Source: Campylobacterales bacterium (GTDB lineage: Bacteria > Campylobacterota > Campylobacteria > Campylobacterales > QNZT01). From it: DNA of 64,000 bases. Shown here piece by piece: positions 1 through 64,000 of this stretch. Position 1 is the first letter of the stretch. Every line of letters begins with the position of its first letter. The stretch lies in NCBI GenBank assembly GCA_027023405.1, contig JALVVN010000007.1, positions 125,676-189,675 on the forward strand, written 5' to 3'. The position numbers and the translations under genes are program-made. Under the pieces are notes generated by a model, which was not told the DNA's origin, did not search any database, and saw only the letters and a list, made by a program, of their open reading frames with translations.

Positions 1-391
1 CTGAACCGGAATCATGTGTCGCTTTGATCACGCACTGATTAGGTAACGACGCAAAATCAAAAGCTTGCGCATCATCATAAACAGTAATTAATTCATTTAA
101 ATATTTTGTGCCTATCTTCTCTTTGATATAGGAACGCACCGCATATTTATCAGAACAGAGTCGTGCAAGTTCACTGTCACCATACACTTTAAGATATTGT
201 AATTTTTCATTATATGTTTTTGGTTCTTTGATATTAAGTGGTTTATGAAATTTTTTGTACCACATATAACGAAGCCAAAACTTCGTAGGTATCAATGCAT
301 ACAGCACACTTCTTGTCTGCCTATAGAGACATTTAAATCCTACATAATACTTTTGAAACAGAGATGGATAAAAACTTCCATAATACGACAT
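1..391 (-). CDS. TupA-like ATP-grasp protein, N-terminal part (runs off window)
   Basis: This minus-strand reading frame is not in the ORF track because it has no stop inside the window. It starts at an ATG at 391 and stays open for about 130 codons to base 1. The part seen ends in DKYAVRSYIKEKIG, then LPNQCVIKATHDSGS. That is the characteristic start of the TupA-like ATP-grasp family (teichuronopeptide and capsule or LPS glycan biosynthesis), where K and H before the glycine-rich loop belong to the ATP-binding region. The rest of the ATP-grasp domain lies outside. It is probably a cytoplasmic enzyme of surface-glycan synthesis; the acceptor cannot be told from this fragment. Confidence 0.75.
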   Translation of the reverse strand, partial: MSYYGSFYPSLFQKYYVGFKCLYRQTRSVLYALIPTKFWLRYMWYKKFHKPLNIKEPKTYNEKLQYLKVYGDSELARLCSDKYAVRSYIKEKIGTKYLNELITVYDDAQAFDFASLPNQCVIKATHDSGS

Positions 392-458
392 AAAATTCCT
401 TGTTAATTAAATTATTTGAATAATACCTTATTGATCCTAATAACAAATCGGCATACGC

Positions 459-464
459 TATAAT
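459..464 (+). promoter_or_regulatory. Probable -10 element for the DUF455 gene
   Basis: A perfect TATAAT lies 27 bases before the ATG at 492, in an AT-rich gap between divergent genes. No good -35 box is at the expected spacing, which is usual for vegetative promoters of Campylobacterota. Confidence 0.45.
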
Positions 465-491
465 TAATAAATAGCATTTCTAAGGAAATTC

Positions 492-1310
492 ATGAAACAA
501 CAAAACTTTTATCTATTGATTGAAAATATTCTCACGACGCCTCAACCCGATCAAAAAATAGAAAAATTTCAATCGATGTACAAAAACTACAAATGTGATA
601 AACTCTCGTTTGAAAGTAAGCATTCCATACAAATCTTTCAAACTCCCTCCTTTGAAGCGATCTGCAAAGTCAAGCCCGCCACATCGATGCCAAAGCGAAC
701 CGCTCTCACCACCCCCAAAGGACAAGCCAATCTACTGCATGCCATCGCCCATATCGAATATAGTGCAATCGATCTGGCACTCGATCACTGCTATCGTTTT
801 CGTGATCTTCCACGCGAATACTACAGTGATTGGCTCAAAGTAGCCGAAGATGAGATACGACACTTTCAAATGCTTCACTCACTTTTGGAGGAGTTAGGTT
901 ATCGATACGGCGATTTTAGTGTGCATCGCTTTTTGTTTGATGTCTCTCAAAAGACGCTGACACTTGTCGAGCGCATGGCGGTAATCCCCCGCTACCTCGA
1001 AGCCGCCGGTCTCGATTCCAATCCTCAAATCATCGAGAAACTGCGTCGCATCGATGATCCCCTTTGCGAAAAGATTATCGATGCGCTTGAGATCATCTTA
1101 GAGGAGGAGGTCGATCATGTCCACAAAGGGGATCGCTGGTTTCGCTACGCATGCCAAAAAGAGGGTATCGATCCCGACACCTACTTCGATCTCGTTGAAG
1201 CGGTGCTCCCCGGTGCCAAACGCCCCAAACCCTTTGTCAATGTTAAAGCACGAAAACGCGCCGGATTTAGCTGTGTGGAACTCAAACAGCTTGGTAGCGA
1301 GGAGTGCTAG
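492..1310 (+). CDS. DUF455 family ferritin-like protein
   Basis: The 272-residue protein belongs to the DUF455 family of ferritin-like four-helix proteins. Putative di-metal residues fall in the expected order: HAIAHIEYSAIDLALD (about 84-99), AEDEIRHFQML (about 118-128), MAVIPRYLEAAGLD and LEEEVDHVHKGDRWF (about 202-216). Each E/D-x-x-H pair resembles a ferritin-type ligand set. The substrate is unknown; some relatives are linked to tRNA-modifying MiaE-like enzymes only by fold. The ATG is preceded by TAAGGA at good spacing. The next gene follows after 45 bases on the same strand. There is no signal peptide, so it is cytoplasmic. Confidence 0.82.
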   Translation: MKQQNFYLLIENILTTPQPDQKIEKFQSMYKNYKCDKLSFESKHSIQIFQTPSFEAICKVKPATSMPKRTALTTPKGQANLLHAIAHIEYSAIDLALDHCYRFRDLPREYYSDWLKVAEDEIRHFQMLHSLLEELGYRYGDFSVHRFLFDVSQKTLTLVERMAVIPRYLEAAGLDSNPQIIEKLRRIDDPLCEKIIDALEIILEEEVDHVHKGDRWFRYACQKEGIDPDTYFDLVEAVLPGAKRPKPFVNVKARKRAGFSCVELKQLGSEEC

Positions 1311-1355
1311 ATTAATCTTTTTAGAATATAATTCTTTTTTTTAGAGGAGAAATAT

Positions 1356-2027
1356 TTGCAATTAAAAAACAAACAGGTGATCTTCTTCGATCTTGACGGT
1401 ACGCTCATCGATTCTCTGCCCGATCTTGCTACCTCACTCAATGCCACGCTGACACACTTTGGCTTTGAGCCCTTTGCAATCGAGACGATTCGCTCGTGGA
1501 TCGGAGGCGGTGCGATTCTGCTTGTGCAGAGGGCTTTTGAGCGAGCGACAAATCGTGCGATCGATCCCGATCTTCAAGCCCAAGCCCTCTCCTTTTTTCT
1601 TCAACACTATGAAAAACACCATTTACGCGCGACCACGCTCTATCCACACTGTCACTCTACGCTTGAGGCACTCAAAGAGCACTACACACTCGGACTCATC
1701 ACCAACAAGCCCGTGCGTTTTGTGCCCTCGATCTTAGAGACACTTCAGATTGATCGCTACTTCAGTATCGTGCTCGGTGGTGATTCGTTAGAGGAGAAGA
1801 AACCCCATCCACTCCCTCTATGCCACGCCATCAAAACGCTTCACACAAGTGCGGAAAAATCTCTGATGATCGGCGACACCCCCAACGATCTCCTCTGCGC
1901 CCGTTCAGCTGGTGTTGACGCTATCGCCATCACTCACGGTTATGCGACACACGAGATGCTTTGCGCGCACAATCCCGACTATCTTGTCGAAAATTTAAAA
2001 CAATTACAAGAAAGGTTATGCCCATGA
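1356..2027 (+). CDS. gph: Phosphoglycolate phosphatase (HAD superfamily)
   Basis: This is a 223-residue HAD hydrolase. Motif I is FFDLDGTLIDSLPDL (about 10-24) with both catalytic aspartates. Motif II is the LITNKP region, and motifs III and IV are KKPHPLPL and MIGDTPNDLLCA. The cap and length fit Gph, which removes phosphate from 2-phosphoglycolate formed by DNA repair or oxygenase side reactions; related HAD enzymes with other sugar phosphates cannot be excluded. The start is TTG, chosen because TTAGAGGAGA sits about 6 bases upstream. The stop overlaps the next start in ATGA, so the two genes are translationally coupled. Confidence 0.85.
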   Translation: MQLKNKQVIFFDLDGTLIDSLPDLATSLNATLTHFGFEPFAIETIRSWIGGGAILLVQRAFERATNRAIDPDLQAQALSFFLQHYEKHHLRATTLYPHCHSTLEALKEHYTLGLITNKPVRFVPSILETLQIDRYFSIVLGGDSLEEKKPHPLPLCHAIKTLHTSAEKSLMIGDTPNDLLCARSAGVDAIAITHGYATHEMLCAHNPDYLVENLKQLQERLCP

Positions 2028-3430
2028 GTTCTACGATACAAAAGATTGCTATCATCGGAGGAGGTGTTGCCGGTGCATCCACAGCGCTGATACTAGCACG
2101 ATACGGATACGATGTCACACTCTATGAAGCACGCGACTCACTCGTGAGCGGCCCACCCTTTTGTCATCTGCATGCCGGAGGAAATCTCTATCCCGATATC
2201 TCGGATGAACAGTGCCTTGATCTACTCAAACAATCGATCGACTTTGCCAAACTCTACCCCTTTATCGTCGATTACCGCCCGACACTCATCGCCCTTCCCG
2301 ACACTTGTGAGCGATCGGTTAGCGATCTACTCCCTCGCCTCAAACGGCTTCAATCACGCTACCGTGAACTGATCGAAGCCGATCCCGCTAATGCACTACT
2401 GGGCGATCCCAAACACTATTTTCGTCTCTATGATCGTAAGAGATTAGAAGCCCTCTCCGCACTCCCCACACCCGACCAACCTCACACCTTTGATGAGTGG
2501 CTCATCGCTCCTGCAAAAATGCTTGATCTTGACAAACTCCAACTGCCACTTATTTTAGTGCAAGAGTATGGGCTCAACCTCTTTTTGCTCGCATCGGCTC
2601 TCGAACTCTCACTCAAACAATTTCCTAATCTCGCACTCCATCTCAAGACCCGTGCCAAAGAGGTCAAACAAGAAGATGGTTCATGGTCACTCACAAGCGA
2701 CGATGGAGTCGCACACTACGACTACCTCATCAATGCTTGTGGTTATCAAACCGGTGAGATCGACGATATGATCGGTATCAAAGATAGGCGACTTGTCGAA
2801 TTTAAAGCCGCGTATGTCACCCAATGCCCAGAGCTAACCGCCTTCCCGGAGATCATCTTTCACGGCAAGCGGGGCACCCCGCAGGGAATGGGACAATTTA
2901 CCCCCTACCCCCAAGGACACTTTCAACTCCACGGCATGACCAAGGAGATCACCCTCTTTGAAGAGGGACTCGCCCAAAGCAGTAGCACCAGTGCCCAACC
3001 CCGACTCAAACCGCATCTCCTACACAAACTTAATCGTGGTTGGCGGTGGAAAACCGTCGAAGAAAGAAGCAAGAGAGCCATCTCTCATCTTGCCCGTTTT
3101 ATCCCGGCATTTCAATCTGCAAAACCTGCCGCAAAACCGCTCTACGGTGCCCAGCAAATCCCCGGAGACAATCCTGATCTTAGGGTGGCGGAAGTGAGCT
3201 TTCCTACCGATAACTATGCGCGTTGCGAAATCGTCAAAGTTTCATCGGTATTAGATATGATCAAAGCGATTCTTGCTGATCTTGGAGTGGAGCAAAGTGA
3301 TTTGTTAAAACCTTTGAAGGTTGATGAAAAAGAGGTAGAAGCCTATGCAAAAGAGATAGCACAACAGCGCGGTTATCCCCCACAGATGGCATCTCTCCTT
3401 ATTCCAAAACAACTACAGTGCAAAGAGTAA
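2024..3430 (+). CDS. FAD-dependent oxidoreductase, DAO type, role unknown
   Basis: A dinucleotide-binding motif GGGVAGAS opens the protein, followed by the E of LYEARDSL that binds the ribose. A second block HAGGNLYPDIS recalls the FAD domain of amino-acid-oxidase-like and MnmC-type oxidases. No methyltransferase part is present. The track starts this ORF at 1961, but the ATG at 2024 overlaps the gph stop (ATGA) and has AAGAAAGG 9 bases upstream, so I use 2024 (468 residues). There is no signal peptide. The substrate is not known, and the coupling to gph is the only context. The 3' end overlaps the convergent gene by 18 bases. Confidence 0.75.
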   Translation: MSSTIQKIAIIGGGVAGASTALILARYGYDVTLYEARDSLVSGPPFCHLHAGGNLYPDISDEQCLDLLKQSIDFAKLYPFIVDYRPTLIALPDTCERSVSDLLPRLKRLQSRYRELIEADPANALLGDPKHYFRLYDRKRLEALSALPTPDQPHTFDEWLIAPAKMLDLDKLQLPLILVQEYGLNLFLLASALELSLKQFPNLALHLKTRAKEVKQEDGSWSLTSDDGVAHYDYLINACGYQTGEIDDMIGIKDRRLVEFKAAYVTQCPELTAFPEIIFHGKRGTPQGMGQFTPYPQGHFQLHGMTKEITLFEEGLAQSSSTSAQPRLKPHLLHKLNRGWRWKTVEERSKRAISHLARFIPAFQSAKPAAKPLYGAQQIPGDNPDLRVAEVSFPTDNYARCEIVKVSSVLDMIKAILADLGVEQSDLLKPLKVDEKEVEAYAKEIAQQRGYPPQMASLLIPKQLQCKE

Positions 3431-3880
3431 TAGATACACCACCCATCCCGTTATGAGTGTCAAGACAAGATCGACAAAGAGAATCCGCCCCCATAACGCA
3501 TGATGAAAATGCTCAAAAGGTTGGGGATAGCGTAGTGATGACTTGAGCACCAACCACACCCAGATAAAGAAGGTACTTAACGCCAAAAAGAGATGCGCAC
3601 CAAACACCCAAGCAAGTATCGCACTCCCCCAATAGTTACTCTGATGCACCCGAGTCGTTACATCGCCCAAGCGAATATCAACCTCTAACACCATCACTAC
3701 AACGGTCATCAAAAGCAGTAGCAATATCTGTAAATTTTTATGCCATACAATTTTACCTTTAGAAACAAATGCAATCGCAAACATCATGCCTAGCGGTATC
3801 AACCCCGAAGCAATCATAATTGTATCGATGAGGAGATCCGCGCGTGTCCCTAAAAACCCCTCTGCTATCATCTTGAGCAC
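3413..3880 (-). CDS. Small integral membrane protein, DUF420-like
   Basis: The 155-residue protein has four clear hydrophobic segments (about 17-40, 48-66, 84-110 and 130-153). Histidines lie near membrane edges (IVWHKNLQ, RVHQSN, GAHLFLA, FEHFHHALWGR). The topology and the His in the second segment resemble the DUF420/YozB group linked to cytochrome oxidase assembly in other bacteria, but the match is weak and the function is not established. It overlaps the upstream Nudix gene by 13 bases, so both are probably translated from one mRNA. Confidence 0.6.
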   Translation of the reverse strand: MLKMIAEGFLGTRADLLIDTIMIASGLIPLGMMFAIAFVSKGKIVWHKNLQILLLLLMTVVVMVLEVDIRLGDVTTRVHQSNYWGSAILAWVFGAHLFLALSTFFIWVWLVLKSSLRYPQPFEHFHHALWGRILFVDLVLTLITGWVVYLLLFAL

Positions 3881-4446
3881 TGCTTATCGAAAAACCACAT
3901 AAACGCAAAAAGCAAGCCTGGCGTCTTGATCTTGGACTCATCATACATAAAGTCACGCGCTTGAGAAAGGGGTAGATAGATCACTTCGATCTGTTCATCA
4001 TCGATCCCACCCCCTTCACTCACCTGCATCGATGCATCTACTTCGGCATAAAAAAGTGTCTGGCGTCCACCGGCAAAACCCACAGCAGCGTTATATGCGG
4101 TAATGCGTTTAATCACATTGAGCGTAACCTCATACCCACACTCTTCTAAAATCTCCTCTTTGGCGATCTGCTCTAAAGACTTCTGCTTATCAACCAATCC
4201 GGCACACAGCTCATAAGTAAGCCCATCATTTTTATACTTCAAATAGATAGCGGGACGAAACTGTTTGACCAAGACAAAGGCATCACGATCACGATGATAG
4301 AGGAGTATCGCCACGCTGTCAAAGGTCTCTGCCACTTCCCAATCTCTAAGCACTCCATTGTGCCGAAATGTCATCAACTGCGGTTTGATATATTGGGGGT
4401 TTGTAAGGGGTTCGAGTTTAAGTATCTCTATTTTATCAGTAGCCAT
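3868..4446 (-). CDS. Nudix hydrolase, UDP-sugar diphosphatase (NUDT14-like) type
   Basis: The protein (192 residues) contains a Nudix box GLVDKQKSLEQIAKEEILEE followed by CGY at about 103-125. The canonical E and R positions are replaced by K and E, while the metal-binding EExxEE core is kept. This variant box, together with SVAILLYHRDRDAFVLVKQFRPA, is typical of UDP-glucose/ADP-ribose pyrophosphatases of the NUDT14 group. The likely reaction is hydrolysis of a nucleoside diphosphate sugar to NMP and sugar phosphate in the cytoplasm. The ATG has AGGA 8 bases upstream. It overlaps mgtE by 19 bases, so it belongs to the mgtE operon. Confidence 0.82.
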   Translation of the reverse strand: MATDKIEILKLEPLTNPQYIKPQLMTFRHNGVLRDWEVAETFDSVAILLYHRDRDAFVLVKQFRPAIYLKYKNDGLTYELCAGLVDKQKSLEQIAKEEILEECGYEVTLNVIKRITAYNAAVGFAGGRQTLFYAEVDASMQVSEGGGIDDEQIEVIYLPLSQARDFMYDESKIKTPGLLFAFMWFFDKQCSR

Positions 4447-5801
4447 TTTGCCAATCCTAAAAAACTAAAAAAACCGAGCACATCGGTGACGGTCGTCAAA
4501 ATCACTGTGCTTCCCACCGCCGGATCGATATTGAGTCGTTTCAAGATCAGTGGAATCACAGCACCAAAAAAACCTGCTGCCAACAGATTGATAATCATCG
4601 CCAATCCAATCACTACACCCAGCATCGGCTTGTGAAACCAGAGTGATGCAATCAGCCCCAAAATCAGCGCAAAGAGCAATCCATTAAGCACCGACATCAA
4701 TATCTCCCGCTTAATCGCCTCTTTGGAGTTATTGAGTTCTATGTCCCCTAGTGCCAATTTCCGCACCGTAACGGTGAGTGTCTGCGTACCGGCATTGCCC
4801 CCCATCGATGCGACAATCGGCATCAACACCGCCAATGCGACATAGGCTTGGATCGTATCATCAAAGAGTTGGATCACCGCCGATGCCAATATAGCAGTCA
4901 AAAGATTGATAAAGAGCCACCATGCCCTCTTTTTACCGGCGACGAAAAAATCTTCGTCCTCCTCCGCTTCATCATCGACTCCGGCGAGGTTATAGATCTG
5001 CTCTGTCGCACTCTCTTGGATGACATCATAGATATCGTCGGAGGTGATTCGCCCTGTCAACTCTCCATGATAATTGACTACCGGTACAACCGCCAAATCG
5101 TGTTCTTTGAAGAATTTTGCTACCTCTTTAATATCATCATCATCTTTGACATAAAGGCTCTTGTATTGCTCCTCTTTCCCCTCTAAAAATTCTCGATAGG
5201 TTTGACTAAAATCGGCAATGATCAAATCCTCAAAAGGAATCGTAAACATCAAGTTGTTGTAACTGCCGACCACAAAAACATTGTGCGTATCATCCAACTC
5301 TTCACTCTCTTTGAGCGCTTTAAGTCTTTGAATAGAGGAGGCGATGCTCTCATCCAACTTCGCACTAAAGAGCTCTGTTTGCATATAAGCACCTGCCTGA
5401 GACTCATCATAGCGCTTGAGCTTTTTGATCTCCTCCTGATCCTCTTCATCCATCGAGGAGAGGATTTGATCCGCTTTCTCTTTATCAATATCCTCGATAT
5501 CTTGGAGTAGATCGGTCGCATCATCACTATCGAGCTCTTCGATCACCTCGACCAAATCCTGCTTCGGAAGCTCCTCGATGATATCTTTGAGGTGCTTTTC
5601 CGGAAGTTCCAGAGCGATATCTCCCAAGCAATCATTTGGAATCTTTTGAAGATACTCATGAAACTTCTCCTCATCACTCGCATAGATTTGCTTGAGTGCT
5701 TTGGCAATATCTGTCGCTGAACAACTGGAAGCTTGGGGATCTTCGACATAGGAATCAAGCAGTTCTATTTGCGTACTCAAATCTTTCTCTTTAGACATCA
5801 T
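4428..5801 (-). CDS. mgtE: Magnesium transporter MgtE
   Basis: The 457-residue protein has the full MgtE plan: an acidic N domain of helical repeats (about 20-130, with the ELPKQDLVEVIEELDSDD stretch), two CBS domains (about 135-260), a plug helix and five membrane helices from about 290. The pore signature MGGNAGTQTLTV is intact. MgtE is a homodimeric Mg2+ channel of the inner membrane gated by Mg2+ binding to the N and CBS domains. Two consecutive ATGs are possible; the second (5798) has better spacing from AGGAGG. The start overlaps the stop of the upstream peptidase gene. Confidence 0.95.
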   Translation of the reverse strand: MMSKEKDLSTQIELLDSYVEDPQASSCSATDIAKALKQIYASDEEKFHEYLQKIPNDCLGDIALELPEKHLKDIIEELPKQDLVEVIEELDSDDATDLLQDIEDIDKEKADQILSSMDEEDQEEIKKLKRYDESQAGAYMQTELFSAKLDESIASSIQRLKALKESEELDDTHNVFVVGSYNNLMFTIPFEDLIIADFSQTYREFLEGKEEQYKSLYVKDDDDIKEVAKFFKEHDLAVVPVVNYHGELTGRITSDDIYDVIQESATEQIYNLAGVDDEAEEDEDFFVAGKKRAWWLFINLLTAILASAVIQLFDDTIQAYVALAVLMPIVASMGGNAGTQTLTVTVRKLALGDIELNNSKEAIKREILMSVLNGLLFALILGLIASLWFHKPMLGVVIGLAMIINLLAAGFFGAVIPLILKRLNIDPAVGSTVILTTVTDVLGFFSFLGLAKWLLIK

Positions 5802-7006
5802 ACCCCTCCTTTGTCTGAACTATCAGAGATATTACGATCTTCAATCGTCTCGAGCGAAACTTGATCTTTCTCCCTTTTGTTTTGAGATTGTAGCAGATTT
5901 TTAATCTTTTGGAGATAGATTTTCACACTTTGTAAAAAAGCGCGTCGTTTTTCTCCTCTTAAGCCACCTTGAAAAGTGATCTGCAAGGCTGGATTGATCC
6001 ATCTACCGTTTCGACTCAAGCCAAAATGCAGATGCGGTCCCGTACTCATACCTGTATTTCCTGAAAGGGCAATCAATTCACCGGTTTTTACCTGTTTGCC
6101 CACATGCGTTTTAAAACGACTCAAATGGGCATAAAAAGTTTTATATCCTCCCGGATGGCGAATGATCACTACATTTCCATACCCGCCCTTTTTACCGGCA
6201 AAGATCACCTTACCGTTATAGGCCGCTTTGATAGGCGTACCGACTGGCGTTGCATAATCGATCCCGTGATGCGCGCGATAGCGATGCAAAATAGGATGCC
6301 ATCGTTTATTGGTAAAGACAGAAGAAATATGATTGTAATGACAAGGTACAATAAAAGAGGATTTTTTTGCGTTTTTACCGTTTTGATCATAATAACGCCC
6401 ATCCAGTGCCAAAAAGCGATAATAGGGTTTACCACGCACTTCTATCATAGCCGCTTCGATAATCGGATCACCAAAGGGTTTACCCAATCGCATCTTCTCA
6501 TCATAAAGCACCACCAAGTGATCTCCTTTGCGAATCTTGCGAAAATCGATCACCTTTTTAAAGAGCTGCTCCACCTCAATCGCCACATCAAAATTACCAC
6601 ATCGTTTTGTAATATCTTTGGAGGGAATCCCCGCAAACGCCATTACCAAATGTTTGCGAATTGTTTTGTAAATGATGGGAATCACCTCAAATTGATACTT
6701 ACCGCTCAAATCTCGTGAAATATGAAGTTGTAACTCTTCAGAAAGTGGCAAAAGTACCTGTAAAACCTGTCCATTTTCATCTCGGACGATATAGTAAGTT
6801 GTCGCCATACGAATATCCATCAAGAGCTTCTCATCTTCAGGATCAAGCTTGTAGTAGAGTTTGAGTGGCATCTTGTTTTGATGTAAAAAGGAGAGAAAAG
6901 TCTCCCCTGCTCTCCACACCTGCTCCTGTACAATGTGCCCTTTGAGTGTATACGCCTGTAAAAGATAAGGAGTGAGTAAAATTATCCATAGTAACTGTCG
7001 AATCAC
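5798..7006 (-). CDS. M23 peptidoglycan endopeptidase, Csd3/HdpA-like
   Basis: A signal peptide (LLWIILLTPYLLQAY) precedes about 230 residues of N-terminal domains, followed by an M23 (LytM) domain at about 245-345. Zn ligands are visible in HHGIDYATP and HLHFGLSRNG. Length (402) and domain plan match Helicobacter Csd3, a DD-carboxypeptidase/endopeptidase that trims periplasmic peptidoglycan and helps set cell shape. A Lys/Ser-rich tail of about 40 residues follows the catalytic domain. The start is GTG (GTGATTCGA) with AAGGGAAG upstream. Two overlapping palindromes lie just 5' of the gene. mgtE is coupled downstream by ATGA. Confidence 0.88.
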   Translation of the reverse strand: MIRQLLWIILLTPYLLQAYTLKGHIVQEQVWRAGETFLSFLHQNKMPLKLYYKLDPEDEKLLMDIRMATTYYIVRDENGQVLQVLLPLSEELQLHISRDLSGKYQFEVIPIIYKTIRKHLVMAFAGIPSKDITKRCGNFDVAIEVEQLFKKVIDFRKIRKGDHLVVLYDEKMRLGKPFGDPIIEAAMIEVRGKPYYRFLALDGRYYDQNGKNAKKSSFIVPCHYNHISSVFTNKRWHPILHRYRAHHGIDYATPVGTPIKAAYNGKVIFAGKKGGYGNVVIIRHPGGYKTFYAHLSRFKTHVGKQVKTGELIALSGNTGMSTGPHLHFGLSRNGRWINPALQITFQGGLRGEKRRAFLQSVKIYLQKIKNLLQSQNKREKDQVSLETIEDRNISDSSDKGGV

Positions 7007-7015
7007 GCGTCGCTT

Positions 7016-7054
7016 CCCTTATAAGGGCACATCTAAAAACCCTAGATGTGCCCT
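7016..7054. promoter_or_regulatory. Two overlapping inverted repeats between divergent genes
   Basis: CCCTTATAAGGG is a perfect 12-base palindrome (7016-7027). It overlaps a perfect 12-bp stem AGGGCACATCTA / TAGATGTGCCCT with a 7-base loop (7024-7054). The gap separates the divergent csd3-like and pgbA-like genes, so a transcription terminator has no obvious client here. An operator or a 5' leader hairpin of the peptidase mRNA is more likely. Confidence 0.6.
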
Positions 7055-7098
7055 AAAATCAATCGCCAAAGTATACTAAAAGTAAATAAAGATTGTTG

Positions 7099-7104
7099 TA
7101 TAAT
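7099..7104 (+). promoter_or_regulatory. Probable -10 element for the pgbA-like gene
   Basis: A perfect TATAAT lies 30 bases before the ATG chosen at 7135, in the gap between divergent genes. Confidence 0.45.
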
Positions 7105-7134
7105 CACTCTAAAAACATCAAAGGTAATACTAAA

Positions 7135-7848
7135 ATGTTCAAAAAGATACTGATACTCTTTACAATCGCAGTGCACGCACTTTATGCAGGCTCTGCCATT
7201 ACGACCCATATAGAAAAGTTCAATAAAGGTTACGCCGTTGTCACTGCCCCCAAAGCACTTCCTATAGGCGTCAGTGGCATTGTTCTACGCAATTTTGACA
7301 ATACCCACGAGGCAATCATCGCCAATGCCCTTGTCGTACAGGCAGCCGGTTCACATCTCGCACTCAAACTCACGCCCTACCGTGATCTCCAACAAGATGT
7401 GCTACCCACTTACAATATCGCACCCAAAGTCGGTGATCGTGTCGTTCTGCAACATCACTACTCCCGTATTCTTCCAATCGTACCAGATAAGGCAAGTTTC
7501 GATGCACTCGTTTCCCGATACCCCAATCTTACTTGGGTACACCCTGACCTCTATGCATCGGCACTAGAGAGCTCCTTTCATTCTAAACCCAATCGTGAAA
7601 ATCTCCAAGCAGAGTGCAGAGACGACAGTATCGGACTGCTTCTGTTTCAAATCAATGATAAAGATTACTTTGTCGATTGTAAAAGCTTTCATGTGATCGA
7701 TACGCAACCTGCAACACCCGCCACCACCTTTCTCACCCCGTTTTACAATCGTCTAGGCAAGATTAAGGGGCGTTTTATGGGGCTCTTTGGAGGCGGTACG
7801 ATCACAGATTTCAATCGCTACTATTCACAACTGCTCTTTCAAAAGTAG
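7135..7848 (+). CDS. Periplasmic or surface protein with PgbA-type N-terminal domain
   Basis: The protein has a signal peptide (MFKKILILFTIAVHALYAGS) and one domain resembling the N-terminal domain of Helicobacter pylori PgbA: an HIEKFNKGYAVV start, then SGIVLRNFDNTHEAIIANALV and GDRVVLQHHYSRILPIVPD. In H. pylori the family was named for plasminogen binding. Free-living relatives carry the same domain, so the native role is probably envelope-related and is unknown. Two cysteines (about 176 and 197) could form a disulfide. The track starts at 7093, but the ATG at 7135 gives the signal peptide its start and has AAAGGTAA upstream. Confidence 0.78.
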   Translation: MFKKILILFTIAVHALYAGSAITTHIEKFNKGYAVVTAPKALPIGVSGIVLRNFDNTHEAIIANALVVQAAGSHLALKLTPYRDLQQDVLPTYNIAPKVGDRVVLQHHYSRILPIVPDKASFDALVSRYPNLTWVHPDLYASALESSFHSKPNRENLQAECRDDSIGLLLFQINDKDYFVDCKSFHVIDTQPATPATTFLTPFYNRLGKIKGRFMGLFGGGTITDFNRYYSQLLFQK

Positions 7849-7854
7849 GCTAAG

Positions 7855-9237
7855 ATGTTAGAAAAAAGAGATAAAAAAGCGTTTGAACAAATTGTCGGTG
7901 CTGAGAATATCTACGATGATAAAGCACACATGCTCGCCTATGCCTACGATGCAACCAGAGAACACTATGAACCCGATGCGGTGATCTTCCCTAGAAACGA
8001 AGCCGATGTGAGTGCTATTTTGAGTTACTGCAACACACACGGCATCGTCATCACGCCTCGCGGTGCGGGTAGTGGATTTACCGGTGGGGCACTCCCCAAA
8101 AACGGCGGTATCATCTTGGCGTTTGAGAAACATATGAACAAAATTCTCGAAATCGATCTTGAAAATATGCTTGCCGTCGTACAACCCGCTGTGGTCAATA
8201 TGGATCTTCAAAAGGCGGTCGAAGCCAAAGGGCTCTTCTATCCGCCCGATCCCGCCAGTGAACAGTATTCGACGATCGGCGGAAATGTCAGTGAAAATGC
8301 GGGCGGTATGCGCGCGGCGAAATACGGCATCACCAAGGATTTTGTCATGGCACTCCGCGCGGTTAGAGCCAACGGCGATATCATCCGTGCGGGTAAGCGC
8401 ACCATCAAGGATGTGGCAGGTTACAATATTGCCGGTATTTTGACGGCGAGTGAGGGGACATTGGCGGTCATCACCGAAATCACGCTCAAACTCCTCCCTA
8501 AACCCAAATTTGCCGCCTCCTATATGGCGATCTTTCCCAATGTCGAAGCGGCGATGAATGCGGTCTTTAAGTCACTCGCAAGCGGTGCCAATCCTGTTGC
8601 GATGGAGTTTTTGGATGCGCTCTCGGTGAGAGCTATCAAAGAGAAACTCGGTGTAGAGCTCCCTGAAGATGCAGGTGCGCTCCTCATCGGCGATGTGGAC
8701 GGCAATGTCAAGGAGGAGATCGATTTTCAACTCCAAACACTCCAAGACTCTTTTGCGCAAAACGGTTGTAGCGCCTTTGAAGTCGCGACCCAAAGCGACG
8801 ATCGAGCAAAGATTTGGTACGCGCGACGCAATGTCTCGCAATGTGTCACCATCTACGGCTCAAAAAAGCTCAATGAAGATATCTCTGTCCCTCGAAGCAA
8901 ACTCCCCCAAGCACTCAACGAAATTTATAAAATAGGCGCAAAGTACGGCTTTAGCGTCCCCTGTTTCGGTCATGCGGGTGACGGTAATATCCATGTCAAT
9001 GTGATGGTGGACGGCTCCAAAGAGGAGGAGCTACATAAGGGGCACCAAGCGATCGAAGAGATCTTCCAGCTCGTCGTCGATATGGGCGGAACACTGAGTG
9101 GTGAACACGGGATCGGGCTCTCCAAAGCCCCCTTTATGGATATCGCCTTCACCCCGCAAGAGCGAAAACTCTTTGAGGATATCAAACGGGCTTTTGATCC
9201 TAACAATATCCTCAATCCCGGCAAGATGGGGCTCTAG
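7855..9237 (+). CDS. glcD: FAD-linked oxidase, glycolate/D-lactate dehydrogenase GlcD type
   Basis: The 460-residue protein has an N-terminal FAD-binding domain of the PCMH/VAO type (ITPRGAGSGFTGGALPKNGG at about 62-82, then YPPDPASEQYSTIGGNVSENAGG). The C-terminal FAD-oxidase domain ends in CFGHAGDGNIHVNVM and LSGEHGIGLSK. It oxidises a 2-hydroxy acid such as glycolate or D-lactate and passes electrons to a partner. The partner Fe-S subunit (GlcF) is not in this window, and the substrate cannot be fixed from sequence. It starts 6 bases after the upstream stop. Confidence 0.88.
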   Translation: MLEKRDKKAFEQIVGAENIYDDKAHMLAYAYDATREHYEPDAVIFPRNEADVSAILSYCNTHGIVITPRGAGSGFTGGALPKNGGIILAFEKHMNKILEIDLENMLAVVQPAVVNMDLQKAVEAKGLFYPPDPASEQYSTIGGNVSENAGGMRAAKYGITKDFVMALRAVRANGDIIRAGKRTIKDVAGYNIAGILTASEGTLAVITEITLKLLPKPKFAASYMAIFPNVEAAMNAVFKSLASGANPVAMEFLDALSVRAIKEKLGVELPEDAGALLIGDVDGNVKEEIDFQLQTLQDSFAQNGCSAFEVATQSDDRAKIWYARRNVSQCVTIYGSKKLNEDISVPRSKLPQALNEIYKIGAKYGFSVPCFGHAGDGNIHVNVMVDGSKEEELHKGHQAIEEIFQLVVDMGGTLSGEHGIGLSKAPFMDIAFTPQERKLFEDIKRAFDPNNILNPGKMGL

Positions 9238-9240
9238 CCC

Positions 9241-10029
9241 TTGCGATCACGATTAAAAAGTCTTAAGCGCTTTTTTCTCGATCACGATCTGCTCCACTAC
9301 GCCTCTAGTCTCAGTTTTCATACCATTCTCGCGCTGATCCCGATTCTACTCATCTCGCTCTTTATCTTCTCACAACTCCCCCTCTTCAATGAGAGTATCA
9401 CATCGATCAAATCCTTCATCTTCTCCTCCATTATGCCGGTACACGCGGAGAAGTTTAGTCGTTATCTCGATACCTTTATGGCAAACACCAAAGAGTTGGG
9501 ACTGTTGGGTGTGGCTTTTGTCCTCTATGTCTCCATTATGTTTTTTGATGATTATGAGTATGTGGTCAATAAAATCTTTCACAAAGCACCACGAAAATTT
9601 TTCCACTCAATCTCCATTTATCTAACAATCACACTCCTTGTCCCTATCGGTCTTGCGATCAGCCTCTTTCTCTCATTTAAAGCAAACCTTCTTCTTCATA
9701 GTTACGCCTATACCAAAGATATCAATATCCTTACACTCAGCTCCTACCTCATCGCGTGGCTTCTCTTTTTCATGCTTTATAAAATCTCCGCCAACACGAC
9801 CATCCACACCAAAAGTGCCCTCACCGCCTCTCTCGTCGCTTCCGCCGTCTGGTTCGCTTCCAAAGGGCTCTTCTTCTACTATGTCACCTACAACAAAACT
9901 TACAGCACCATCTACGGCTCTTTCTCGATCGTGATGTTTTTTGTGATCTGGATCTACCTCTCGTGGATCATCTTCCTCTACGGTATCAAACTCTGCGCAC
10001 TTTTAGAGCGAAAACGACAAAAGCAGTAG
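9241..10029 (+). CDS. YihY/BrkB family membrane protein
   Basis: This 262-residue protein has about six hydrophobic segments and the family's typical features: LHYASSLSFHTILALIPILL near the N-terminus, a middle YLTITLLVPIGLAISLFLSF, and the C-terminal TYSTIYGSFSIVMFFVIWIY LSWIIFLYG block. It was once annotated as RNase BN, which is wrong for this family; the function is unknown. The start is TTG, 3 bases after the glcD stop, with only a GGGG upstream, so the start is less sure than the family. The last 27 bases overlap comEC on the other strand. Confidence 0.85.
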   Translation: MRSRLKSLKRFFLDHDLLHYASSLSFHTILALIPILLISLFIFSQLPLFNESITSIKSFIFSSIMPVHAEKFSRYLDTFMANTKELGLLGVAFVLYVSIMFFDDYEYVVNKIFHKAPRKFFHSISIYLTITLLVPIGLAISLFLSFKANLLLHSYAYTKDINILTLSSYLIAWLLFFMLYKISANTTIHTKSALTASLVASAVWFASKGLFFYYVTYNKTYSTIYGSFSIVMFFVIWIYLSWIIFLYGIKLCALLERKRQKQ

Positions 10030-11283
10030 TCGCACCCAAAACCCCAACCCCGTCAGGATCAGCATCCCAAATGCCCAGCGCCAAAAGATCGAAGCAATCA
10101 TTAGCGCGACATAGATCGCCAAAAACCACAACGGCGTGTGATACTCGAAGGTCGGCATCTCAACTGCGAGTAACTTCAGCATCACACCATCGAGCAAATC
10201 GCCCATGCCCAGCAGGTGCAACACCCACACCAGCGGGTAGAAGATCGCAAACAACAGTGAGAGGATCGGTGAGAGAAGTTGAGAGACACTAAATCGCGCA
10301 AAGATAAAGTGAACGATCGGATGCATCATTACATAGACCCAAAAGTTGATCCCCAATGCAATCTGCCACTTTTTCAACCCATCAAAATAGTGCAAAAATA
10401 GATAGATAAAGAAGATCCCACTCACCGAAAACCAAAATGCCACACTCCAAAAGAGTGAGATATCCATCGCAATCAAAAAGAGTACACTCACCGCCAAGAC
10501 CTCAAAACTGACGATTTTGAAGTGACGCGTATAGAGGAAAAATCCAAAGATCAGCATCGTCAGTGATCGCACGATCGAAGGGGTCATCCCGATCAAGATC
10601 GCGTATCCGCTCAAGGCGAGCATGATCGTCACACCCAGATCAAAGGTCCGGTTTCGGTAGGGAAAGTAGCGATCTTGAAAAAAGTGATAGATCGGTGTGA
10701 GTATCAACAGTAAAAGACCATACAAAAAGCCCAAATGATACCCTGATATGGCGATGAGGTGGCTAATTCCAAGCCCTGCAATGTGCTCCCGTAAATCTTT
10801 AGAAATAGGCTTTGCCAAAAAGAGCGCACCGTAGAGTTCACGCATCCACCTGTTCGTGTGCTGTTTGGCGATCCACTCCTTAATCTGCGATGAGATCGAG
10901 GGGCGCTCGGGAAGCAAAAAGAGATCAAACGACGGCGCGAAAAACCCGCGCATATAGTCCCAAAAGGTGATCTTGGAGGTGATGATCCCAATCTCCATCC
11001 GTCTTCCGCGCAAATCTCTCAAATCCTCAAAGCGCGTCGTCACAAAGCGATACCCCTCATCACTCTTGAGGCGCAATACAAAATAGGGTTTGCCCCGTTT
11101 GCTCGTTTTGGGGTATTGATTGAGTACCGTGACGATGGTGTGGTGAAATTTTGAAGCGGTCAATTCCCGATAGGATCGATAGGAGAGGTAGAGTTGAAAG
11201 AGCGCTAAACTGACAAAGATGCTCACAAAGCTCATCCACTCTCGACGAGACTCAAAGAGCTTGAGCCGTTCGACCTTATTCAT
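10003..11283 (-). CDS. comEC: ComEC/Rec2 family DNA-uptake channel, short Campylobacterota form
   Basis: The 426-residue protein has an OB-like N-terminal region (YFVLRLKSDEGYRFVTTRF) and then the Competence domain, with the signature LGISHLIAISGYHLGFLYGL at about 170-190 and about eight membrane helices. ComEC carries transforming single-stranded DNA across the inner membrane. As in Helicobacter and Campylobacter, the C-terminal metallo-beta-lactamase nuclease domain is absent. The start lies 3 bases after the dnaB stop on the same strand. Confidence 0.88.
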   Translation of the reverse strand: MNKVERLKLFESRREWMSFVSIFVSLALFQLYLSYRSYRELTASKFHHTIVTVLNQYPKTSKRGKPYFVLRLKSDEGYRFVTTRFEDLRDLRGRRMEIGIITSKITFWDYMRGFFAPSFDLFLLPERPSISSQIKEWIAKQHTNRWMRELYGALFLAKPISKDLREHIAGLGISHLIAISGYHLGFLYGLLLLILTPIYHFFQDRYFPYRNRTFDLGVTIMLALSGYAILIGMTPSIVRSLTMLIFGFFLYTRHFKIVSFEVLAVSVLFLIAMDISLFWSVAFWFSVSGIFFIYLFLHYFDGLKKWQIALGINFWVYVMMHPIVHFIFARFSVSQLLSPILSLLFAIFYPLVWVLHLLGMGDLLDGVMLKLLAVEMPTFEYHTPLWFLAIYVALMIASIFWRWAFGMLILTGLGFWVRLLLLSFSL

Positions 11284-11286
11284 CTG

Positions 11287-12717
11287 TTAAATGTCGGGAA
11301 TATCGATCGTCGAGTGACTTGCATCGTAGTCAGCACTCTCATAGACGATCTCCATGCCTCCTTTTCTACTCTCTACAAACCGGGTAAAATCCTTTTGGAA
11401 GATGAGATCAGCTTTACCGATAGGACCGTTTCTGTTTTTGCCGATAATGATCTCCGCATCCTCCTCTTTGCGCTCTTTAAATTCACTCTTGTACTCGACA
11501 CCCTCTGCTTTGGCACGCTTCTCTTTCTCCGCCTCTTCACGCATTCGATAGACATCGTCACGATAGACAAAGAGGATCATATCGGCATCCTGCTCGATCG
11601 ACCCCGACTCCCGAATATCACTCAACATCGGTCGCTTATCATTTCGACTCTCAAGCCCACGATTGAGCTGTGAGAGCGCGATGATGGGTATCTCCAACTC
11701 TCTTGCAAGCAGCTTCAATCCTCTGGATATCTCACTCACCTCAAGGTGCCGATCTTTAGAACTGCTACCATTCATAAGCTGAAGATAGTCGATCACACAA
11801 AGCGAGATCTCTTGGTGTTGCGACTTGAGTTTGCGCAGTTTGGAACGGAGTTGATGGATATTAAGCATACCGTCATCATCGACAAAGAGCTTCTGTTTTG
11901 CCATCTCATCACTCGCACTCGTCAATCGGCTCCACTGATCATCATCGAGATCACCTACGCGAAGCTTTTGAAGCGGGATGGAAGTCTTGGCACTTAGCAT
12001 CCGTAGCATCAGCTGCTCCGCCGGCATCTCCAGCGAAAAGATCGCCACACCCAAGCCGTCATCCAAAATATTTTGCGCGAGATTGAGTGTAAATGCGGTC
12101 TTTCCCATCGCCGGTCGCGCCGCAATGATAATGAGATCACCTTTTCCAAATCCCGCCGTCAAGTCATTGATCTGCCCAAAGCCGGTATCGACTCCGACCA
12201 CCCCTTTGTTGCCCCGTTTTTTGAGCTCATGAATATAAGCGATGGTCGATTCGACCATTTCGGGGGAGTCTCGAAACTCTTTGGTATCATTATCCATCGA
12301 AATTTCATAGAGCTTCTTCTGTACCAGATCCAGTACATCCTCACTCGGCAAATCCTGCTCGATCGCCACACTCTTGATCTCGCTTGTGAGGGTTATGAGC
12401 TCCCGCTTGATCGAGCGCTCCTTGATCTCTTTGAGGTAGGCTTGAGTGTTTGTGATAGGATTGGTGACGAGGACTTCTGAAAAGCTCTCTTCGTTGTAGC
12501 GCTCCTGACGCACCAACTCCTGCTTCAAAAACTCCTCATCAATCGGACTTCCCTCCTGCTCTAGCTTGATCATCGCTTCAAAGATCGCTTGATGATCGGG
12601 CAGATAGAAATCAGAGGGTTTTAACACTGCCACAATATCCTCAAAGATAGAGGGTTCAAAGATGATCGAGCTTAAAACGGCGCGTTCGATATTGATATTG
12701 TGTAGGGCGTTACTCAT
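11287..12717 (-). CDS. dnaB: Replicative DNA helicase DnaB
   Basis: The N-terminal DnaB domain (about 5-110, starting NIERAVLSSIIFEPS) is followed by a RecA-like helicase domain. Walker A is ARPAMGKTAFTLNLA, Walker B is LCVIDYLQLMNG, and the arginine-finger region is the DIRESGSIEQDADMI block. The hexamer unwinds DNA ahead of the replisome. There is no intein. The length of 476 is normal. The ATG abuts the ispG stop (TAG then ATG) with no gap, so it is in one operon with ispG and comEC. Confidence 0.97.
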   Translation of the reverse strand: MSNALHNINIERAVLSSIIFEPSIFEDIVAVLKPSDFYLPDHQAIFEAMIKLEQEGSPIDEEFLKQELVRQERYNEESFSEVLVTNPITNTQAYLKEIKERSIKRELITLTSEIKSVAIEQDLPSEDVLDLVQKKLYEISMDNDTKEFRDSPEMVESTIAYIHELKKRGNKGVVGVDTGFGQINDLTAGFGKGDLIIIAARPAMGKTAFTLNLAQNILDDGLGVAIFSLEMPAEQLMLRMLSAKTSIPLQKLRVGDLDDDQWSRLTSASDEMAKQKLFVDDDGMLNIHQLRSKLRKLKSQHQEISLCVIDYLQLMNGSSSKDRHLEVSEISRGLKLLARELEIPIIALSQLNRGLESRNDKRPMLSDIRESGSIEQDADMILFVYRDDVYRMREEAEKEKRAKAEGVEYKSEFKERKEEDAEIIIGKNRNGPIGKADLIFQKDFTRFVESRKGGMEIVYESADYDASHSTIDIPDI

Positions 12718-13782
12718 CTAACTATCACTCTCTTTCGCCGCCGCTTCAACCTCTTGTAAAAAGCGCTCCACAAGATTTTTCTCATCCAGCTTTGCCACCA
12801 CTTCACCCTTTCGCATGATCAGACCGCTCCCTTTGCCGTAGGCGATCGCCACATCCGCCCCCTTTGCCTCTCCGATGGCATTGACGACGCACCCCATTAC
12901 TGAGACATTGAGTGGCGCTTTGATGTGCTTTGTCGCCTCCTCCACCTCTGCCACCGCCTTGACAAGATCGGCTTCGATGCGTCCGCAGGTCGGGCAGGAG
13001 ATGATATTGAGCCCCTCTTGACTCGCCCCCGCATCTTTAAGGATCGCGCGCCCTACTTCGATCTCCTTCTCCAACTCACCGGTGATCGACACCCGCATTG
13101 TATCGCCGATCCCCTCTAGCAGAAGTGTACCGAGTCCGATACTCGACTTGATCGTCGCGTGAAAGAGCGTCCCCGCTTCGGTCACACCCAGATGAAAAGG
13201 ATACTCTACAAGCGGACGAAGCGTACGATACGCCTCAACCGTTCGCTGTACATCACTCGCCTTGAGAGAGATTTTGATATCGGTAAAGTCGAGATCTTCG
13301 AGATATTTGATATTGTAAAGCGCCGATTCGACCATCCCTTTGGCACTCTGTCCATACTTTTTTTCAAACTGATCTTCGAGCGAACCGCAATTGACCCCGA
13401 TCCGCACGGGAAGATTTCGCTCTTTACACGCTTTGACGATCTCTTTGATACGGCTCTTTTCTCCAATATTTCCGGGATTAAACCGGATACAATCGACCCA
13501 CTTCGCCGCCTCTAGTGCCAAGCGATAGTTGAAGTGAATATCCGCAACAATCGGAAGCGAACTCTGCTCCTTGATCGCCTTGAGCGCCAAGGCATCCTCC
13601 ATCTCCGGCACTGCCACACGGACGATATCTGCACCGGCAAAATGGAGCCGTTTGATCTGCTCAAGCGTCGCCTCTACATCACGGGTTTTGGTAAAGGTCA
13701 TCGACTGTACTGAGATCGGCGCATCACCGCCGACAGCGACATCGCCTACAAAAATCTGTTTGGTTGGGTATCGTTTTATCAT
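12718..13782 (-). CDS. ispG: 4-hydroxy-3-methylbut-2-enyl-diphosphate synthase IspG (GcpE)
   Basis: This is the MEP-pathway enzyme that reduces ME-cPP to HMBPP using a [4Fe-4S] cluster. The TIM-barrel N-part begins with the classic [20 protein letters not shown] and SVQSMT. The C-terminal cluster cysteines are in [13 protein letters not shown] and [20 protein letters not shown]. The length of 354 is normal for the short bacterial form. No ribosome site precedes the ATG, and a -10 box sits where transcription would start at the ATG itself. It is followed directly by dnaB. Confidence 0.96.
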
Positions 13783-13788
13783 AGTGGG

Positions 13789-13794
13789 ATTATA
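13789..13794 (-). promoter_or_regulatory. -10 element of ispG, probably giving a leaderless mRNA
   Basis: On the minus strand the sequence reads GCTATAATCCCACTATG, the last ATG being the ispG start. A perfect TATAAT ends 6 bases before the A of ATG, so initiation at normal spacing would fall at or next to the start codon. No Shine-Dalgarno sequence is present. Confidence 0.55.
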
Positions 13795-13856
13795 GCTAGA
13801 TTAGATAAAAAAGAGTTCTGAAGCACTAGAGGTGCCCTAGAATATTTTACGGGAAA

Positions 13857-15173
13857 TTACGAAGCATTATCCGCAATTAAAAAATCTAACACATTTACTA
13901 TCTCAATTTCACACCCGTTATACTCAACAACTTCAGAGTTATCAAAAGTAATAAGTAGGGCTCTTATCTCCCCTCTTAGCTCTCTCTCAGCTTCAGAAAA
14001 TACCCTTAATTCCCTATGCCGTGTCTCTTTATTTTCAAGCGTTGCAGAGACTTGTATCAGTTCAATACGATTCTCCTCTTGTACAAAAAAATCTACCTCT
14101 CTACCTTTTTCTGTTTTGTAATAGAAGATCTCTTTGCCTCTTCTTTTTAACTCCAAAAAAACGATATTTTCCAGATTAGCTCCGACTTTTCGGGAGATAT
14201 TAAACGAAACAACATTTGAAAAACCTGTATCTATGGCATAAAATTTTTGAGGATTGGCAATCTGTTTTTTTAATGAGTAGTCAAACTTCGGTATGCTCAA
14301 AACTATATAGGAATTTTTAAGATACTCAACATAATCTCGTATGGTATCAAAGGAACTTGAAAAGTTATTTTTTAGCTTATTGTAGGCGTTGATAGTCGCA
14401 TTGTGAGAGAGTAAAAAGAGAGCCAAATCATTCAGCACTTGATAGTTTTTTAACTGATATCTTGCCACGATATCTTTGAGCAATATTGAATCATAGTAAC
14501 TCTTTATCGTCTCTATTTTTAAAGCTTCATCCTCTTGTAGCACTATTTTTGGAAAGCCTCCATACTTTATGTAGTTGTTCAACTGCTGTTGTAGAAGTAT
14601 TTTATTGTGTAAGCGTTGAGCTTTGGAATTAACGCAGATACCGTTAAAAGTTAAGTATTCATTAAAAGAGAGAGGGAAAACCTCTATATCCAAATATCTA
14701 CCGCTTAAAGCTGTACCAAATTCGGCACTTAAAAGATGTGAGTTTGAACCTGTCACATAGAGACGATTATGATACAACTCATACTCTTTGCGCACCCACT
14801 GTTCCCATCCGGATACATTTTGTACTTCATCGAGCATAATGACCAAATCACCTGTAGGTTTAATGTACTCCAAATATATATTTTTTATATCCTCTAACAG
14901 CGTTTGTGTTTCAAACATTCTAAAACGCTGATCTTCAAAATTGACAAAGAGTATATTATGTACATCTATACCTTCTGCAACAAGTCTCTTTATCTCATTA
15001 ATTAAGAGTGTAGATTTTCCGCTTCGTCTTACTCCCTTAATGACGATTACTTCTCCGGACTTAGACTTTTTAGCTATTTCTGCTTCATAGCGTTCTCTTG
15101 CATGTGTGTGAGGTAGAGGTTTAAACCAAAAGTTCCAATCACTTATAATTTCAAATATTTTATCTTTATTCAT
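13857..15173 (-). CDS. AAA ATPase with DUF4143 C-terminal domain
   Basis: The 438-residue protein is of the AAA_14/DUF4143 class. Walker A is KGVRRSGKSTLLINEI (about 45-60), Walker B is LVIMLDEVQN, and the sensor block is LYVTGSNSHLLSAEFGTALSGR. The C-terminal DUF4143 domain carries a nuclease-like EIFYYKTEKGREVDFFVQ motif (PD-(D/E)xK type). Such proteins are common accessory genes whose role is unproven, sometimes suspected in toxin or defence contexts. The gene is visibly richer in A+T than ispG and priA on either side, which suggests acquisition. A palindrome overlaps its probable transcription start. Confidence 0.85.
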   Translation of the reverse strand: MNKDKIFEIISDWNFWFKPLPHTHARERYEAEIAKKSKSGEVIVIKGVRRSGKSTLLINEIKRLVAEGIDVHNILFVNFEDQRFRMFETQTLLEDIKNIYLEYIKPTGDLVIMLDEVQNVSGWEQWVRKEYELYHNRLYVTGSNSHLLSAEFGTALSGRYLDIEVFPLSFNEYLTFNGICVNSKAQRLHNKILLQQQLNNYIKYGGFPKIVLQEDEALKIETIKSYYDSILLKDIVARYQLKNYQVLNDLALFLLSHNATINAYNKLKNNFSSSFDTIRDYVEYLKNSYIVLSIPKFDYSLKKQIANPQKFYAIDTGFSNVVSFNISRKVGANLENIVFLELKRRGKEIFYYKTEKGREVDFFVQEENRIELIQVSATLENKETRHRELRVFSEAERELRGEIRALLITFDNSEVVEYNGCEIEIVNVLDFLIADNAS

Positions 15174-15183
15174 CTCTCATCTT

Positions 15184-15197
15184 GTCAGTTTACTGAC
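15184..15197. promoter_or_regulatory. Palindromic operator-like site at the DUF4143 ATPase promoter
   Basis: GTCAGTTTACTGAC is a perfect 6-bp inverted repeat around TT. On the minus strand TATAAT immediately precedes it (TATAATTCAGTCAGTAAACTGAC), so the palindrome covers the likely transcription start, the classic place for a repressor site. It ends 11 bases upstream of the ATG. Confidence 0.5.
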
Positions 15198-15241
15198 TGA
15201 ATTATAATAAAATCACCCTTTATAACGACTAATTTCAAAAT

Positions 15242-17071
15242 TTAACTAAAATTTACCGGATCAATATCGATCTCACATACTTGACATTGACATCGTCTCG
15301 CTGCTTCTAAGAGCGGTTTGCGTTTGTGGGATCGTAGAAGAACGACAAAGCGGAATTTGCCGGCAATTCTAGCGATGGGTGCCTCTCCTGCTCCGATCAC
15401 TTCAACATCTTTGTGCGCTTCACAGCAGTTTCCAACCTCCAAAAGCATATCTTTAGCTTTGAGTTGATCTTTGTGTGAGATGAGAATGCGCATCAGGTAG
15501 GTGAAGGGAGGATAGAGATCTCGGCGCATCTGTAGATCCTCTCGGATAAATCGCTCATAATCCTCCAGATAGGGCTCGAAAAAATCGTGGTTTTTGCTCT
15601 GAATCACCACACGCCCCTCACCGCTTCGCCCACTTCTGCCCGCGATCTGAAGCAGGAGACTCACCGCCCGCTCCCTTGCACGAAAATCGGGCTGACTCAA
15701 AAGGGTATCGATCCCAAGCACCACGGCAAGATCGACATTGAGATAGTTGTGCCCCTTTGAGAGCATCTGCGTACCGACAAGGATATCGATCTGATGATCG
15801 TTAAAGGCTTTGATGCGGGCATTGAGCTGGCGTTGGCTCTTGATCTCATCGCGATCAAACTTTTCGATACTCGCCTTGGGGAAGTGCTCTTGGAGCTCTT
15901 TGAGTACTTGCGCTGTGCCGATTCGTTGCGTTCGCATCGCTGATGCACTACATTTGGGACAGAGTTGCGGAATCGGTTCGACGAAGTGGCAGTAGTGGCA
16001 CATCAGGGCACGGCGATCCAGATGCAGACTCATCCCCACACTACAGTAGGGACACTCCACAAAGGCACCGCAGTCACGGCACTGGAGATATTTAAAGTTC
16101 GCCCGCGTGGGGACAAAGACGATCACTTGGCGCTTGGCATCAAGCGACTGGGTGATCTGCGTCAAAATCGTCTCACTCAACCCCTCCGAACTATCAAAGA
16201 GAAACTGTTTTTGACTCGTATGATAGGTGCCTTTGAGACGAAAGTGCGGGTATTTGTGGTAGCTCGTCACCGAAGGGGTCGCACTTCCGAGTAGTACCTG
16301 CGCACCCAATGCTTTTCCCATATAGATAGCTAGATCTCTTGCATGGTAGCGCGGTCTCTGCGCCGATTTGTAACTGTCATCATGCTCCTCATCTACGACA
16401 ATGAGCCCCAATTTGGGCATCGTCACAAAGAGCGCCGATCGTGCACCGGCGAGGATGCGGATCGTGCCCTCAGAGATCCCCTCCAAAATATCCCGCTTCT
16501 TTTTGGGGGTGATCTTGGAGTGCCAAATAGCAACGCTATCGCCAAAGTGAGAGGTGAGGCGCTTGGACATTTGAGGTGTGAGGGAGATTTCAGGTAACAA
16601 AAAGATCGCCCGTTTACCAGCATTGAGCGTCTGTTCAAACCACTTCATATAGATCTCACTCTTACCGCTTCCCGTGTCACCAAAGAGAAGTGAAACGGGG
16701 TGAGACTTGGCAAACGCCAACGCCTCCTCCTGCGCAGGGCTGAGTTGAATATCCACCGCACACGAAAACGCCCGCTCCTCTTGAGGAGAGATCAGATGAA
16801 AAAGCGCCGCCGATTCGCCGATCTCGCAAGAGTAGTATTGGGAGATAAAGGAGAGGATCTGGAGGTAGACGGAATCAAATCGCTTGGTTTCAACCTCATC
16901 GATCTCCAGACACTTAAAGTCGGGCTTATCAACCGCTTCGATCACCACTCCCCGAACGCTCCGTCGTTGCAACTTACACGACACAATCGTGCCGTTTTCG
17001 ATCTGATGAGGGCTTTGGTAGGTCAAAGGAGAGAGGTTTTGCGCCAAAACGGCGACACGATAGTAGTAGAT
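15242..17071 (-). CDS. priA: Primosomal replication-restart helicase PriA (non-ATG start)
   Basis: This is a superfamily 2 helicase that reloads DnaB at stalled forks. Walker A is GDTGSGKSEIYMKW, the DExH box is VVDEEHDDSYK, and paired zinc cysteines lie in CRDCGAFVECPYC, CHYC and CPKC. The track starts at a TTG at 17047, but the frame continues upstream as YYYRVAV, giving YYYRVAVLAQNLSPLTYQS, which is the conserved first strand of the 3'-end-binding domain. The only start at good spacing from GGAGGAG is ATC at 17069-17071, so I extend to 17071. No ATG, GTG or TTG lies between the upstream stop and that point. Confidence 0.85.
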   Translation of the reverse strand: MYYYRVAVLAQNLSPLTYQSPHQIENGTIVSCKLQRRSVRGVVIEAVDKPDFKCLEIDEVETKRFDSVYLQILSFISQYYSCEIGESAALFHLISPQEERAFSCAVDIQLSPAQEEALAFAKSHPVSLLFGDTGSGKSEIYMKWFEQTLNAGKRAIFLLPEISLTPQMSKRLTSHFGDSVAIWHSKITPKKKRDILEGISEGTIRILAGARSALFVTMPKLGLIVVDEEHDDSYKSAQRPRYHARDLAIYMGKALGAQVLLGSATPSVTSYHKYPHFRLKGTYHTSQKQFLFDSSEGLSETILTQITQSLDAKRQVIVFVPTRANFKYLQCRDCGAFVECPYCSVGMSLHLDRRALMCHYCHFVEPIPQLCPKCSASAMRTQRIGTAQVLKELQEHFPKASIEKFDRDEIKSQRQLNARIKAFNDHQIDILVGTQMLSKGHNYLNVDLAVVLGIDTLLSQPDFRARERAVSLLLQIAGRSGRSGEGRVVIQSKNHDFFEPYLEDYERFIREDLQMRRDLYPPFTYLMRILISHKDQLKAKDMLLEVGNCCEAHKDVEVIGAGEAPIARIAGKFRFVVLLRSHKRKPLLEAARRCQCQVCEIDIDPVNFS

Positions 17072-17110
17072 AGCGCTCCTCCCAATGTAACATTGAGAAT
17101 ATTATAGAGA

Positions 17111-17587
17111 CTATTCGGTTAAACTTTTACAATACTCTTGCACTTTTGCATTAGCATCAGTGTGAGTACAATCAAAAACACCTCTACTGTAAGTAAAATT
17201 AATATCTGTCTTTAGTGCTCTAAAAGTGTAGGTATCAACGGCAACTTTACGCCAATTCCCATCACTAGTTTGAGAGTAGATCGGATAATCAAGCAACTTT
17301 TTACTCGGATCACTGTTATTGCTGTCATAATCGAAAAGCGGATCACCGTCATTTGATGTCGCGGTAGAGAGCGCATCCAAATGTATCGGATTGCCCCCTT
17401 TGCCCGTCATCATATTTTTGCTCCGAAGCAGTGAGATTGCCGATCGGATCGATGCGACTTGCGATCGCCCCTTGGTCAAGATCGCATCATCTCGCGTCAC
17501 TGCCATCTTTGAGACAGCGATCGAGGAGAGTATCCCCAATACAACGATCACCATTACCAACTCTATCATTGTGAATGCTTTTTTCAT
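17111..17587 (-). CDS. Type IV pilin-like / pseudopilin protein (third of tandem trio)
   Basis: The N-terminus MKKAFTMIELVMVIVVLGIL is a class III prepilin signal: a short basic leader, cleavage before F, Glu5 and a hydrophobic helix. The body (158 residues) has the TRDDA motif shared with its two neighbours and a C-terminal cysteine pair (FDCTHTDANAKVQEYC) that probably forms the D-region disulfide. It would be exported and assembled after cleavage by a prepilin peptidase not encoded here. It begins 11 bases after the neighbouring pilin-like gene, so the two form one transcript. Pilus or pseudopilus system unknown. Confidence 0.8.
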   Translation of the reverse strand: MKKAFTMIELVMVIVVLGILSSIAVSKMAVTRDDAILTKGRSQVASIRSAISLLRSKNMMTGKGGNPIHLDALSTATSNDGDPLFDYDSNNSDPSKKLLDYPIYSQTSDGNWRKVAVDTYTFRALKTDINFTYSRGVFDCTHTDANAKVQEYCKSLTE

Positions 17588-17598
17588 TCTGTGCTCCT

Positions 17599-18048
17599 CT
17601 ATTTTGTATAGATATGGCTTCCACCTATCTCATATTTTTTGATAGTATTATCAAGTTGCGAAATCAGTGCATCACAATAATCTGAACCATCACTATGTTT
17701 TGCAATTGTAATCGTCCCATTACTATCATCTACGCTTACCTTTAGACATATTTTTGTCCGTGCCGAATTTGCAATATAGGCAGGCGTAGTCAAAAAATTT
17801 CCAATATATGTTGCGCCTGAACTATCAACAAGATTTTCATGTGTCATTTTGCTTACATTTTTTTCAAATGCCCCATGTGCTGTATAGTATGATGAAAGCT
17901 CTGCGATGAGATTAGTAACACTTTTTTGTTTAATTACAATCTCTGCATCATCTCTAGTTGCTGAGAGTTTCGGAATCGCCACTAATGCTAAAATACCCAG
18001 GACAACAATCACAAAAACAAGTTCTATCATTGTAAATGCATTTTTCAT
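17599..18048 (-). CDS. Type IV pilin-like / pseudopilin protein (second of tandem trio)
   Basis: The prepilin signal is MKNAFTMIELVFVIVVLGIL, followed by ALVAIPKLSATRDDAEIVIK, nearly the same as in the first member. The 149-residue body has two cysteines (TKICLKVS and SDYCDAL) that could close a C-terminal loop, and the final residues (YEIGGSHIYTK) resemble the end of the first member (REYSFGGSSIY). These two are recent paralogues by eye; the third member (17111) is more diverged. A separate promoter is likely because a terminator-like hairpin lies upstream at 18123. Confidence 0.8.
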   Translation of the reverse strand: MKNAFTMIELVFVIVVLGILALVAIPKLSATRDDAEIVIKQKSVTNLIAELSSYYTAHGAFEKNVSKMTHENLVDSSGATYIGNFLTTPAYIANSARTKICLKVSVDDSNGTITIAKHSDGSDYCDALISQLDNTIKKYEIGGSHIYTK

Positions 18049-18122
18049 GATAACCCCAAAACTTCTTTACTATTTACTTTTAAATAGATATTATTACACT
18101 TAATAGCCATTTAAAAATAAAC

Positions 18123-18145
18123 CTGGAGCTAAATATTAACTCCAG
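18123..18145 (-). terminator. Hairpin terminator after the first pilin-like gene
   Basis: CTGGAG / CTCCAG pairs with three further A-T pairs after one mismatch. On the minus strand it is followed by GTTTATTTTTAAA, a U-rich tail. It lies 30 bases past the stop at 18175 and separates this gene from the next pilin-like gene. Confidence 0.6.
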
Positions 18146-18174
18146 ATTATATAATTATGCTTTTCAAAGACAAC

Positions 18175-18657
18175 TTAGTAGATAGAAGAACCACCAAAAG
18201 AGTACTCTCTCAACATTTTGTTTTGACTAAGTGCATTCGCTAAACCTTTGCAGTAAATACTCTTGTCAGCATCAGAATCTTTACTTATTGTCACAGTACC
18301 ATTAACATCATTGAATGTTACATCAAGACATTTAACCGCTCTTTTTTTATCAAAATAATAAGCTTTAGCAATTTTACCTTTAAGTGGTAAATTCTCCGCA
18401 GGTGTATTAGTCGTATCATCTGTATAGCTTGTATACAAAGAAACATTTGTCATTTTGGATACATTGTTATCCATATTCCCTCTTGATGTATAATACGAAC
18501 CAATATCCTGTACCAATGATGAAACTTCACTTGTTGCCTTTGCAATCTGCGCATCATCTCTTGTCGCCGCCAATTTTGGAATCGCTACCGATGCCAAAAT
18601 ACCTAAAATAACAATCACGAATACCAACTCGATCATAGTAAAACCACTTCTTTTCAT
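18175..18657 (-). CDS. Type IV pilin-like / pseudopilin protein (first of tandem trio)
   Basis: The prepilin signal is MKRSGFTMIELVFVIVILGI, with cleavage after G and Glu5 present. ASVAIPKLAATRDDAQIAKA follows. The body (160 residues) has two cysteines (RAVKCLDVT and KSIYCKGL) and ends in REYSFGGSSIY. The ATG has AAAGGAG at good spacing. It is divergent from ppk with a 209-base gap. A terminator follows, so it is its own transcription unit, which would let it be the abundant subunit. The system (type IV pilus, competence or secretion) is not shown by this locus. Confidence 0.8.
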   Translation of the reverse strand: MKRSGFTMIELVFVIVILGILASVAIPKLAATRDDAQIAKATSEVSSLVQDIGSYYTSRGNMDNNVSKMTNVSLYTSYTDDTTNTPAENLPLKGKIAKAYYFDKKRAVKCLDVTFNDVNGTVTISKDSDADKSIYCKGLANALSQNKMLREYSFGGSSIY

Positions 18658-18837
18658 AAAAGAACTCCTTCAAAAAATTAAATTTTCCCGACTCTTTTGA
18701 CTTGGTCGTTGTACCTAAATCGGAGCGGTTCAATAAAACTTTAGAAAAATTATTATTTTTTGTATAAGAAGGTGTAAGAGAAGTGTTATATTATTAATGA
18801 AAAGTATTTTTTGTTACAAAGAGCCTCTATTTTGTGC

Positions 18838-18843
18838 TATAAT
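18838..18843 (+). promoter_or_regulatory. Extended -10 promoter of ppk
   Basis: TGCTATAAT, an extended -10 element, lies 23 bases before the GTG start of ppk, in the 209-base gap shared with the divergent pilin-like gene. Confidence 0.5.
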
Positions 18844-18866
18844 AAATCAAAAAGTGAGGAGGCTTT

Positions 18867-20984
18867 GTGTCCGCAGATCTGAGTAATCCGGCATTTTATA
18901 CCAACCGTGAGCTCTCATGGCTCAAATTCAACTCCCGCGTCCTCGCCCAAAGCGCGAAACCGACCAATCCGCTTTTGGAGAAGTTAAAGTTTATCGCTAT
19001 CTACTCAACCAATCTTGATGAGTTTTATATGATCCGCGTTGCGGGGCTCAAGCAACTCTACTCCGCGCGTATCACCTCCTCCGGGATTGATGAGATGAGT
19101 CCGCTCGATCAGCTCAAAGCGATCACCGCCTATCTACACAACGAGAAAAAGGAGTTAGAGGAGCGCTACAAGGCGATCGTCTCTGATCTCAAAGATGAGG
19201 GGCTAATCATCACCGACTATCGTGATCTAGATGCCGATCTTCGTGCGAGTGCGGATGATTTTTTCATCCAAAATATCCTGCCCGTGATCATTCCGATCGC
19301 CGTGGATGCGACACACCCCTTTCCACCACTCAACAACCTCTCCCTCTCACTCGCCGTAACACTCGTAGATGAGCAGGCGGATACCGACGCGATGGAGGAG
19401 AACAGTACCAAATACGCCATGATCCGCATTCCGCGATTGCTTCAGCGCTTTATCCCCGTCGATGAGCAGACCTATATCCCGATCGAGTCACTTGTTATTG
19501 AGCATATCGGCGATATCTTTCCCGGCTACAAAGTCACCTCCTACGCCACCTTTCGCGTCACAAGAAATGCCGATATCGTCATCGAAGAGGAGGAGGCGGA
19601 TGACTTTATGGAGATTCTTGAACAGGGATTGAGACTGCGTAAAAAGGGGGCCTTTGTACGGCTTGAGATCGATCAGAACGCAAGTGAGGAGATCATTGAG
19701 TTTCTTCGAAGCCACATCAAGATCTATGAGGAGGATATCTTTACCTATACGATCCCGCTCAATCTCGGCGCATTGTGGGATATCGTCAACAACAAAAAGT
19801 TTTCACATCTTGCACTTCCAACCAATATCCCGAAGATTCTCGCCCCTTTTGATAAGAGTGAGTCGATCTTCAAGATTATCGATCGTGAAGATGTGATGGT
19901 CTTGCACCCCTATGAGAGCTTCGAACCGGTCGTGCGCTTCATCCAAGAGGCGGCAAAAGATCCTAAAGTCCTCTCGATCCGCATGACGCTTTATCGTATC
20001 GGTAAAAACTCCCCGATCGTCCAAGCCCTCATCGATGCGGCAAACAACGGCAAGCAAGTCACCGCAATGGTTGAACTCAAAGCGCGTTTCGATGAGGAGA
20101 ATAATCTCATCTGGGCAAAGGCACTCGAAGAGGCAGGCGCACATGTGATCTACGGTATCCCCGGCTTCAAAGTCCACGCCAAGATCACCCAAGTAATCCG
20201 CCAATCCCGTGGAAAGCTCAAGATCTATCAGCACTACTCGACTGGAAACTACAACGGCACCACCGCCAAGATCTATACCGATGTCGGACTCTTTACCGCC
20301 AATGAGGCTTTTCGCGCCGACTCGATCACCTTTTTTCATATCCTCACCGGATTTTCCAAGAACAAAAAGCTAAGCCACCTCAAGATGTCCCCTTTTCAAA
20401 TCAAAGAGACGCTTTTGACCCTCATCAAAAATGAAATGAAAGAGGGGAAAAAAGGGCATATCATAGCCAAAATGAACTCACTTGTCGATAAGGATGTCAT
20501 CAAAGCACTCTACCGTGCTTCACAAGCCGGTGTCAAGATTGAACTCATTATACGAGGTATCTGTTGCCTTAAGCCCGGCATCAAAGGGGTAAGTGACACT
20601 ATACGCGTCACATCGATTGTCGGAAAATATCTGGAGCATGCACGGGTCTTTTACTTCAAACATGCCAAGCATCGTGTCCAAATCTCGAGTGCCGATTGGA
20701 TGCCAAGAAATCTTGAGAAGCGCTTTGAGCTGATGATCCCCATCTGCGATAAGGCGATCGAACAGAAGCTTATTGACTATCTCAATCTTCAACTCGCTGA
20801 TAATGTTTTGGCATGGGAATTAGACAGTAATGAGAACTATAAACCACTCTTACCACAAAATGGAGAAGATGCGATCAATTCCCAAGAGGTACTTGAGCGC
20901 TACATCAATAAAATCTACAAAAAAAATACCAAAACCGCTTCAGCGGACACACTTTCAAATAAGGATAAAAAACGCATAAAATGA
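18867..20984 (+). CDS. ppk1: Polyphosphate kinase 1
   Basis: This 705-residue enzyme polymerises the gamma phosphate of ATP into polyphosphate. Domain order is normal: N domain ([16 protein letters not shown] at the start), head domain, then two catalytic domains. The autophosphorylated histidine is in [14 protein letters not shown] (about 431-444). The second conserved histidine block is [20 protein letters not shown]. The start is GTG, supported by GAGGAGG 5 bases upstream. The stop overlaps the next ATG by 4 bases, so the carbonic-anhydrase-like gene is translationally coupled. Confidence 0.96.
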
Positions 20985-21505
20985 TTTACGACTATCAAGG
21001 TATCCGACCCACAATCGGTAAAAACTGTTTCATCGCCCAAAGTGCTGATCTCATCGGCGATCTCTATCTTGGAGAGGATTGCTCTATCTGGTTTGGGTGC
21101 GTAGTGCGTGCCGATGTGCATGAGATCCGAATCGGTGATCGTGTCAATATACAGGATCTGAGCATGATCCATGTCACCCACTACAAAAACGGCAACAAAT
21201 CGACGGGAAACCCAACGATCATCGAGGATGATGTTACCGTAGGACACAGAGTGATGCTACATGGCTGTACCATCAAAAAAGCATGTTTGATCGGAATGAG
21301 TGCAACCATTCTTGATGGGGCGATAATAGGTGAGGAGTCGATTGTCGGAGCCGGCTCACTCGTCACCAAAAATAAAAAATTTCCACCAAGAAGCCTTATT
21401 ATGGGCTCTCCGGCAAAAGTGGTGAGAACACTGACCGATGAAGAGGTTGCGGAGCTCTATGCCTCTAGTGAACGCTATGTAAGCTTTAAAAATAATTATC
21501 TATAA
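20981..21505 (+). CDS. Gamma-class carbonic anhydrase family protein
   Basis: The protein (174 residues) is a left-handed beta-helix of hexapeptide repeats ([20 protein letters not shown] onward). Metal-ligand histidines are in MIHVTHY, VGHRVML and LHGC. It belongs to the YrdA/CaiE-type gamma carbonic anhydrase group, forming cytoplasmic trimers; many members have weak or no anhydrase activity and the true substrate is often unclear. The ATG overlaps the ppk stop (ATGA), so it is cotranslated with ppk. No signal peptide. Confidence 0.85.
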
Positions 21506-21594
21506 GATAACTATAAATGATATTTATTAAAAACTTAAAGTCAAGCTCACTCAATAAATAACCAAAACTAATATTTCTTTAAACAGGTTTTGAT

Positions 21595-21600
21595 TATAAT
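21595..21600 (+). promoter_or_regulatory. Probable -10 element of the sqr operon
   Basis: TATAAT lies 37 bases before the ATG of sqr in an AT-rich 131-base gap; AAAGGAG follows at good spacing to the start. Confidence 0.5.
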
Positions 21601-21636
21601 AATAGACGATATCTAACATTTCATAAAGGAGCGCAT

Positions 21637-23106
21637 ATGGCAAGAGTTGTCGTAATGGGCGGTGGTGTCTCCGGACACACGGCTGCAACATTCGCAAAAG
21701 AGTGGCTTGGTAGTGCCCACGAAGTCGTCGTGGTTACACCCAACAGTCAATGGAACTGGATTCCCTCAAATATTTGGGTTGGAGTTGGACAGATGGAGAA
21801 GAAGGATGTCGTCTTTGATCTTGCACCTGTTTATGCTAAAGCCGGCATCGATTATCGCCAAGCTAAAGCAGTTTCTATCCATCCCGAAGGTGGAAGAGAT
21901 GAGGAAAAGCCTTATATCACCATAGAGTATACAGGGCAAGGGAAAGAGGGACAGTCAGATACTGTTACCTATGACTACCTTATCAATGCCACCGGTCCCA
22001 AGCTCAACTTTGATGCTACTCCAGGACTTGGAAACGGTGAAGGACAATTAGGTCCAAACACAGTATCAGTTTGTACGGCGGATCATGCTACACACGCAAA
22101 CCAAGAGCTTAGAGCAATTTTTGACAAAGCAAAAACCGAAAAGCAAAAGATTCTCGTTGGAACCGGACACGGTATGTGTACTTGCCAAGGTGCGGCATTT
22201 GAGTATATCTTCAATATTGAGCATGAAGCGCAAAAAGCAGGCGTTCGAGACAATCTTGAGATCAAGTGGATCTCCAATGAATCATTCTTAGGTGATTTTG
22301 GAATCGGTGGTCTTCATATCAAACGAGGTATGTATGCAGCTAGCTCTAAACTCTTCGCTGAGTCTCTCTTTGTTGAAAGAGGTGTCGAGTGGATGATCGG
22401 TGCGCATGTCAGCAAAGTAGAAAAAGGCAAGCTTGAGTATGAACTACTAGACGGTACAAAAGGTGAAGAGACTTTTGATTTTGCTATGTTAATCCCACCG
22501 TTTGCAGGTGTCGGTCTCAAAGCTTATAATAAAGCCGGTGAAGATATGACTGATGAGATCTTCGCACCAAACGGTTTCTTGAAAGTGGATGCCGACTATA
22601 CACCAAAGCCCTATGAAGAGTGGAAGGCGGCTGACTGGCCTAGAACTTACCAAAACCCGAAATATGACAATATTTTTGCCTGTGGAATCGCTTTTGCACC
22701 ACCACACCCTATAAGCAAGCCTATGAAATCATCCAACGGCACACCAATTACACCAACACCACCAAGAACCGGTATGCCTTCGGGAATCATTGGAAAAGCA
22801 GTTGCACAATCTATCTGTGATAAAATTCTAAAAGGGAAAGATGCACCGCTTCACGAGGCTTCTATGGCTGAGATGGGTGCTGCGTGTGTGGCGAGTGCCG
22901 GTAAAGGCTTGACAACCGGTACAGCTGCTGCATTGACGGTTTATCCTGTCGTACCTGACTTTGAGAAGTATCCGGGTATCGGTCGAGATTTGGATTATAC
23001 CTTTGGTGAAGTTGGTCTTGCGGGTCACTGGATTAAGCATATCTTGCACTATCTATTCTTGCATAAAGCAAAGCTTAAGACAGGTTGGACACTTATTCCA
23101 GAATAG
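21637..23106 (+). CDS. sqr: Sulfide:quinone oxidoreductase family flavoprotein
   Basis: The 489-residue protein starts with an FAD-binding motif VVVMGGGVSGHTAATFAKEW and the WNWIPSNIWVGVGQ block typical of the longer SQR/flavocytochrome-c-sulfide-dehydrogenase types. Redox cysteine candidates are SVCTADHA, MCTCQG and AACVAS. The C-terminus HWIKHILHYLFLHKAKLKTGW is the amphipathic membrane-attaching helix of SQRs. It oxidises sulfide at the inner membrane and passes electrons to quinone. I cannot assign the SQR type (III, IV or VI) by eye. A small membrane protein gene follows after 33 bases. Confidence 0.85.
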   Translation: MARVVVMGGGVSGHTAATFAKEWLGSAHEVVVVTPNSQWNWIPSNIWVGVGQMEKKDVVFDLAPVYAKAGIDYRQAKAVSIHPEGGRDEEKPYITIEYTGQGKEGQSDTVTYDYLINATGPKLNFDATPGLGNGEGQLGPNTVSVCTADHATHANQELRAIFDKAKTEKQKILVGTGHGMCTCQGAAFEYIFNIEHEAQKAGVRDNLEIKWISNESFLGDFGIGGLHIKRGMYAASSKLFAESLFVERGVEWMIGAHVSKVEKGKLEYELLDGTKGEETFDFAMLIPPFAGVGLKAYNKAGEDMTDEIFAPNGFLKVDADYTPKPYEEWKAADWPRTYQNPKYDNIFACGIAFAPPHPISKPMKSSNGTPITPTPPRTGMPSGIIGKAVAQSICDKILKGKDAPLHEASMAEMGAACVASAGKGLTTGTAAALTVYPVVPDFEKYPGIGRDLDYTFGEVGLAGHWIKHILHYLFLHKAKLKTGWTLIPE

Positions 23107-23139
23107 GAATTAATGAGAAAAAATTTAGAAGGAGAAAAT

Positions 23140-23316
23140 ATGGCAAGCGTAGATCATTCAATCGAAAAAAATATCAAAGCGTACGAAGAGAGCTTCAATG
23201 TAATGGTGCCGACACCATTTGTAAAGTTCATGAGAACTTGTATCATTTGGCAATTTATTCGATTTGTTATTATCAATATTAAAATGTTGCTAGTGGTTCG
23301 TAAAAGCCACCACTAA
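23140..23316 (+). CDS. 58-residue single-span membrane protein downstream of sqr
   Basis: The track gives 23113 as start, but AGAAGGAGAA precedes the ATG at 23140 at ideal spacing, so I use that (MASVDHSIEKNIKAYEESFN). A hydrophobic segment covers about 33-54 (CIIWQFIRFVIINIKMLLVV), with an N-terminal soluble part and a short basic tail (RKSHH). I do not recognise the family. Position, strong ribosome site and same strand suggest it is expressed with sqr and could anchor or regulate it. A hairpin follows before the next gene. Confidence 0.65.
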   Translation: MASVDHSIEKNIKAYEESFNVMVPTPFVKFMRTCIIWQFIRFVIINIKMLLVVRKSHH

Positions 23317-23326
23317 CTCTAACATT

Positions 23327-23344
23327 GCGGGGTTTCATCCCCGC
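23327..23344 (+). terminator. GC-rich hairpin between the sqr small ORF and the deformylase-like gene
   Basis: GCGGGG-TTTCAT-CCCCGC is a perfect 6-bp GC stem followed by TTTAAA. It lies 10 bases after the small ORF stop and 33 before the next ATG. The U-run is short, so it may be a partial terminator or an mRNA 3'-end stabiliser that separates expression levels within the operon. Confidence 0.6.
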
Positions 23345-23377
23345 TTTAAACTCACCAAAACATAAAAAGGAAGTAGT

Positions 23378-24211
23378 ATGGTCAAAGAGTTAGTTATTTA
23401 TCCCGACGATAGAATCATGGCATGTGGTGATGTGCGTGGCTTCGACGAGAGTGTGGGAAAACTTTTTGATGATATTATTGATACGATGAAAGCGCATAAT
23501 CTTGAAGCACTGAGTGCGATGCAGGTTGCACACCCCTTTAATATGTTTGTCGTCAAAAAAGATGGAGAGTATTTGGAGTTTGCCAATCCTCGTATCCTTA
23601 TCAAAGAGGATCGCTTTGAAGCACCCGAAAGTAGTTCTTACTATCCTGAAAATATCTCAATCGTCGTACCCCGTTATGCAAAAATGAAGATTGTCTATGA
23701 AGATCGAAACGGACAAACAAAATATATGGACTCAGAAGGAGACAAGAAGTTTGCTGCCCTCTTTCAGCAAATGATGGACTTCTCTCTTGGCGGGACGATT
23801 TTAGATAGAGTCGACAAAAAACAGAAAGAACAATTTCTCGCAGCACTTGAAAATAAGGGAATTATGCCAGAAGTCGGTGATGTCTGCCCTACCTTCTCCA
23901 AAAAAGATTATTTTGTCAGTTTTGCGGATAAACTACTCTTTTTAATGGGAGCTTCTCTTTTTGCAGCACTTTTTCACTTCTCAAAAGAGACTCTCCAGAA
24001 AATATACACCATCGATAAATTTCTTTTTCCGTCTATTCTCATCTTGATGGTTGGGTTTTTTATCTATGCTTTTTATGAGTCCAAAAAGTATCGACAATGT
24101 AGCAGCTGTCAAGTGGGTAATAATATCGGCGTCGTCATCAAACGAAGCGTGCTTGCTCTCATTTTAGCGATCGCTACCTATTTCATTTATGAGCATGCAC
24201 TACATTCTTAA
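23378..24211 (+). CDS. Membrane-anchored degenerate peptide-deformylase-like protein
   Basis: Residues 1-165 align by eye along the whole peptide deformylase fold (VKELVIYPDDRIM start, FDDIIDTMKAHNLEALSAMQ, then VVKKDGEYLEFANP). All three active-site motifs are lost: the glycine-rich GxGLAAPQ is NLEALSAMQV, EGCLS is PESSSYYP, and QHExDH is QQMMDF. So the metal ligands C, H, H and the catalytic Glu are absent. Three hydrophobic segments follow (about 184-205, 215-233, 256-272), with a CSSC pair at 241-244. The ATG has AAGGAAG upstream. It lies behind sqr and the 58-residue gene. It is probably a pseudoenzyme with a binding or regulatory role. Confidence 0.75.
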   Translation: MVKELVIYPDDRIMACGDVRGFDESVGKLFDDIIDTMKAHNLEALSAMQVAHPFNMFVVKKDGEYLEFANPRILIKEDRFEAPESSSYYPENISIVVPRYAKMKIVYEDRNGQTKYMDSEGDKKFAALFQQMMDFSLGGTILDRVDKKQKEQFLAALENKGIMPEVGDVCPTFSKKDYFVSFADKLLFLMGASLFAALFHFSKETLQKIYTIDKFLFPSILILMVGFFIYAFYESKKYRQCSSCQVGNNIGVVIKRSVLALILAIATYFIYEHALHS

Positions 24212-24996
24212 GAGTGTACGCTCTGACTCTTCTTTCTCCTGCTTTTTGTTGCACCTTGTGAAAATTTGATAAGATCCTCCGTGCTTTTTACCTCTGGGGG
24301 GAGATTTTTGAGGCACTCTTCAAGTACTTTGGCCGCACTGAGGGCATCAGAATAAGCACGATGATGCTCACCGGTATTGATATTGAGATGCTCTCTCAAA
24401 AACGCCAAACCGTGTTTATCGGCAGTAATCGTCTTTTTGGAGAGGTTAACTGTGCAGAGTTTACGATTGAGTAGCTTCTCCTCGCCGACTGTTTCAAGAG
24501 ATTTTGAGATAAAATTATAATCAAAATTGACATTATGCGCGACAAAGATACTATCACCCAAAAATGCCTTGAACTTTTTTAACACCTCTTTGAGTGAGGG
24601 AGCATCGGCGAGATCAGAGACTTCAATATTGGTCAAACGCACAATTGTATTGGGAATATAGTCAGCATAGACATACGATTCAAAACGATCAATAATTTGA
24701 CCGTTTTGCATCTTTACCGCACCGATTTCAATGATCTGATTTTTAATCGGAGAGTTACCGTTTGTTTCGATGTCAACCACGCAATAGTTTTCATCTTTAC
24801 AACTATTTTTAAAAGTCTTGAGCGCTATTTCATCTCCATCTTCAACGATACAGAGACCAAACTCTTTCAGTTTTTGTGGTGTAAGCTCATAATTGAAGTG
24901 CGATTTCAGACGATTCAAACAAGCTTGGAACTCATCAACTTTTAACGGACCGCTCTCTAGTTTACTGATTAATGCATCAAATCGAACCACTATCAA
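24208..24996 (-). CDS. DnaQ-like DEDDh 3'-5' exonuclease
   Basis: The exonuclease domain spans about 70-245. Exo I is CVVDIETNG, Exo II is VAHNVNFDYNFI, and Exo III is HHRAYSDALSAAKVLEE, giving the D-E-D-D-h set. It resembles the epsilon proofreading subunit of DNA polymerase III, with an extra N-terminal region of about 65 residues and a basic tail (KSRRKKSQ). It may be the proofreader or a stand-alone exonuclease. The track start is a TTG; a GTG two codons later (24990) has better spacing from AAGG. It overlaps trpF by 20 bases, and its stop overlaps the deformylase-like gene on the other strand by 4. Confidence 0.85.
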   Translation of the reverse strand: MIVVRFDALISKLESGPLKVDEFQACLNRLKSHFNYELTPQKLKEFGLCIVEDGDEIALKTFKNSCKDENYCVVDIETNGNSPIKNQIIEIGAVKMQNGQIIDRFESYVYADYIPNTIVRLTNIEVSDLADAPSLKEVLKKFKAFLGDSIFVAHNVNFDYNFISKSLETVGEEKLLNRKLCTVNLSKKTITADKHGLAFLREHLNINTGEHHRAYSDALSAAKVLEECLKNLPPEVKSTEDLIKFSQGATKSRRKKSQSVHS

Positions 24997-25582
24997 TCGC
25001 CTTCATAAATTCATTTATTTTCATTTTATCTTTTTTGCCTTTAGATTTCTCTACAGAACTACTCAGATCGACTCCATAAAAGCCAAAAGGAAGCACTTTG
25101 GCGATATTTTGTGCACTTAATCCACCTGCTAAAATGATTTTGGAGCAATCTACACCTTTAAACCAATTTAGATCAATTCGCTTTCCCTCACCACCGTAAC
25201 TCTCTACAAACGCATCAACAATGCGATAGTGATCTTTGTATTGAAAAATATCCTCTTGACTTCGAGCACGCACCACTCTTATGGTTGCAATCTCAACCTC
25301 TTCATAGAGTTTCGCCTCAGCTTCAAAGTGGATTTGCGCCAAAGAGATACCACTCTCTTGTGCGATTTGGTTGATCTGATCAGCGCTATGATTGACAAAG
25401 AGCCCTACCCGCTCTACAAACGGCGGGAGCTGTTCAATGATTGCTCGTGCTTCTAGGGGTGTAATATATCGCGGAGATTTTTTATAAAAAACAAAGCCCA
25501 ACGCATCAGCACCCGCCTCTATCGCATCCAACGCATCAGTGAGATTGGTAATCCCGCAAATCTTTACCCGTGTTCGCATCAC
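24977..25582 (-). CDS. trpF: Phosphoribosylanthranilate isomerase
   Basis: This TIM-barrel enzyme (201 residues) converts phosphoribosylanthranilate to CdRP in tryptophan synthesis. The N-terminal KICGITNLTDALDAIEAGAD with the catalytic Cys and the GFVFYKKSPRYI block are typical. The phosphate-binding end is IILAGGLSAQNIAKV and GVDLSSSVE. It is not with other trp genes; it sits between rpe and a dnaQ-like gene and overlaps rpe by 4 bases. Confidence 0.93.
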   Translation of the reverse strand: MMRTRVKICGITNLTDALDAIEAGADALGFVFYKKSPRYITPLEARAIIEQLPPFVERVGLFVNHSADQINQIAQESGISLAQIHFEAEAKLYEEVEIATIRVVRARSQEDIFQYKDHYRIVDAFVESYGGEGKRIDLNWFKGVDCSKIILAGGLSAQNIAKVLPFGFYGVDLSSSVEKSKGKKDKMKINEFMKAIDSGSI

Positions 25583-26220
25583 ACTTTTAAACGCTCAATC
25601 GCTTTGGCATAATCGCTATTACCATAGACATAGCTTCCTGCTACCACCACATCAACACCGGCATCTTTGAGTGCGTGAATATTTTTATCACTCACACCGC
25701 CATCCACTTCAATCAGCGTCTTGGCACCTCTTTTATCGATGAGATCACGCAATCGCTTCGCCTTTTCCAAAACCGTAGGAATAAACTTTTGCCCGCCAAA
25801 ACCGGGATTGACACTCATCAACAGCACCATATCCAAATCATCAATAATATACTCCAAATCCTCCAATCCACGATGCGGATTCAACACCACACAAGGAGAG
25901 ATATCATATGAACGGATCTTTTGGATCAGCCGATGCACATGCTTCTCCTCTTCAATATGGAAGGAGAGATATTTGGGCTTCAATGGGGCAAAGAGATCGA
26001 CAAAAAAGCTGTTATTTTGCACCATCAAGTGAATATCCAACGGTTTTGTTGCCGCCTTTGCCACCGCTTCTACAACTACAGGACCGATAGTGAGATTGGG
26101 TACAAAGTGACCATCCATCACATCCACATGCACCAAATCACACCCCGCATTACAAATCGCGCGCACCTCTTGATCTAAATGCCCAAAATCTGCTGAAAGA
26201 ATACTCGGAGCTACTAACAC
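25579..26220 (-). CDS. rpe: Ribulose-phosphate 3-epimerase
   Basis: The 213-residue TIM barrel begins MLVAPSILSADFGHL and carries the metal and catalytic motifs DLVHVDVMDGHFVPNLTIGP, MSVNPGFGGQKF and IEVDGGVSDKNI. It interconverts ribulose 5-phosphate and xylulose 5-phosphate. AAAGGAT precedes the ATG. trpF is coupled downstream. Upstream are the three 84-bp repeats. Confidence 0.96.
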   Translation of the reverse strand: MLVAPSILSADFGHLDQEVRAICNAGCDLVHVDVMDGHFVPNLTIGPVVVEAVAKAATKPLDIHLMVQNNSFFVDLFAPLKPKYLSFHIEEEKHVHRLIQKIRSYDISPCVVLNPHRGLEDLEYIIDDLDMVLLMSVNPGFGGQKFIPTVLEKAKRLRDLIDKRGAKTLIEVDGGVSDKNIHALKDAGVDVVVAGSYVYGNSDYAKAIERLKV

Positions 26221-26281
26221 ATTTATCCTTTTTTGTGGGTTCTCTTATTATACTCTCTTGAAGATTATGATTAGAATTTTT

Positions 26282-26525
26282 GCCCTCGTTGCTTCGCTTC
26301 GCTCCGACTACTCGGCTTGGGACCCTAAAAACGACAAGAAATTGTCGTTTTCTTAACTCTCTCCCGCCCTCGTTGCTTCGCTTCGCTCCGACTACTCGGG
26401 TTGGGACCCTAAAAACGACAAGAAATTGTCGTTTTCTTAACTCTCTCCCGCCCTCGTTGCTTCGCTTCGCTCCGACTACTCGGGTTCCGACCCTAAAAAC
26501 GACAAGAAATTGTCGTTTTCTTAAC
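26282..26525. repeat. Three tandem 84-bp repeats, each with a terminator-like hairpin
   Basis: The 310-base gap between rpe and gspF holds three direct copies with an 84-base period (26282, 26366, 26450; the last ends at about base 76 of the unit). Copies 1 and 2 differ by one base; copy 3 has three or four changes near CGGGTT. Each unit has a GC-rich arm (GCTTCGCTTCGCTCCG, then CCGACTACTCGG) and a perfect hairpin AAAACGACAA-GAAA-TTGTCGTTTT. The hairpin has T-runs in both directions, so it may terminate the secretion operon, whose last stop is at 26531. The plus-strand ORF through the repeats is an artefact of the period being a multiple of three. Confidence 0.85.
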
Positions 26526-26530
26526 GGGTC

Positions 26531-27751
26531 TCACATATTAGCCATGTTCATGGAGAAGATGGGGAGGAGCATGGCAATAACGATGAAGCCGATGGTGGCA
26601 CCGACAAAGAGGATCAACATCGGTTCCATTAGTGAGAGAAAGACATTGATCTTATCTCGGTTTTCGCTAAAGTAGAGATCAGCAAGGTTCTCCATGACCA
26701 TTGGAACTTCACTAGTCTCCTCTCCTAGTGCAATCGCTTGAATAAAAGATTTATCGACATGTTTGCCGTGTTTAGCAAGTGATGAGGAGAACTTTTTGCC
26801 CTCGACCACATCTTTGCTAGCACTCTCAAACTCCTTTTTCATCACTTGGTTATCCAAGATACCGCTTGAGAGTTTCACCGCATGCACAAAGGTCACACCG
26901 CTTCGGGTCAAGACAGAGGTGATATAAGAGAAGCGCGCAAGCTCAAAAGTGCGGATAATCTTTCCAAAGAGAGGGAGTCGAAGCATCGTACTATCAAAGA
27001 GATAGCGAAATCTTGGGCTCTTTTTGAGAAAATAGCTAAAAAGAAGCGATCCGATTATAATCACAGCGACAATATGCAACCAATAGTGCCCCAAAAAATC
27101 ACCGGATGCAATGACAAATTTGGTAATTCCCGGTAACTCTTGCTTGAGCTGTGCAAACATTTTGGTGATCTTGGGCACAACAGTCGTGAGCATAAAAGCG
27201 ACCATAAAGATCGAGATGACGACGATCACCATCGGGTAAATAAGTGCCTGCTTCACCTGTCCGGAGACTTTATCCTGCTCCTCCACAAAACGCGCCATCT
27301 CAAAGAGTACCTCACTCATGCTCCCACTCTCTTCCGCTACCTTGATCGACTGCTTGTAAAAAGAGGGTAATGCAATAATATGTTGCGAATCGAGCGCGGC
27401 ATAAAAGCTATTTCCCTCATTCATACTACTCTCAAGCGAATTGAGAAAATCGACCATTATGCCATCATCTTCATATTGAGACTTCGCAAGCTTGATAACA
27501 TTGACAATCGGAATACCCGATCGCAAATAGATAGCAATATTTTTGGAGAATTGGGCGAGCTGTTTGGAGGTGAGTTTATGCGATCGTTTGAAACTCAAAC
27601 GACTGAGCAATCCTTCACCGCTCTCAGTAATACTATCAAAGAGAATCCCTTTGGCTTTGAGTTTGCGTTTGGCTTCATCTAAATCATTCGCTTCGATTCT
27701 CGCCTTGACCCGCTTACCGTGCGAATCATATCCACTATACTTAAAAATCAT
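26531..27751 (-). CDS. gspF: Type II secretion inner-membrane platform protein GspF
   Basis: The protein (406 residues) has two T2SSF domains (about 70-195 and 272-394), each ending in a membrane helix, e.g. VIVVISIFMVAFMLTTVVPK and MLILFVGATIGFIVIAMLLP. The N-terminal MIFKYSGYDSHGKRVKARIE is the usual GspF/PilC start. GspF is the polytopic platform that links the GspE motor to pseudopilus growth. A PilC role in type IV pili is an alternative, but its place last in the K-to-F operon supports GspF. It starts 1 base after gspE. Confidence 0.92.
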   Translation of the reverse strand: MIFKYSGYDSHGKRVKARIEANDLDEAKRKLKAKGILFDSITESGEGLLSRLSFKRSHKLTSKQLAQFSKNIAIYLRSGIPIVNVIKLAKSQYEDDGIMVDFLNSLESSMNEGNSFYAALDSQHIIALPSFYKQSIKVAEESGSMSEVLFEMARFVEEQDKVSGQVKQALIYPMVIVVISIFMVAFMLTTVVPKITKMFAQLKQELPGITKFVIASGDFLGHYWLHIVAVIIIGSLLFSYFLKKSPRFRYLFDSTMLRLPLFGKIIRTFELARFSYITSVLTRSGVTFVHAVKLSSGILDNQVMKKEFESASKDVVEGKKFSSSLAKHGKHVDKSFIQAIALGEETSEVPMVMENLADLYFSENRDKINVFLSLMEPMLILFVGATIGFIVIAMLLPIFSMNMANM

Positions 27752-27752
27752 A

Positions 27753-29276
27753 CTAATCTTTCAATCCTACGCGAATCACCTCTTTGAGCGAAGTTTCACC
27801 TTCAAGTAGGAGCTCAAGCAGTTTTTCGGAGATCGTACGCATCCCTTTTTGGCGCATCTTTTCACGAATCTCAAAGTCGGTCATTTGATTTTTGAGCATC
27901 ATCTTCACATCCTCATCCATCAAGAGCAGTTCACCCACAGCATGTCTGCCTTGATAACCGGTAAAGTTACACGCTTTACACCCCTTCTCTTTATAGATGA
28001 GATGATGTGGATCGATATGAAACTCTTCAGCAATCTCTTTTGGGAGGTGATCTTTTTCCTTGCACTCCGGACAAAGCTTTCGCACCAACCGTTGCGCCAA
28101 CACACCCAAAAGCGACGAAGTGATCAAAAAGTCATCAATTCCCATCTCAACCAAACGCGTAATTGCCGCAGCAGCGTTATTGGTATGGAGTGTCGAGAGC
28201 ATCAAGTGACCTGTGAGTGCGGCTTGAATCGCAATCTCCGCCGTCTCTTTGTCACGAATTTCACCCACCATCACGATATCAGGATCTTGCCGGAGGATTG
28301 AACGAAGTCCGGAGGAAAAAGTGAGCCCTGTTTTAGTATTGACTTGGATTTGGTTGATATTGTCCGCTTTATACTCGACCGGATCTTCGACAGTAATAAT
28401 ATTTTTATCCGGGGTCGCCACCAGTTGCAAAAAGGTGTGCAGTGTCGTTGACTTACCGCTTCCCGTAGGTCCCGTAACGAGGATCATCCCATGTGCGTGA
28501 TCGAGTAGCTTTTTAAAGTGACGCGTCAAATCCTCTTTGAATCCAAGATTCTCCAATGTCGGGATGTGGCTTGACTCCATCAAGATACGCATCACCACCC
28601 GCTCACCGTAATAGGTCGGTAAAACCGAAACCCGCACATCCAGCCCCTTACCGGCGATCTTCACCTGCGTTCTTCCATCTTGCGGAATCCGTTTTTCGGA
28701 GATGTCAAGATTGGAGATAACCTTGATACGGGAAACAACAAGCGCAATAATATTTTTATCGAGATCGACATGCTTGATCAATACACCGTCGATACGAAAG
28801 CGCACCACACCACGATGCTCATGCATCTCGATATGGATATCACTTGCACCCTTCTTGATCGCTTGATAGAAGAGTGAATTAACAAATTTAATAATCGGTG
28901 CTGACTCTTCACTCGTCAAAATATCGGAACTGGTTTGCAAAAACTCCGCAAGAGAGATATCCTCCTCCAAAAGCTCACTCTCACTCTCTTCATTAATCGT
29001 CGAGGAGAGTTCATTGTCGGTTTTGATCTCCAAAAATCGATGATAGAGCCTCTCATACGACTCTTTGTCCAGCATCGCAATCGGAAAATCGACATCGATC
29101 TTACTGAGATAGTTGAAGCTATCACTCAAATGCTCTTTATCTATGATAGTATAGATTTGATCATCGATTTTGGTAAAGAGAAGTGAATTTTTGACCGCCA
29201 GATCGAGATCAACACCCTCCACTATTTCGGGGAAGAGATCGAGATCAAAAAATTCAGGAATATTACTTAACTGCAT
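27753..29276 (-). CDS. gspE: Type II secretion ATPase GspE
   Basis: The 507-residue protein has an N-terminal GspE_N region, then the ATPase: Walker A MILVTGPTGSGKSTTLHTFL, Asp box ITVEDPVEYKADNINQIQV, Walker B DPDIVMVGEIRDKETAEIA and His box TGHLMLSTLHTNNA. A four-cysteine zinc motif (CPEC...CKAC) is near 410-445, as in GspE and PilB. It is a cytoplasmic hexameric motor for pseudopilin addition and removal. It lies between gspD and gspF with no gaps. Confidence 0.94.
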   Translation of the reverse strand: MQLSNIPEFFDLDLFPEIVEGVDLDLAVKNSLLFTKIDDQIYTIIDKEHLSDSFNYLSKIDVDFPIAMLDKESYERLYHRFLEIKTDNELSSTINEESESELLEEDISLAEFLQTSSDILTSEESAPIIKFVNSLFYQAIKKGASDIHIEMHEHRGVVRFRIDGVLIKHVDLDKNIIALVVSRIKVISNLDISEKRIPQDGRTQVKIAGKGLDVRVSVLPTYYGERVVMRILMESSHIPTLENLGFKEDLTRHFKKLLDHAHGMILVTGPTGSGKSTTLHTFLQLVATPDKNIITVEDPVEYKADNINQIQVNTKTGLTFSSGLRSILRQDPDIVMVGEIRDKETAEIAIQAALTGHLMLSTLHTNNAAAAITRLVEMGIDDFLITSSLLGVLAQRLVRKLCPECKEKDHLPKEIAEEFHIDPHHLIYKEKGCKACNFTGYQGRHAVGELLLMDEDVKMMLKNQMTDFEIREKMRQKGMRTISEKLLELLLEGETSLKEVIRVGLKD

Positions 29277-31430
29277 CTATTCCGCACCCTCATCAATCGC
29301 TTCACGAAATACCTCTTTGCCTGAAGCATCATAGTAAACCGCAGTTTTATTACCGTAATCATCGATCAAAATCTCTTTGGTCAAACCGGTTGTATCCAAG
29401 TGTGTATGCTCATCTAAGATCATCGACTCTTGTGCCGCCGCTTGTTGTGTATCAACCACTTCTCCCACTACCTCTTGCGGATCTTTCCCCTCTTTGAGTG
29501 TACGATTGAACCGCTTTGCCAAATCATACTCCAAACTTGAGAGTTGAGAGAGTGAATCTTTGAGCGTCGCTAAATCCTCACTTCGTTTGACAATATATGG
29601 CGTAATCATAATCACAAGATTTTTACGATCATAAGACTTGCTTCGATCTCGAAAAGGAATACCCAAAATAGGAATATCACCTAAAAATGGTATCTTACTT
29701 GTACTCTCATCACTCTTATCTTTGCTAAGTCCTCCTATGATCACCGTCTCACCGTTCATCACGATCGAGCTTGTCTTAACCTCTCGTTTCGTAGTTGTCG
29801 GTTGTGCGGTGTTCTGCTTATCATTTTTCTCCACATCTTCACTTTTTACCGTCACATCCAAAGAGACTTTATTATCTGCGGAGATGCGAGGCTTGACTTT
29901 GAGCGTGAGACCAATATCTTCTCGTGAATAGTTGTTGATCGGTACTGCTGTGACGGAGCTTGCCTGTGATGTCTGGGTCAAGATTGACTCTGTTTGCCCA
30001 ACATAGATTGAAGACTCTTTGTTATTGATACAAAGAATCGAAGGCTCAGAGAGTATCTTTGTCGCACCGTTGATATCAAGCAGGTCAACGGTAATACCTG
30101 TCGCCAACGCCTTTTTAAAGGTGGGTAATTTTAAGTTTGCAAGTGTTTTGACCGTCGTAAGCGGACTCAAACTTCCACCTAGCAGTTTCATTCCCACACC
30201 ATAGAGACCGCTATTACTCGAAATACCTGCCAATACTTCATATTTCGCTCCAAGCGCTTTCGCTTTCTTCTCACTGATCTCTAAAATCTTTGCCACTACA
30301 TAGACCTGCTGTCTCTCGACATCAAGTGATTGAATGACATTACGAATCTCTTTGAGTTCACTCTCTGTCGCATAGACGATCACCGCATTAAGCTCAGCAT
30401 CAACCGTAACAGTCGGCTTATCTTTATCACCGGTAATCGAAGGCTTGATGCGTTCAGTTTTGATAATAGGTGGTAGTCGTTTCCCTCTCACTCCTCTTTG
30501 AGGTATATGTGTCGTAACAATCTTCTCCTTCTCTTCAACTTTAGGCTTGGCAAAAGATTTGTCCGCAAGCAACTTTTCCAAAGTTTTGACAATCTCTGTC
30601 GCATCGGCATTTTTGATGTAGATGATCTCCATCTTTTTATCGACTGTCTCATCCGCCTTATCCATCTTTTTGATAAAGGGCATCACCCTTGCGATATTAT
30701 TACTATTCCCGACAAGCACGATTGAGTTACTTGCATCATCTGAAAAAACCGTCACCCGTTGCGTCTGAATACGGTTATCAAACATGGCGTTGACAAGTTG
30801 TCTTGCTTTGGGATAGACGCTTTTTGCCTGGGCATTTTGTAGTGTGATAAACGAGACACGATTATCTCGATCTTTATCAAGATGGCGGATAATGTTTTTG
30901 ATCGTTTTGATATTTTCAGGATAATCTGTCACGACAATAGAGTTGTTTTCATTTGAGAGTGAAATCTTCCCATAACGAGAAAGGAGAAAATTCACTTGTC
31001 TCAAAATGGTTCTCACATTGAGATTTTCAATTGGAATAATCGCCGTCTCTACTTCACCGATTTGGCTCTGTCCATACATTGGTGGCGCCGATTTGGAAGC
31101 GTCACTACTTTTGATCACCTTCAAAAAGCCGTTACCGGTATCTCGAAGCGTATACCCCTTAGAAACTAAAATATTTTTCAAAAGCGAAAAGACTTGTGAC
31201 TTTTTAATAGGCTTGACTGAAATATAGTCAACCGTACCGGTCACCTTTTTGGAGATCAAGATATTTTTCCCTGTAATCTTCGCAACCATCTTGATAAAGT
31301 CGGTAATTTTCAAATCTTTGAAGTTAATATTGACTTCATCCCGATTGGTCTCTCTAAATTTCGTCTGAGCATTGAGTGTTCCATACAGTGTCGAAACCAA
31401 TGCCAGTGACAATACAATTTTTCTCATCAT
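29277..31430 (-). CDS. gspD: Type II secretion outer-membrane secretin GspD
   Basis: A signal peptide (VLSLALVSTLYGTLNA) is followed by the N0 domain (VNINFKDLKITDFIKMVAKI), three N domains with the typical IYIKNADATEIVKTLEKLL pattern and a basic linker in the third, and the secretin domain from about 400. The secretin signature is VIIGGLSKDKSDESTSKIPF then LGDIPILGIPFR. Length 717 is normal. It forms the outer-membrane gate of the system. A C-terminal tail of about 100 residues, rich in D and E, could serve for pilotin or export contacts. Confidence 0.95.
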   Translation of the reverse strand: MMRKIVLSLALVSTLYGTLNAQTKFRETNRDEVNINFKDLKITDFIKMVAKITGKNILISKKVTGTVDYISVKPIKKSQVFSLLKNILVSKGYTLRDTGNGFLKVIKSSDASKSAPPMYGQSQIGEVETAIIPIENLNVRTILRQVNFLLSRYGKISLSNENNSIVVTDYPENIKTIKNIIRHLDKDRDNRVSFITLQNAQAKSVYPKARQLVNAMFDNRIQTQRVTVFSDDASNSIVLVGNSNNIARVMPFIKKMDKADETVDKKMEIIYIKNADATEIVKTLEKLLADKSFAKPKVEEKEKIVTTHIPQRGVRGKRLPPIIKTERIKPSITGDKDKPTVTVDAELNAVIVYATESELKEIRNVIQSLDVERQQVYVVAKILEISEKKAKALGAKYEVLAGISSNSGLYGVGMKLLGGSLSPLTTVKTLANLKLPTFKKALATGITVDLLDINGATKILSEPSILCINNKESSIYVGQTESILTQTSQASSVTAVPINNYSREDIGLTLKVKPRISADNKVSLDVTVKSEDVEKNDKQNTAQPTTTKREVKTSSIVMNGETVIIGGLSKDKSDESTSKIPFLGDIPILGIPFRDRSKSYDRKNLVIMITPYIVKRSEDLATLKDSLSQLSSLEYDLAKRFNRTLKEGKDPQEVVGEVVDTQQAAAQESMILDEHTHLDTTGLTKEILIDDYGNKTAVYYDASGKEVFREAIDEGAE

Positions 31431-31436
31431 AACCCC

Positions 31437-32255
31437 CTAATTTACACTAAAATCCAACTCTTTCTCTTGACCATTTCGAAGTACCGTCAAAGATAAAGAC
31501 TCTAAATTATCTGCATTATTATAATATTTCATCACATCTCCAAGCGAGTGAATCTCATTACCGTCAATCGCTTTGATCACATCACCTGAACGAAGCCCTG
31601 CTTTATCAAAAAAACTCCCTCTCTTGACATAATTGACTCGAAACCCCACCAATTCACCCTCTCGTCGCATCTCCTGAATACGAATATTATTCCAAATTTT
31701 ATCCGGGTTTCTCAGGTAACTCTTCATCTCCTCATGTGTTAACGAAACCGGTGTATCCTCATCCTCCTGCGAAGATGCACCACCACCGGAAAAAGATGAT
31801 TGATGCTGACGCTGTCGCTTCTCCTCCTCTCCATCGAGAAGGACATAATAATTTTTACCGTTTTTCTCAAAAACTACCTTTCTTTCCCCCACACGATTGA
31901 GTTCATAACCGCGGAATTTCTCACCGATATAGATAAATTTGCTCTCACCTCCATCCTCAATGATGATAAAGCTGGCATCACCACCGAGATAGGTACCTTT
32001 GAGCTTGATATCTTCAAGTTTTTGACCATCATCCTCTGTTGGTTTCTCTTGCGGAATCTCTACTTTGTTACCGATGATTTTATTGGCAAGATAGAGCGAA
32101 TAGTGGTAATTATATTGCGTGCTATGTTTCGCCCTCATCGGTGGTGCTTTTTGCAAAAAAATCTCTGAAACACTCCAAAGAAGCTTTGCCACAATCAAAG
32201 GCAAAGCGATAAAGAGAAGAAAAAAACGAAGCTTTTTGCTAAAAGTGTGATTCAT
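31437..32255 (-). CDS. gspC: GspC-like inner-membrane clamp protein with PDZ domain
   Basis: A short cytoplasmic start and one membrane helix (FFLLFIALPLIVAKLLWSVS) precede a homology region (LKGTYLGGDASFIIIEDG, KVVFEKNGKNYYVLL) and a C-terminal PDZ domain (about 190-270; RSGDVIKAIDGNEIHSLGDV). This is the plan of GspC, which contacts the secretin and binds substrates. A Ser/Gly/Asp-rich linker lies between the regions. It overlaps the GspN-like gene by 17 bases and precedes gspD by 6. Confidence 0.88.
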   Translation of the reverse strand: MNHTFSKKLRFFLLFIALPLIVAKLLWSVSEIFLQKAPPMRAKHSTQYNYHYSLYLANKIIGNKVEIPQEKPTEDDGQKLEDIKLKGTYLGGDASFIIIEDGGESKFIYIGEKFRGYELNRVGERKVVFEKNGKNYYVLLDGEEEKRQRQHQSSFSGGGASSQEDEDTPVSLTHEEMKSYLRNPDKIWNNIRIQEMRREGELVGFRVNYVKRGSFFDKAGLRSGDVIKAIDGNEIHSLGDVMKYYNNADNLESLSLTVLRNGQEKELDFSVN

Positions 32256-32754
32256 AGAGATAGCCCTCCTTCGTTTTTCTAAAGTTCTCTCTGAGAATTT
32301 GATTGTGCCGAAAAGATTTACTTGGGTGCAGTATCAAATGCACCTTCCGATCCTGAAGATCAATCTCCCCCTCAAGCGTTCCAAAGGCACCCTCACCTTC
32401 AATCTTTGCAACATTATAGTGCAAGATAGAGTGTGTGATATGCAACGCTTTTGCACTGGTCTTGACCATATCCGCTACCGATGTACTAGGCTTCACCCCT
32501 GTCAAATCAATGCGATTATAGAAGATCCACGGTTTGATTGATGCGTGTTCAATCTTCAAAGAGTCGATCCCGTCGTAACCGATATGCACCTCTTTAAGCA
32601 CTAGATCAACCCATCGATCTTGACTCTCTTTGGCATGGATTTGAATATGCTCCTTTTGGAGTAAAGATTCCAGAGTATAGAGTAAATTGAGCTTGGGCAT
32701 AAAGAGGACTAAACCGATGAAAAAAAGTACACATGCTAACAACAATTTTTTCAT
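32239..32754 (-). CDS. GspN-like type II secretion accessory protein
   Basis: The 171-residue protein has one N-terminal membrane helix (LLLACVLFFIGLVLFMPKL) and a short beta-rich periplasmic domain (VDLVLKEVHIGYDGIDSLKI, then IEGEGAFGTLEGEIDLQD). The plan and its place between gspM and gspC fit GspN, an accessory protein of uncertain role. Sequence likeness is weak, so position carries most of the call. It overlaps both neighbours, so it is translated with them. Confidence 0.65.
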   Translation of the reverse strand: MKKLLLACVLFFIGLVLFMPKLNLLYTLESLLQKEHIQIHAKESQDRWVDLVLKEVHIGYDGIDSLKIEHASIKPWIFYNRIDLTGVKPSTSVADMVKTSAKALHITHSILHYNVAKIEGEGAFGTLEGEIDLQDRKVHLILHPSKSFRHNQILRENFRKTKEGYLYESHF

Positions 32755-33143
32755 TTGGCAATCTCCACCCGCAAATTGACTCCGGCATCTGAAACCCTAG
32801 TAATCTCAAGGTTTTTAATCTGGAGCGAAGAGTTCTCGATCTTCCGTAGCAATCGTGAAAGGGTTGATGCCGAAAGATTCTCATAGACAAAAATTTCCGC
32901 ATTGGCTTTAGGGATACGATTTTGAACCGGTGCAATGCGACTCAAGGTTTCCATCGTTCGTTTGCTTGCATGCTTATCAAAGCGTTGTTTCAACTGCTTG
33001 AGTGCTTTGGCTTGGGTCTCAAACGCACTCAAGGCTTGCGCCGAGGCAAGATAGTCAGCTTTAGCTCGTTGTGCCATTGTATAGCTGATTCCCAACACTA
33101 CCACTGCCAATAGTGCCACCAAGATCAATGTCCGTTTACTCAT
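32751..33143 (-). CDS. GspM-like type II secretion protein
   Basis: A single membrane helix (LILVALLAVVVLGISYTM) is followed by a coiled-coil stretch (about 33-65) and a small ferredoxin-like domain (STLSRLLRKIENSSLQIKNL), which is the plan of GspM. GspM pairs with GspL in the inner-membrane platform. It has 130 residues and overlaps gspL by 4 bases and the GspN-like gene by 4. Confidence 0.75.
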   Translation of the reverse strand: MSKRTLILVALLAVVVLGISYTMAQRAKADYLASAQALSAFETQAKALKQLKQRFDKHASKRTMETLSRIAPVQNRIPKANAEIFVYENLSASTLSRLLRKIENSSLQIKNLEITRVSDAGVNLRVEIAK

Positions 33144-34081
33144 AGTGCAATCCTTGCAGAGAGGATATTCTCCTGCATCTGTGTACTTAGCACTTTACCA
33201 ATACGCTTCAGCGCTTGCGTCATGCTGTTTTGACGAGTTGGATCTGCTAAATGTAACTTCACCGCCATCTCCTTCTCTCCTAACTCAATCGACTCAAAAT
33301 AATCACCCTCTCTGAGATTGATTTTTGAAAGAGCATAAAGCGCTTTTCTAAGCTTCTTCTGCTTTGCAAACTTTTTCCCCAAAGATTTTTGAATACTGCG
33401 TATTTGAATCATCGTAGGAGGTAATTTGTTCTCTTTGATGATCTCACTGCGCTTCTGATCTAAATCATTTTGTGCCTTTTTATAGATGAAATACTCTCCC
33501 AAAAACGCAACCAATAAAAGCGCTACCAACACAGAAGCCAATATAATATCACGCTTCGGAAGTATCTCATCCCCACCAGGGGAGAGTCGAATCTTATGCC
33601 GTCCAAGTACGGCATCTTTGAGATGTTCCGCAATTTTCGAATCGGAGTTCACACAACTACGAGGTACCTGAATAATAATATCATCAATATTCATCAGTGC
33701 CGCTTTTTCGTTGATCGTCGTACACTCTTTGATACCTCCCAAAGCATCTTGCGCAAAGTAGATCTCTTTGATCTTGCTTTTGGCAGGGAAAATTTTCTCA
33801 AGCTCCTTCTGAATCTGCTCTTTATTGTACGCCATCACGATAAACTCGCCATCTCCCGCACGCCTGATCTCATAGCTATAACGCCCCTCAGGTAAATTCC
33901 CTTCAAAAACAGAGGGAGCCAAGTTTCTTGCTTTGGCAAGGCTCTTGACAGGTAGCTTCACCTTCTTGACCCAATAGAACTCTGGAGCCAAAATAACGGT
34001 AAAATCACCGTTTCGTATAAATTTATCTTTTTTGGTAATAAAGAGTGCTTCTCGTTTTTGTCTACCAAACGCGTTTCTCAA
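33140..34081 (-). CDS. GspL-like type II secretion inner-membrane protein
   Basis: The protein has an actin-like cytoplasmic half (LFITKKDKFIRNGDFTVILA, then EQIQKELEKIFPAKSKIKEI), one membrane helix at about 195-215 (VLVALLLVAFLGEYFIY) and a periplasmic coiled coil with a small C-terminal domain. This fits GspL, which holds GspE to the membrane. The cytoplasmic part is shorter than in classical GspL. The track start (TTG at 34117) lacks a ribosome site and overlaps gspK by 56 bases. A TTG at 34081 has AAGAGGA upstream and a 20-base overlap, so I prefer it; 34108 (ATG) is also possible. Confidence 0.75.
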   Translation of the reverse strand: MRNAFGRQKREALFITKKDKFIRNGDFTVILAPEFYWVKKVKLPVKSLAKARNLAPSVFEGNLPEGRYSYEIRRAGDGEFIVMAYNKEQIQKELEKIFPAKSKIKEIYFAQDALGGIKECTTINEKAALMNIDDIIIQVPRSCVNSDSKIAEHLKDAVLGRHKIRLSPGGDEILPKRDIILASVLVALLLVAFLGEYFIYKKAQNDLDQKRSEIIKENKLPPTMIQIRSIQKSLGKKFAKQKKLRKALYALSKINLREGDYFESIELGEKEMAVKLHLADPTRQNSMTQALKRIGKVLSTQMQENILSARIAL

Positions 34082-34994
34082 TGTTGCTAATCCTCTTGGT
34101 GTTGACATCGTAGTCAAAAGAGATCTCCTCTCTTGAATCCGTGCGGTTTAAAATAACAGTACATCTTACTAAATATTTGCTTTTAGAACTATATTGTGAA
34201 ATATTATATATTTTTTTTAATTTACCCATAGCTTCTGAATTGGCTTCTTGGCAGAGGTCCACTCCCTCTCCCAACTGCATCTCATCCTCAACAATTAGTG
34301 GCATTGTCACTATCGCATGTTCAGATGAACAATCAAACATTCCATACACCTTGGGATCACCGAAGTAGAAATATTTATCAAACTCTTCTTGGGTAATTTT
34401 ATAGATGTTGCTATCACTATTTTGACGATAATAATAATCTTCCATCTTTTTTATCTCATCAAAATCATAGAGCCTTCCCTGTCGGATGTTGATGCTCTCC
34501 TTTGCCATTTCACTTTCACCGCTCCTCTCTAATAGATCAGGATCCATTGTATCCAGTAGTATGGCTTCAAAAAGATAGGGATCGCTCAAATCAAAACGGC
34601 GTAAAAATTTTTCGATCGCACGATTGTAAAGTGTCGCTGCCTCCATCTTACTACTATTGGTTTCACTCTCCACAATAGTTTGCAACATCGCATTGAGATT
34701 GAGACGATCCATGAGTGAATGCACACGAAACCCCGGCATTAAACCGCTTTTTGAATCAACTATGGGGGAATCAAAAGAGAAGCTCAAAAATGCTTGAAGC
34801 TTTTCACTGCTGTTAATATCAAATTTTTGCACCATCTTGGAAAAGTCGGCAAAAAGGAGATTAAATTGATTTTGGTTATGCAGATCTTCTACACGATCAA
34901 AACGCTCCTTGGTAATCGAAAGAGACCAGAGTATCAATGCTGTGATCACAGCGATAAATCCCAAGGTTATCAGTAAAACAATCCCTTTTTTCAT
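34062..34994 (-). CDS. gspK: GspK-like minor pseudopilin
   Basis: The leader MKKG then IVLLITLGFIAVITALILWS is a prepilin signal without Glu5, which is the hallmark of GspK, the tip subunit of the pseudopilus. The body is long for a pseudopilin (310 residues), with the helical insert region (about 100-190) and two late cysteines (MFDCSSEH, VDLCQEA) plus another in VRCTVIL. It is first in the K-L-M-N-C-D-E-F operon and divergent from gspG with an 79-base gap. Confidence 0.85.
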   Translation of the reverse strand: MKKGIVLLITLGFIAVITALILWSLSITKERFDRVEDLHNQNQFNLLFADFSKMVQKFDINSSEKLQAFLSFSFDSPIVDSKSGLMPGFRVHSLMDRLNLNAMLQTIVESETNSSKMEAATLYNRAIEKFLRRFDLSDPYLFEAILLDTMDPDLLERSGESEMAKESINIRQGRLYDFDEIKKMEDYYYRQNSDSNIYKITQEEFDKYFYFGDPKVYGMFDCSSEHAIVTMPLIVEDEMQLGEGVDLCQEANSEAMGKLKKIYNISQYSSKSKYLVRCTVILNRTDSREEISFDYDVNTKRISNIEKRVW

Positions 34995-35073
34995 GTAGAA
35001 CCTACTTTCATTAATTTTATATAAAGCTAAATAAAGTAAAATATTTTATTAAATTAAGACTTAAAGGATAGCT

Positions 35074-35493
35074 ATGAGAAAAGCGTTTTCATTGATTGAG
35101 ATTATGATTGTTATCATTATCATCGGATTGTTAGCAGGTTTGGTACTTCCAAACCTCTTAGGGCAGGGAGAACAAGCAAAACGAAAGATTGTCTGTATTC
35201 AGATGAAGAGTATCAAAGATGCTCTCAAGAGCTTCAAGATGCAAAACGGTACTTATCCAACAACCGAAGAGGGCATCGCCGCATTGGTAACAAATCCTGA
35301 TCCTGAAAAATATAAGAGCTTTCCGGATGGTGGCTTTTTAGACGGCAAAAAACCACTTGATCCGTGGAGCAATCCCTATATCTACACCAACGACGACGGT
35401 AAAATTGAAATTATTTCACTCGGTGCCGATGGTAAAGAGGGTGGTAGCAAGGAGAATGCAGATATCTCGATGAGCCAGTGTGAAGCGCATTAA
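35074..35493 (+). CDS. gspG: Major pseudopilin GspG
   Basis: The prepilin signal is MRKAFSLIEIMIVIIIIGLL with Glu5. The rest is classic GspG: LVLPNLLGQGEQAKRKIVCI, QNGTYPTTEEGIAALVTNP, DPWSNPYIYTNDDGKIEIIS and the Ca2+-loop LGADGKEGGSKENADIS. It builds the shaft of the pseudopilus. Length is 139 residues. AAAGGATAG precedes the ATG. It is transcribed away from the rest of the secretion genes and ends convergent with the RND permease. Confidence 0.95.
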   Translation: MRKAFSLIEIMIVIIIIGLLAGLVLPNLLGQGEQAKRKIVCIQMKSIKDALKSFKMQNGTYPTTEEGIAALVTNPDPEKYKSFPDGGFLDGKKPLDPWSNPYIYTNDDGKIEIISLGADGKEGGSKENADISMSQCEAH

Positions 35494-35519
35494 TCAAACG
35501 CTTCACAACCGGATAAGGT

Positions 35520-35535
35520 GCGGAAAACTTTCCGC
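35520..35535. terminator. Inverted repeat between gspG and the convergent RND gene
   Basis: GCGGAAAACTTTCCGC (7-bp arms around AC) lies 27 bases past the gspG stop and 37 bases past the stop of the convergent permease gene. No clear U-run follows, so termination is inferred from position. Confidence 0.4.
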
Positions 35536-35571
35536 TCCCCTACCCCTAAATATTCCCCTAATTCCTTACTT

Positions 35572-37245
35572 TTAAATCGCTTTTGTTTGATACATCAAAA
35601 CCGGCACAAAGATAAGTGACACCACAACTGCTGCAACTGTTCCGGAAATCAATGCCACACCCAATCCTCCAAAGATAGGATCAGTCGCCAACAGCGCAGA
35701 ACCAAGAATAATAGCTATTGCCGTTAGCATAATCGGTTTAGCTCTCGTTGCCGTTGCTACTGCTATCGCCTCTCTTTTGGACATTCCCTTCTCCTCGATC
35801 AGAGATTTGGTAAAGTCAATCAATAGCAATGAGTTTCTTGAACTAATTCCCATCAGGGAGATAAATCCAATTAGTGAAGTCGCCGTCAAGAAGAAAGTAT
35901 CTCGCGTCACCATATCAGCTACCCAATGCCCGACAATCACACCGATAATCGACAAGAAACTGCCGCCAAGAATAATAGCTGAAATCGCAAATGATTTATA
36001 GTAGATTACCAACAATAAGAAAATAAGTACCAAGGCAGCAATAAATGCACCTCCCAAATCTCGGAATGTATCGAGTGTGACCTTCATCTCACCATCCCAT
36101 CGAAGCAGTATCTTTTCACCGGTCTTCTTATCGGTCAAATGAAGATCAAACATATAGGTGGACATTCCCGGCTCTTTCGAGACATTGTACTCTTTGCTAA
36201 AATGCTCGATCATCTTCTCTCTTGCATCAAGCAATGGATAGACTTGCGAAACCATATCGGTTTCAGCAACGACATTGGTACTTCGTCGCAAATCTTTTGA
36301 AAAGATTGTAGGTGTATTTTTCACTTTCACAATGTCGACCAACTCACTCAACGGTACCATCATTCCCTTTTTATTCATCAATTTTAATGAAGAGAGTTTA
36401 GAATAAAGCGCATCATAGGATTGATCTGCAATGCGTTTTGTATCAGGACTCAAAACAAGGAAAATAGGAATTTGATCCGGAGAGTTTTGAGAATTTTTTA
36501 CCGCTACAATCATTCCCTCAAATGCCAAATAGAGAATTTTATTGACCTGATCAAGTGAAATACCCGAACGACTAATCTTCTCAGTATTGGCAATCAATTC
36601 ATATTTGTCGAAAAACTCATCTTGCATGATATCGACATCAACTAACCCTTTTGTCTTTCGAAAGATATCAGCAACCTCTTCGGAAATTTTCCGATTTGTA
36701 TAGAGATTATCTGTTGTTACCTCCATGACGATTGATGCAAGCGTCGGAGGACCGGCAGGTTGTTCAATCATCTTGATGCTAGTACCCTCTTTGAGCGTTT
36801 GACACTTTTTGTCTATCTCAGGTCTGAGACGATGCACCATAAGATAGGAGGGCTCATCCCGTGTATGCTTATCGGTCAAATTGACAACAATTTCTGCCAA
36901 ATTTTCACCCTGTTTCATTGATGAACCTTTGACCAAGCCGGCATAATCAAGTGGCGCACCCATCCCCAAAAAGACTTCCGTATTGACAATCTCCTCTTCA
37001 TCTTTGAGCAGATTCACAACACAGTCAGTCGTACGACGCGTCTCATCCACAGAGCTTCCTGTAGGCATATCAACATAAATAGAGAAGGTATTGGCACTCT
37101 TGCCGGGTAGCATCTTTGCTTTGACCAACTTTGTCGGAATCATCATCACAGAAAGTACCAGTGCCAACATGACACCTGCAATCACTAACCATCTTGTTGT
37201 AAAATGCCCAATAATAAAATAGACAACTCCCTCTAACCACTTCAT
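35572..37245 (-). CDS. RND efflux permease, C-terminal half (split gene)
   Basis: The 557-residue protein corresponds to TM7-TM12 and the second periplasmic loop of an AcrB/CzcA-type permease. It starts with TM7 (TTRWLVIAGVMLALVLSVMM), then DMPTGSSVDETRRTTDCVVN. The last helices include GISSRNSLLLIDFTKSLIEE and IMLTAIAIILGSALLATDPI. On its own it cannot be a full pump; it should pair with the upstream gene. The junction is TAATG: the stop of the N half and the ATG of this gene share one base, so the halves are coupled. Confidence 0.88.
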   Translation of the reverse strand: MKWLEGVVYFIIGHFTTRWLVIAGVMLALVLSVMMIPTKLVKAKMLPGKSANTFSIYVDMPTGSSVDETRRTTDCVVNLLKDEEEIVNTEVFLGMGAPLDYAGLVKGSSMKQGENLAEIVVNLTDKHTRDEPSYLMVHRLRPEIDKKCQTLKEGTSIKMIEQPAGPPTLASIVMEVTTDNLYTNRKISEEVADIFRKTKGLVDVDIMQDEFFDKYELIANTEKISRSGISLDQVNKILYLAFEGMIVAVKNSQNSPDQIPIFLVLSPDTKRIADQSYDALYSKLSSLKLMNKKGMMVPLSELVDIVKVKNTPTIFSKDLRRSTNVVAETDMVSQVYPLLDAREKMIEHFSKEYNVSKEPGMSTYMFDLHLTDKKTGEKILLRWDGEMKVTLDTFRDLGGAFIAALVLIFLLLVIYYKSFAISAIILGGSFLSIIGVIVGHWVADMVTRDTFFLTATSLIGFISLMGISSRNSLLLIDFTKSLIEEKGMSKREAIAVATATRAKPIMLTAIAIILGSALLATDPIFGGLGVALISGTVAAVVVSLIFVPVLMYQTKAI

Positions 37246-38885
37246 TACTTCTTTCCTTCCTGTTTCTCTTTCTGAAAATGATGATGGTGATGGTGCATTT
37301 TCGGTTTTTTCAAAAGCTTATTTGCCAAATAGGGAGTAAAGATATAGGCGATCACCAAGGATGCAAAGAGTGCAACCGGTACATTATAGGGAATCGGCTT
37401 CATAAACTCACCCATCATACCGCCTACAAATGCCATCGGTACCATCGTTAAGATAATTGCCAATGTCGCAATATTGGTCGGTGCACCAATCTCATCAGTC
37501 GCTTTAATCATAATCTCATCTTTTGGCGTATCGACAGCTTCATGCGAATGCATATGTCTATGAATATTTTCAATCACAATAATCGCCGCATCGACCAAAA
37601 GCCCCAATGAAAGTAAGAAAGCAAAGAGCGTAATACGGTTAATCGTCTGTCCTGTCAAATAGGCGATAAAAAGCGTAATCGCCAAAATTGCGGGAACGGT
37701 AAAAGTAACAATCAAAGACTCCCGCCAACCTAAAGCAAAGATTAATAAAACCGCAATAATAGCAATAGTAATCACCAAGTGATGAACCAGTTCATTGACC
37801 GCATCATCTGCTCTTACACCGTAATTTCGTGTAATGGTATAACCTATCTTATCCTTTTCAAGAGAGGGTTTATACTCATTAAGCTTTTTTAATACATCTT
37901 CTGCAACAAAAACCGCATTGGTACCTTTGAGTTTTGAGATAGAAAGTGTCACTTGTTCTCTAATAGGACTCATAAAATGATTTTTTCGCTGCATAATAAG
38001 TGCAAGTTTATGATTTTGAATATCATCCCCACGCTTGACTGTTGCTACATCTTTAAGATAGATTGGCGACCCCATATAGGAAGCAACAATAACATTCTTT
38101 ACATCCTCTTCACTATTAATCGCATTTTTTACACCAAAAATAACCAATTTCTTTATCTTCTGATCTGTCCGAGTCTTGACATCAGGGACATTGACCGCCA
38201 AAGCTTGAATCGCTTTCATGATCTGCCCCATAGAGAGATGATAGCCGGAGAGTTTATGCAGATCGACTTCAACATTAAACTGCTCTTTATGCTCCCCTTT
38301 GAGTGAAGTTTTGGAAACATTTTTGATACGGTTCATATCATTTTGAATATCTCTAACCCGTTTAAAAAGCTCAAAACGAGAAATATTCGAACCCTTTTTT
38401 GTATAGAAGGCAATGGTGACAATCGGCACATCAATATCGATATCAAAAGGTTTAATCAACGGTTGCATTGCACCTTTTGGCAAAAGATCCATATTTTGCA
38501 TCACTTTGTCGTAGAGTTTGAGGTTTGAATCTTCACGATTCTCCCCAATCTTATACATCACATTGACAATACCGACATTATTCATCGCCATACCGTAAAT
38601 GTGCTTGATACCAGAAATCTCTCTTAATTTTCGTTGAAGTGGCTTCACGATAATATTCTCCACCTCTGTCGGCGTTGAGCCGGGAAGGGGCACAATCACC
38701 GTACCCCCACTAATAGAGATTTGCGGATCCTCTTCTCTTGGCATGATTACCAGTGACAAATAACCGATCGCCAATAAAAAAACAGCAAGGATCGGAGTGA
38801 GTGGATTATAGATAAAGGATTTCGCCAAACGCCCCGCATAGTCGGTGACGCGTATCTTTTCTATGCCCTCTTCCTCTTTGCTCAT
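37245..38885 (-). CDS. RND efflux permease, N-terminal half (split gene) with His6 tail
   Basis: The 546-residue protein covers TM1-TM6 and the first periplasmic loop: TM1 ILAVFLLAIGYLSLVIMPRE, EVENIIVKPLQRKLREISGI, and TM4 LLSLGLLVDAAIIVIENIHR with a membrane Asp of the proton relay. It ends just after TM6 with LLKKPKMHHHHHHFQKEK, a natural six-histidine run on the cytoplasmic side. The Asp and adjoining HRHMHSH could point to metal export, but drugs or other solutes are equally possible. It follows the adaptor gene after 8 bases. Confidence 0.88.
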   Translation of the reverse strand: MSKEEEGIEKIRVTDYAGRLAKSFIYNPLTPILAVFLLAIGYLSLVIMPREEDPQISISGGTVIVPLPGSTPTEVENIIVKPLQRKLREISGIKHIYGMAMNNVGIVNVMYKIGENREDSNLKLYDKVMQNMDLLPKGAMQPLIKPFDIDIDVPIVTIAFYTKKGSNISRFELFKRVRDIQNDMNRIKNVSKTSLKGEHKEQFNVEVDLHKLSGYHLSMGQIMKAIQALAVNVPDVKTRTDQKIKKLVIFGVKNAINSEEDVKNVIVASYMGSPIYLKDVATVKRGDDIQNHKLALIMQRKNHFMSPIREQVTLSISKLKGTNAVFVAEDVLKKLNEYKPSLEKDKIGYTITRNYGVRADDAVNELVHHLVITIAIIAVLLIFALGWRESLIVTFTVPAILAITLFIAYLTGQTINRITLFAFLLSLGLLVDAAIIVIENIHRHMHSHEAVDTPKDEIMIKATDEIGAPTNIATLAIILTMVPMAFVGGMMGEFMKPIPYNVPVALFASLVIAYIFTPYLANKLLKKPKMHHHHHHFQKEKQEGKK

Positions 38886-38893
38886 ATGCTCTC

Positions 38894-39691
38894 CTAATTT
38901 TCAAATGTAATTTTTGAGTAAAGACCTGGATAGACGATCTTATCTCCTTTATCAAAGGTGATCTTAATTCTAAAGGTATGTGTCATAGGATTGGAACTTG
39001 GAATAATTGCGCTCACTTTTCCTTCCGACTTAATACCGGCAGATGGAATTTCCACCTGTACGCGTTTCCCAACTTTAATATGTTTCAAATCACTCTCTGC
39101 AACCTCTGTGGAGATATAGAGTTTACTCAAATCGGTCAAGATGATTGCCGGCATTCCGGGCATAGCCATCTCACCTTCATTAATATTCTTCTTAACAACA
39201 ACACCGTCATTGGGCGCTTTGACTTTAAGATAGTTATACTGGTTATTGACCTCTTGAAGTCTGGCTTTGGCTTGTGCAACCTGAGCTTCAGCCACCTTGA
39301 TCATATCCAAAAGATTTTTCTCTGCAAGCTCTAAGGTTTCAACTTTATATTTTGCAACCATATCTTTTCGATATAGTCTTTTATTACGCGAAAGATTCAA
39401 TAGTAGATTTGTGTGCTGATTACGATACATCTGCAATGAAAGTTGCGCCTGCTGAATCGCTAACTCTACCTGCGCACGCATACTGTCTATCTCTTTAGAA
39501 TCTATTTCATAAAGCAACTGTCCCTTTTTGACACGATCACCCTCACTTACATTGACACTTTTCACAAACCCCATAAAACGACTTGTCAACATCTTTTGAT
39601 TGTCTGAAAAGACTGCACCTGAAAGCTCCACTTTACCAGCATAAAGAAGATTTCCCACCAATAGTAACCCTATCCATAAAATTTTTTTCAT
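38894..39691 (-). CDS. RND efflux periplasmic adaptor (membrane fusion protein)
   Basis: A signal peptide (ILWIGLLLVGNLLYA) precedes the usual adaptor plan: a biotinyl-lipoyl half (SVNVSEGDRVKKGQLLYEID), an alpha-hairpin (about 55-130), the second lipoyl half (YLKVKAPNDGVVVKKNINEG) and a beta-barrel domain. It has 265 residues, short for the family, and lacks most of the membrane-proximal domain. It bridges permease and TolC-type channel. It overlaps the outer-membrane gene by 4 bases. Confidence 0.9.
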   Translation of the reverse strand: MKKILWIGLLLVGNLLYAGKVELSGAVFSDNQKMLTSRFMGFVKSVNVSEGDRVKKGQLLYEIDSKEIDSMRAQVELAIQQAQLSLQMYRNQHTNLLLNLSRNKRLYRKDMVAKYKVETLELAEKNLLDMIKVAEAQVAQAKARLQEVNNQYNYLKVKAPNDGVVVKKNINEGEMAMPGMPAIILTDLSKLYISTEVAESDLKHIKVGKRVQVEIPSAGIKSEGKVSAIIPSSNPMTHTFRIKITFDKGDKIVYPGLYSKITFEN

Positions 39692-41136
39692 CGATTCTCT
39701 CCATATGTTAATCTTGCAAGCTCTAAAATCTTGTCATTTCGTTCATTTTGTGTTTTTTGAAGCTCCAATAGTTTTTGAATTTGGAGCGCCTCTTTGATCA
39801 TCACATCGTTAATGGATGCCAAACCTTCATCATACTGCGCTAAGTAGGTTTCAAAAATATCTTTTGCCAGTTTTACTTCGCTCTTGAGTGACTTAATCTG
39901 AGCATTATATTTTTTAATCTCAGTCTTGATCTTCTTAAACTTCAAAGCAATACCTTTTTGCGCCAACTTCACTTGACGCATTACTTTGAGTCGTTTCAAC
40001 TTCTCTTGTTCAAGTTTTGCCATATCACTGCCTCCATTAAAGAGGTTATAGTTTAACTGCACACCGACTGTATATCTGTCATGATCTAAAAACTGGTTAA
40101 AAGGTTTATCGTCACTGCTACCATACTCAGCAAAGGCACCTACTTTTGGTAAAAATGCCGATTTTGCCACACCAACCATTTTGGATTGAATTTCTAAACC
40201 CTTTTTCGCTTTTTTAATATCAAGATTTTGAGCGAGTGCCTCATCCAGTGAAATATGAAATTCAGGTGCATCTGAATGAACACTTCGTATCGATTTCACT
40301 TTTGCGTTGAGCAAAAAGCTTAAAAAATCATAACTCAACTCTAAATTGGCTTTTGTTTGAATGAGCATACGCACAACATTTGCCTTTTTGGATTGTACTT
40401 CCAAAACATCTGTTTTTTTCGCATACCCCTCTTTTTTCATCTCTTTTGTGGTACGCTCAAGTTCATCCATATTGATCTTAATAGATTGTAGTGACTTTTT
40501 AAAGCGCCTTAAAAGGGAGATATCATAAAAAGCCTTTTCAACCTGAAAAAGCTTTTCAGCAACCATTTTCTCTTTATCAAGCTGTGACATCTCTACCATC
40601 TTGTGGGCAATCGCTTTATAGTTAGTCAATTTATATCCCGTGTAAAGAGGAATCATATAGACCAATTTAGTATCAAAATGGTTACGCGCCTTAGGATTAT
40701 TGAGATCATCAGGAGTTTGAGCAAGAAGCTGATCAGCCATTTGAGGGTTTGCCATCAGTTGAGAAAACTTCGAAAAATCCCCCTTGCTCATCTGCAACGC
40801 GCCACCGACACCACTAAGAAAATCACGAAAACCGAAATCTCCAAAATTTGCTTCACGGCTTTGAAGTTTAAAACCAAACACATTCCCAGCATCATTAGAG
40901 CGAAGCCCCATCAGAGTTGCATCAAGCTTACCGAAATTATAACCGTTAGCGATTTTCTCACCCAACGCATTAATCTCTCGATCAAGATCGGCAATCTCAA
41001 TCTCAATATTTTGTTCTTTGGCTATTTCAATAGCTTGTTTTAGGGTCAAATGACGATAAACCTGTCCATCAGATGCATATAGCTCTATACCAAGAAAAAA
41101 TAGCAGAGCTAATAACTTCAGACCTTTTGTAACCAT
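39688..41136 (-). CDS. TolC-family outer-membrane efflux channel
   Basis: The 482-residue protein has a signal peptide (LLALLFFLGIELYA) and two OEP repeats, each beginning with a helix such as LTLKQAIEIAKEQNIEIEIA and ISLDEALAQNLDIKKAKKGL, with the beta segment VGVQLNYNLFNGGSDMAKLE. It is the outer-membrane tunnel of the tripartite pump with the adaptor and the split permease. GGAGACAAA precedes the ATG. It is first in a four-gene operon. Confidence 0.92.
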   Translation of the reverse strand: MVTKGLKLLALLFFLGIELYASDGQVYRHLTLKQAIEIAKEQNIEIEIADLDREINALGEKIANGYNFGKLDATLMGLRSNDAGNVFGFKLQSREANFGDFGFRDFLSGVGGALQMSKGDFSKFSQLMANPQMADQLLAQTPDDLNNPKARNHFDTKLVYMIPLYTGYKLTNYKAIAHKMVEMSQLDKEKMVAEKLFQVEKAFYDISLLRRFKKSLQSIKINMDELERTTKEMKKEGYAKKTDVLEVQSKKANVVRMLIQTKANLELSYDFLSFLLNAKVKSIRSVHSDAPEFHISLDEALAQNLDIKKAKKGLEIQSKMVGVAKSAFLPKVGAFAEYGSSDDKPFNQFLDHDRYTVGVQLNYNLFNGGSDMAKLEQEKLKRLKVMRQVKLAQKGIALKFKKIKTEIKKYNAQIKSLKSEVKLAKDIFETYLAQYDEGLASINDVMIKEALQIQKLLELQKTQNERNDKILELARLTYGENR

Positions 41137-41252
41137 TTTGTCTCCTCAATAATTCTTTTAACCAGGGATAAGATTAAGCAGTTTATTATTCTATATGAAT
41201 ACAACTTATATCATGGCTAAAATAATGAACTAATGAAAAAGTCAAAAAAATT

Positions 41253-42833
41253 CTATAGATTTGCAGTTTCTACCCAGTTGGAAGCATCTAGTGATCTCAA
41301 CTCCTGAATTATATCTTTCGAAACAATATCATCAATCAACACAACCGCTAATGCATTACCGCTCTCATCTCGTCCTAATCTAAAGTCTGCAATATTTATT
41401 CCATTATTACTCATAATACGACTAATATCTGCAATGACTCCAGGTTTATCCTTATTTGAGAAGAAAATCATCTTCCCTTTAGGCTTGAAGTCTAATTTAA
41501 TTTTATCAATATTAACAATTTTTTCAATATTATCTGAGAAGACAGTTCCACCAATCGCAATGGTACGCACATCTGTTGTCAATTTCAATAAAATTTTATT
41601 TTTATACTCACTCACATTTGAAACCACTTTTGTATCCAAATCAATTCCTCGCTCCTTGGCTACAAACTCCGCATTGACATAATTGATCTTCTCACCCATC
41701 GATTCGCTCAACGCTCCTACGAGAGCAAATGTTAAAAGCGACTTGAGGTAGCTTGCAATTTCTCCCTCCGCTTCAAGTCTGATACTTTTAATATGCCCTT
41801 TGTTAATCTGTGCGGCTAAATAGGCAATCTTTTGTGTTAAATCAAGGTAGGGTTTAACAAATTCTGGTACTTCACTCTCCACAATTGGAAGATTGAGTGC
41901 ATTGGGATAACTGGTACCGCGTGCAGCACTAATCGCCTGTTCAGCTGCTTGTGTGGCAATCTTTTCTTGAGATTCTAATGTATTCGCACCCAGATGTGGT
42001 GTAACAGAAATATTATCAAGATCAAGCAGTTTATTATCAATTGCAGGCTCTTTGACAAACACATCAATACCCGCATACGCAATCTTCTTACTTTTTAAGC
42101 CTTCGTAAAGTGCATCTTCATTATAGAGTCCACCTCTTGCGCAGTTAATCAGTCGTACCCCCTCTTTCATCTTGGCAATCTCTTCACGGTCGATCATATT
42201 AAGTGTTTCACTTGTTTTTGGGGTATGAATAGTAATAAAATCACAAGCTAAAATATCATCAAAATCGGTTGTATATTTCACGCCGAGTTCTGTTGCTTTT
42301 GAGGGTTCGATATAGGGATCATAAGCGATCACATCCATCTCAAACGCTAATGCTCTCTTGCCGACTCTACTTCCGATATTCCCAAATCCGATGATGCCTA
42401 ATTTCTTATCTTTAAGTTCAATACCATACCACTTTTCTCGTTTCCAAACACGATCAAGTTTGAGATGGTTGTTTGCATTAGGAAAACTTCTCGCAGCAGC
42501 CAGCATATGTGCCATGGTTAATTCAACCGCAGCAATCGTATTGGCAGTCGGCACATTCATTACAATGATACCGTTTCGACTACACCCCTCGATATCAACA
42601 TTATCGACACCCACACCGGCACGCACAATCGCCTTCATCTGTGTTGCATTTTCTAAAAATTTGGCATCCACATCTGTAGAACTTCGTGTGATAGCGACAT
42701 CATAATCTCCAATCATCTGAAGCAATTCATCTTTGGGTACCTGTGAAGCATCTACATATTCAATATCATCTTGTGAACCCAAAAGCGCTAACCCCTTAGG
42801 ATGAATAGTATCACATACTATTACTTTTTTCAT
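41253..42833 (-). CDS. serA: D-3-phosphoglycerate dehydrogenase
   Basis: The 526-residue protein is the long-form SerA: catalytic domain (MKKVIVCDTIHPKGLALLGS), Rossmann domain with KLGIIGFGNIGSRVGKRALA, catalytic R and H in INCARGGLYNEDAL and VTPHLGANTLESQE, an intervening domain (about 320-450) and a C-terminal ACT domain (KDKPGVIADISRIMSNNGIN). It starts serine synthesis by oxidising 3-phosphoglycerate; the ACT domain suggests serine feedback. It lies downstream of rpsA and a small membrane protein. Confidence 0.96.
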   Translation of the reverse strand: MKKVIVCDTIHPKGLALLGSQDDIEYVDASQVPKDELLQMIGDYDVAITRSSTDVDAKFLENATQMKAIVRAGVGVDNVDIEGCSRNGIIVMNVPTANTIAAVELTMAHMLAAARSFPNANNHLKLDRVWKREKWYGIELKDKKLGIIGFGNIGSRVGKRALAFEMDVIAYDPYIEPSKATELGVKYTTDFDDILACDFITIHTPKTSETLNMIDREEIAKMKEGVRLINCARGGLYNEDALYEGLKSKKIAYAGIDVFVKEPAIDNKLLDLDNISVTPHLGANTLESQEKIATQAAEQAISAARGTSYPNALNLPIVESEVPEFVKPYLDLTQKIAYLAAQINKGHIKSIRLEAEGEIASYLKSLLTFALVGALSESMGEKINYVNAEFVAKERGIDLDTKVVSNVSEYKNKILLKLTTDVRTIAIGGTVFSDNIEKIVNIDKIKLDFKPKGKMIFFSNKDKPGVIADISRIMSNNGINIADFRLGRDESGNALAVVLIDDIVSKDIIQELRSLDASNWVETANL

Positions 42834-42849
42834 CTCTTCCCCTATTTTC

Positions 42850-43107
42850 TTAATATAATTTGAGTTGCAACTGTGTCACTGTATAAAAATAAGTGCGATG
42901 GCTCTGCTCTTCACGCATCTCTCTCAGCCAACTTTTTTGAATCTCAGTCTCATAAGTAACACTGGTATTATCGGCATTTTGAAAACTTTTCTGTAATGTT
43001 TGTTGAGTGTTGTGTGGAATTCCAACCACACGATACGATACAAAAAGCGCTACCCCTACTCCTGTCGCTAACAAAAGAAAGATGGTGTAAAGCACTCCTT
43101 GTTGCAT
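42850..43107 (-). CDS. Small single-span membrane protein, unknown
   Basis: The 85-residue protein has one N-terminal hydrophobic segment (VLYTIFLLLATGVGVALFVS) and a short polar periplasmic part ending in HRTYFYTVTQLQLKLY. No family is recognised. It sits 5 bases after rpsA and 16 before serA, so it is cotranscribed with both. Frame, spacing and same-strand packing support a real gene. Confidence 0.65.
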   Translation of the reverse strand: MQQGVLYTIFLLLATGVGVALFVSYRVVGIPHNTQQTLQKSFQNADNTSVTYETEIQKSWLREMREEQSHRTYFYTVTQLQLKLY

Positions 43108-43112
43108 CTATT

Positions 43113-44822
43113 TTATTTTAACTGATCTTTTAAGATATCCCCAAGCGTCGTGCTAGAATCATCATTATACTCTTTGAGCGCAGCTTTTTCCTGCATTCGC
43201 GCCACTTTTTTGACAGAGAGGCGAATACGATCCTTCTCCGTATCGATAAAGACGATCGCGGCTTCGATCTCATCCCCGATCTCTAAATCATCAGCTTTTT
43301 TCTCACCCAAATCTTCATGTCGAATCAGTGCATCAACACCCTCATCAATCTGTACAAAGACACCAAACTCTTTGATATCACGAACTTTTGCTTTGACAAT
43401 ATCACCGCTTTGATGATTTGCTGCAAATTTTTCAATAGGTGATTCATCAAGTGCTTTTTTACTCAATGAAATTTTCTCATTATCATGATCGATTCGAATA
43501 ATTTTTACCTCAACTTCATCACCCTCTTTGAAGACATCTTTTGCTTTTACGCCCCGCTCCCAAGAGATATCTTCATTGTGCAATAATCCATCAATTGACC
43601 CAAGATTTACAAATGCTCCAAAGTTTGTAATAGTTGCAATTTTTCCCTTTACAACATCGCCACTACGATGCTCTCTTGAAAAACTCTCAAACGGTTTAGG
43701 AAGAAGATTTTTCAAGCTCACTCGAAGTTTTCGATTCTCAAAGTCAATCTCCACAATCTCCACATCAATCTCTTGATCGAGTTCAAGATAATCTTTTGGA
43801 TGTTTGATATTTTTATCCCAAGAGACTTCAGAGATATGTAAAAATCCCTCTACATCATTTCCTAAATCAACAAAAACACCGTATGGCTCAATATTACTCA
43901 CAGTAACGCGTACGGCATCACCCACTTCAAGTTGCTCTTTGAGATCATCCCACGGATCATCCATTGCCGCTTTGATAGAGAGCGAAAGATGTCTCTTCTC
44001 TTCATCATACTTGATCGCTTTAACCTCAACCTCTTCTCCCTCGCTATAATGTTTTGAAGGGTTTACCGGACCTTTGTAAGAGATTTCACTATAATGGACG
44101 AGCCCATCGACACCGCCGACATCGACAAACATGCCGTAGCTTGTGATCTTTTTCACCACACCGCGTACAACTTCATCACTTGCTAAGAGTTTTTCAATCA
44201 CCTCTTTGCGCTTCTCTCGCTCCGCTTCAATCAGAACTTTTCGTGAAACAACAATCGACTTTTGATCTTTATCAACTTTAATCACTTTTGCTTCAATCTT
44301 CTTTCCGATATGATTAGCGGACTCTTTGAGATAGGCTTGTGACCGCGGTAAGAAAAACTCAACGCCGGCATACTCACCGAGTCCTTCTACAACATAACCC
44401 CCTCTGTTTTTAGAGAGTATCTTTCCTTCAATAAGCGGTTCATCACCCTCTTTATAATTTTCTAAAAACGCTTCAACTTTTTTTGCTGCCTGCGCTTTTT
44501 TGTAAGAAACGATGGGTCGTTCATTGCGGTATCCTGTCACCACAACTGTAATTTTATCACCCTCTTTAAATTGGAGATTACCCTCTTCATCCATCAACTC
44601 GGATTTCCACAAAAGTCCCTCTTGCTTCTTGCCTACATCCACAAGCGCACCATCTTCATCATCACGAATCTTGACAATCGTACCCTCTACCGTAGAACCG
44701 CTTTTGTCCTTTTGAACAGAAGCCTCAAACATAGAAGCAAAATCTACCTCTTCATCACCCAAGTCCATAGACTCAATCTCTTTTTTACTTTTTTGAACTT
44801 TTCCGTTCACCTCATTCAACAT
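43113..44822 (-). CDS. rpsA: 30S ribosomal protein S1
   Basis: The 569-residue protein is made of consecutive S1 RNA-binding domains, visible by repeated G-x-F/V-V-D/N motifs such as GTIVKIRDDEDGALVDVGKK, GVVKKITSYGMFVDVGGVDG, VTVSNIEPYGVFVDLGNDVE, GKIATITNFGAFVNLGSIDG and AKVRDIKEFGVFVQIDEGVD. It brings mRNA to the 30S subunit. AAGGAC precedes the ATG. It is downstream of ispH, with a 32-base gap. Confidence 0.96.
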   Translation of the reverse strand: MLNEVNGKVQKSKKEIESMDLGDEEVDFASMFEASVQKDKSGSTVEGTIVKIRDDEDGALVDVGKKQEGLLWKSELMDEEGNLQFKEGDKITVVVTGYRNERPIVSYKKAQAAKKVEAFLENYKEGDEPLIEGKILSKNRGGYVVEGLGEYAGVEFFLPRSQAYLKESANHIGKKIEAKVIKVDKDQKSIVVSRKVLIEAEREKRKEVIEKLLASDEVVRGVVKKITSYGMFVDVGGVDGLVHYSEISYKGPVNPSKHYSEGEEVEVKAIKYDEEKRHLSLSIKAAMDDPWDDLKEQLEVGDAVRVTVSNIEPYGVFVDLGNDVEGFLHISEVSWDKNIKHPKDYLELDQEIDVEIVEIDFENRKLRVSLKNLLPKPFESFSREHRSGDVVKGKIATITNFGAFVNLGSIDGLLHNEDISWERGVKAKDVFKEGDEVEVKIIRIDHDNEKISLSKKALDESPIEKFAANHQSGDIVKAKVRDIKEFGVFVQIDEGVDALIRHEDLGEKKADDLEIGDEIEAAIVFIDTEKDRIRLSVKKVARMQEKAALKEYNDDSSTTLGDILKDQLK

Positions 44823-44854
44823 CTCTTGTCCTTAATTTTTTAAAATTTCGCCCA

Positions 44855-45685
44855 TTATATCGAAAACTCCCTTATCTTAGCTATAACCTTTTCAATTATC
44901 CAATCGGGAGTGGAAGCACCTGCACTGATACCGCACACTTTTTTACCCTCAAACCACGCTGCCGACAAATCTGTTTCATTCTCAACCAAATAGGAATCCG
45001 CACAATGTGCTTTGGCTATTGTTAATAGCTGTTTGGTATTGGAAGAGTTTTTTCCGCCGATCACAACTACCACATCTGACTCTTTGGCTACATCCAATAC
45101 CGCATCCTGATTCTCAAAAGTTGCATTGCAGATGGTATTAAAGACTCGCACTTCTGAGACATGTTGCACCAAGTAGGCGACAATTTTCTGAAACTCACTG
45201 ATCTTGCGTGTCGTTTGTGATACCAGTGCGACTTTGGGACCTAATATCTCAGATTCCAACTCCTCTACGCTCAAAACAACGAGCGCTCCGTTTTTTGCAT
45301 AACTTCGCACCCCTCTCACTTCAGGATGATTCGCATCTCCAAAAATGATGATCTTATACTTCTGTTCGCTCATCTCCTTGACGATATCCTGTGGCTTGGT
45401 CACAAAGGGGCAAGTCGCATCGATAATCTCTTTTCCCGAAGCTTTGAGTGTCGCCAAATCCTCTTTGGTGATCCCGTGGGTACGAATGATGACCCGTTTC
45501 TCATCCCCGATCTCACTCATGTCATGCGCTGTTCGAACAGAAAAATTCTCTTGCAGTCGCTTGATCTCTTCTCCATTGTGGATCAAAGGTCCCATCGTAA
45601 TGGCATTTTTTGAATCCTCCGCAATTTCGATCGCCCGTTTCACTCCAAAACAAAAACCGTAACTCTTTGCTAACTTAATCTCCAT
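44855..45685 (-). CDS. ispH: 4-hydroxy-3-methylbut-2-enyl diphosphate reductase
   Basis: This is the last enzyme of the MEP pathway, making IPP and DMAPP from HMBPP with a [4Fe-4S] cluster. The three cluster cysteines lie in [27 protein letters not shown] and [16 protein letters not shown]. The substrate-binding [11 protein letters not shown] block and the conserved Glu in NATFENQD are intact. The length of 276 is normal. It overlaps aroA by 11 bases. IspH next to rpsA is a frequent arrangement in Campylobacterota. Confidence 0.97.
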
Positions 45686-46964
45686 GTTCCACCTTTGTCA
45701 TACGAGATAATAACTCAATAAAATTGGGGAAAGAGGTGTCGATACAGGCGGTATCATCGATCTCGATACCACTCAATAAACCGGCAATCGCAAAGCTCAT
45801 TGCTACTCGATGATCACCAAAACTCTCGACCGTTACTCCCTCTTTCAAGCGACCGCCGACGATCTCATAACCATCTTCACTCTCAACTGCCTCAATGCCA
45901 CATTTTTGCAAATTCTCCACCACACTGCTGATTCGATCACTCTCTTTGACGCGAAGCTCCGAAGCATTTTTGACGACACTTCTCCCCTTGGCCACCGCCA
46001 TTGCAATAGAGAGTGCGGGCAGTTCATCAATAAGCCAAGCGATATTTTCACTCACCTCGATCCCTTTGAGACTGCCGTACTGAACGACGATATCACCGAT
46101 CGGTTCATACTTCTCCTCTTTGGAAATAAAGTCGATGTGCGCCCCCATCTTTTGAAGCACCTTATACGCTTCAATGCGGGTAGGATTGAGAGAGACATCT
46201 TGCAACACCACACGAGACTCCGGCACAATCGCCGCCGCTACCGCAAAGAAAAAGCCACTGGAGGGATCGCAAGGCACGCGAATCTGTAACGGTTGAAGTG
46301 GCGCCAAAAGTGGCATAATCGTAATTGCGTCCTCTTTACTAATGATCTCCGCTCCCATACCGACCAACATCCGCTCTGAATGATCTCGACTCAAAAAGGG
46401 TTCACTAAAATGAGACATCTCTTTGGCATGCAGAGCCGCTAGGATCATGGCGGACTTCACCTGTGCCGATGCGATAGGACTCTGATACTCAAACCCTTCT
46501 AATTTCGATCCTCGAATTGCTATCGGAGAGAGATTCCCCTTGACCCGACCGTCTATCTTGGCACCAATTTTGCGCAACGGATCAGCGACGCGACGCATTG
46601 GACGATTGGCAAGATAGCGATCACCGTGAAGTACAAAGAAGCCCTCCTTCGCACTCAAAAAACCCATCAAAAGACGCATCGCCGTTCCGGAATTCCCACA
46701 ATCCAAGATTTGTGCCGGCTCCTTAATCGCTTTGGGAGGGGTGATAGTGATCCTCTCTCCCTCCTTCTCTACCTCCGCTCCCAATAGGGAGATGATATGA
46801 AGGGTATTGAGCGTATCTTCTGCTTGAAGATAGTTCTCGATCACAGAGGGCTTGTCACTCAGTAACGAAAAGATCGCACAACGATGTGAAATCGACTTAT
46901 CACTCGCAATCGTATCTATTTCGACATCAAACGCCTTTGTCTTCTCTACGCGCATCCGACTCAT
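45675..46964 (-). CDS. aroA: 3-phosphoshikimate 1-carboxyvinyltransferase (EPSP synthase)
   Basis: The protein has 429 residues and the two signatures: [20 protein letters not shown] and [35 protein letters not shown] near the N-terminus binds shikimate 3-phosphate. It adds PEP to shikimate 3-phosphate in the shikimate pathway. It overlaps pheT by 4 bases and ispH by 11, so it is part of the pheS-pheT-aroA-ispH-rpsA run. Confidence 0.96.
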
Positions 46965-49243
46965 CTCAACTCCAATCCTAAATCTGTCGTAATCGTCTCA
47001 AGAATTTGATTCATCGCTGTCTCAATCTCTGTTTCATCAAGCGTCTTCTCATCCGACTGCAAAATAGCGCGCATCGTCACACTCTCATGCTCTCCCATCT
47101 CTTCACTACGATACAGATCCACAGGAAAAAGGCTACGAAGATGCGAAATCCCCTTCTCTTCGATCGCTAATCGAATCTGAGAGAAAGGAACCGTTTTGGG
47201 TTTAAGAAAACTAAGATCACGACTCAATTGCGGATATTTAGCATAACTTTTTGCCTCAACTTTTGAAAAATCAAGCGCTTCAAAATCGATCTCGCACAGG
47301 TAGGTTCGCGGCAAATCATACGCCTCTCTGAGGTCGATATGCAACGCCCCCATCACTCCCACACAGCGCCCCTTAATTATAATATCCGCCACCTCATAGG
47401 GATTAAAAAGTGCACTTGGTGTTTGCGCCGGTAGCAATTCACACGCACCCACAACTCCTAAAACTTTACTACTAAAAGTAACAAAATCGACCGGTTTCGG
47501 CTTCGCTCCGCTATGGATCGACGCAACTTCACGATCTCCGCTCATCACAAACGCCATTTTAGTGTTTTCATTGCGATCCACATCCACCACTTTGCCGATC
47601 TCAAAGAGCATCACACGATTTTTACCGTTTTTGATATTAAGTGACGCGGATCGGATATGGTGTAATAGAAGGGTCGTTCGTAGCGTATCAAGCTCTTGAC
47701 TGATAGGATTGCGAAGATCAAGCTTTTGAGGAAGTGTCGCCAAACCATATTTTTCCAGTGCCTCTTTACTCTCAAAGAAGTAGTGAATCGCTTCACTAAA
47801 TCCAACACCTACCGCTTTGGTGCGGTAATAATTCCGCTTCTTATAGTTTTCAAAACTGGCATTCAAACTATGCTTAAGCACTACTTGTTGCGCATTGGAA
47901 GGAATATGATCGATACCGATCATTCGTACAATCTCTTCGATCACATCTTGTTGATTGTTGATATCGTGTCGGAAATGGGGAACTTTGATCACATAACCAT
48001 CTCCCTTCTCCTCCACTTCAAAGCCTAATCTCTTTAGTGGCACAGTAATCGCCTCAGACTTCAGTGAGATACCGATAAATCGTTCAATCTCTTGGTGTGA
48101 AAGTATGATTTCACATCGAAAAGGATCAGACAACAATAGCGTATGAAGTTCGCACTGCTCCTGTCCCAACAGTAACACCAAATAGGCAAAACCCCTCTGA
48201 AGATCGGGATCGCTTCCTCTTGAAGTGTGATAGTAGCGCGTATCCTTCTGTATCTTTTTACCCATCATTGCTCGAGAGAGTGCATCGGGATCGATATAGG
48301 AAGCCTCGATCAACACGCTTGGATTCTCTGCATCTACCCTACTCTCCTCTCTTTGTGAGACACCGAGTATCGAAATCTCTTTTTCGTCTCCATAAACCGT
48401 CGCAATACCCGCCTCCTCTTTCACCTTGATCGCTTGATAGCAGTGATTGTAACCGCTTAAAATAACTCCAGTCGCATGTGTCACATAGCTGAGTAGATTT
48501 TCAACGCCATTCTCACTCAACTTCTCAACCAATGCCAAACGGTAGCGTTCCAAAGCGTTGATTGGGCGCAACTGATCTTGCTCCATACAGCTAAAAGCCA
48601 ATGCAATCGGCAGATCACTCTCGATCGCGATCGTGGGTGTTTCGATCTCTTTGAGTGTCGTTTGCGCAATCGGGTAGAGCTGACGATCCAAAGCCGCACT
48701 CAAATCTCTCGCCACACCGTAGATACTCAAACAATCTCCACGATTGGCAGTAAGCTCTATCTCAATCACTTCATCCGCAATATTGGGAAGATCATTGAGC
48801 GTGACACCGCTTTTGAGATCACCCATACTCTCATCCAGCTTCCAAATCCCCGGCTCAACGGCAGGCAATCCCAACTCCGTACTACTGCAGATCATTCCGT
48901 GAGAATCTACACCTCGCAACTTCGCTTCTTTGATGACAAACCCTTCACCTAGATCAGCACCGACGGTTGCCACGGCTACCCACGAAGCATCGGTGACATT
49001 TTTCGCCCCACAGACGATCTGCTTCGTCTCCTCGCCGATCTCTACTTGACAGACATTGAGCTTGTCCGCATCGGGATGCTTTTCACAAGAGAGTACCTTC
49101 CCTACAACAACTCCCTTTGGAAAGGTGATCTGTCGATAGGAGTCCACCTCTAGTCCGATTTGATTGAGTATCTTACATATCTCTTGGGTCTCAATCCCTT
49201 CTATATCAATAAAGTTCTCTAGCCACGATCTTGTAATAATCAT
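46961..49243 (-). CDS. pheT: Phenylalanine-tRNA ligase beta subunit
   Basis: The 760-residue protein starts with [20 protein letters not shown] and an EMAP-like tRNA-binding domain ([20 protein letters not shown]). It continues with the B3/B4 editing domain ([20 protein letters not shown]), B5, the catalytic-like core and a C-terminal anticodon-binding FDX-ACB domain ([20 protein letters not shown]). It pairs with PheS to charge tRNA-Phe. It overlaps pheS by 4 bases. Confidence 0.97.
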
Positions 49244-50232
49244 CTAAACTGCTCCAATAGCCTTAAATCTCCCTCAAACATACTTCGCAAATCAGGAATT
49301 TGATGCAATAGCATCGCAATCCGCTCGATCCCTAATCCAAATGCATAACCGCTTACATTCTCATAACCGACAGCTTTAAAAACATTGCTATCGACCATTC
49401 CCGCACCCAATATCTCCAACCAACCGGTATGAGAACAGACTCGACATCCGGTTCCTTCACAGAAAATGCAACTGATATCAACCTCCGTACTCGGCTCGGT
49501 AAAGGGAAAGAAACTTGGACGAAATCTCACCGCAACATCTCCGAACATCGTGCGCAAAAAATCCTCCAAGATAAATTTCAAATGCGAAAAACTCACACCG
49601 TCTCCCTCTTCGACGACTAACCCTTCGATCTGATGAAACATCGGTGTATGTGTCAAATCAAAATCTCGTCGAAAGACGCTACCGGGAGCGATCATCCGAA
49701 TCGGCGGTTTTTGTGAGAGCATCGTACGAATCTGCACCGGTGAAGTGTGGGTTCGCAGTAGATGACCATCATTGAGAAAAAAAGTATCTTGCATATCCCG
49801 TGCAGGGTGATAGACGGGCAGATTGAGTGCCTCAAAGTTATGAAAATCATCCTCGATAAAGGGTCCATCCTCGATCGTGAAGTTCATGCTTACAAAGTAG
49901 TCAATCATCCGATTCATCGTCTCATTAACCGGATGAAGCGCACCGGAAACCTTCAAAGGTGAATAAAGCGTGACATCCACCGCTTCTTCTCGCATCGTCT
50001 GCTCTTTTGCCTCTTTGGAGAGGACTTCTAGCTTCTCATCAAAGAGGCTAGTGAGCTGACTCTTTTGTCGATTCAGCTCCTGCGCAAAAGCCTTTTTCTC
50101 CTCATTTGGTACGCTCTTCATCTTGGCAAACTCTTGCGCCAAAACACCCTTTTTCCCAAAGATCTCGATCCGTACGGCTTCGAGATCTTTGAGCGTATTA
50201 CACTGTGTAATCTTCTCAACTAACGCTTGCAA
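49240..50232 (-). CDS. pheS: Phenylalanine-tRNA ligase alpha subunit
   Basis: This class II synthetase subunit has 330 residues: an N-terminal coiled coil (about 1-85), then motif 1 to motif 3: [50 protein letters not shown] and the final [17 protein letters not shown] four-cysteine [19 protein letters not shown] insert is normal for this branch. The start is TTG with TAAGGG 6 bases upstream. It is divergent from the HIT gene. Confidence 0.97.
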
Positions 50233-50334
50233 TCTGATCCCTTACATTTTTTGGTCTAAGTGTAGTAAAAAGTTGGTTAAAGGCGACTTTGCTACAATAT
50301 TGCTACATTATCACCGCAAATAAGGAGTTTCCCA

Positions 50335-50691
50335 ATGTGTATCTTTTGTCAAATTGTCAAGGGTGAAATCCCCTCCAACAAAGTACTCGAAGATGATGAT
50401 TTTCTCTGTTTTCACGATATCAACCCCGCCGCACCGGTACACCTACTAGTGATTCCTAAAGAGCATATCGAAAAGTTTCAAGATGTATCAGGAGAGATGA
50501 TGGCAAAAATGACTCCGTTTATCCAAAAGGTTGCCCAATTGATGGAACTGGATGAAAACGGGTATCGTCTCATCACAAACAACGGTAGAGACGGAGGACA
50601 AGAGGTGGGGCATTTACACTTTCATATTTTAGGTGGTACCAGATTGGCGTGGCATCGTTTTGACGATGCACATCCTAAAGAGAGTCTTTAG
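50335..50691 (+). CDS. HIT family nucleotide-binding hydrolase (HinT-like)
   Basis: The 118-residue protein is a Hint-branch HIT protein: MCIFCQIVKGEIPSNKVLED, HLLVIPKEHIEKFQDV and the histidine triad GQEVGHLHFHILGGTRL (about 96-112). Such proteins hydrolyse purine nucleoside phosphoramidates. CIFC near the start suggests a zinc site common in bacterial relatives. AAGGAGTTTCCC precedes the ATG. It is a lone plus-strand gene, convergent with the CAP gene. Confidence 0.93.
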   Translation: MCIFCQIVKGEIPSNKVLEDDDFLCFHDINPAAPVHLLVIPKEHIEKFQDVSGEMMAKMTPFIQKVAQLMELDENGYRLITNNGRDGGQEVGHLHFHILGGTRLAWHRFDDAHPKESL

Positions 50692-50701
50692 GGGTACTCT
50701 G

Positions 50702-51406
50702 TTAGTATGGGTACTCTCCTATAATGTTACCGGGGATTTTATATTTGCAGACGATGACATATCCCGTCATCTCCAAACCATCGCTTGTTTGTGTCTCTTG
50801 GTAACGACTTCGCGCGCATCCGATGCGTGTCGTATCTTTCCAGACAATCTGTGTATAATGACCACACTGTTTACCGGGATTGCAGTCACTATTTGAACGA
50901 TCTATCTTCCCATAATGATAATCCCTTTTTTCATCAATCCAAGCTTTGGCAGCATCGATATAACCGGGAACCACACCATTTGAACTCCATATAGCGTAGA
51001 GATTTTCACCATAGGGTCCATTCTCATAACCGCCCTCATTTTGCGCTTTGTGGTTTTTTGGATCGTGACGAAAGGCTCCTGAGCGTGCCAGCATATCCGC
51101 ATACTTTTGCGCATCTTTGGCAATAGCATCACTCCAAAAAAGGTCACGGCTCCTCTCGATTCCTACCTCTGCTCGTGCTTGGTTTTGCAGATCAATCATC
51201 TGCTTAATCTCATCACTCGGTATGGGTGAATTTTCACCATCGACAATCACTTTCGGTCTGTTTCCTTTATACTTTTCAACCGTTTCATTCACTTGATCGC
51301 CGGTTTTATCAAGTGCTTTTTTGACTTTTTTCATCTCCTCACTACTACATCCTAACAGCAATAGTCCACTTAGTAGTGCAACTACTACACGATTGTTTTT
51401 AAACAT
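50702..51406 (-). CDS. CAP-domain (SCP/PR1) lipoprotein
   Basis: The signal ends in a lipobox LLLLGC (Cys about 20), so it should be lipid-anchored. A linker (about 25-70) leads to a CAP domain with the motifs [10 protein letters not shown] and [16 protein letters not shown], so the family His/Glu cavity residues are visible. Such secreted CAP proteins are of mostly unknown function in bacteria. Two more cysteines (SDCNPGKQC) near 175 suggest a disulfide. It overlaps the argH start region by 8 bases. Confidence 0.88.
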
Positions 51407-52781
51407 TTTCTAACCACCCTTCAAAATAGGCTATCTGCTCTTTTGCACGATTGGTTGCAGTGCCACCATAAGAATCCCTCGCATTCATTGAGCTTCGTAG
51501 GTCAAGATGTTCTAACACATCCGCTTCTATACGACGATCGACATGTTGAAGCTCCTCCAAAGAGATTTCACTCAAATCAATCCCCTTCTCTTCACACTCT
51601 GCAACCAAACGACCCGTCAGTTTATAGGCATCTCGAAAAGGTATCTGACACTTTTGAACCAAGTAATCAGCAAGATCGGTCGCACTCAAATGCCCAACTT
51701 TACACGCCTCTTCCATCCTCGCAACATTTATAGTCATCGTATCGAGTGCTTCTCTTAAAATCTCTAAAGAGATGCGTGCGGTCTCCACTGAATCAAATAC
51801 CCCCTCTTTATCCTCTTGCATATCTTTATTGTAAGCCAACGGTAACCCTTTGAGTACTGTCAAAAGTGAAATCAGATTACCGTAAACGCGACCTGTCTTA
51901 CCGCGAAGCAGTTCAGGCACATCCGGGTTCTTTTTTTGTGGCATAATCGAAGAGCTTGTTGAGTAATCATCACTCAAACTTACAAAATTAAACTCACTAC
52001 TCGACCATAGAATCAACTCTTCTGAAAGCCGCGATATATGTGTCATCATCACAGAGATATTAAAGAGAATTTCCAGCGCAAAATCACGATCACTCACGGT
52101 ATCAAGGCAGTTGATCGTCGGCTCTTTGAATCCTAATAATTTGCTTGTTTTCTGACGATCAATGGGATGCGGTGTACCCGCTAATGCCGCACAGCCGATC
52201 GGCGAAAGATCAGCGCGTTCATAACTACTCTCAAACCGTTCAATATCGCGTTTAAACATGCTCATATAGGCAAGCATATGGTAGGCAAAATTGATAGGCT
52301 GGGCATGTTGAAGATGGGTCATCCCCGGTAACATCGTCTCTGTGTGATCTTTGGCAATTCGCAGCAATACCCGTTCAAGCTTACGAAGTAGTTCAATCAT
52401 CTGACGGTTACTCTTTTGGACAAAGAGACGAAAATCGAGTGCCACTTGATCATTTCGACTTCGCGCGGTGTGGAGTTTTTTGCCGGCATCACCGATCATC
52501 TCTGTCAAGCGCTTCTCAATCGCCATATGGATATCCTCATCCGAAATATCAAAGACAAAGCTACCCGCCTCAATCTCCGAGCTAATCTGCTCAAGCCCCT
52601 CTTTAATCTTCAACAGCTCTTCAGTAGTGATAATTCCTTGAGATTCGAGCATCTGCGCATGGGCAAGTGAACCTTTGATATCTTCTTGATAAAGCACTTT
52701 ATCAAAGGGAAGTGAAGCATTAAATTCATCCAGCAATGCACTACTTTTTGTGAGCACACGCCCTGTTGCTAATTTTGCCAT
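51399..52781 (-). CDS. argH: Argininosuccinate lyase
   Basis: This fumarase-superfamily enzyme has 460 residues and splits argininosuccinate into arginine and fumarate. The signature [20 protein letters not shown] is present, as are [19 protein letters not shown] and [19 protein letters not shown]. The catalytic Ser is in SIMPQ. No other arg genes are nearby; the CAP lipoprotein overlaps its 3' end by 8 bases. Confidence 0.96.
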
Positions 52782-52841
52782 TTATATAAAACTCCAATGG
52801 TGATTTCAAACAATTATATCGAAAGTTCATTAACGAGGAAT

Positions 52842-52869
52842 GTACGCAAAGCGTATATTGCTTGCGTAC
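52842..52869 (-). terminator. Hairpin after pckA
   Basis: GTACGCAAAGC / GCTTGCGTAC forms a 10-bp stem with one bulged A and a 7-base loop, starting 13 bases past the pckA stop on the minus strand. It lacks a good U-run, so termination is inferred from position. Confidence 0.45.
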
Positions 52870-52881
52870 GAAGTGAAGGAT

Positions 52882-54462
52882 TTAAAGTTTTGGTCCAGCG
52901 GCAGAGTAGTCAAACTCCGCATCTTCTTGGAGATACTTTTTGAAGTTTTCAATAAAGAGTTTTGCCAAATTATCTCTCGTTTGGAGATATGCCTCTTTAT
53001 CAGCCCATGCATTTTTAGGATTGAGCACTTTGGGATCAACATTAGGAATTGTGAGAGGAAACTCCAAACCGAATGTATCGGTCACATCAAACTCACTCTC
53101 ATGGATAGTTCCATCCATAATTGCATCGATGCAAGCACGCGTATCTTTAAGACTCATCCGTGTTCCGACACCGTATGCACCGCCTGTCCATCCGGTGTTA
53201 ACCAAAAAGACATTCACTTGATGCTTCTCGATCTTTTCACCTAAAAGTTTAGCATAAACAGTCGGATGCAACGGCAAAAATGCCTCTCCAAAACAGGCAC
53301 TAAAAGTCGCTACCGGTTTTGTAATACCTCTCTCCGTACCGGCAACTTTTGCCGTATAACCGCTCAAGAAGTAATACATCGCCTGCTCTTTTGTCAAACG
53401 ACTCACTGGAGGAAGCACACCGAAGGCATCAGCCGTCAAAAAGATGATATTTTTCGGATGCCCCGCTTGAAGTGAGGGTTGATGATTGGGGATAAACTCG
53501 ATAGGATACGAAACCCGAGTATTTTCTGTTTTGCTATCATTCTCATAATCAACTTCACCCGCATCATCCGCAACCACATTTTCCAAGAGTGCATTTTGAC
53601 GAATCGCCCCGTAAATCTCCGGTTCATTCTCCTCTTTGAGTCCTATCACTTTGGCGTAGCATCCACCCTCAAAGTTAAAGACGCCCTCATCATCCCAACC
53701 GTGCTCATCATCGCCGATAAGATGTCGCTTAGGATCAGCAGATAGTGTAGTCTTTCCTGTACCGCTAAGACCGAAAAAGAGCGCCGTATCTCCTGCGTCA
53801 CCCACATTAGCAGAGCAGTGCATTGAGAGTTTGCCCTCTAATGGCAACCAGTAGTTCATCATCGAGAAGATACCCTTCTTCATCTCACCGCCATACCATG
53901 TACCGCCGATAATCGCAATATTCTCTTCAATATTAAAGACTACGAAAACTTCAGAGTTAAGATGGTGTTTTTGCCACTCATCATCGACCACTTTACAAGC
54001 ATTGTAGAGTACAAAATCGGGAGAAAAGTTCTCAAGCTCTTTTTCAGAAGGTCGAATAAACATATTTTTAACAAAGTGAGCCTGCCATGCGATCTCCGTT
54101 ACAAAACGAATCTTCTTTTTACTTGCTTCACTTGCCCCACAAAAAAGATCTTGGATATAGATATTTTTTCCACTGAGCTCTTTTTTTGCCTTTTCAAAAA
54201 GTTCATCAAAGACCTCTTTTGTAATCTTTTGGTTAATATCTCCCCATGCGATATATTTATTGGAGGGGTCTTGATCAACAAAAAATTTATCTTTGGGACT
54301 TCTTCCCGTAAAGACACCGGTATCTACCATCATCGCACCGTTTGTTGCAACTTTTAATCCCTCTTCAAGCTCCTTTTCCCGTAAAAAATCATAGCTTGAA
54401 TTGTAGTACACATCTCTGACATCGCTGAGACCTAATTTTTCCAAATCCCCTGCTTTTAACAT
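52882..54462 (-). CDS. pckA: Phosphoenolpyruvate carboxykinase (ATP)
   Basis: This 526-residue ATP-type PEPCK converts oxaloacetate and ATP to PEP and CO2. Kinase-1a [20 protein letters not shown] and kinase-2 [20 protein letters not shown] are intact, as is the substrate loop [17 protein letters not shown] and [16 protein letters not shown]. It lies directly downstream of oadB, so it shares the oxaloacetate node with the Oad complex; together they can set flow between oxaloacetate, pyruvate and PEP. Confidence 0.96.
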
Positions 54463-54517
54463 CTTTTCACCTTACTTTTCTATAGAATATAACCTCAATA
54501 TCGACATTACCACTATT

Positions 54518-55849
54518 TTATTTAAATATCGATAATAATACACCGGCTGCAACCGCTGATCCAATGACTCCGGCAACATTTGGTCCCATTGCATGCATCA
54601 ATAAAATATTGGACTTATTGTACTCTTGCCCGACACGACTTACCACACGAGCCGACATCGGTACCGCTGAAACTCCTGCCGCACCGATCAGCGGATTGAT
54701 AGGATCTTTAGAGAACTTGTTCATCACTTTCGCCATCAATACACCTGCTGCCGTTCCTGCCGCAAATGCCAAAAGACCTATCACCATAATACCTAAAGTT
54801 TCCGCAACAAGAAATTTATCTGCCTGTAAAGTACCACCCACGCCCAAACCGAGAAAAATCGTAACAATATTGATAAGAGAGTTTTGCATCTCATTGGAGA
54901 GACGATCCACGACACCGCTCTCTTTGGCAAAATTTCCAAAAGCAAATGCACCCATAAGCGGTGCAGCATCCGGTAGAATCAAAGCAATCAACATAATCAC
55001 TACCAAAGGAAAGATCAACTTCTCTAATCGACTCACCTCTCTACCGGTCACCATTTTGATCTTTCTCTCCTCCTCTGTCGTCAATGCTTTCATAATAGGT
55101 GGCTGAATCACCGGAACCAACGCCATATAGGAGTATGCCGCCACGGCAATAGCACCTAACATTTCAGGTGCAAGAGCAGAAGCGATAAAGATCGAAGTCG
55201 GACCATCTGCACCACCGATAATGGAGATCGCTGAACACTGCTCAAGGGTGTAGTGCACAAATCCACTTTGAGAAAGCGCCGCCGCACCGACTAAGGAGCC
55301 GAAAATTCCAAACTGTGCCGCACCACCCAAGATCGCTGTTTTGGGATTTGCTAAGAGCGGTCCAAAATCGGTCATCGCCCCCACCCCCATAAAGATAAGA
55401 AGCGGGAAAAACTCATTTCGGATTCCCATATCGTAGATAATTCCCAACATACCGTGAGGACCTGTCATATTTGCGATAGGAATATTTGCCAGCAAACCGC
55501 CAAATGCGATCGGAAGTAATAGCAACGGCTCGAACCCTTTGGCAATCGCCAAGTAAAAAAGTAAGAAGATGATCAAAAACATAATAACGCGTCCACCACT
55601 TTGGGCAAACTTCGTCATCTCCTCTCCTCGACCGTTTTTCACTCCATCTTTGGGAAAAAGAATCGCATTCAAACCGGTTGTTTGAAAAAATCCGGCAAAG
55701 AGTTCTGTCACACTTTTAGGCTTATATTTCGTTTCAGCTTGATGACTCTCTGCCGTTGTCGCCGAAACACTGTCCTGCGCCGAAAGTTGGCTTGGCACAA
55801 AAAAGGTGAAAAAAAGTAACAGTGCGATGATAGCGTGTTTCATTTTCAT
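54518..55849 (-). CDS. oadB: Sodium-translocating decarboxylase beta subunit
   Basis: The 443-residue membrane protein has an N-terminal signal-like segment, then about nine helices including [20 protein letters not shown], the Na+-site region [20 protein letters not shown] and the matching C-terminal [20 protein letters not shown]. OadB decarboxylates the carboxybiotin of the alpha subunit and pumps Na+. An N-terminal extension of about 60 residues is normal in long forms. It follows oadA after 2 bases. Confidence 0.94.
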
Positions 55850-55851
55850 GC

Positions 55852-57666
55852 TTAATCCATTGTCGCCAAAAGTTGCCCATCAGCTACAGCATCATCGACA
55901 TTGACATTGATACTCTTGATCACGCCACTTTGAGGAGCGGGAATATCAATCTCCATCTTCATCGCCTCCAAGATCATAATAGTATCACCCTCTTTAACAT
56001 GATCACCGTTCTTCGCTAATATTTTCCAGACATTGCCGGGAGTTTGTGAATGAATCTCTACACTCCCTGCACCACCTGAAGATGCCGGTGTAGCCGGTGC
56101 AGGTGTCGCTTGCACTGCAGGTGCTGATGTGGGAGCCGGTGTTGCCTGTGTGACAGCAATCTGACCATCATGCCCCTCAACCACATCTACATTGTACTTT
56201 ACACCGTTTACGACTACCGTATATTCTCCTGCCATTTTGCTGTTTCCTTTCAACATAATATCTTTTTTCTTTAGCTGAATCTCACCTTCGCCTTTGAGAT
56301 ACTTGATCCCCTTATCACCACATACTGCCACGATAAAGATATTTTCATCTGTAATCTCAATATCATTAACTTCCAACATCGAACGATAGTAAGCGATACT
56401 CTTTTGCGGATCCCCATCAGCGATCTCGAGTGCAGATTTGGTTGCAGGTGAGAGTTTTAATAACTTTCCTGCCAACTTCACAATCTCCGGATCAGGTTCA
56501 ACCGGTGTTTTACCGTAATAACCCAACACCATACGACCATAACCTGGTGTAATTTGATTCCAATCTCCAAACATCACATTGGCATAAGCTTGTTGCCAGT
56601 AAAATTGAGAAACCGGAGTCACTGATGTTCCATACCCGCCCTTCTCTACCACATCTCGCATCGCTTTGATGATTTGTGGAAATTTATCCATATTTCCATT
56701 TTCACGCAACATTTGGGTATTGGCAGTCAAGGCACCGCCCGGCATCGGAGAGAAAGGAATCAGTGGAGAGACTCGCACCGCTTCAAGTGGGATAAAATAG
56801 TCTCGTAAAGAGTCTTGTAGAACCTCTTCATAGGTTAAAACCTTTTCAAGATCCAATCCGCCAAGATCAAAACGCGTCCCCTTTACCGCATGCAAAAGTG
56901 TCAAAATGTCCGGCTGACTGGTACCGCCGCTCACAGGACTTGCGGCAAGATCAATCCCATCCGCCCCCGCTTCCAAAGCGGCCAAATAGCATGACACACT
57001 CACCCCTGCGGTCTCATGTGTATGGAGTCGAACCGGAATATTTTCAGGTAGTATGCGTTTTGCCATCGCTATTGACTCATATACTTTGTGAGGGCTTGAA
57101 GTACCGCTAGCATCTTTAAAGCACAATGAATCAAACTCTATCTCTGCATCCAAAATATTTCTCAGTGTCTTTTCATAAAAAGCGACATCATGTGCACCCT
57201 TACAACCCGGCGGTAAATCCATCATGGTAATAGTCACTTCATGGTTCAACCCCTGCGCTTTGATCGCTTTTGCACTATATTTAAGATTCTCCACATCGTT
57301 GAGGGCGTCAAAATTTCGAATAGTCGTCGTACCATGCTTTTTGAACAGTTTTGCATAAAGATCAATCACTTCACTAGAACTGGTATCAAGCGCAACAGTA
57401 TTGACACCCCGTGAAAGCGTCTGAAGATTGGCTTCTGGTCCGACAATCTCTCGAAACTTATCCATCATCTCAAAGGCATTCTCATTCAGATAAAAGAAGA
57501 GTGTCTGAAATCTCGCCCCCCCACCAAACTCAAAATGGCTAATACCGGCATCTCGCGCAGCTTCAAGTGCCGGAAAAAAATCCTTCATCAGCACACGACC
57601 GCCAAAGACTGACTGAAATCCGTCTCTAAAAGTCGTATCCATGACATCAATTAACTTTTTGCCCAT
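55852..57666 (-). CDS. oadA: Oxaloacetate decarboxylase / biotin-dependent carboxyltransferase alpha subunit
   Basis: The N-terminal HMGL-like TIM barrel ([20 protein letters not shown], metal-ligand block [20 protein letters not shown], then [16 protein letters not shown]) transfers CO2 from oxaloacetate to biotin. A conserved carboxylase domain follows, then a Pro/Ala-rich hinge (about 510-540) and a biotinyl domain with the lysine in [13 protein letters not shown]. The plan equals OadA and PycB (pyruvate carboxylase B); adjacency to oadB and oadG favours the Na+-pump decarboxylase. Confidence 0.95.
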
Positions 57667-57684
57667 CTTTTTCCTTCATATAAA

Positions 57685-57969
57685 TTAGTGTGTTTTTCGA
57701 TAGTCTGCAATGGCAGCGGTAATAGCAGCAATCAAAGCACCGTCTTCATCAGGTATCTCACCGCTGACCGGTAAAACATTAGCCGATGAATCTGTGCTTT
57801 TATGACTCGTCTCTTTTGACGATGTGAAATATTTTTGGATAATATAACTTTGAAGTTTCAAAACATAGATCATTAAGATCAAAAAGAGGAAAACAGTTGC
57901 CATGCCGAGAATCAGAAATTTAAAACTCTCTGCAATTAAATTCACTTCCACGAATGTTGCCTTATTCAA
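57685..57969 (-). CDS. oadG: Oxaloacetate decarboxylase gamma subunit
   Basis: The 94-residue protein has one membrane helix (LILGMATVFLFLILMIYVLK) with the GMATVFLFL motif usual for OadG, and a polar tail ending in DGALIAAITAAIADYRKTH, typical for assembly with the alpha subunit. It opens the oadG-oadA-oadB-pckA run. Confidence 0.88.
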   Translation of the reverse strand: MNKATFVEVNLIAESFKFLILGMATVFLFLILMIYVLKLQSYIIQKYFTSSKETSHKSTDSSANVLPVSGEIPDEDGALIAAITAAIADYRKTH

Positions 57970-58009
57970 TAAGATACTCAGATCATAACAAAAGATTGAT
58001 TAATCAAAC

Positions 58010-58513
58010 CTAGAATTCTTCATGCTCATCTAAGCTTTTTAAATAGTCATAAACCCTTTTTTGACCTAGTTTTTTAGCATAATCTATTGCCCGCATCCCA
58101 TTTTGATCGCGTTCGTCAAGATCAATTCCATGAGATAATATATAGGTTAAAACCTCCATATCTCCATAGCAACACGCTTGCATAAAAGGTGTCAATCCAC
58201 TTTTCCTCTTTGTTTTTGTAATGTCCATTTTACACTCTTCTACAAGATAGCGAATCGTATCAAGTTTACCAAAAATCACCGCTTCATCCAACAAGCTTAC
58301 ACCATCATCCGTGCAATAGTGTAGATCGGCACCTTGCTCAACTAAAAACTTAATAATCTCTAATGAAACGCGTTTTCGTAGTGCAAAAAAGAGTACCGGA
58401 GCATATTCATCTTCTGATATTTCAATGAGTCCATTGAGATCCGCACCCTGTTTGAGTGCAGTTTTGACCTTTAGAAGATTATCCTCTTCTAATGCATCAC
58501 TTAAGTGCAGCAT
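58010..58513 (-). CDS. Ankyrin-repeat protein
   Basis: The 167-residue protein has about four ankyrin repeats (DNLLKVKTALKQGADLNGLI, LEIIKFLVEQGADLHYCTDD, KLDTIRYLVEECKMDITKTK, GDMEVLTYILSHGIDLDERD). There is no signal peptide, so it is probably a cytoplasmic protein-binding scaffold. The partner is unknown. It lies alone between oadG and a cytochrome gene. Confidence 0.87.
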   Translation of the reverse strand: MLHLSDALEEDNLLKVKTALKQGADLNGLIEISEDEYAPVLFFALRKRVSLEIIKFLVEQGADLHYCTDDGVSLLDEAVIFGKLDTIRYLVEECKMDITKTKRKSGLTPFMQACCYGDMEVLTYILSHGIDLDERDQNGMRAIDYAKKLGQKRVYDYLKSLDEHEEF

Positions 58514-58594
58514 ATTCTCCCCCTATCTATAGAAGTTGATTATAGCATAATTGTATTGGGTTTAGGGTGTAAGTAGTGGGAAGAGTAGAGACAA

Positions 58595-58623
58595 TATAGA
58601 GAAGGAGAGCTTCCTTCTCTATA
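58595..58623 (-). terminator. Perfect hairpin after the cytochrome gene
   Basis: TATAGAGAAGGA-GAGCT-TCCTTCTCTATA is a perfect 12-bp stem (13 with the flanking A-T pair), starting 12 bases past the stop of the minus-strand cytochrome gene. It probably ends that transcript; the following bases (TTGTCTCTAC) are only weakly U-rich. Confidence 0.6.
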
Positions 58624-58635
58624 TATAGTATTAAA

Positions 58636-58935
58636 TTACTTCAATGTTGCGATATAGTCTGCAACAGCTTTCATATCTGCATCACTAAGATTCGCAACTT
58701 GACCTTTCATCAATGCACCCATACCATGTTGATTAAGAGTACCTGCTTTATAGCCTTGAAGCAGTTTAATAGTTTTTGCAGCATCTTGCCCTGCAATGAC
58801 ATTAGATTTATTCAACGCTTTCTTTTTACCATCTTGTCCATGACAACCGGCACACTTTGCGAAGATCGCTTTACCATCCGCACTCACCAATGAAAACGCA
58901 CCCGCTACCATCAATCCTAATACTACTTTTTTCAT
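58636..58935 (-). CDS. Class I c-type cytochrome (c553 type)
   Basis: A signal peptide (VVLGLMVAGAFSLVSA) precedes a small one-heme domain with KCAGCHGQDGKKKALN and the axial Met in HGMGALMKGQ. The length of 99 and plan match the soluble periplasmic c553 carriers of Campylobacterota that feed terminal oxidases. GGAGAAAAAG precedes the ATG. A hairpin follows the stop. Confidence 0.9.
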   Translation of the reverse strand: MKKVVLGLMVAGAFSLVSADGKAIFAKCAGCHGQDGKKKALNKSNVIAGQDAAKTIKLLQGYKAGTLNQHGMGALMKGQVANLSDADMKAVADYIATLK

Positions 58936-58964
58936 ATCTTTTTCTCCTTTAATGAAAGTGGACT

Positions 58965-59273
58965 CTAGCTACCGCAACTAGGAAACAGTCCTGAATCTTT
59001 TGCATATTCGTACAAAAAATCGAAGATATCCGGTAACTCTTTTGCACTAATCTCTTTTAGATTTGGCTCTAATTTTAGCAACTCTGCTTTGAGTTTTTTC
59101 TGATCTTTGAGCATTTTCCACTCTTTTTGGCTATGTTTTGCAGCCAAATCAGCGATCGAAATCGTACAACCGCTTTTGAGCTTCTTCTCTAAGATCTCTT
59201 GTCCGACATTGGGACTCGCCCAAAGAGAGAGTGTCAAAAAAAGAGTCAAACTTAAAACAACTTTGTGCATCAA
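58965..59273 (-). CDS. Periplasmic protein of a heme-less cytochrome-like Campylobacterota family
   Basis: The 102-residue protein has a signal peptide (LSLTLFLTLSLWA) and two cysteines (KSGCTISIADLAAKHSQKEW and LFPSCGS) but no CxxCH. The pattern KKLKSGC..., HSQKEW and FDFLYEYAKDSGLFPSC fits a small family often annotated cytochrome c in this phylum, although no heme site is seen. The conserved His and Cys may bind another cofactor or a disulfide. It precedes the c553-type gene by 29 bases, so the two are probably one transcript. Confidence 0.65.
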   Translation of the reverse strand: MMHKVVLSLTLFLTLSLWASPNVGQEILEKKLKSGCTISIADLAAKHSQKEWKMLKDQKKLKAELLKLEPNLKEISAKELPDIFDFLYEYAKDSGLFPSCGS

Positions 59274-59351
59274 TAGCTCCTTTATATCTTGACAGAAGTA
59301 TAATCGGCATTTGTGGAAAAATTGTGAATATTAATTTAATAAACTAATGAA

Positions 59352-59720
59352 TTATTTTAATTTTCCAAAAACTGTATAGCGTTTCCAATAATAATCGATC
59401 GCTTTTTCAAGCTCTTGATCAGTCAGCGATGTCGGTTTTTTCACCCCAAAACGACGGATATACTCTTTAGGCATGACTGAAGTATCTTTATTCGGTGCTT
59501 TCAAATAATCGATAAGTGCCAATTTTACAGCCTTTTCACTACTATATTTCAATAGATAATCAAAATAAACCTGTTTTAAGTTAAAAGAGAGTTTTTGATG
59601 GCATTGTAAGCAATTTTGATGATATATCAACGCTGCTTGACTCTGAGTATGCAGATTCTCTTTTGCGTTTAAGCTCCCTAAACATTGTACTAAGAGCAAA
59701 AATATGCTTACTCGCCCCAT
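59352..59720 (-). CDS. Small periplasmic protein with one heme c motif
   Basis: A signal peptide (FLLLVQCLGSLNA) precedes a 100-residue domain with one CLQCH heme site (about 37-41) and a Met at MPKEYIRRFGV that could be the axial ligand. The domain is not a clear class I cytochrome. It overlaps the histidine kinase gene by 13 bases, so it is translated with the two-component pair, which is an unusual partner. Confidence 0.7.
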   Translation of the reverse strand: MGRVSIFLLLVQCLGSLNAKENLHTQSQAALIYHQNCLQCHQKLSFNLKQVYFDYLLKYSSEKAVKLALIDYLKAPNKDTSVMPKEYIRRFGVKKPTSLTDQELEKAIDYYWKRYTVFGKLK

Positions 59721-60901
59721 GTTACCCTCACTTTTGTTCCTTCACCAACCTTAGAATCCACATCAATTTTCAAATGGTATTCTTGCACAATCTCCCAAAC
59801 AATATTCAGTCCAAGACCAAATCCACCGGCATTTTGATTAAAACGACTGTAACGCATAAAAATATTTTTCACCTCCTCTTTACGCATACCTATTCCACTA
59901 TCCGCTATCTCAAAATATCCATCTTCCAAACGAATGACAATTTTTCCGTCGCGTTTATTATATTTTATTGCATTGGAGAGTAGATTATCTACAATACGAC
60001 TAATTTTATTCTTATCAATCACCAAAAAAACACCCTCTTTTAGATGGAGTGTACACTTAACCTGTTTTTGCCGGGCAATTAATTTAAAAAAATCTACGCG
60101 TTCTCGTATGAGATCTGCCATATCGATAGATTCATTATGTGAAGGAGTACGGTGTTTGAGTACCATATATGTCAAGTCGTTATAGATATTTGAGATCGTT
60201 CGTGCCGCAATATCGATGCGGTTGATCTTTTTTTGTGAGCGAGGATCCAATGTTTCTGTCGATAGTGTTTCAATGTTCATTAATATTGCATTGATAGGGG
60301 TATTGAGTTCATGCGTCGTATCCTTGATGAAGCGATCCAACAGGTAAAGAGAGTCTCTCATGGGCTTCAAAAGGAGCTTCAATAACACATATCCTCCTAA
60401 TAATAGTACCAAAAAGAGTAAAAGTCCATAGACAATAACTTTGGTTCGCACAAAATTGAACCAACCGCTATTATCATGAATCTCAATCACAAGATACATC
60501 GCACCTAAATAGTAACGCTCCAAAAGACGGACATAATGAATCTTATCTCCAACTACATAAATATTTTTATTTAAATCCACACTAGAGTTTTCTAAAGTAG
60601 AAAAAATGCATTTGTTACTTCCGTCATAGATAGCAGATTGATAGCTTGAACTACGAGGATAACGCATGCCGGCATGAAAGTTTTCATGCATATAGGCTAG
60701 CTTGGAGAGTAGTTTATCCGAGTACTCTTTGAGTCGGCTATTTTGCTGTGAGAGCATCACCTCTTTTTGGAGATTGTAGTAGATAAAAGCACTAAAGAGA
60801 AGAATAATAAGTGCCATCAATGAATAGAGTAACAGGAAAGAAAGAAGGGTCTTTCTTTCACTTTGTTGTAAACTTATAGCCCTGTTTTTTGATGCTGACA
60901 A
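59708..60901 (-). CDS. Sensor histidine kinase
   Basis: The 397-residue protein has two membrane helices (about 19-43 and 155-175), with a periplasmic sensing domain of about 110 residues between them. The kinase core is complete: H box KDTTHELNTPINAILMNIE, N box VDNLLSNAIKYNKRDGK, G1 EIADSGIGMRKEE and G2 GGFGLGLNIVWEI. The start is TTG with GGGGAAAG upstream, overlapping the response regulator by 44 bases. The signal is not known; the cotranslated heme protein might report redox state. Confidence 0.92.
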   Translation of the reverse strand: MSASKNRAISLQQSERKTLLSFLLLYSLMALIILLFSAFIYYNLQKEVMLSQQNSRLKEYSDKLLSKLAYMHENFHAGMRYPRSSSYQSAIYDGSNKCIFSTLENSSVDLNKNIYVVGDKIHYVRLLERYYLGAMYLVIEIHDNSGWFNFVRTKVIVYGLLLFLVLLLGGYVLLKLLLKPMRDSLYLLDRFIKDTTHELNTPINAILMNIETLSTETLDPRSQKKINRIDIAARTISNIYNDLTYMVLKHRTPSHNESIDMADLIRERVDFFKLIARQKQVKCTLHLKEGVFLVIDKNKISRIVDNLLSNAIKYNKRDGKIVIRLEDGYFEIADSGIGMRKEEVKNIFMRYSRFNQNAGGFGLGLNIVWEIVQEYHLKIDVDSKVGEGTKVRVTWGE

Positions 60902-61535
60902 TGCGTTCTTTCCCCAGTAATTTTCGTAAATTTTTAATATAGGTCCTTAGGCTCGCCTCTGAATAGGTCTCATCAAAATCCCACACTCTATCGTAAATCC
61001 GCTCATGTGAAAGAATTTCATCTTGATGTTTCAAAAAGAACTTAAGCAATCGAGACTCTTTTTTATTTAAGATCTGCTCTTTACCATTGATAAAAAGTAC
61101 ATTTTGCGCAATATCATAGTAGATATGCTCATCAATCTCAACCCGTTCAGAATTATTGGTATGGAAATAGTCTCGTTTTAAAAGATTCTCCATTCTCACA
61201 ATCAACTCTTTGAGTGCAAACGGTTTACGGATATAGTCATCCCCACCGCTCAAATAACCCTTTTCAAGATCATCTACCGAGTTGAGAGAGGTGATAAATA
61301 TAGCAGGTGTTTGCACCTCGCGATCTCGAAGCTCTTTGAGAAGCTCAAAGCCATTCATCGACGGCACATTGACATCTAGCAATAAGATATCAAAACACTG
61401 CTCATAAACAAGATCGAGTGCACTCTCGCCATCTTCCACCACCTCTACTTCATAACCCAACTCTTCAAGATGTTCACTAATCGTCTCATTAAGCGTAATG
61501 TCATCTTCCAGAAGCAATACCCGTTTTTTCAACAT
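60858..61535 (-). CDS. OmpR/PhoB-type response regulator
   Basis: The receiver domain has the acidic pair in LLLEDDITLN, the phospho-acceptor Asp in DILLLDVNVPSMNGFELL and the Lys in YIRKPFALKELIVRME. The winged-helix DNA-binding domain (about 130-225) is complete: RLLKFFLKHQDEILSHERIY, then TYIKNLRKLLGKERIVSIKK. It is paired with the overlapping kinase gene. Targets are unknown; the divergent pseudopilin operon 121 bases away is a candidate. Confidence 0.93.
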   Translation of the reverse strand: MLKKRVLLLEDDITLNETISEHLEELGYEVEVVEDGESALDLVYEQCFDILLLDVNVPSMNGFELLKELRDREVQTPAIFITSLNSVDDLEKGYLSGGDDYIRKPFALKELIVRMENLLKRDYFHTNNSERVEIDEHIYYDIAQNVLFINGKEQILNKKESRLLKFFLKHQDEILSHERIYDRVWDFDETYSEASLRTYIKNLRKLLGKERIVSIKKQGYKFTTK

Positions 61536-61609
61536 GATACATCCTCATTTGATTAAGGCATTCTAAAAAGCCCTAAATAAGATCATAGCATAAATTATAA
61601 TAGATTTGT

Positions 61610-61615
61610 TATAAT
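61610..61615 (+). promoter_or_regulatory. Tandem -10 elements before the pseudopilin trio
   Basis: Two TATAAT boxes, at 61596-61601 and 61610-61615, lie 41 to 60 bases before the TTG start of the first pseudopilin gene, in the gap with the divergent response regulator. Confidence 0.45.
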
Positions 61616-61655
61616 GAATCAACTATCACAAATATTTTAAATTAGGGCATAGATA

Positions 61656-62207
61656 TTGACACGCAAAGCATTCACACTTTTTGAACTCATTATTGTCGTC
61701 ATTTTAATTGGGATTATCTATGCGGTTGTATTAACCAATTTTCAAGTCAAACGAGATGTTAAAATTATGCACCTAAAAAATATTCGAAGTTCATTGATGC
61801 CATTTTGGAAAAGGGGCAAACGCGTTGATCTTGTGATCTATGATCATTGCAAAAAAGCGGTAATCTTACTAAATCATGAACCCCAAAAAGCGTATCATCC
61901 CAAAATCAATCTCAAAGAGTTTCAACATTTAAAACGCTTTGAGATAAATGCCGATAATGAGCTCAAAGAGATAGCTTGGACTCCCTATCGAATCGACGAT
62001 AAGCTCTATCCCGTCTGCTTTTCTTATACGATCTTTAAAAACGGAAGTAACTCCAGCTATATTCTGCAAACAGAAGATGAAACTTATGCAGTCGTCTATC
62101 CCTATTTTCAGGATATAAATATCACCGAAGATGAAGAGGAAGCAAAAAAACTCTATCTACACGAAGATGAGAAAGGAGCTATTATTGATACATTGCAAAC
62201 AGAGTAG
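61656..62207 (+). CDS. GspH-like minor pseudopilin
   Basis: The N-terminus MTRKAFTLFELIIVVILIGI is a prepilin signal (cleavage A|F, Glu5 present). The 183-residue body has a beta-rich region and one Cys in YDHCKK and one in YPVCFS. First in a run of three pseudopilins in the order expected of H, I and J. The start is TTG with a weak AGGGC upstream. The H assignment is from order and the single hydrophobic helix, not from a clear domain match. Confidence 0.72.
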   Translation: MTRKAFTLFELIIVVILIGIIYAVVLTNFQVKRDVKIMHLKNIRSSLMPFWKRGKRVDLVIYDHCKKAVILLNHEPQKAYHPKINLKEFQHLKRFEINADNELKEIAWTPYRIDDKLYPVCFSYTIFKNGSNSSYILQTEDETYAVVYPYFQDINITEDEEEAKKLYLHEDEKGAIIDTLQTE

Positions 62208-62670
62208 TGGTTTTACACTGATTGAAGTTTTGGTATCTGTCGCTATTTTAGCGGTAGTTGCTACCGCTTTGTTAGATATCAACTCCAACAGCAAGCAAAA
62301 CTTCTCCTATCTAAAGCAGAGAATTGATTTTGAAACGCGTTCATCGCTAGCATTCATGCACAGTGATCCAAAACTACACAACAAAGATCTTGAACTATAT
62401 GATTTTGTAAAAGAGAGCTATCCTACACTGAGCGAAACATTGCACAAAGAGCTTAAAGAGTATAAAATACACTATGAACATGAAGAAGCATTTTCAACTA
62501 TCTCGCCCAATGATCAAAATAAAAGTTCCCAAGATACGCTTGATGAGAATAACCCCTCATTGTCAGAAAATATATCACTTATTTTTGACAAAATTACACT
62601 ATCTCATCAAAAAAATAGTAGTACACTCTTTGAGATCACCATTCCATTTTCCAAAGGATACAACCAATGA
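62185..62670 (+). CDS. GspI-like minor pseudopilin
   Basis: The track start (62131) puts about 27 residues before the prepilin motif. The TTG at 62185 has AAAGGAG 7 bases upstream and gives a normal leader, MIHCKQSSG, then FTLIEVLVSVAILAVVATAL. I use that start. The 161-residue body is typical of small minor pseudopilins of the I type. It overlaps its neighbours on both sides (23 and 4 bases). Confidence 0.75.
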   Translation: MIHCKQSSGFTLIEVLVSVAILAVVATALLDINSNSKQNFSYLKQRIDFETRSSLAFMHSDPKLHNKDLELYDFVKESYPTLSETLHKELKEYKIHYEHEEAFSTISPNDQNKSSQDTLDENNPSLSENISLIFDKITLSHQKNSSTLFEITIPFSKGYNQ

Positions 62671-63248
62671 AAAGAGGATTTAGCCTTGTAGAGCTTATTA
62701 TCTCAATTTTTCTTTTGGGAATTATTGTGACATTTTTGTACTCATCACTTTCAGCTCTGGAACAGAGCAATAAGATACTCTCCACAGCAGAACAAAAACT
62801 GCAAATAAAAGATAAATTACTCAACATCCTTTATGATGATATCTTTTTAAGCGACTCACTTACCCTTAAAACAGGAGAATTTACAACAGCATCACTTCAA
62901 ACAAAAAACAGTATCTATCAAATCAACATGCCTTATGTCACATGGCTTGTTACACAACCAAAGCATGATCTGATGCGTATCGAATCTATCTATCCTATTG
63001 GGAAAATGAAACCACAAAACGAGCACTATTTTCATATCTCAAAAGTAGCGGATCATGTGGAGCATTTTGAAATTTATCAATCAAAAAAGAGGGACAAAGT
63101 ACTACTTTACCTAAAAAGAGCGGAACAACCGACACTTATTTATGAACTACCTAAACCGCTTAGTGTCAAAAAGAAGAAAATTCAAAAAAAATCACACAAG
63201 AAAGAAAAAGAATCAAACCCAATACATCCACAAATTAGAGTTAGATAA
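62667..63248 (+). CDS. GspJ-like minor pseudopilin
   Basis: The prepilin signal is MKRG then FSLVELIISIFLLGIIVTFL with Glu5. The start ATGA overlaps the previous stop. The body has 193 residues with a coiled-coil-like neck (SNKILSTAEQKLQIKDKLLN) and a very basic tail (KKKKIQKKSHKKEKE), which is odd for an exported subunit. It is the last of the trio, the place J holds in H-I-J-K runs. Confidence 0.72.
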   Translation: MKRGFSLVELIISIFLLGIIVTFLYSSLSALEQSNKILSTAEQKLQIKDKLLNILYDDIFLSDSLTLKTGEFTTASLQTKNSIYQINMPYVTWLVTQPKHDLMRIESIYPIGKMKPQNEHYFHISKVADHVEHFEIYQSKKRDKVLLYLKRAEQPTLIYELPKPLSVKKKKIQKKSHKKEKESNPIHPQIRVR

Positions 63249-63252
63249 ACAG

Positions 63253-63708
63253 CTACTCATTGCTGCTATCTAGCTCTTTATTGTGTGTGATACTCGGCGC
63301 AAATACTCGTTTAATTGCACCTTTGAGTCCTGACTCACGCTCCTCATACTCTTTCTCAGCTTCTTGCAGAGAAAGTTCCCATCCTTGTGCAAAACCCGGT
63401 GCTTTCGTATTCATCTTACGAATCGCTAAATCATAAATGTTTAATAATCTAATTTCATTTCGACCCGGTTTTTGACTTAATGTTTTAACTGAAATACGAA
63501 GATTCTCATTCTCACTTTTCAGCTTCTCATTCTCTTGCTCAAGCTGTTTCGTACCATCTTGCGTGAGCTTCATCTGTCTTTGTAGATGATCTTTATACTC
63601 CTTAAGCTCCTTTTTCAAAGCCGCTGTTGTAAAAAAACTTTTAATACCATATAAAATGATACCTACTACAACACCTAGTACTAAAGAGACCAAATCAATA
63701 TTTTCCAT
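63253..63708 (-). CDS. Membrane-anchored coiled-coil protein, unknown
   Basis: The protein has one N-terminal helix (LVSLVLGVVVGIILYGIKSF) followed by a heptad-rich coiled coil (about 30-80, KKELKEYKDHLQRQMKLTQD) and a short acidic-basic tail. The track begins at 63732; AAAGGAG precedes the ATG at 63708, so I use that start (MENIDLVSL, 151 residues). It looks like a small scaffold protein. It lies between the pseudopilins (convergent) and tRNA-Arg (same strand). Confidence 0.72.
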   Translation of the reverse strand: MENIDLVSLVLGVVVGIILYGIKSFFTTAALKKELKEYKDHLQRQMKLTQDGTKQLEQENEKLKSENENLRISVKTLSQKPGRNEIRLLNIYDLAIRKMNTKAPGFAQGWELSLQEAEKEYEERESGLKGAIKRVFAPSITHNKELDSSNE

Positions 63709-63724
63709 ATTATAACTCCTTTGA

Positions 63725-63801
63725 TGGCGCACCCTACAGGAGTCGAACCTGTGACCTTCGGTACCGCAAACCGATGCTCTATCCAGCTGAGCTAAGGGCG
63801 C
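63725..63801 (-). tRNA. tRNA-Arg with anticodon GCG
   Basis: Read on the minus strand, the 77 bases form a full cloverleaf with encoded CCA: acceptor GCGCCCT / AGGGTGC, D stem GCTC/GAGC, anticodon stem TCGGT/ACCGA with loop TTGCGGT (anticodon GCG at 34-36), and T arm ACAGG-TTCGACT-CCTGT. It would decode CGC and CGU. A TATACAAT box lies just upstream, so it may have its own promoter as well as read-through from the rRNA operon. Confidence 0.92.
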
Positions 63802-63886
63802 AAATGAGTTACGATTGTATAGAAAATGGACTTAAAGAACCTCATAAAAATAAAAGTAAATGAGATACATTAGAAGAACAAACGAA

Positions 63887-64000
63887 CCGGCAGCGACCTA
63901 CATTCCCACACCAGTAAGGAGCAGTATTATCGGCGATGAGGGGCTTAGCTTCTTGGTTCGAAATGGAGCAAGGCGTTTCCCCCTCTCTATAGCCACCGGA
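63887..64000 (-). rRNA. rrf: 5S ribosomal RNA (5' end at or near the window edge)
   Basis: On the minus strand the sequence begins CCGGTGGCTATAGAGAGG, contains CCATTTCGAACC and GCCGATAATACTGC, and ends GTAGGTCGCTGCCGG. The first and last bases form an 8-bp helix of the 5S terminal stem, so the gene is almost whole, though the 5' end may lack a base or two. The rest of the rrn operon lies beyond the window. Confidence 0.93.

Follow-up and report, generated by a model that had tools for sequence, protein, structure and literature searches.

Three overlapping genes on the plus strand at positions 61656 to 63248 of the window (the whole 64,000-nucleotide stretch analyzed, which makes up the terminal part of contig C7 in a 2.03-Mb genome of 44 contigs) very probably, at roughly 93%, encode the minor pseudopilins H, I, and J of the type II secretion system (T2SS) predicted at 26531 to 35493. 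The trio is orthologous to genes within the T2SS operons of relatives, its third protein has a GspJ fold in a predicted model, and it co-occurs with the T2SS across genomes. The first-pass annotation had proposed that the trio is the missing H-I-J set of this distant system, and all three kinds of evidence support that proposal, H being its weakest part, as it is assigned by position only. Since relatives keep the trio with their T2SS genes, we regard this as an ordinary secretion system with split genes rather than a new system. The closest named relatives found for this genome were uncultured Campylobacterales and "Sulfurospirillum sp." assemblies.

Gene 1 (61656 to 62207), the minor pseudopilin gene in the gspH position, encodes 183 amino acids from a TTG start with the cleavage site K-A↓FTLFE; in an alignment of 23 members, the site K-A↓FTLFEL was kept across all relatives. 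Gene 2 (62167 to 62670), of the GspI type, lies in a reading frame open from 62131 (179 amino acids), for which the ATG at 62167 is the more likely start and still leaves a 41-base overlap with gene 1. Gene 3 (62667 to 63248; 193 amino acids), the GspJ candidate, overlaps gene 2 by 4 bases. The Pfam N_methyl family matched genes 2 (E = 2.5e-9) and 3 (E = 2.1e-6) above its cut-off and gene 1 below threshold (E = 0.0078); gene 1 did pass TIGR02532 (18.0 bits; cut-off, 16.3). Phe and Glu (Glu5 of the hydrophobic helix) are invariant in the family alignments of all three proteins, which share with T2SS H, I, and J a prepilin leader and a hydrophobic helix carrying Glu5. The three prepilin signals and overlapping genes reported earlier were thus borne out by the reading frames and by the Pfam and TIGR02532 matches.

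The T2SS locus lies mostly on the minus strand, with the platform protein gene gspF (26531 to 27751; TIGR02120, 304.6 bits, best family, below the cut-off of 424), the ATPase gene gspE (27753 to 29276; TIGR02533, 564.5 bits, best family, below the cut-off of 630), the secretin gene gspD (29277 to 31430; TIGR02517, 406 bits, over cut-off), and gspC (31437 to 32255; TIGR01713, 102.9 bits, over cut-off). These are followed on the same strand by genes recognizable mainly by position: N (32239 to 32754; weak GspN match, E = 0.036), M (32751 to 33143; weak T2SSM match, E = 0.037), L (33140 to 34117; position and conserved operon), and K (34062 to 34994; 310 amino acids, position and NF037980 at E = 0.075). 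The K-position protein has no Glu5, which GspK usually lacks, and no PDB sequence match was found for it. The major pseudopilin gene gspG (35074 to 35493; TIGR01710, 140.4 bits, over cut-off) is on the plus strand. As first described, the locus has C, D, E, F, G, K, L, M, and N, and no H, I, or J was present between 26531 and 35493, with E and F below their cut-offs and K to N mainly positional.

The decisive evidence for the trio as H-I-J is gene order within the Campylobacterales. Orthologues of gene 2 were sought in 59 genomes and found in 35, the window genome included; for many of them the gene context was read. Three genomes (G053, G032, and G047) have a single T2SS run, G-trio1-F-K-L-M-N-C-D-E-trio2-trio3; G057 has the core on one strand and then a divergent G-1-2-3, an arrangement repeated in G035; and G-1-2-3 forms a separate cluster in G025 and G044. 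Gene 1 directly follows gspG in all of these and in G038 and, outside the window's family, does so in every context in which the two could be seen. Genes 2 and 3 mostly adjoin each other. The trio is therefore encoded with T2SS genes, in H-I-J order after G, in relatives but not in the window genome.

For gene 2, we read "I" as the probable identity from its position plus a GspI match below threshold. TIGR01707 matched it at an E value of about 3e-8 to 4e-8 (33.6 to 33.9 bits; cut-off, 44.35), so that the curated score was not reached, yet GspI is its best family (3e-8, against 0.01 for PilV), and GspI was matched by 26 of 31 gene 2 orthologues. For gene 3, the curated GspJ profile TIGR01711 gave 13.8 bits against a cut-off of 64.85 and was weakly matched by 15 of 29 orthologues, the best at 2.1e-9 over profile positions 2 to 99. 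An AlphaFold model of gene 3 built with 29 family sequences (mean pLDDT, 88.6) was compared with 350,542 PDB chains, and ranks 1 to 7 were all GspJ/XcpW at a probability of 1.00 (XcpW in 5bw0, 3nje, and 6utu; chain J of 3ci0), so that the predicted globular fold is that of GspJ. The E values (0.004 to 0.03) are modest, and the argument is therefore the agreement of all seven matches; the next match was unrelated, at a probability of 0.69. As we know of no solved PilW for comparison, the structural match alone would also admit a PilW-like protein, an identity that is excluded by synteny and profiles: in hhalign, with single E. coli K-12 proteins as references, the gene 3 profile matched GspJ at 90.8% over 122 columns and the pilus-type PpdB at 24.5% over 31. 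For each of the three genes, profile searches of PDB sequences matched just the helix common to pilins and so do not discriminate among pilin types. The GspH, GspI, and GspJ profile searches that the first-pass annotation had called for thus delivered in part, naming GspI as the best family of gene 2 but leaving all three genes below the family cut-offs. A better match to the type IV pilus minor pilins FimU, PilV, and PilW, which would have spoken against the trio, was not seen, given the predicted GspJ fold of gene 3 and the GspI preference of gene 2.

The name "H" for gene 1 comes from its place immediately behind gspG rather than from its fold, because its predicted fold is without a PDB match. 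The AlphaFold model is confident (pLDDT, 89.2), and Foldseek against the PDB returned nothing at an E value of ≤0.001 and no pseudopilin among the 50 matches listed; the GspH globular fold was not recovered in this search. It is possible, if doubtful, that the GspI and GspJ identities hold for genes 2 and 3 but that in the Campylobacterales the H position was taken by a different, GspG-related pseudopilin with its own globular domain, gene 1, a refinement compatible with the main reading. The confident model has no match in the PDB, although GspH and GspG structures are deposited there; the gene 1 profile, compared with single E. coli K-12 proteins, is nearest GspG and closer to it than to GspH, a resemblance that lies in the shared N-terminal helix; and Cys65 and Cys121 are nearly invariant in the 23-member alignment. 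However, other families place gene 1 right after gspG, the canonical place of gspH, Foldseek performs poorly with pseudopilins that are small and divergent, and the TIGR01708 (GspH) match of gene 1 is about as good as its GspG match.

Distribution agrees with gene order. Of 34 genomes of other families with a completeness of at least 90%, 19 have both gene 3 and GspC, 13 have neither, 1 has only gene 3, and 1 has only GspC (P = 2e-7, uncorrected for kinship), so that the trio occurs with T2SS core genes across genomes. Gene 3 was found without GspC in G003, G012, and G049; the first two belong to the window's own family and carry gene 3 and Cts without detected GspC. The converse, GspC without gene 3, was found in G042 and four less complete genomes.

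The genome has two ATPase/platform pairs, that of the window T2SS and that of a machine on contig C44 (L021:4927-12760), which has PilM-like and PilO/P-like proteins, an MshL-type secretin, an ATPase, and a platform protein, with no pilin genes in the locus. From gene content, we take it to be a Campylobacter-type Cts competence machine; some relatives have two machines of this type. When the whole genome was searched for the N-methylation motif, the matches were the trio, gspG, three genes at window positions 17111 to 18657, two on contig C9, and one on C2. The pair on C9 (L019:8947-12594), followed by a PilX-like gene, belongs to a PilV/PilW/PilX-like set with a 499-amino-acid protein. We rejected this set as a rival H-I-J since its homologues go with Cts-type machines, which they adjoin in G056 and G057 (L131 and L130), and are present in genomes without a T2SS; it is a better candidate for the Cts machine than the trio. 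No better H-I-J candidate turned up elsewhere in the genome, and a second complete H-I-J set, raised earlier as grounds for abandoning the assignment, was not found. Minus-strand positions 17111 to 18657 hold three paralogous pilin-like genes (158, 149, and 160 amino acids) beside priA that are nearest GspG, ComGC, and PilA in their N-terminal parts and are possibly major pilins of the Cts machine.

It is very unlikely that the trio is instead a FimU/PilV/PilW-type minor-pilin set of the Cts machine on contig C44. The locus of that machine is devoid of pilin genes, and the trio gives mixed weak profile matches (ComGE and PilV), which arise because all prepilins share the N-terminal helix. The trio orthologues, however, sit in T2SS operons. 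Among the 34 genomes of other families, none of the 8 that have Cts and lack a T2SS carries gene 3; G027, where a T2SS is present and Cts was not detected, does carry it. The V/W/X-type set on C9 also fits the Cts role better. The T2SS and the Campylobacter-type Cts machine with its PilV/W/X-type minor pilins have homologous prepilin N termini and are both in the window genome, but Cts has a separate MshL-type secretin, ATPase, and platform and likely has its minor pilins on C9. Sharing of the trio by both machines is equally improbable: the single prepilin peptidase found by genome search must be shared, and in G023 (L123:3936-6500), an exception to the partition between machines, the gspJ orthologue directly follows a V/W/X set, but the distribution of gene 3 tracks GspC with a weak link to CtsM and each machine has its own candidate set.

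With the trio as H-I-J, the prepilins would be cleaved by the genome's single peptidase, proteins 2 and 3 (I and J) would pair and be capped by K of the T2SS, and protein 1 (H) would join I-J-K to the GspG shaft. The tip would then start a periplasmic pseudopilus that GspE and GspF drive towards the GspD channel. This follows the Pseudomonas tip, in which V and W (I and J) are the core, capped by X (K) and with U (H) at the base (PMC6211770). The trio resembles XcpU-V-W (PMC6211770) in the gene order and operon neighbors seen in relatives, in sizes, in prepilin signals, and in the predicted GspJ fold, and differs in that H-I-J lie apart from G, K, and the rest, that gene 1 has no detectable GspH fold, and that all three genes fall below family cut-offs. 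The E. coli K-12 gsp operon (gspC-O) has the same parts in contiguous form, with the usual order G-H-I-J-K and no two-component neighbor. In Legionella, the lsp genes occupy five chromosomal loci (PMC6617341); both systems are dispersed, but Legionella keeps G-H-I-J-K together, whereas here H-I-J leave and G and K stay with the core. As dispersed T2SS genes were already known from Legionella, the split is a modest addition, a further case with a different cut. With the trio, a T2SS of an uncultured campylobacterial lineage that would otherwise lack its tip has a full set of parts; annotating locus by locus would mislabel such split systems as incomplete, and synteny assigns two pilin sets of one genome to two related machines.

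Nine genomes of the window's family were read, including the most divergent genus (G007), and in all of them the trio lies at a distance from the core, next to one conserved pair of response regulator and histidine kinase genes. The earlier claim that the tip genes were split from the core, with K in one locus and H, I, and J in another, is upheld, as relatives keep them together. H-I-J lie about 26 kb from gspG, an interval filled by core genes (serA, rpsA, ispH, aroA, pheT, pheS, argH, and pckA); G004, which belongs to another genus, shows the same split, and its gene order matches that of the window over about 40 kb, starting at trpF and ending one gene past the trio. We therefore rejected an inserted island: the interval is core genome, in identical order in G004. 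Because other families keep these genes together, separation in the ancestor of the window's family is the simplest reading; as dispersal recurs elsewhere, the direction of change is something we infer. T2SS pseudopilin genes are dispersed variously in several families of the order (G031, G058, G034, and G051): in G031 (C88 and C201), J is found with the core, apart from G-H-I-F, and in G058, three separate places are occupied by I, J, and the core.

The response regulator gene (60858 to 61535, minus strand) is divergent from the trio, its partner histidine kinase gene lies at 59708 to 60901 (minus), and a gene for a membrane coiled-coil protein that is not part of the T2SS (63253 to 63732, minus) is convergent with the trio; the regulator and the coiled-coil gene are kept beside the trio in the family. 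Ahead of the trio is a conserved, putatively promoter-like element (61604 to 61620, plus strand; ATTTGTTATAATGAATC), whose TATAAT is kept in 9 of 9 aligned family genomes. A sigma-70 scan gave no -35/-10 pair at 61604 to 61620 on the plus strand, and in a search upstream of the trio for a response-regulator binding motif the TATAAT element alone stood out, shared 7-mers being at shuffle level. The element suggests that in the window's family H-I-J are probably transcribed from their own promoter, opposite the two-component system; control by that system is a guess. Rather improbable, in our estimate, is the wider idea that the gspH slot of Campylobacterales holds a non-GspH pseudopilin with its own globular domain and that the tip genes of the window's family are expressed apart under the divergent two-component system; in that case the machine could be switched on through the supply of its tip. 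Small c-type cytochrome genes (58636 to 59720, minus strand) adjoin the histidine kinase gene, one of them being repeated several times in G006 (L057), and in G007 (L106:12267-15400) gspK and gspG are separated by a response regulator/histidine kinase pair that is distantly paralogous to the one beside the trio.
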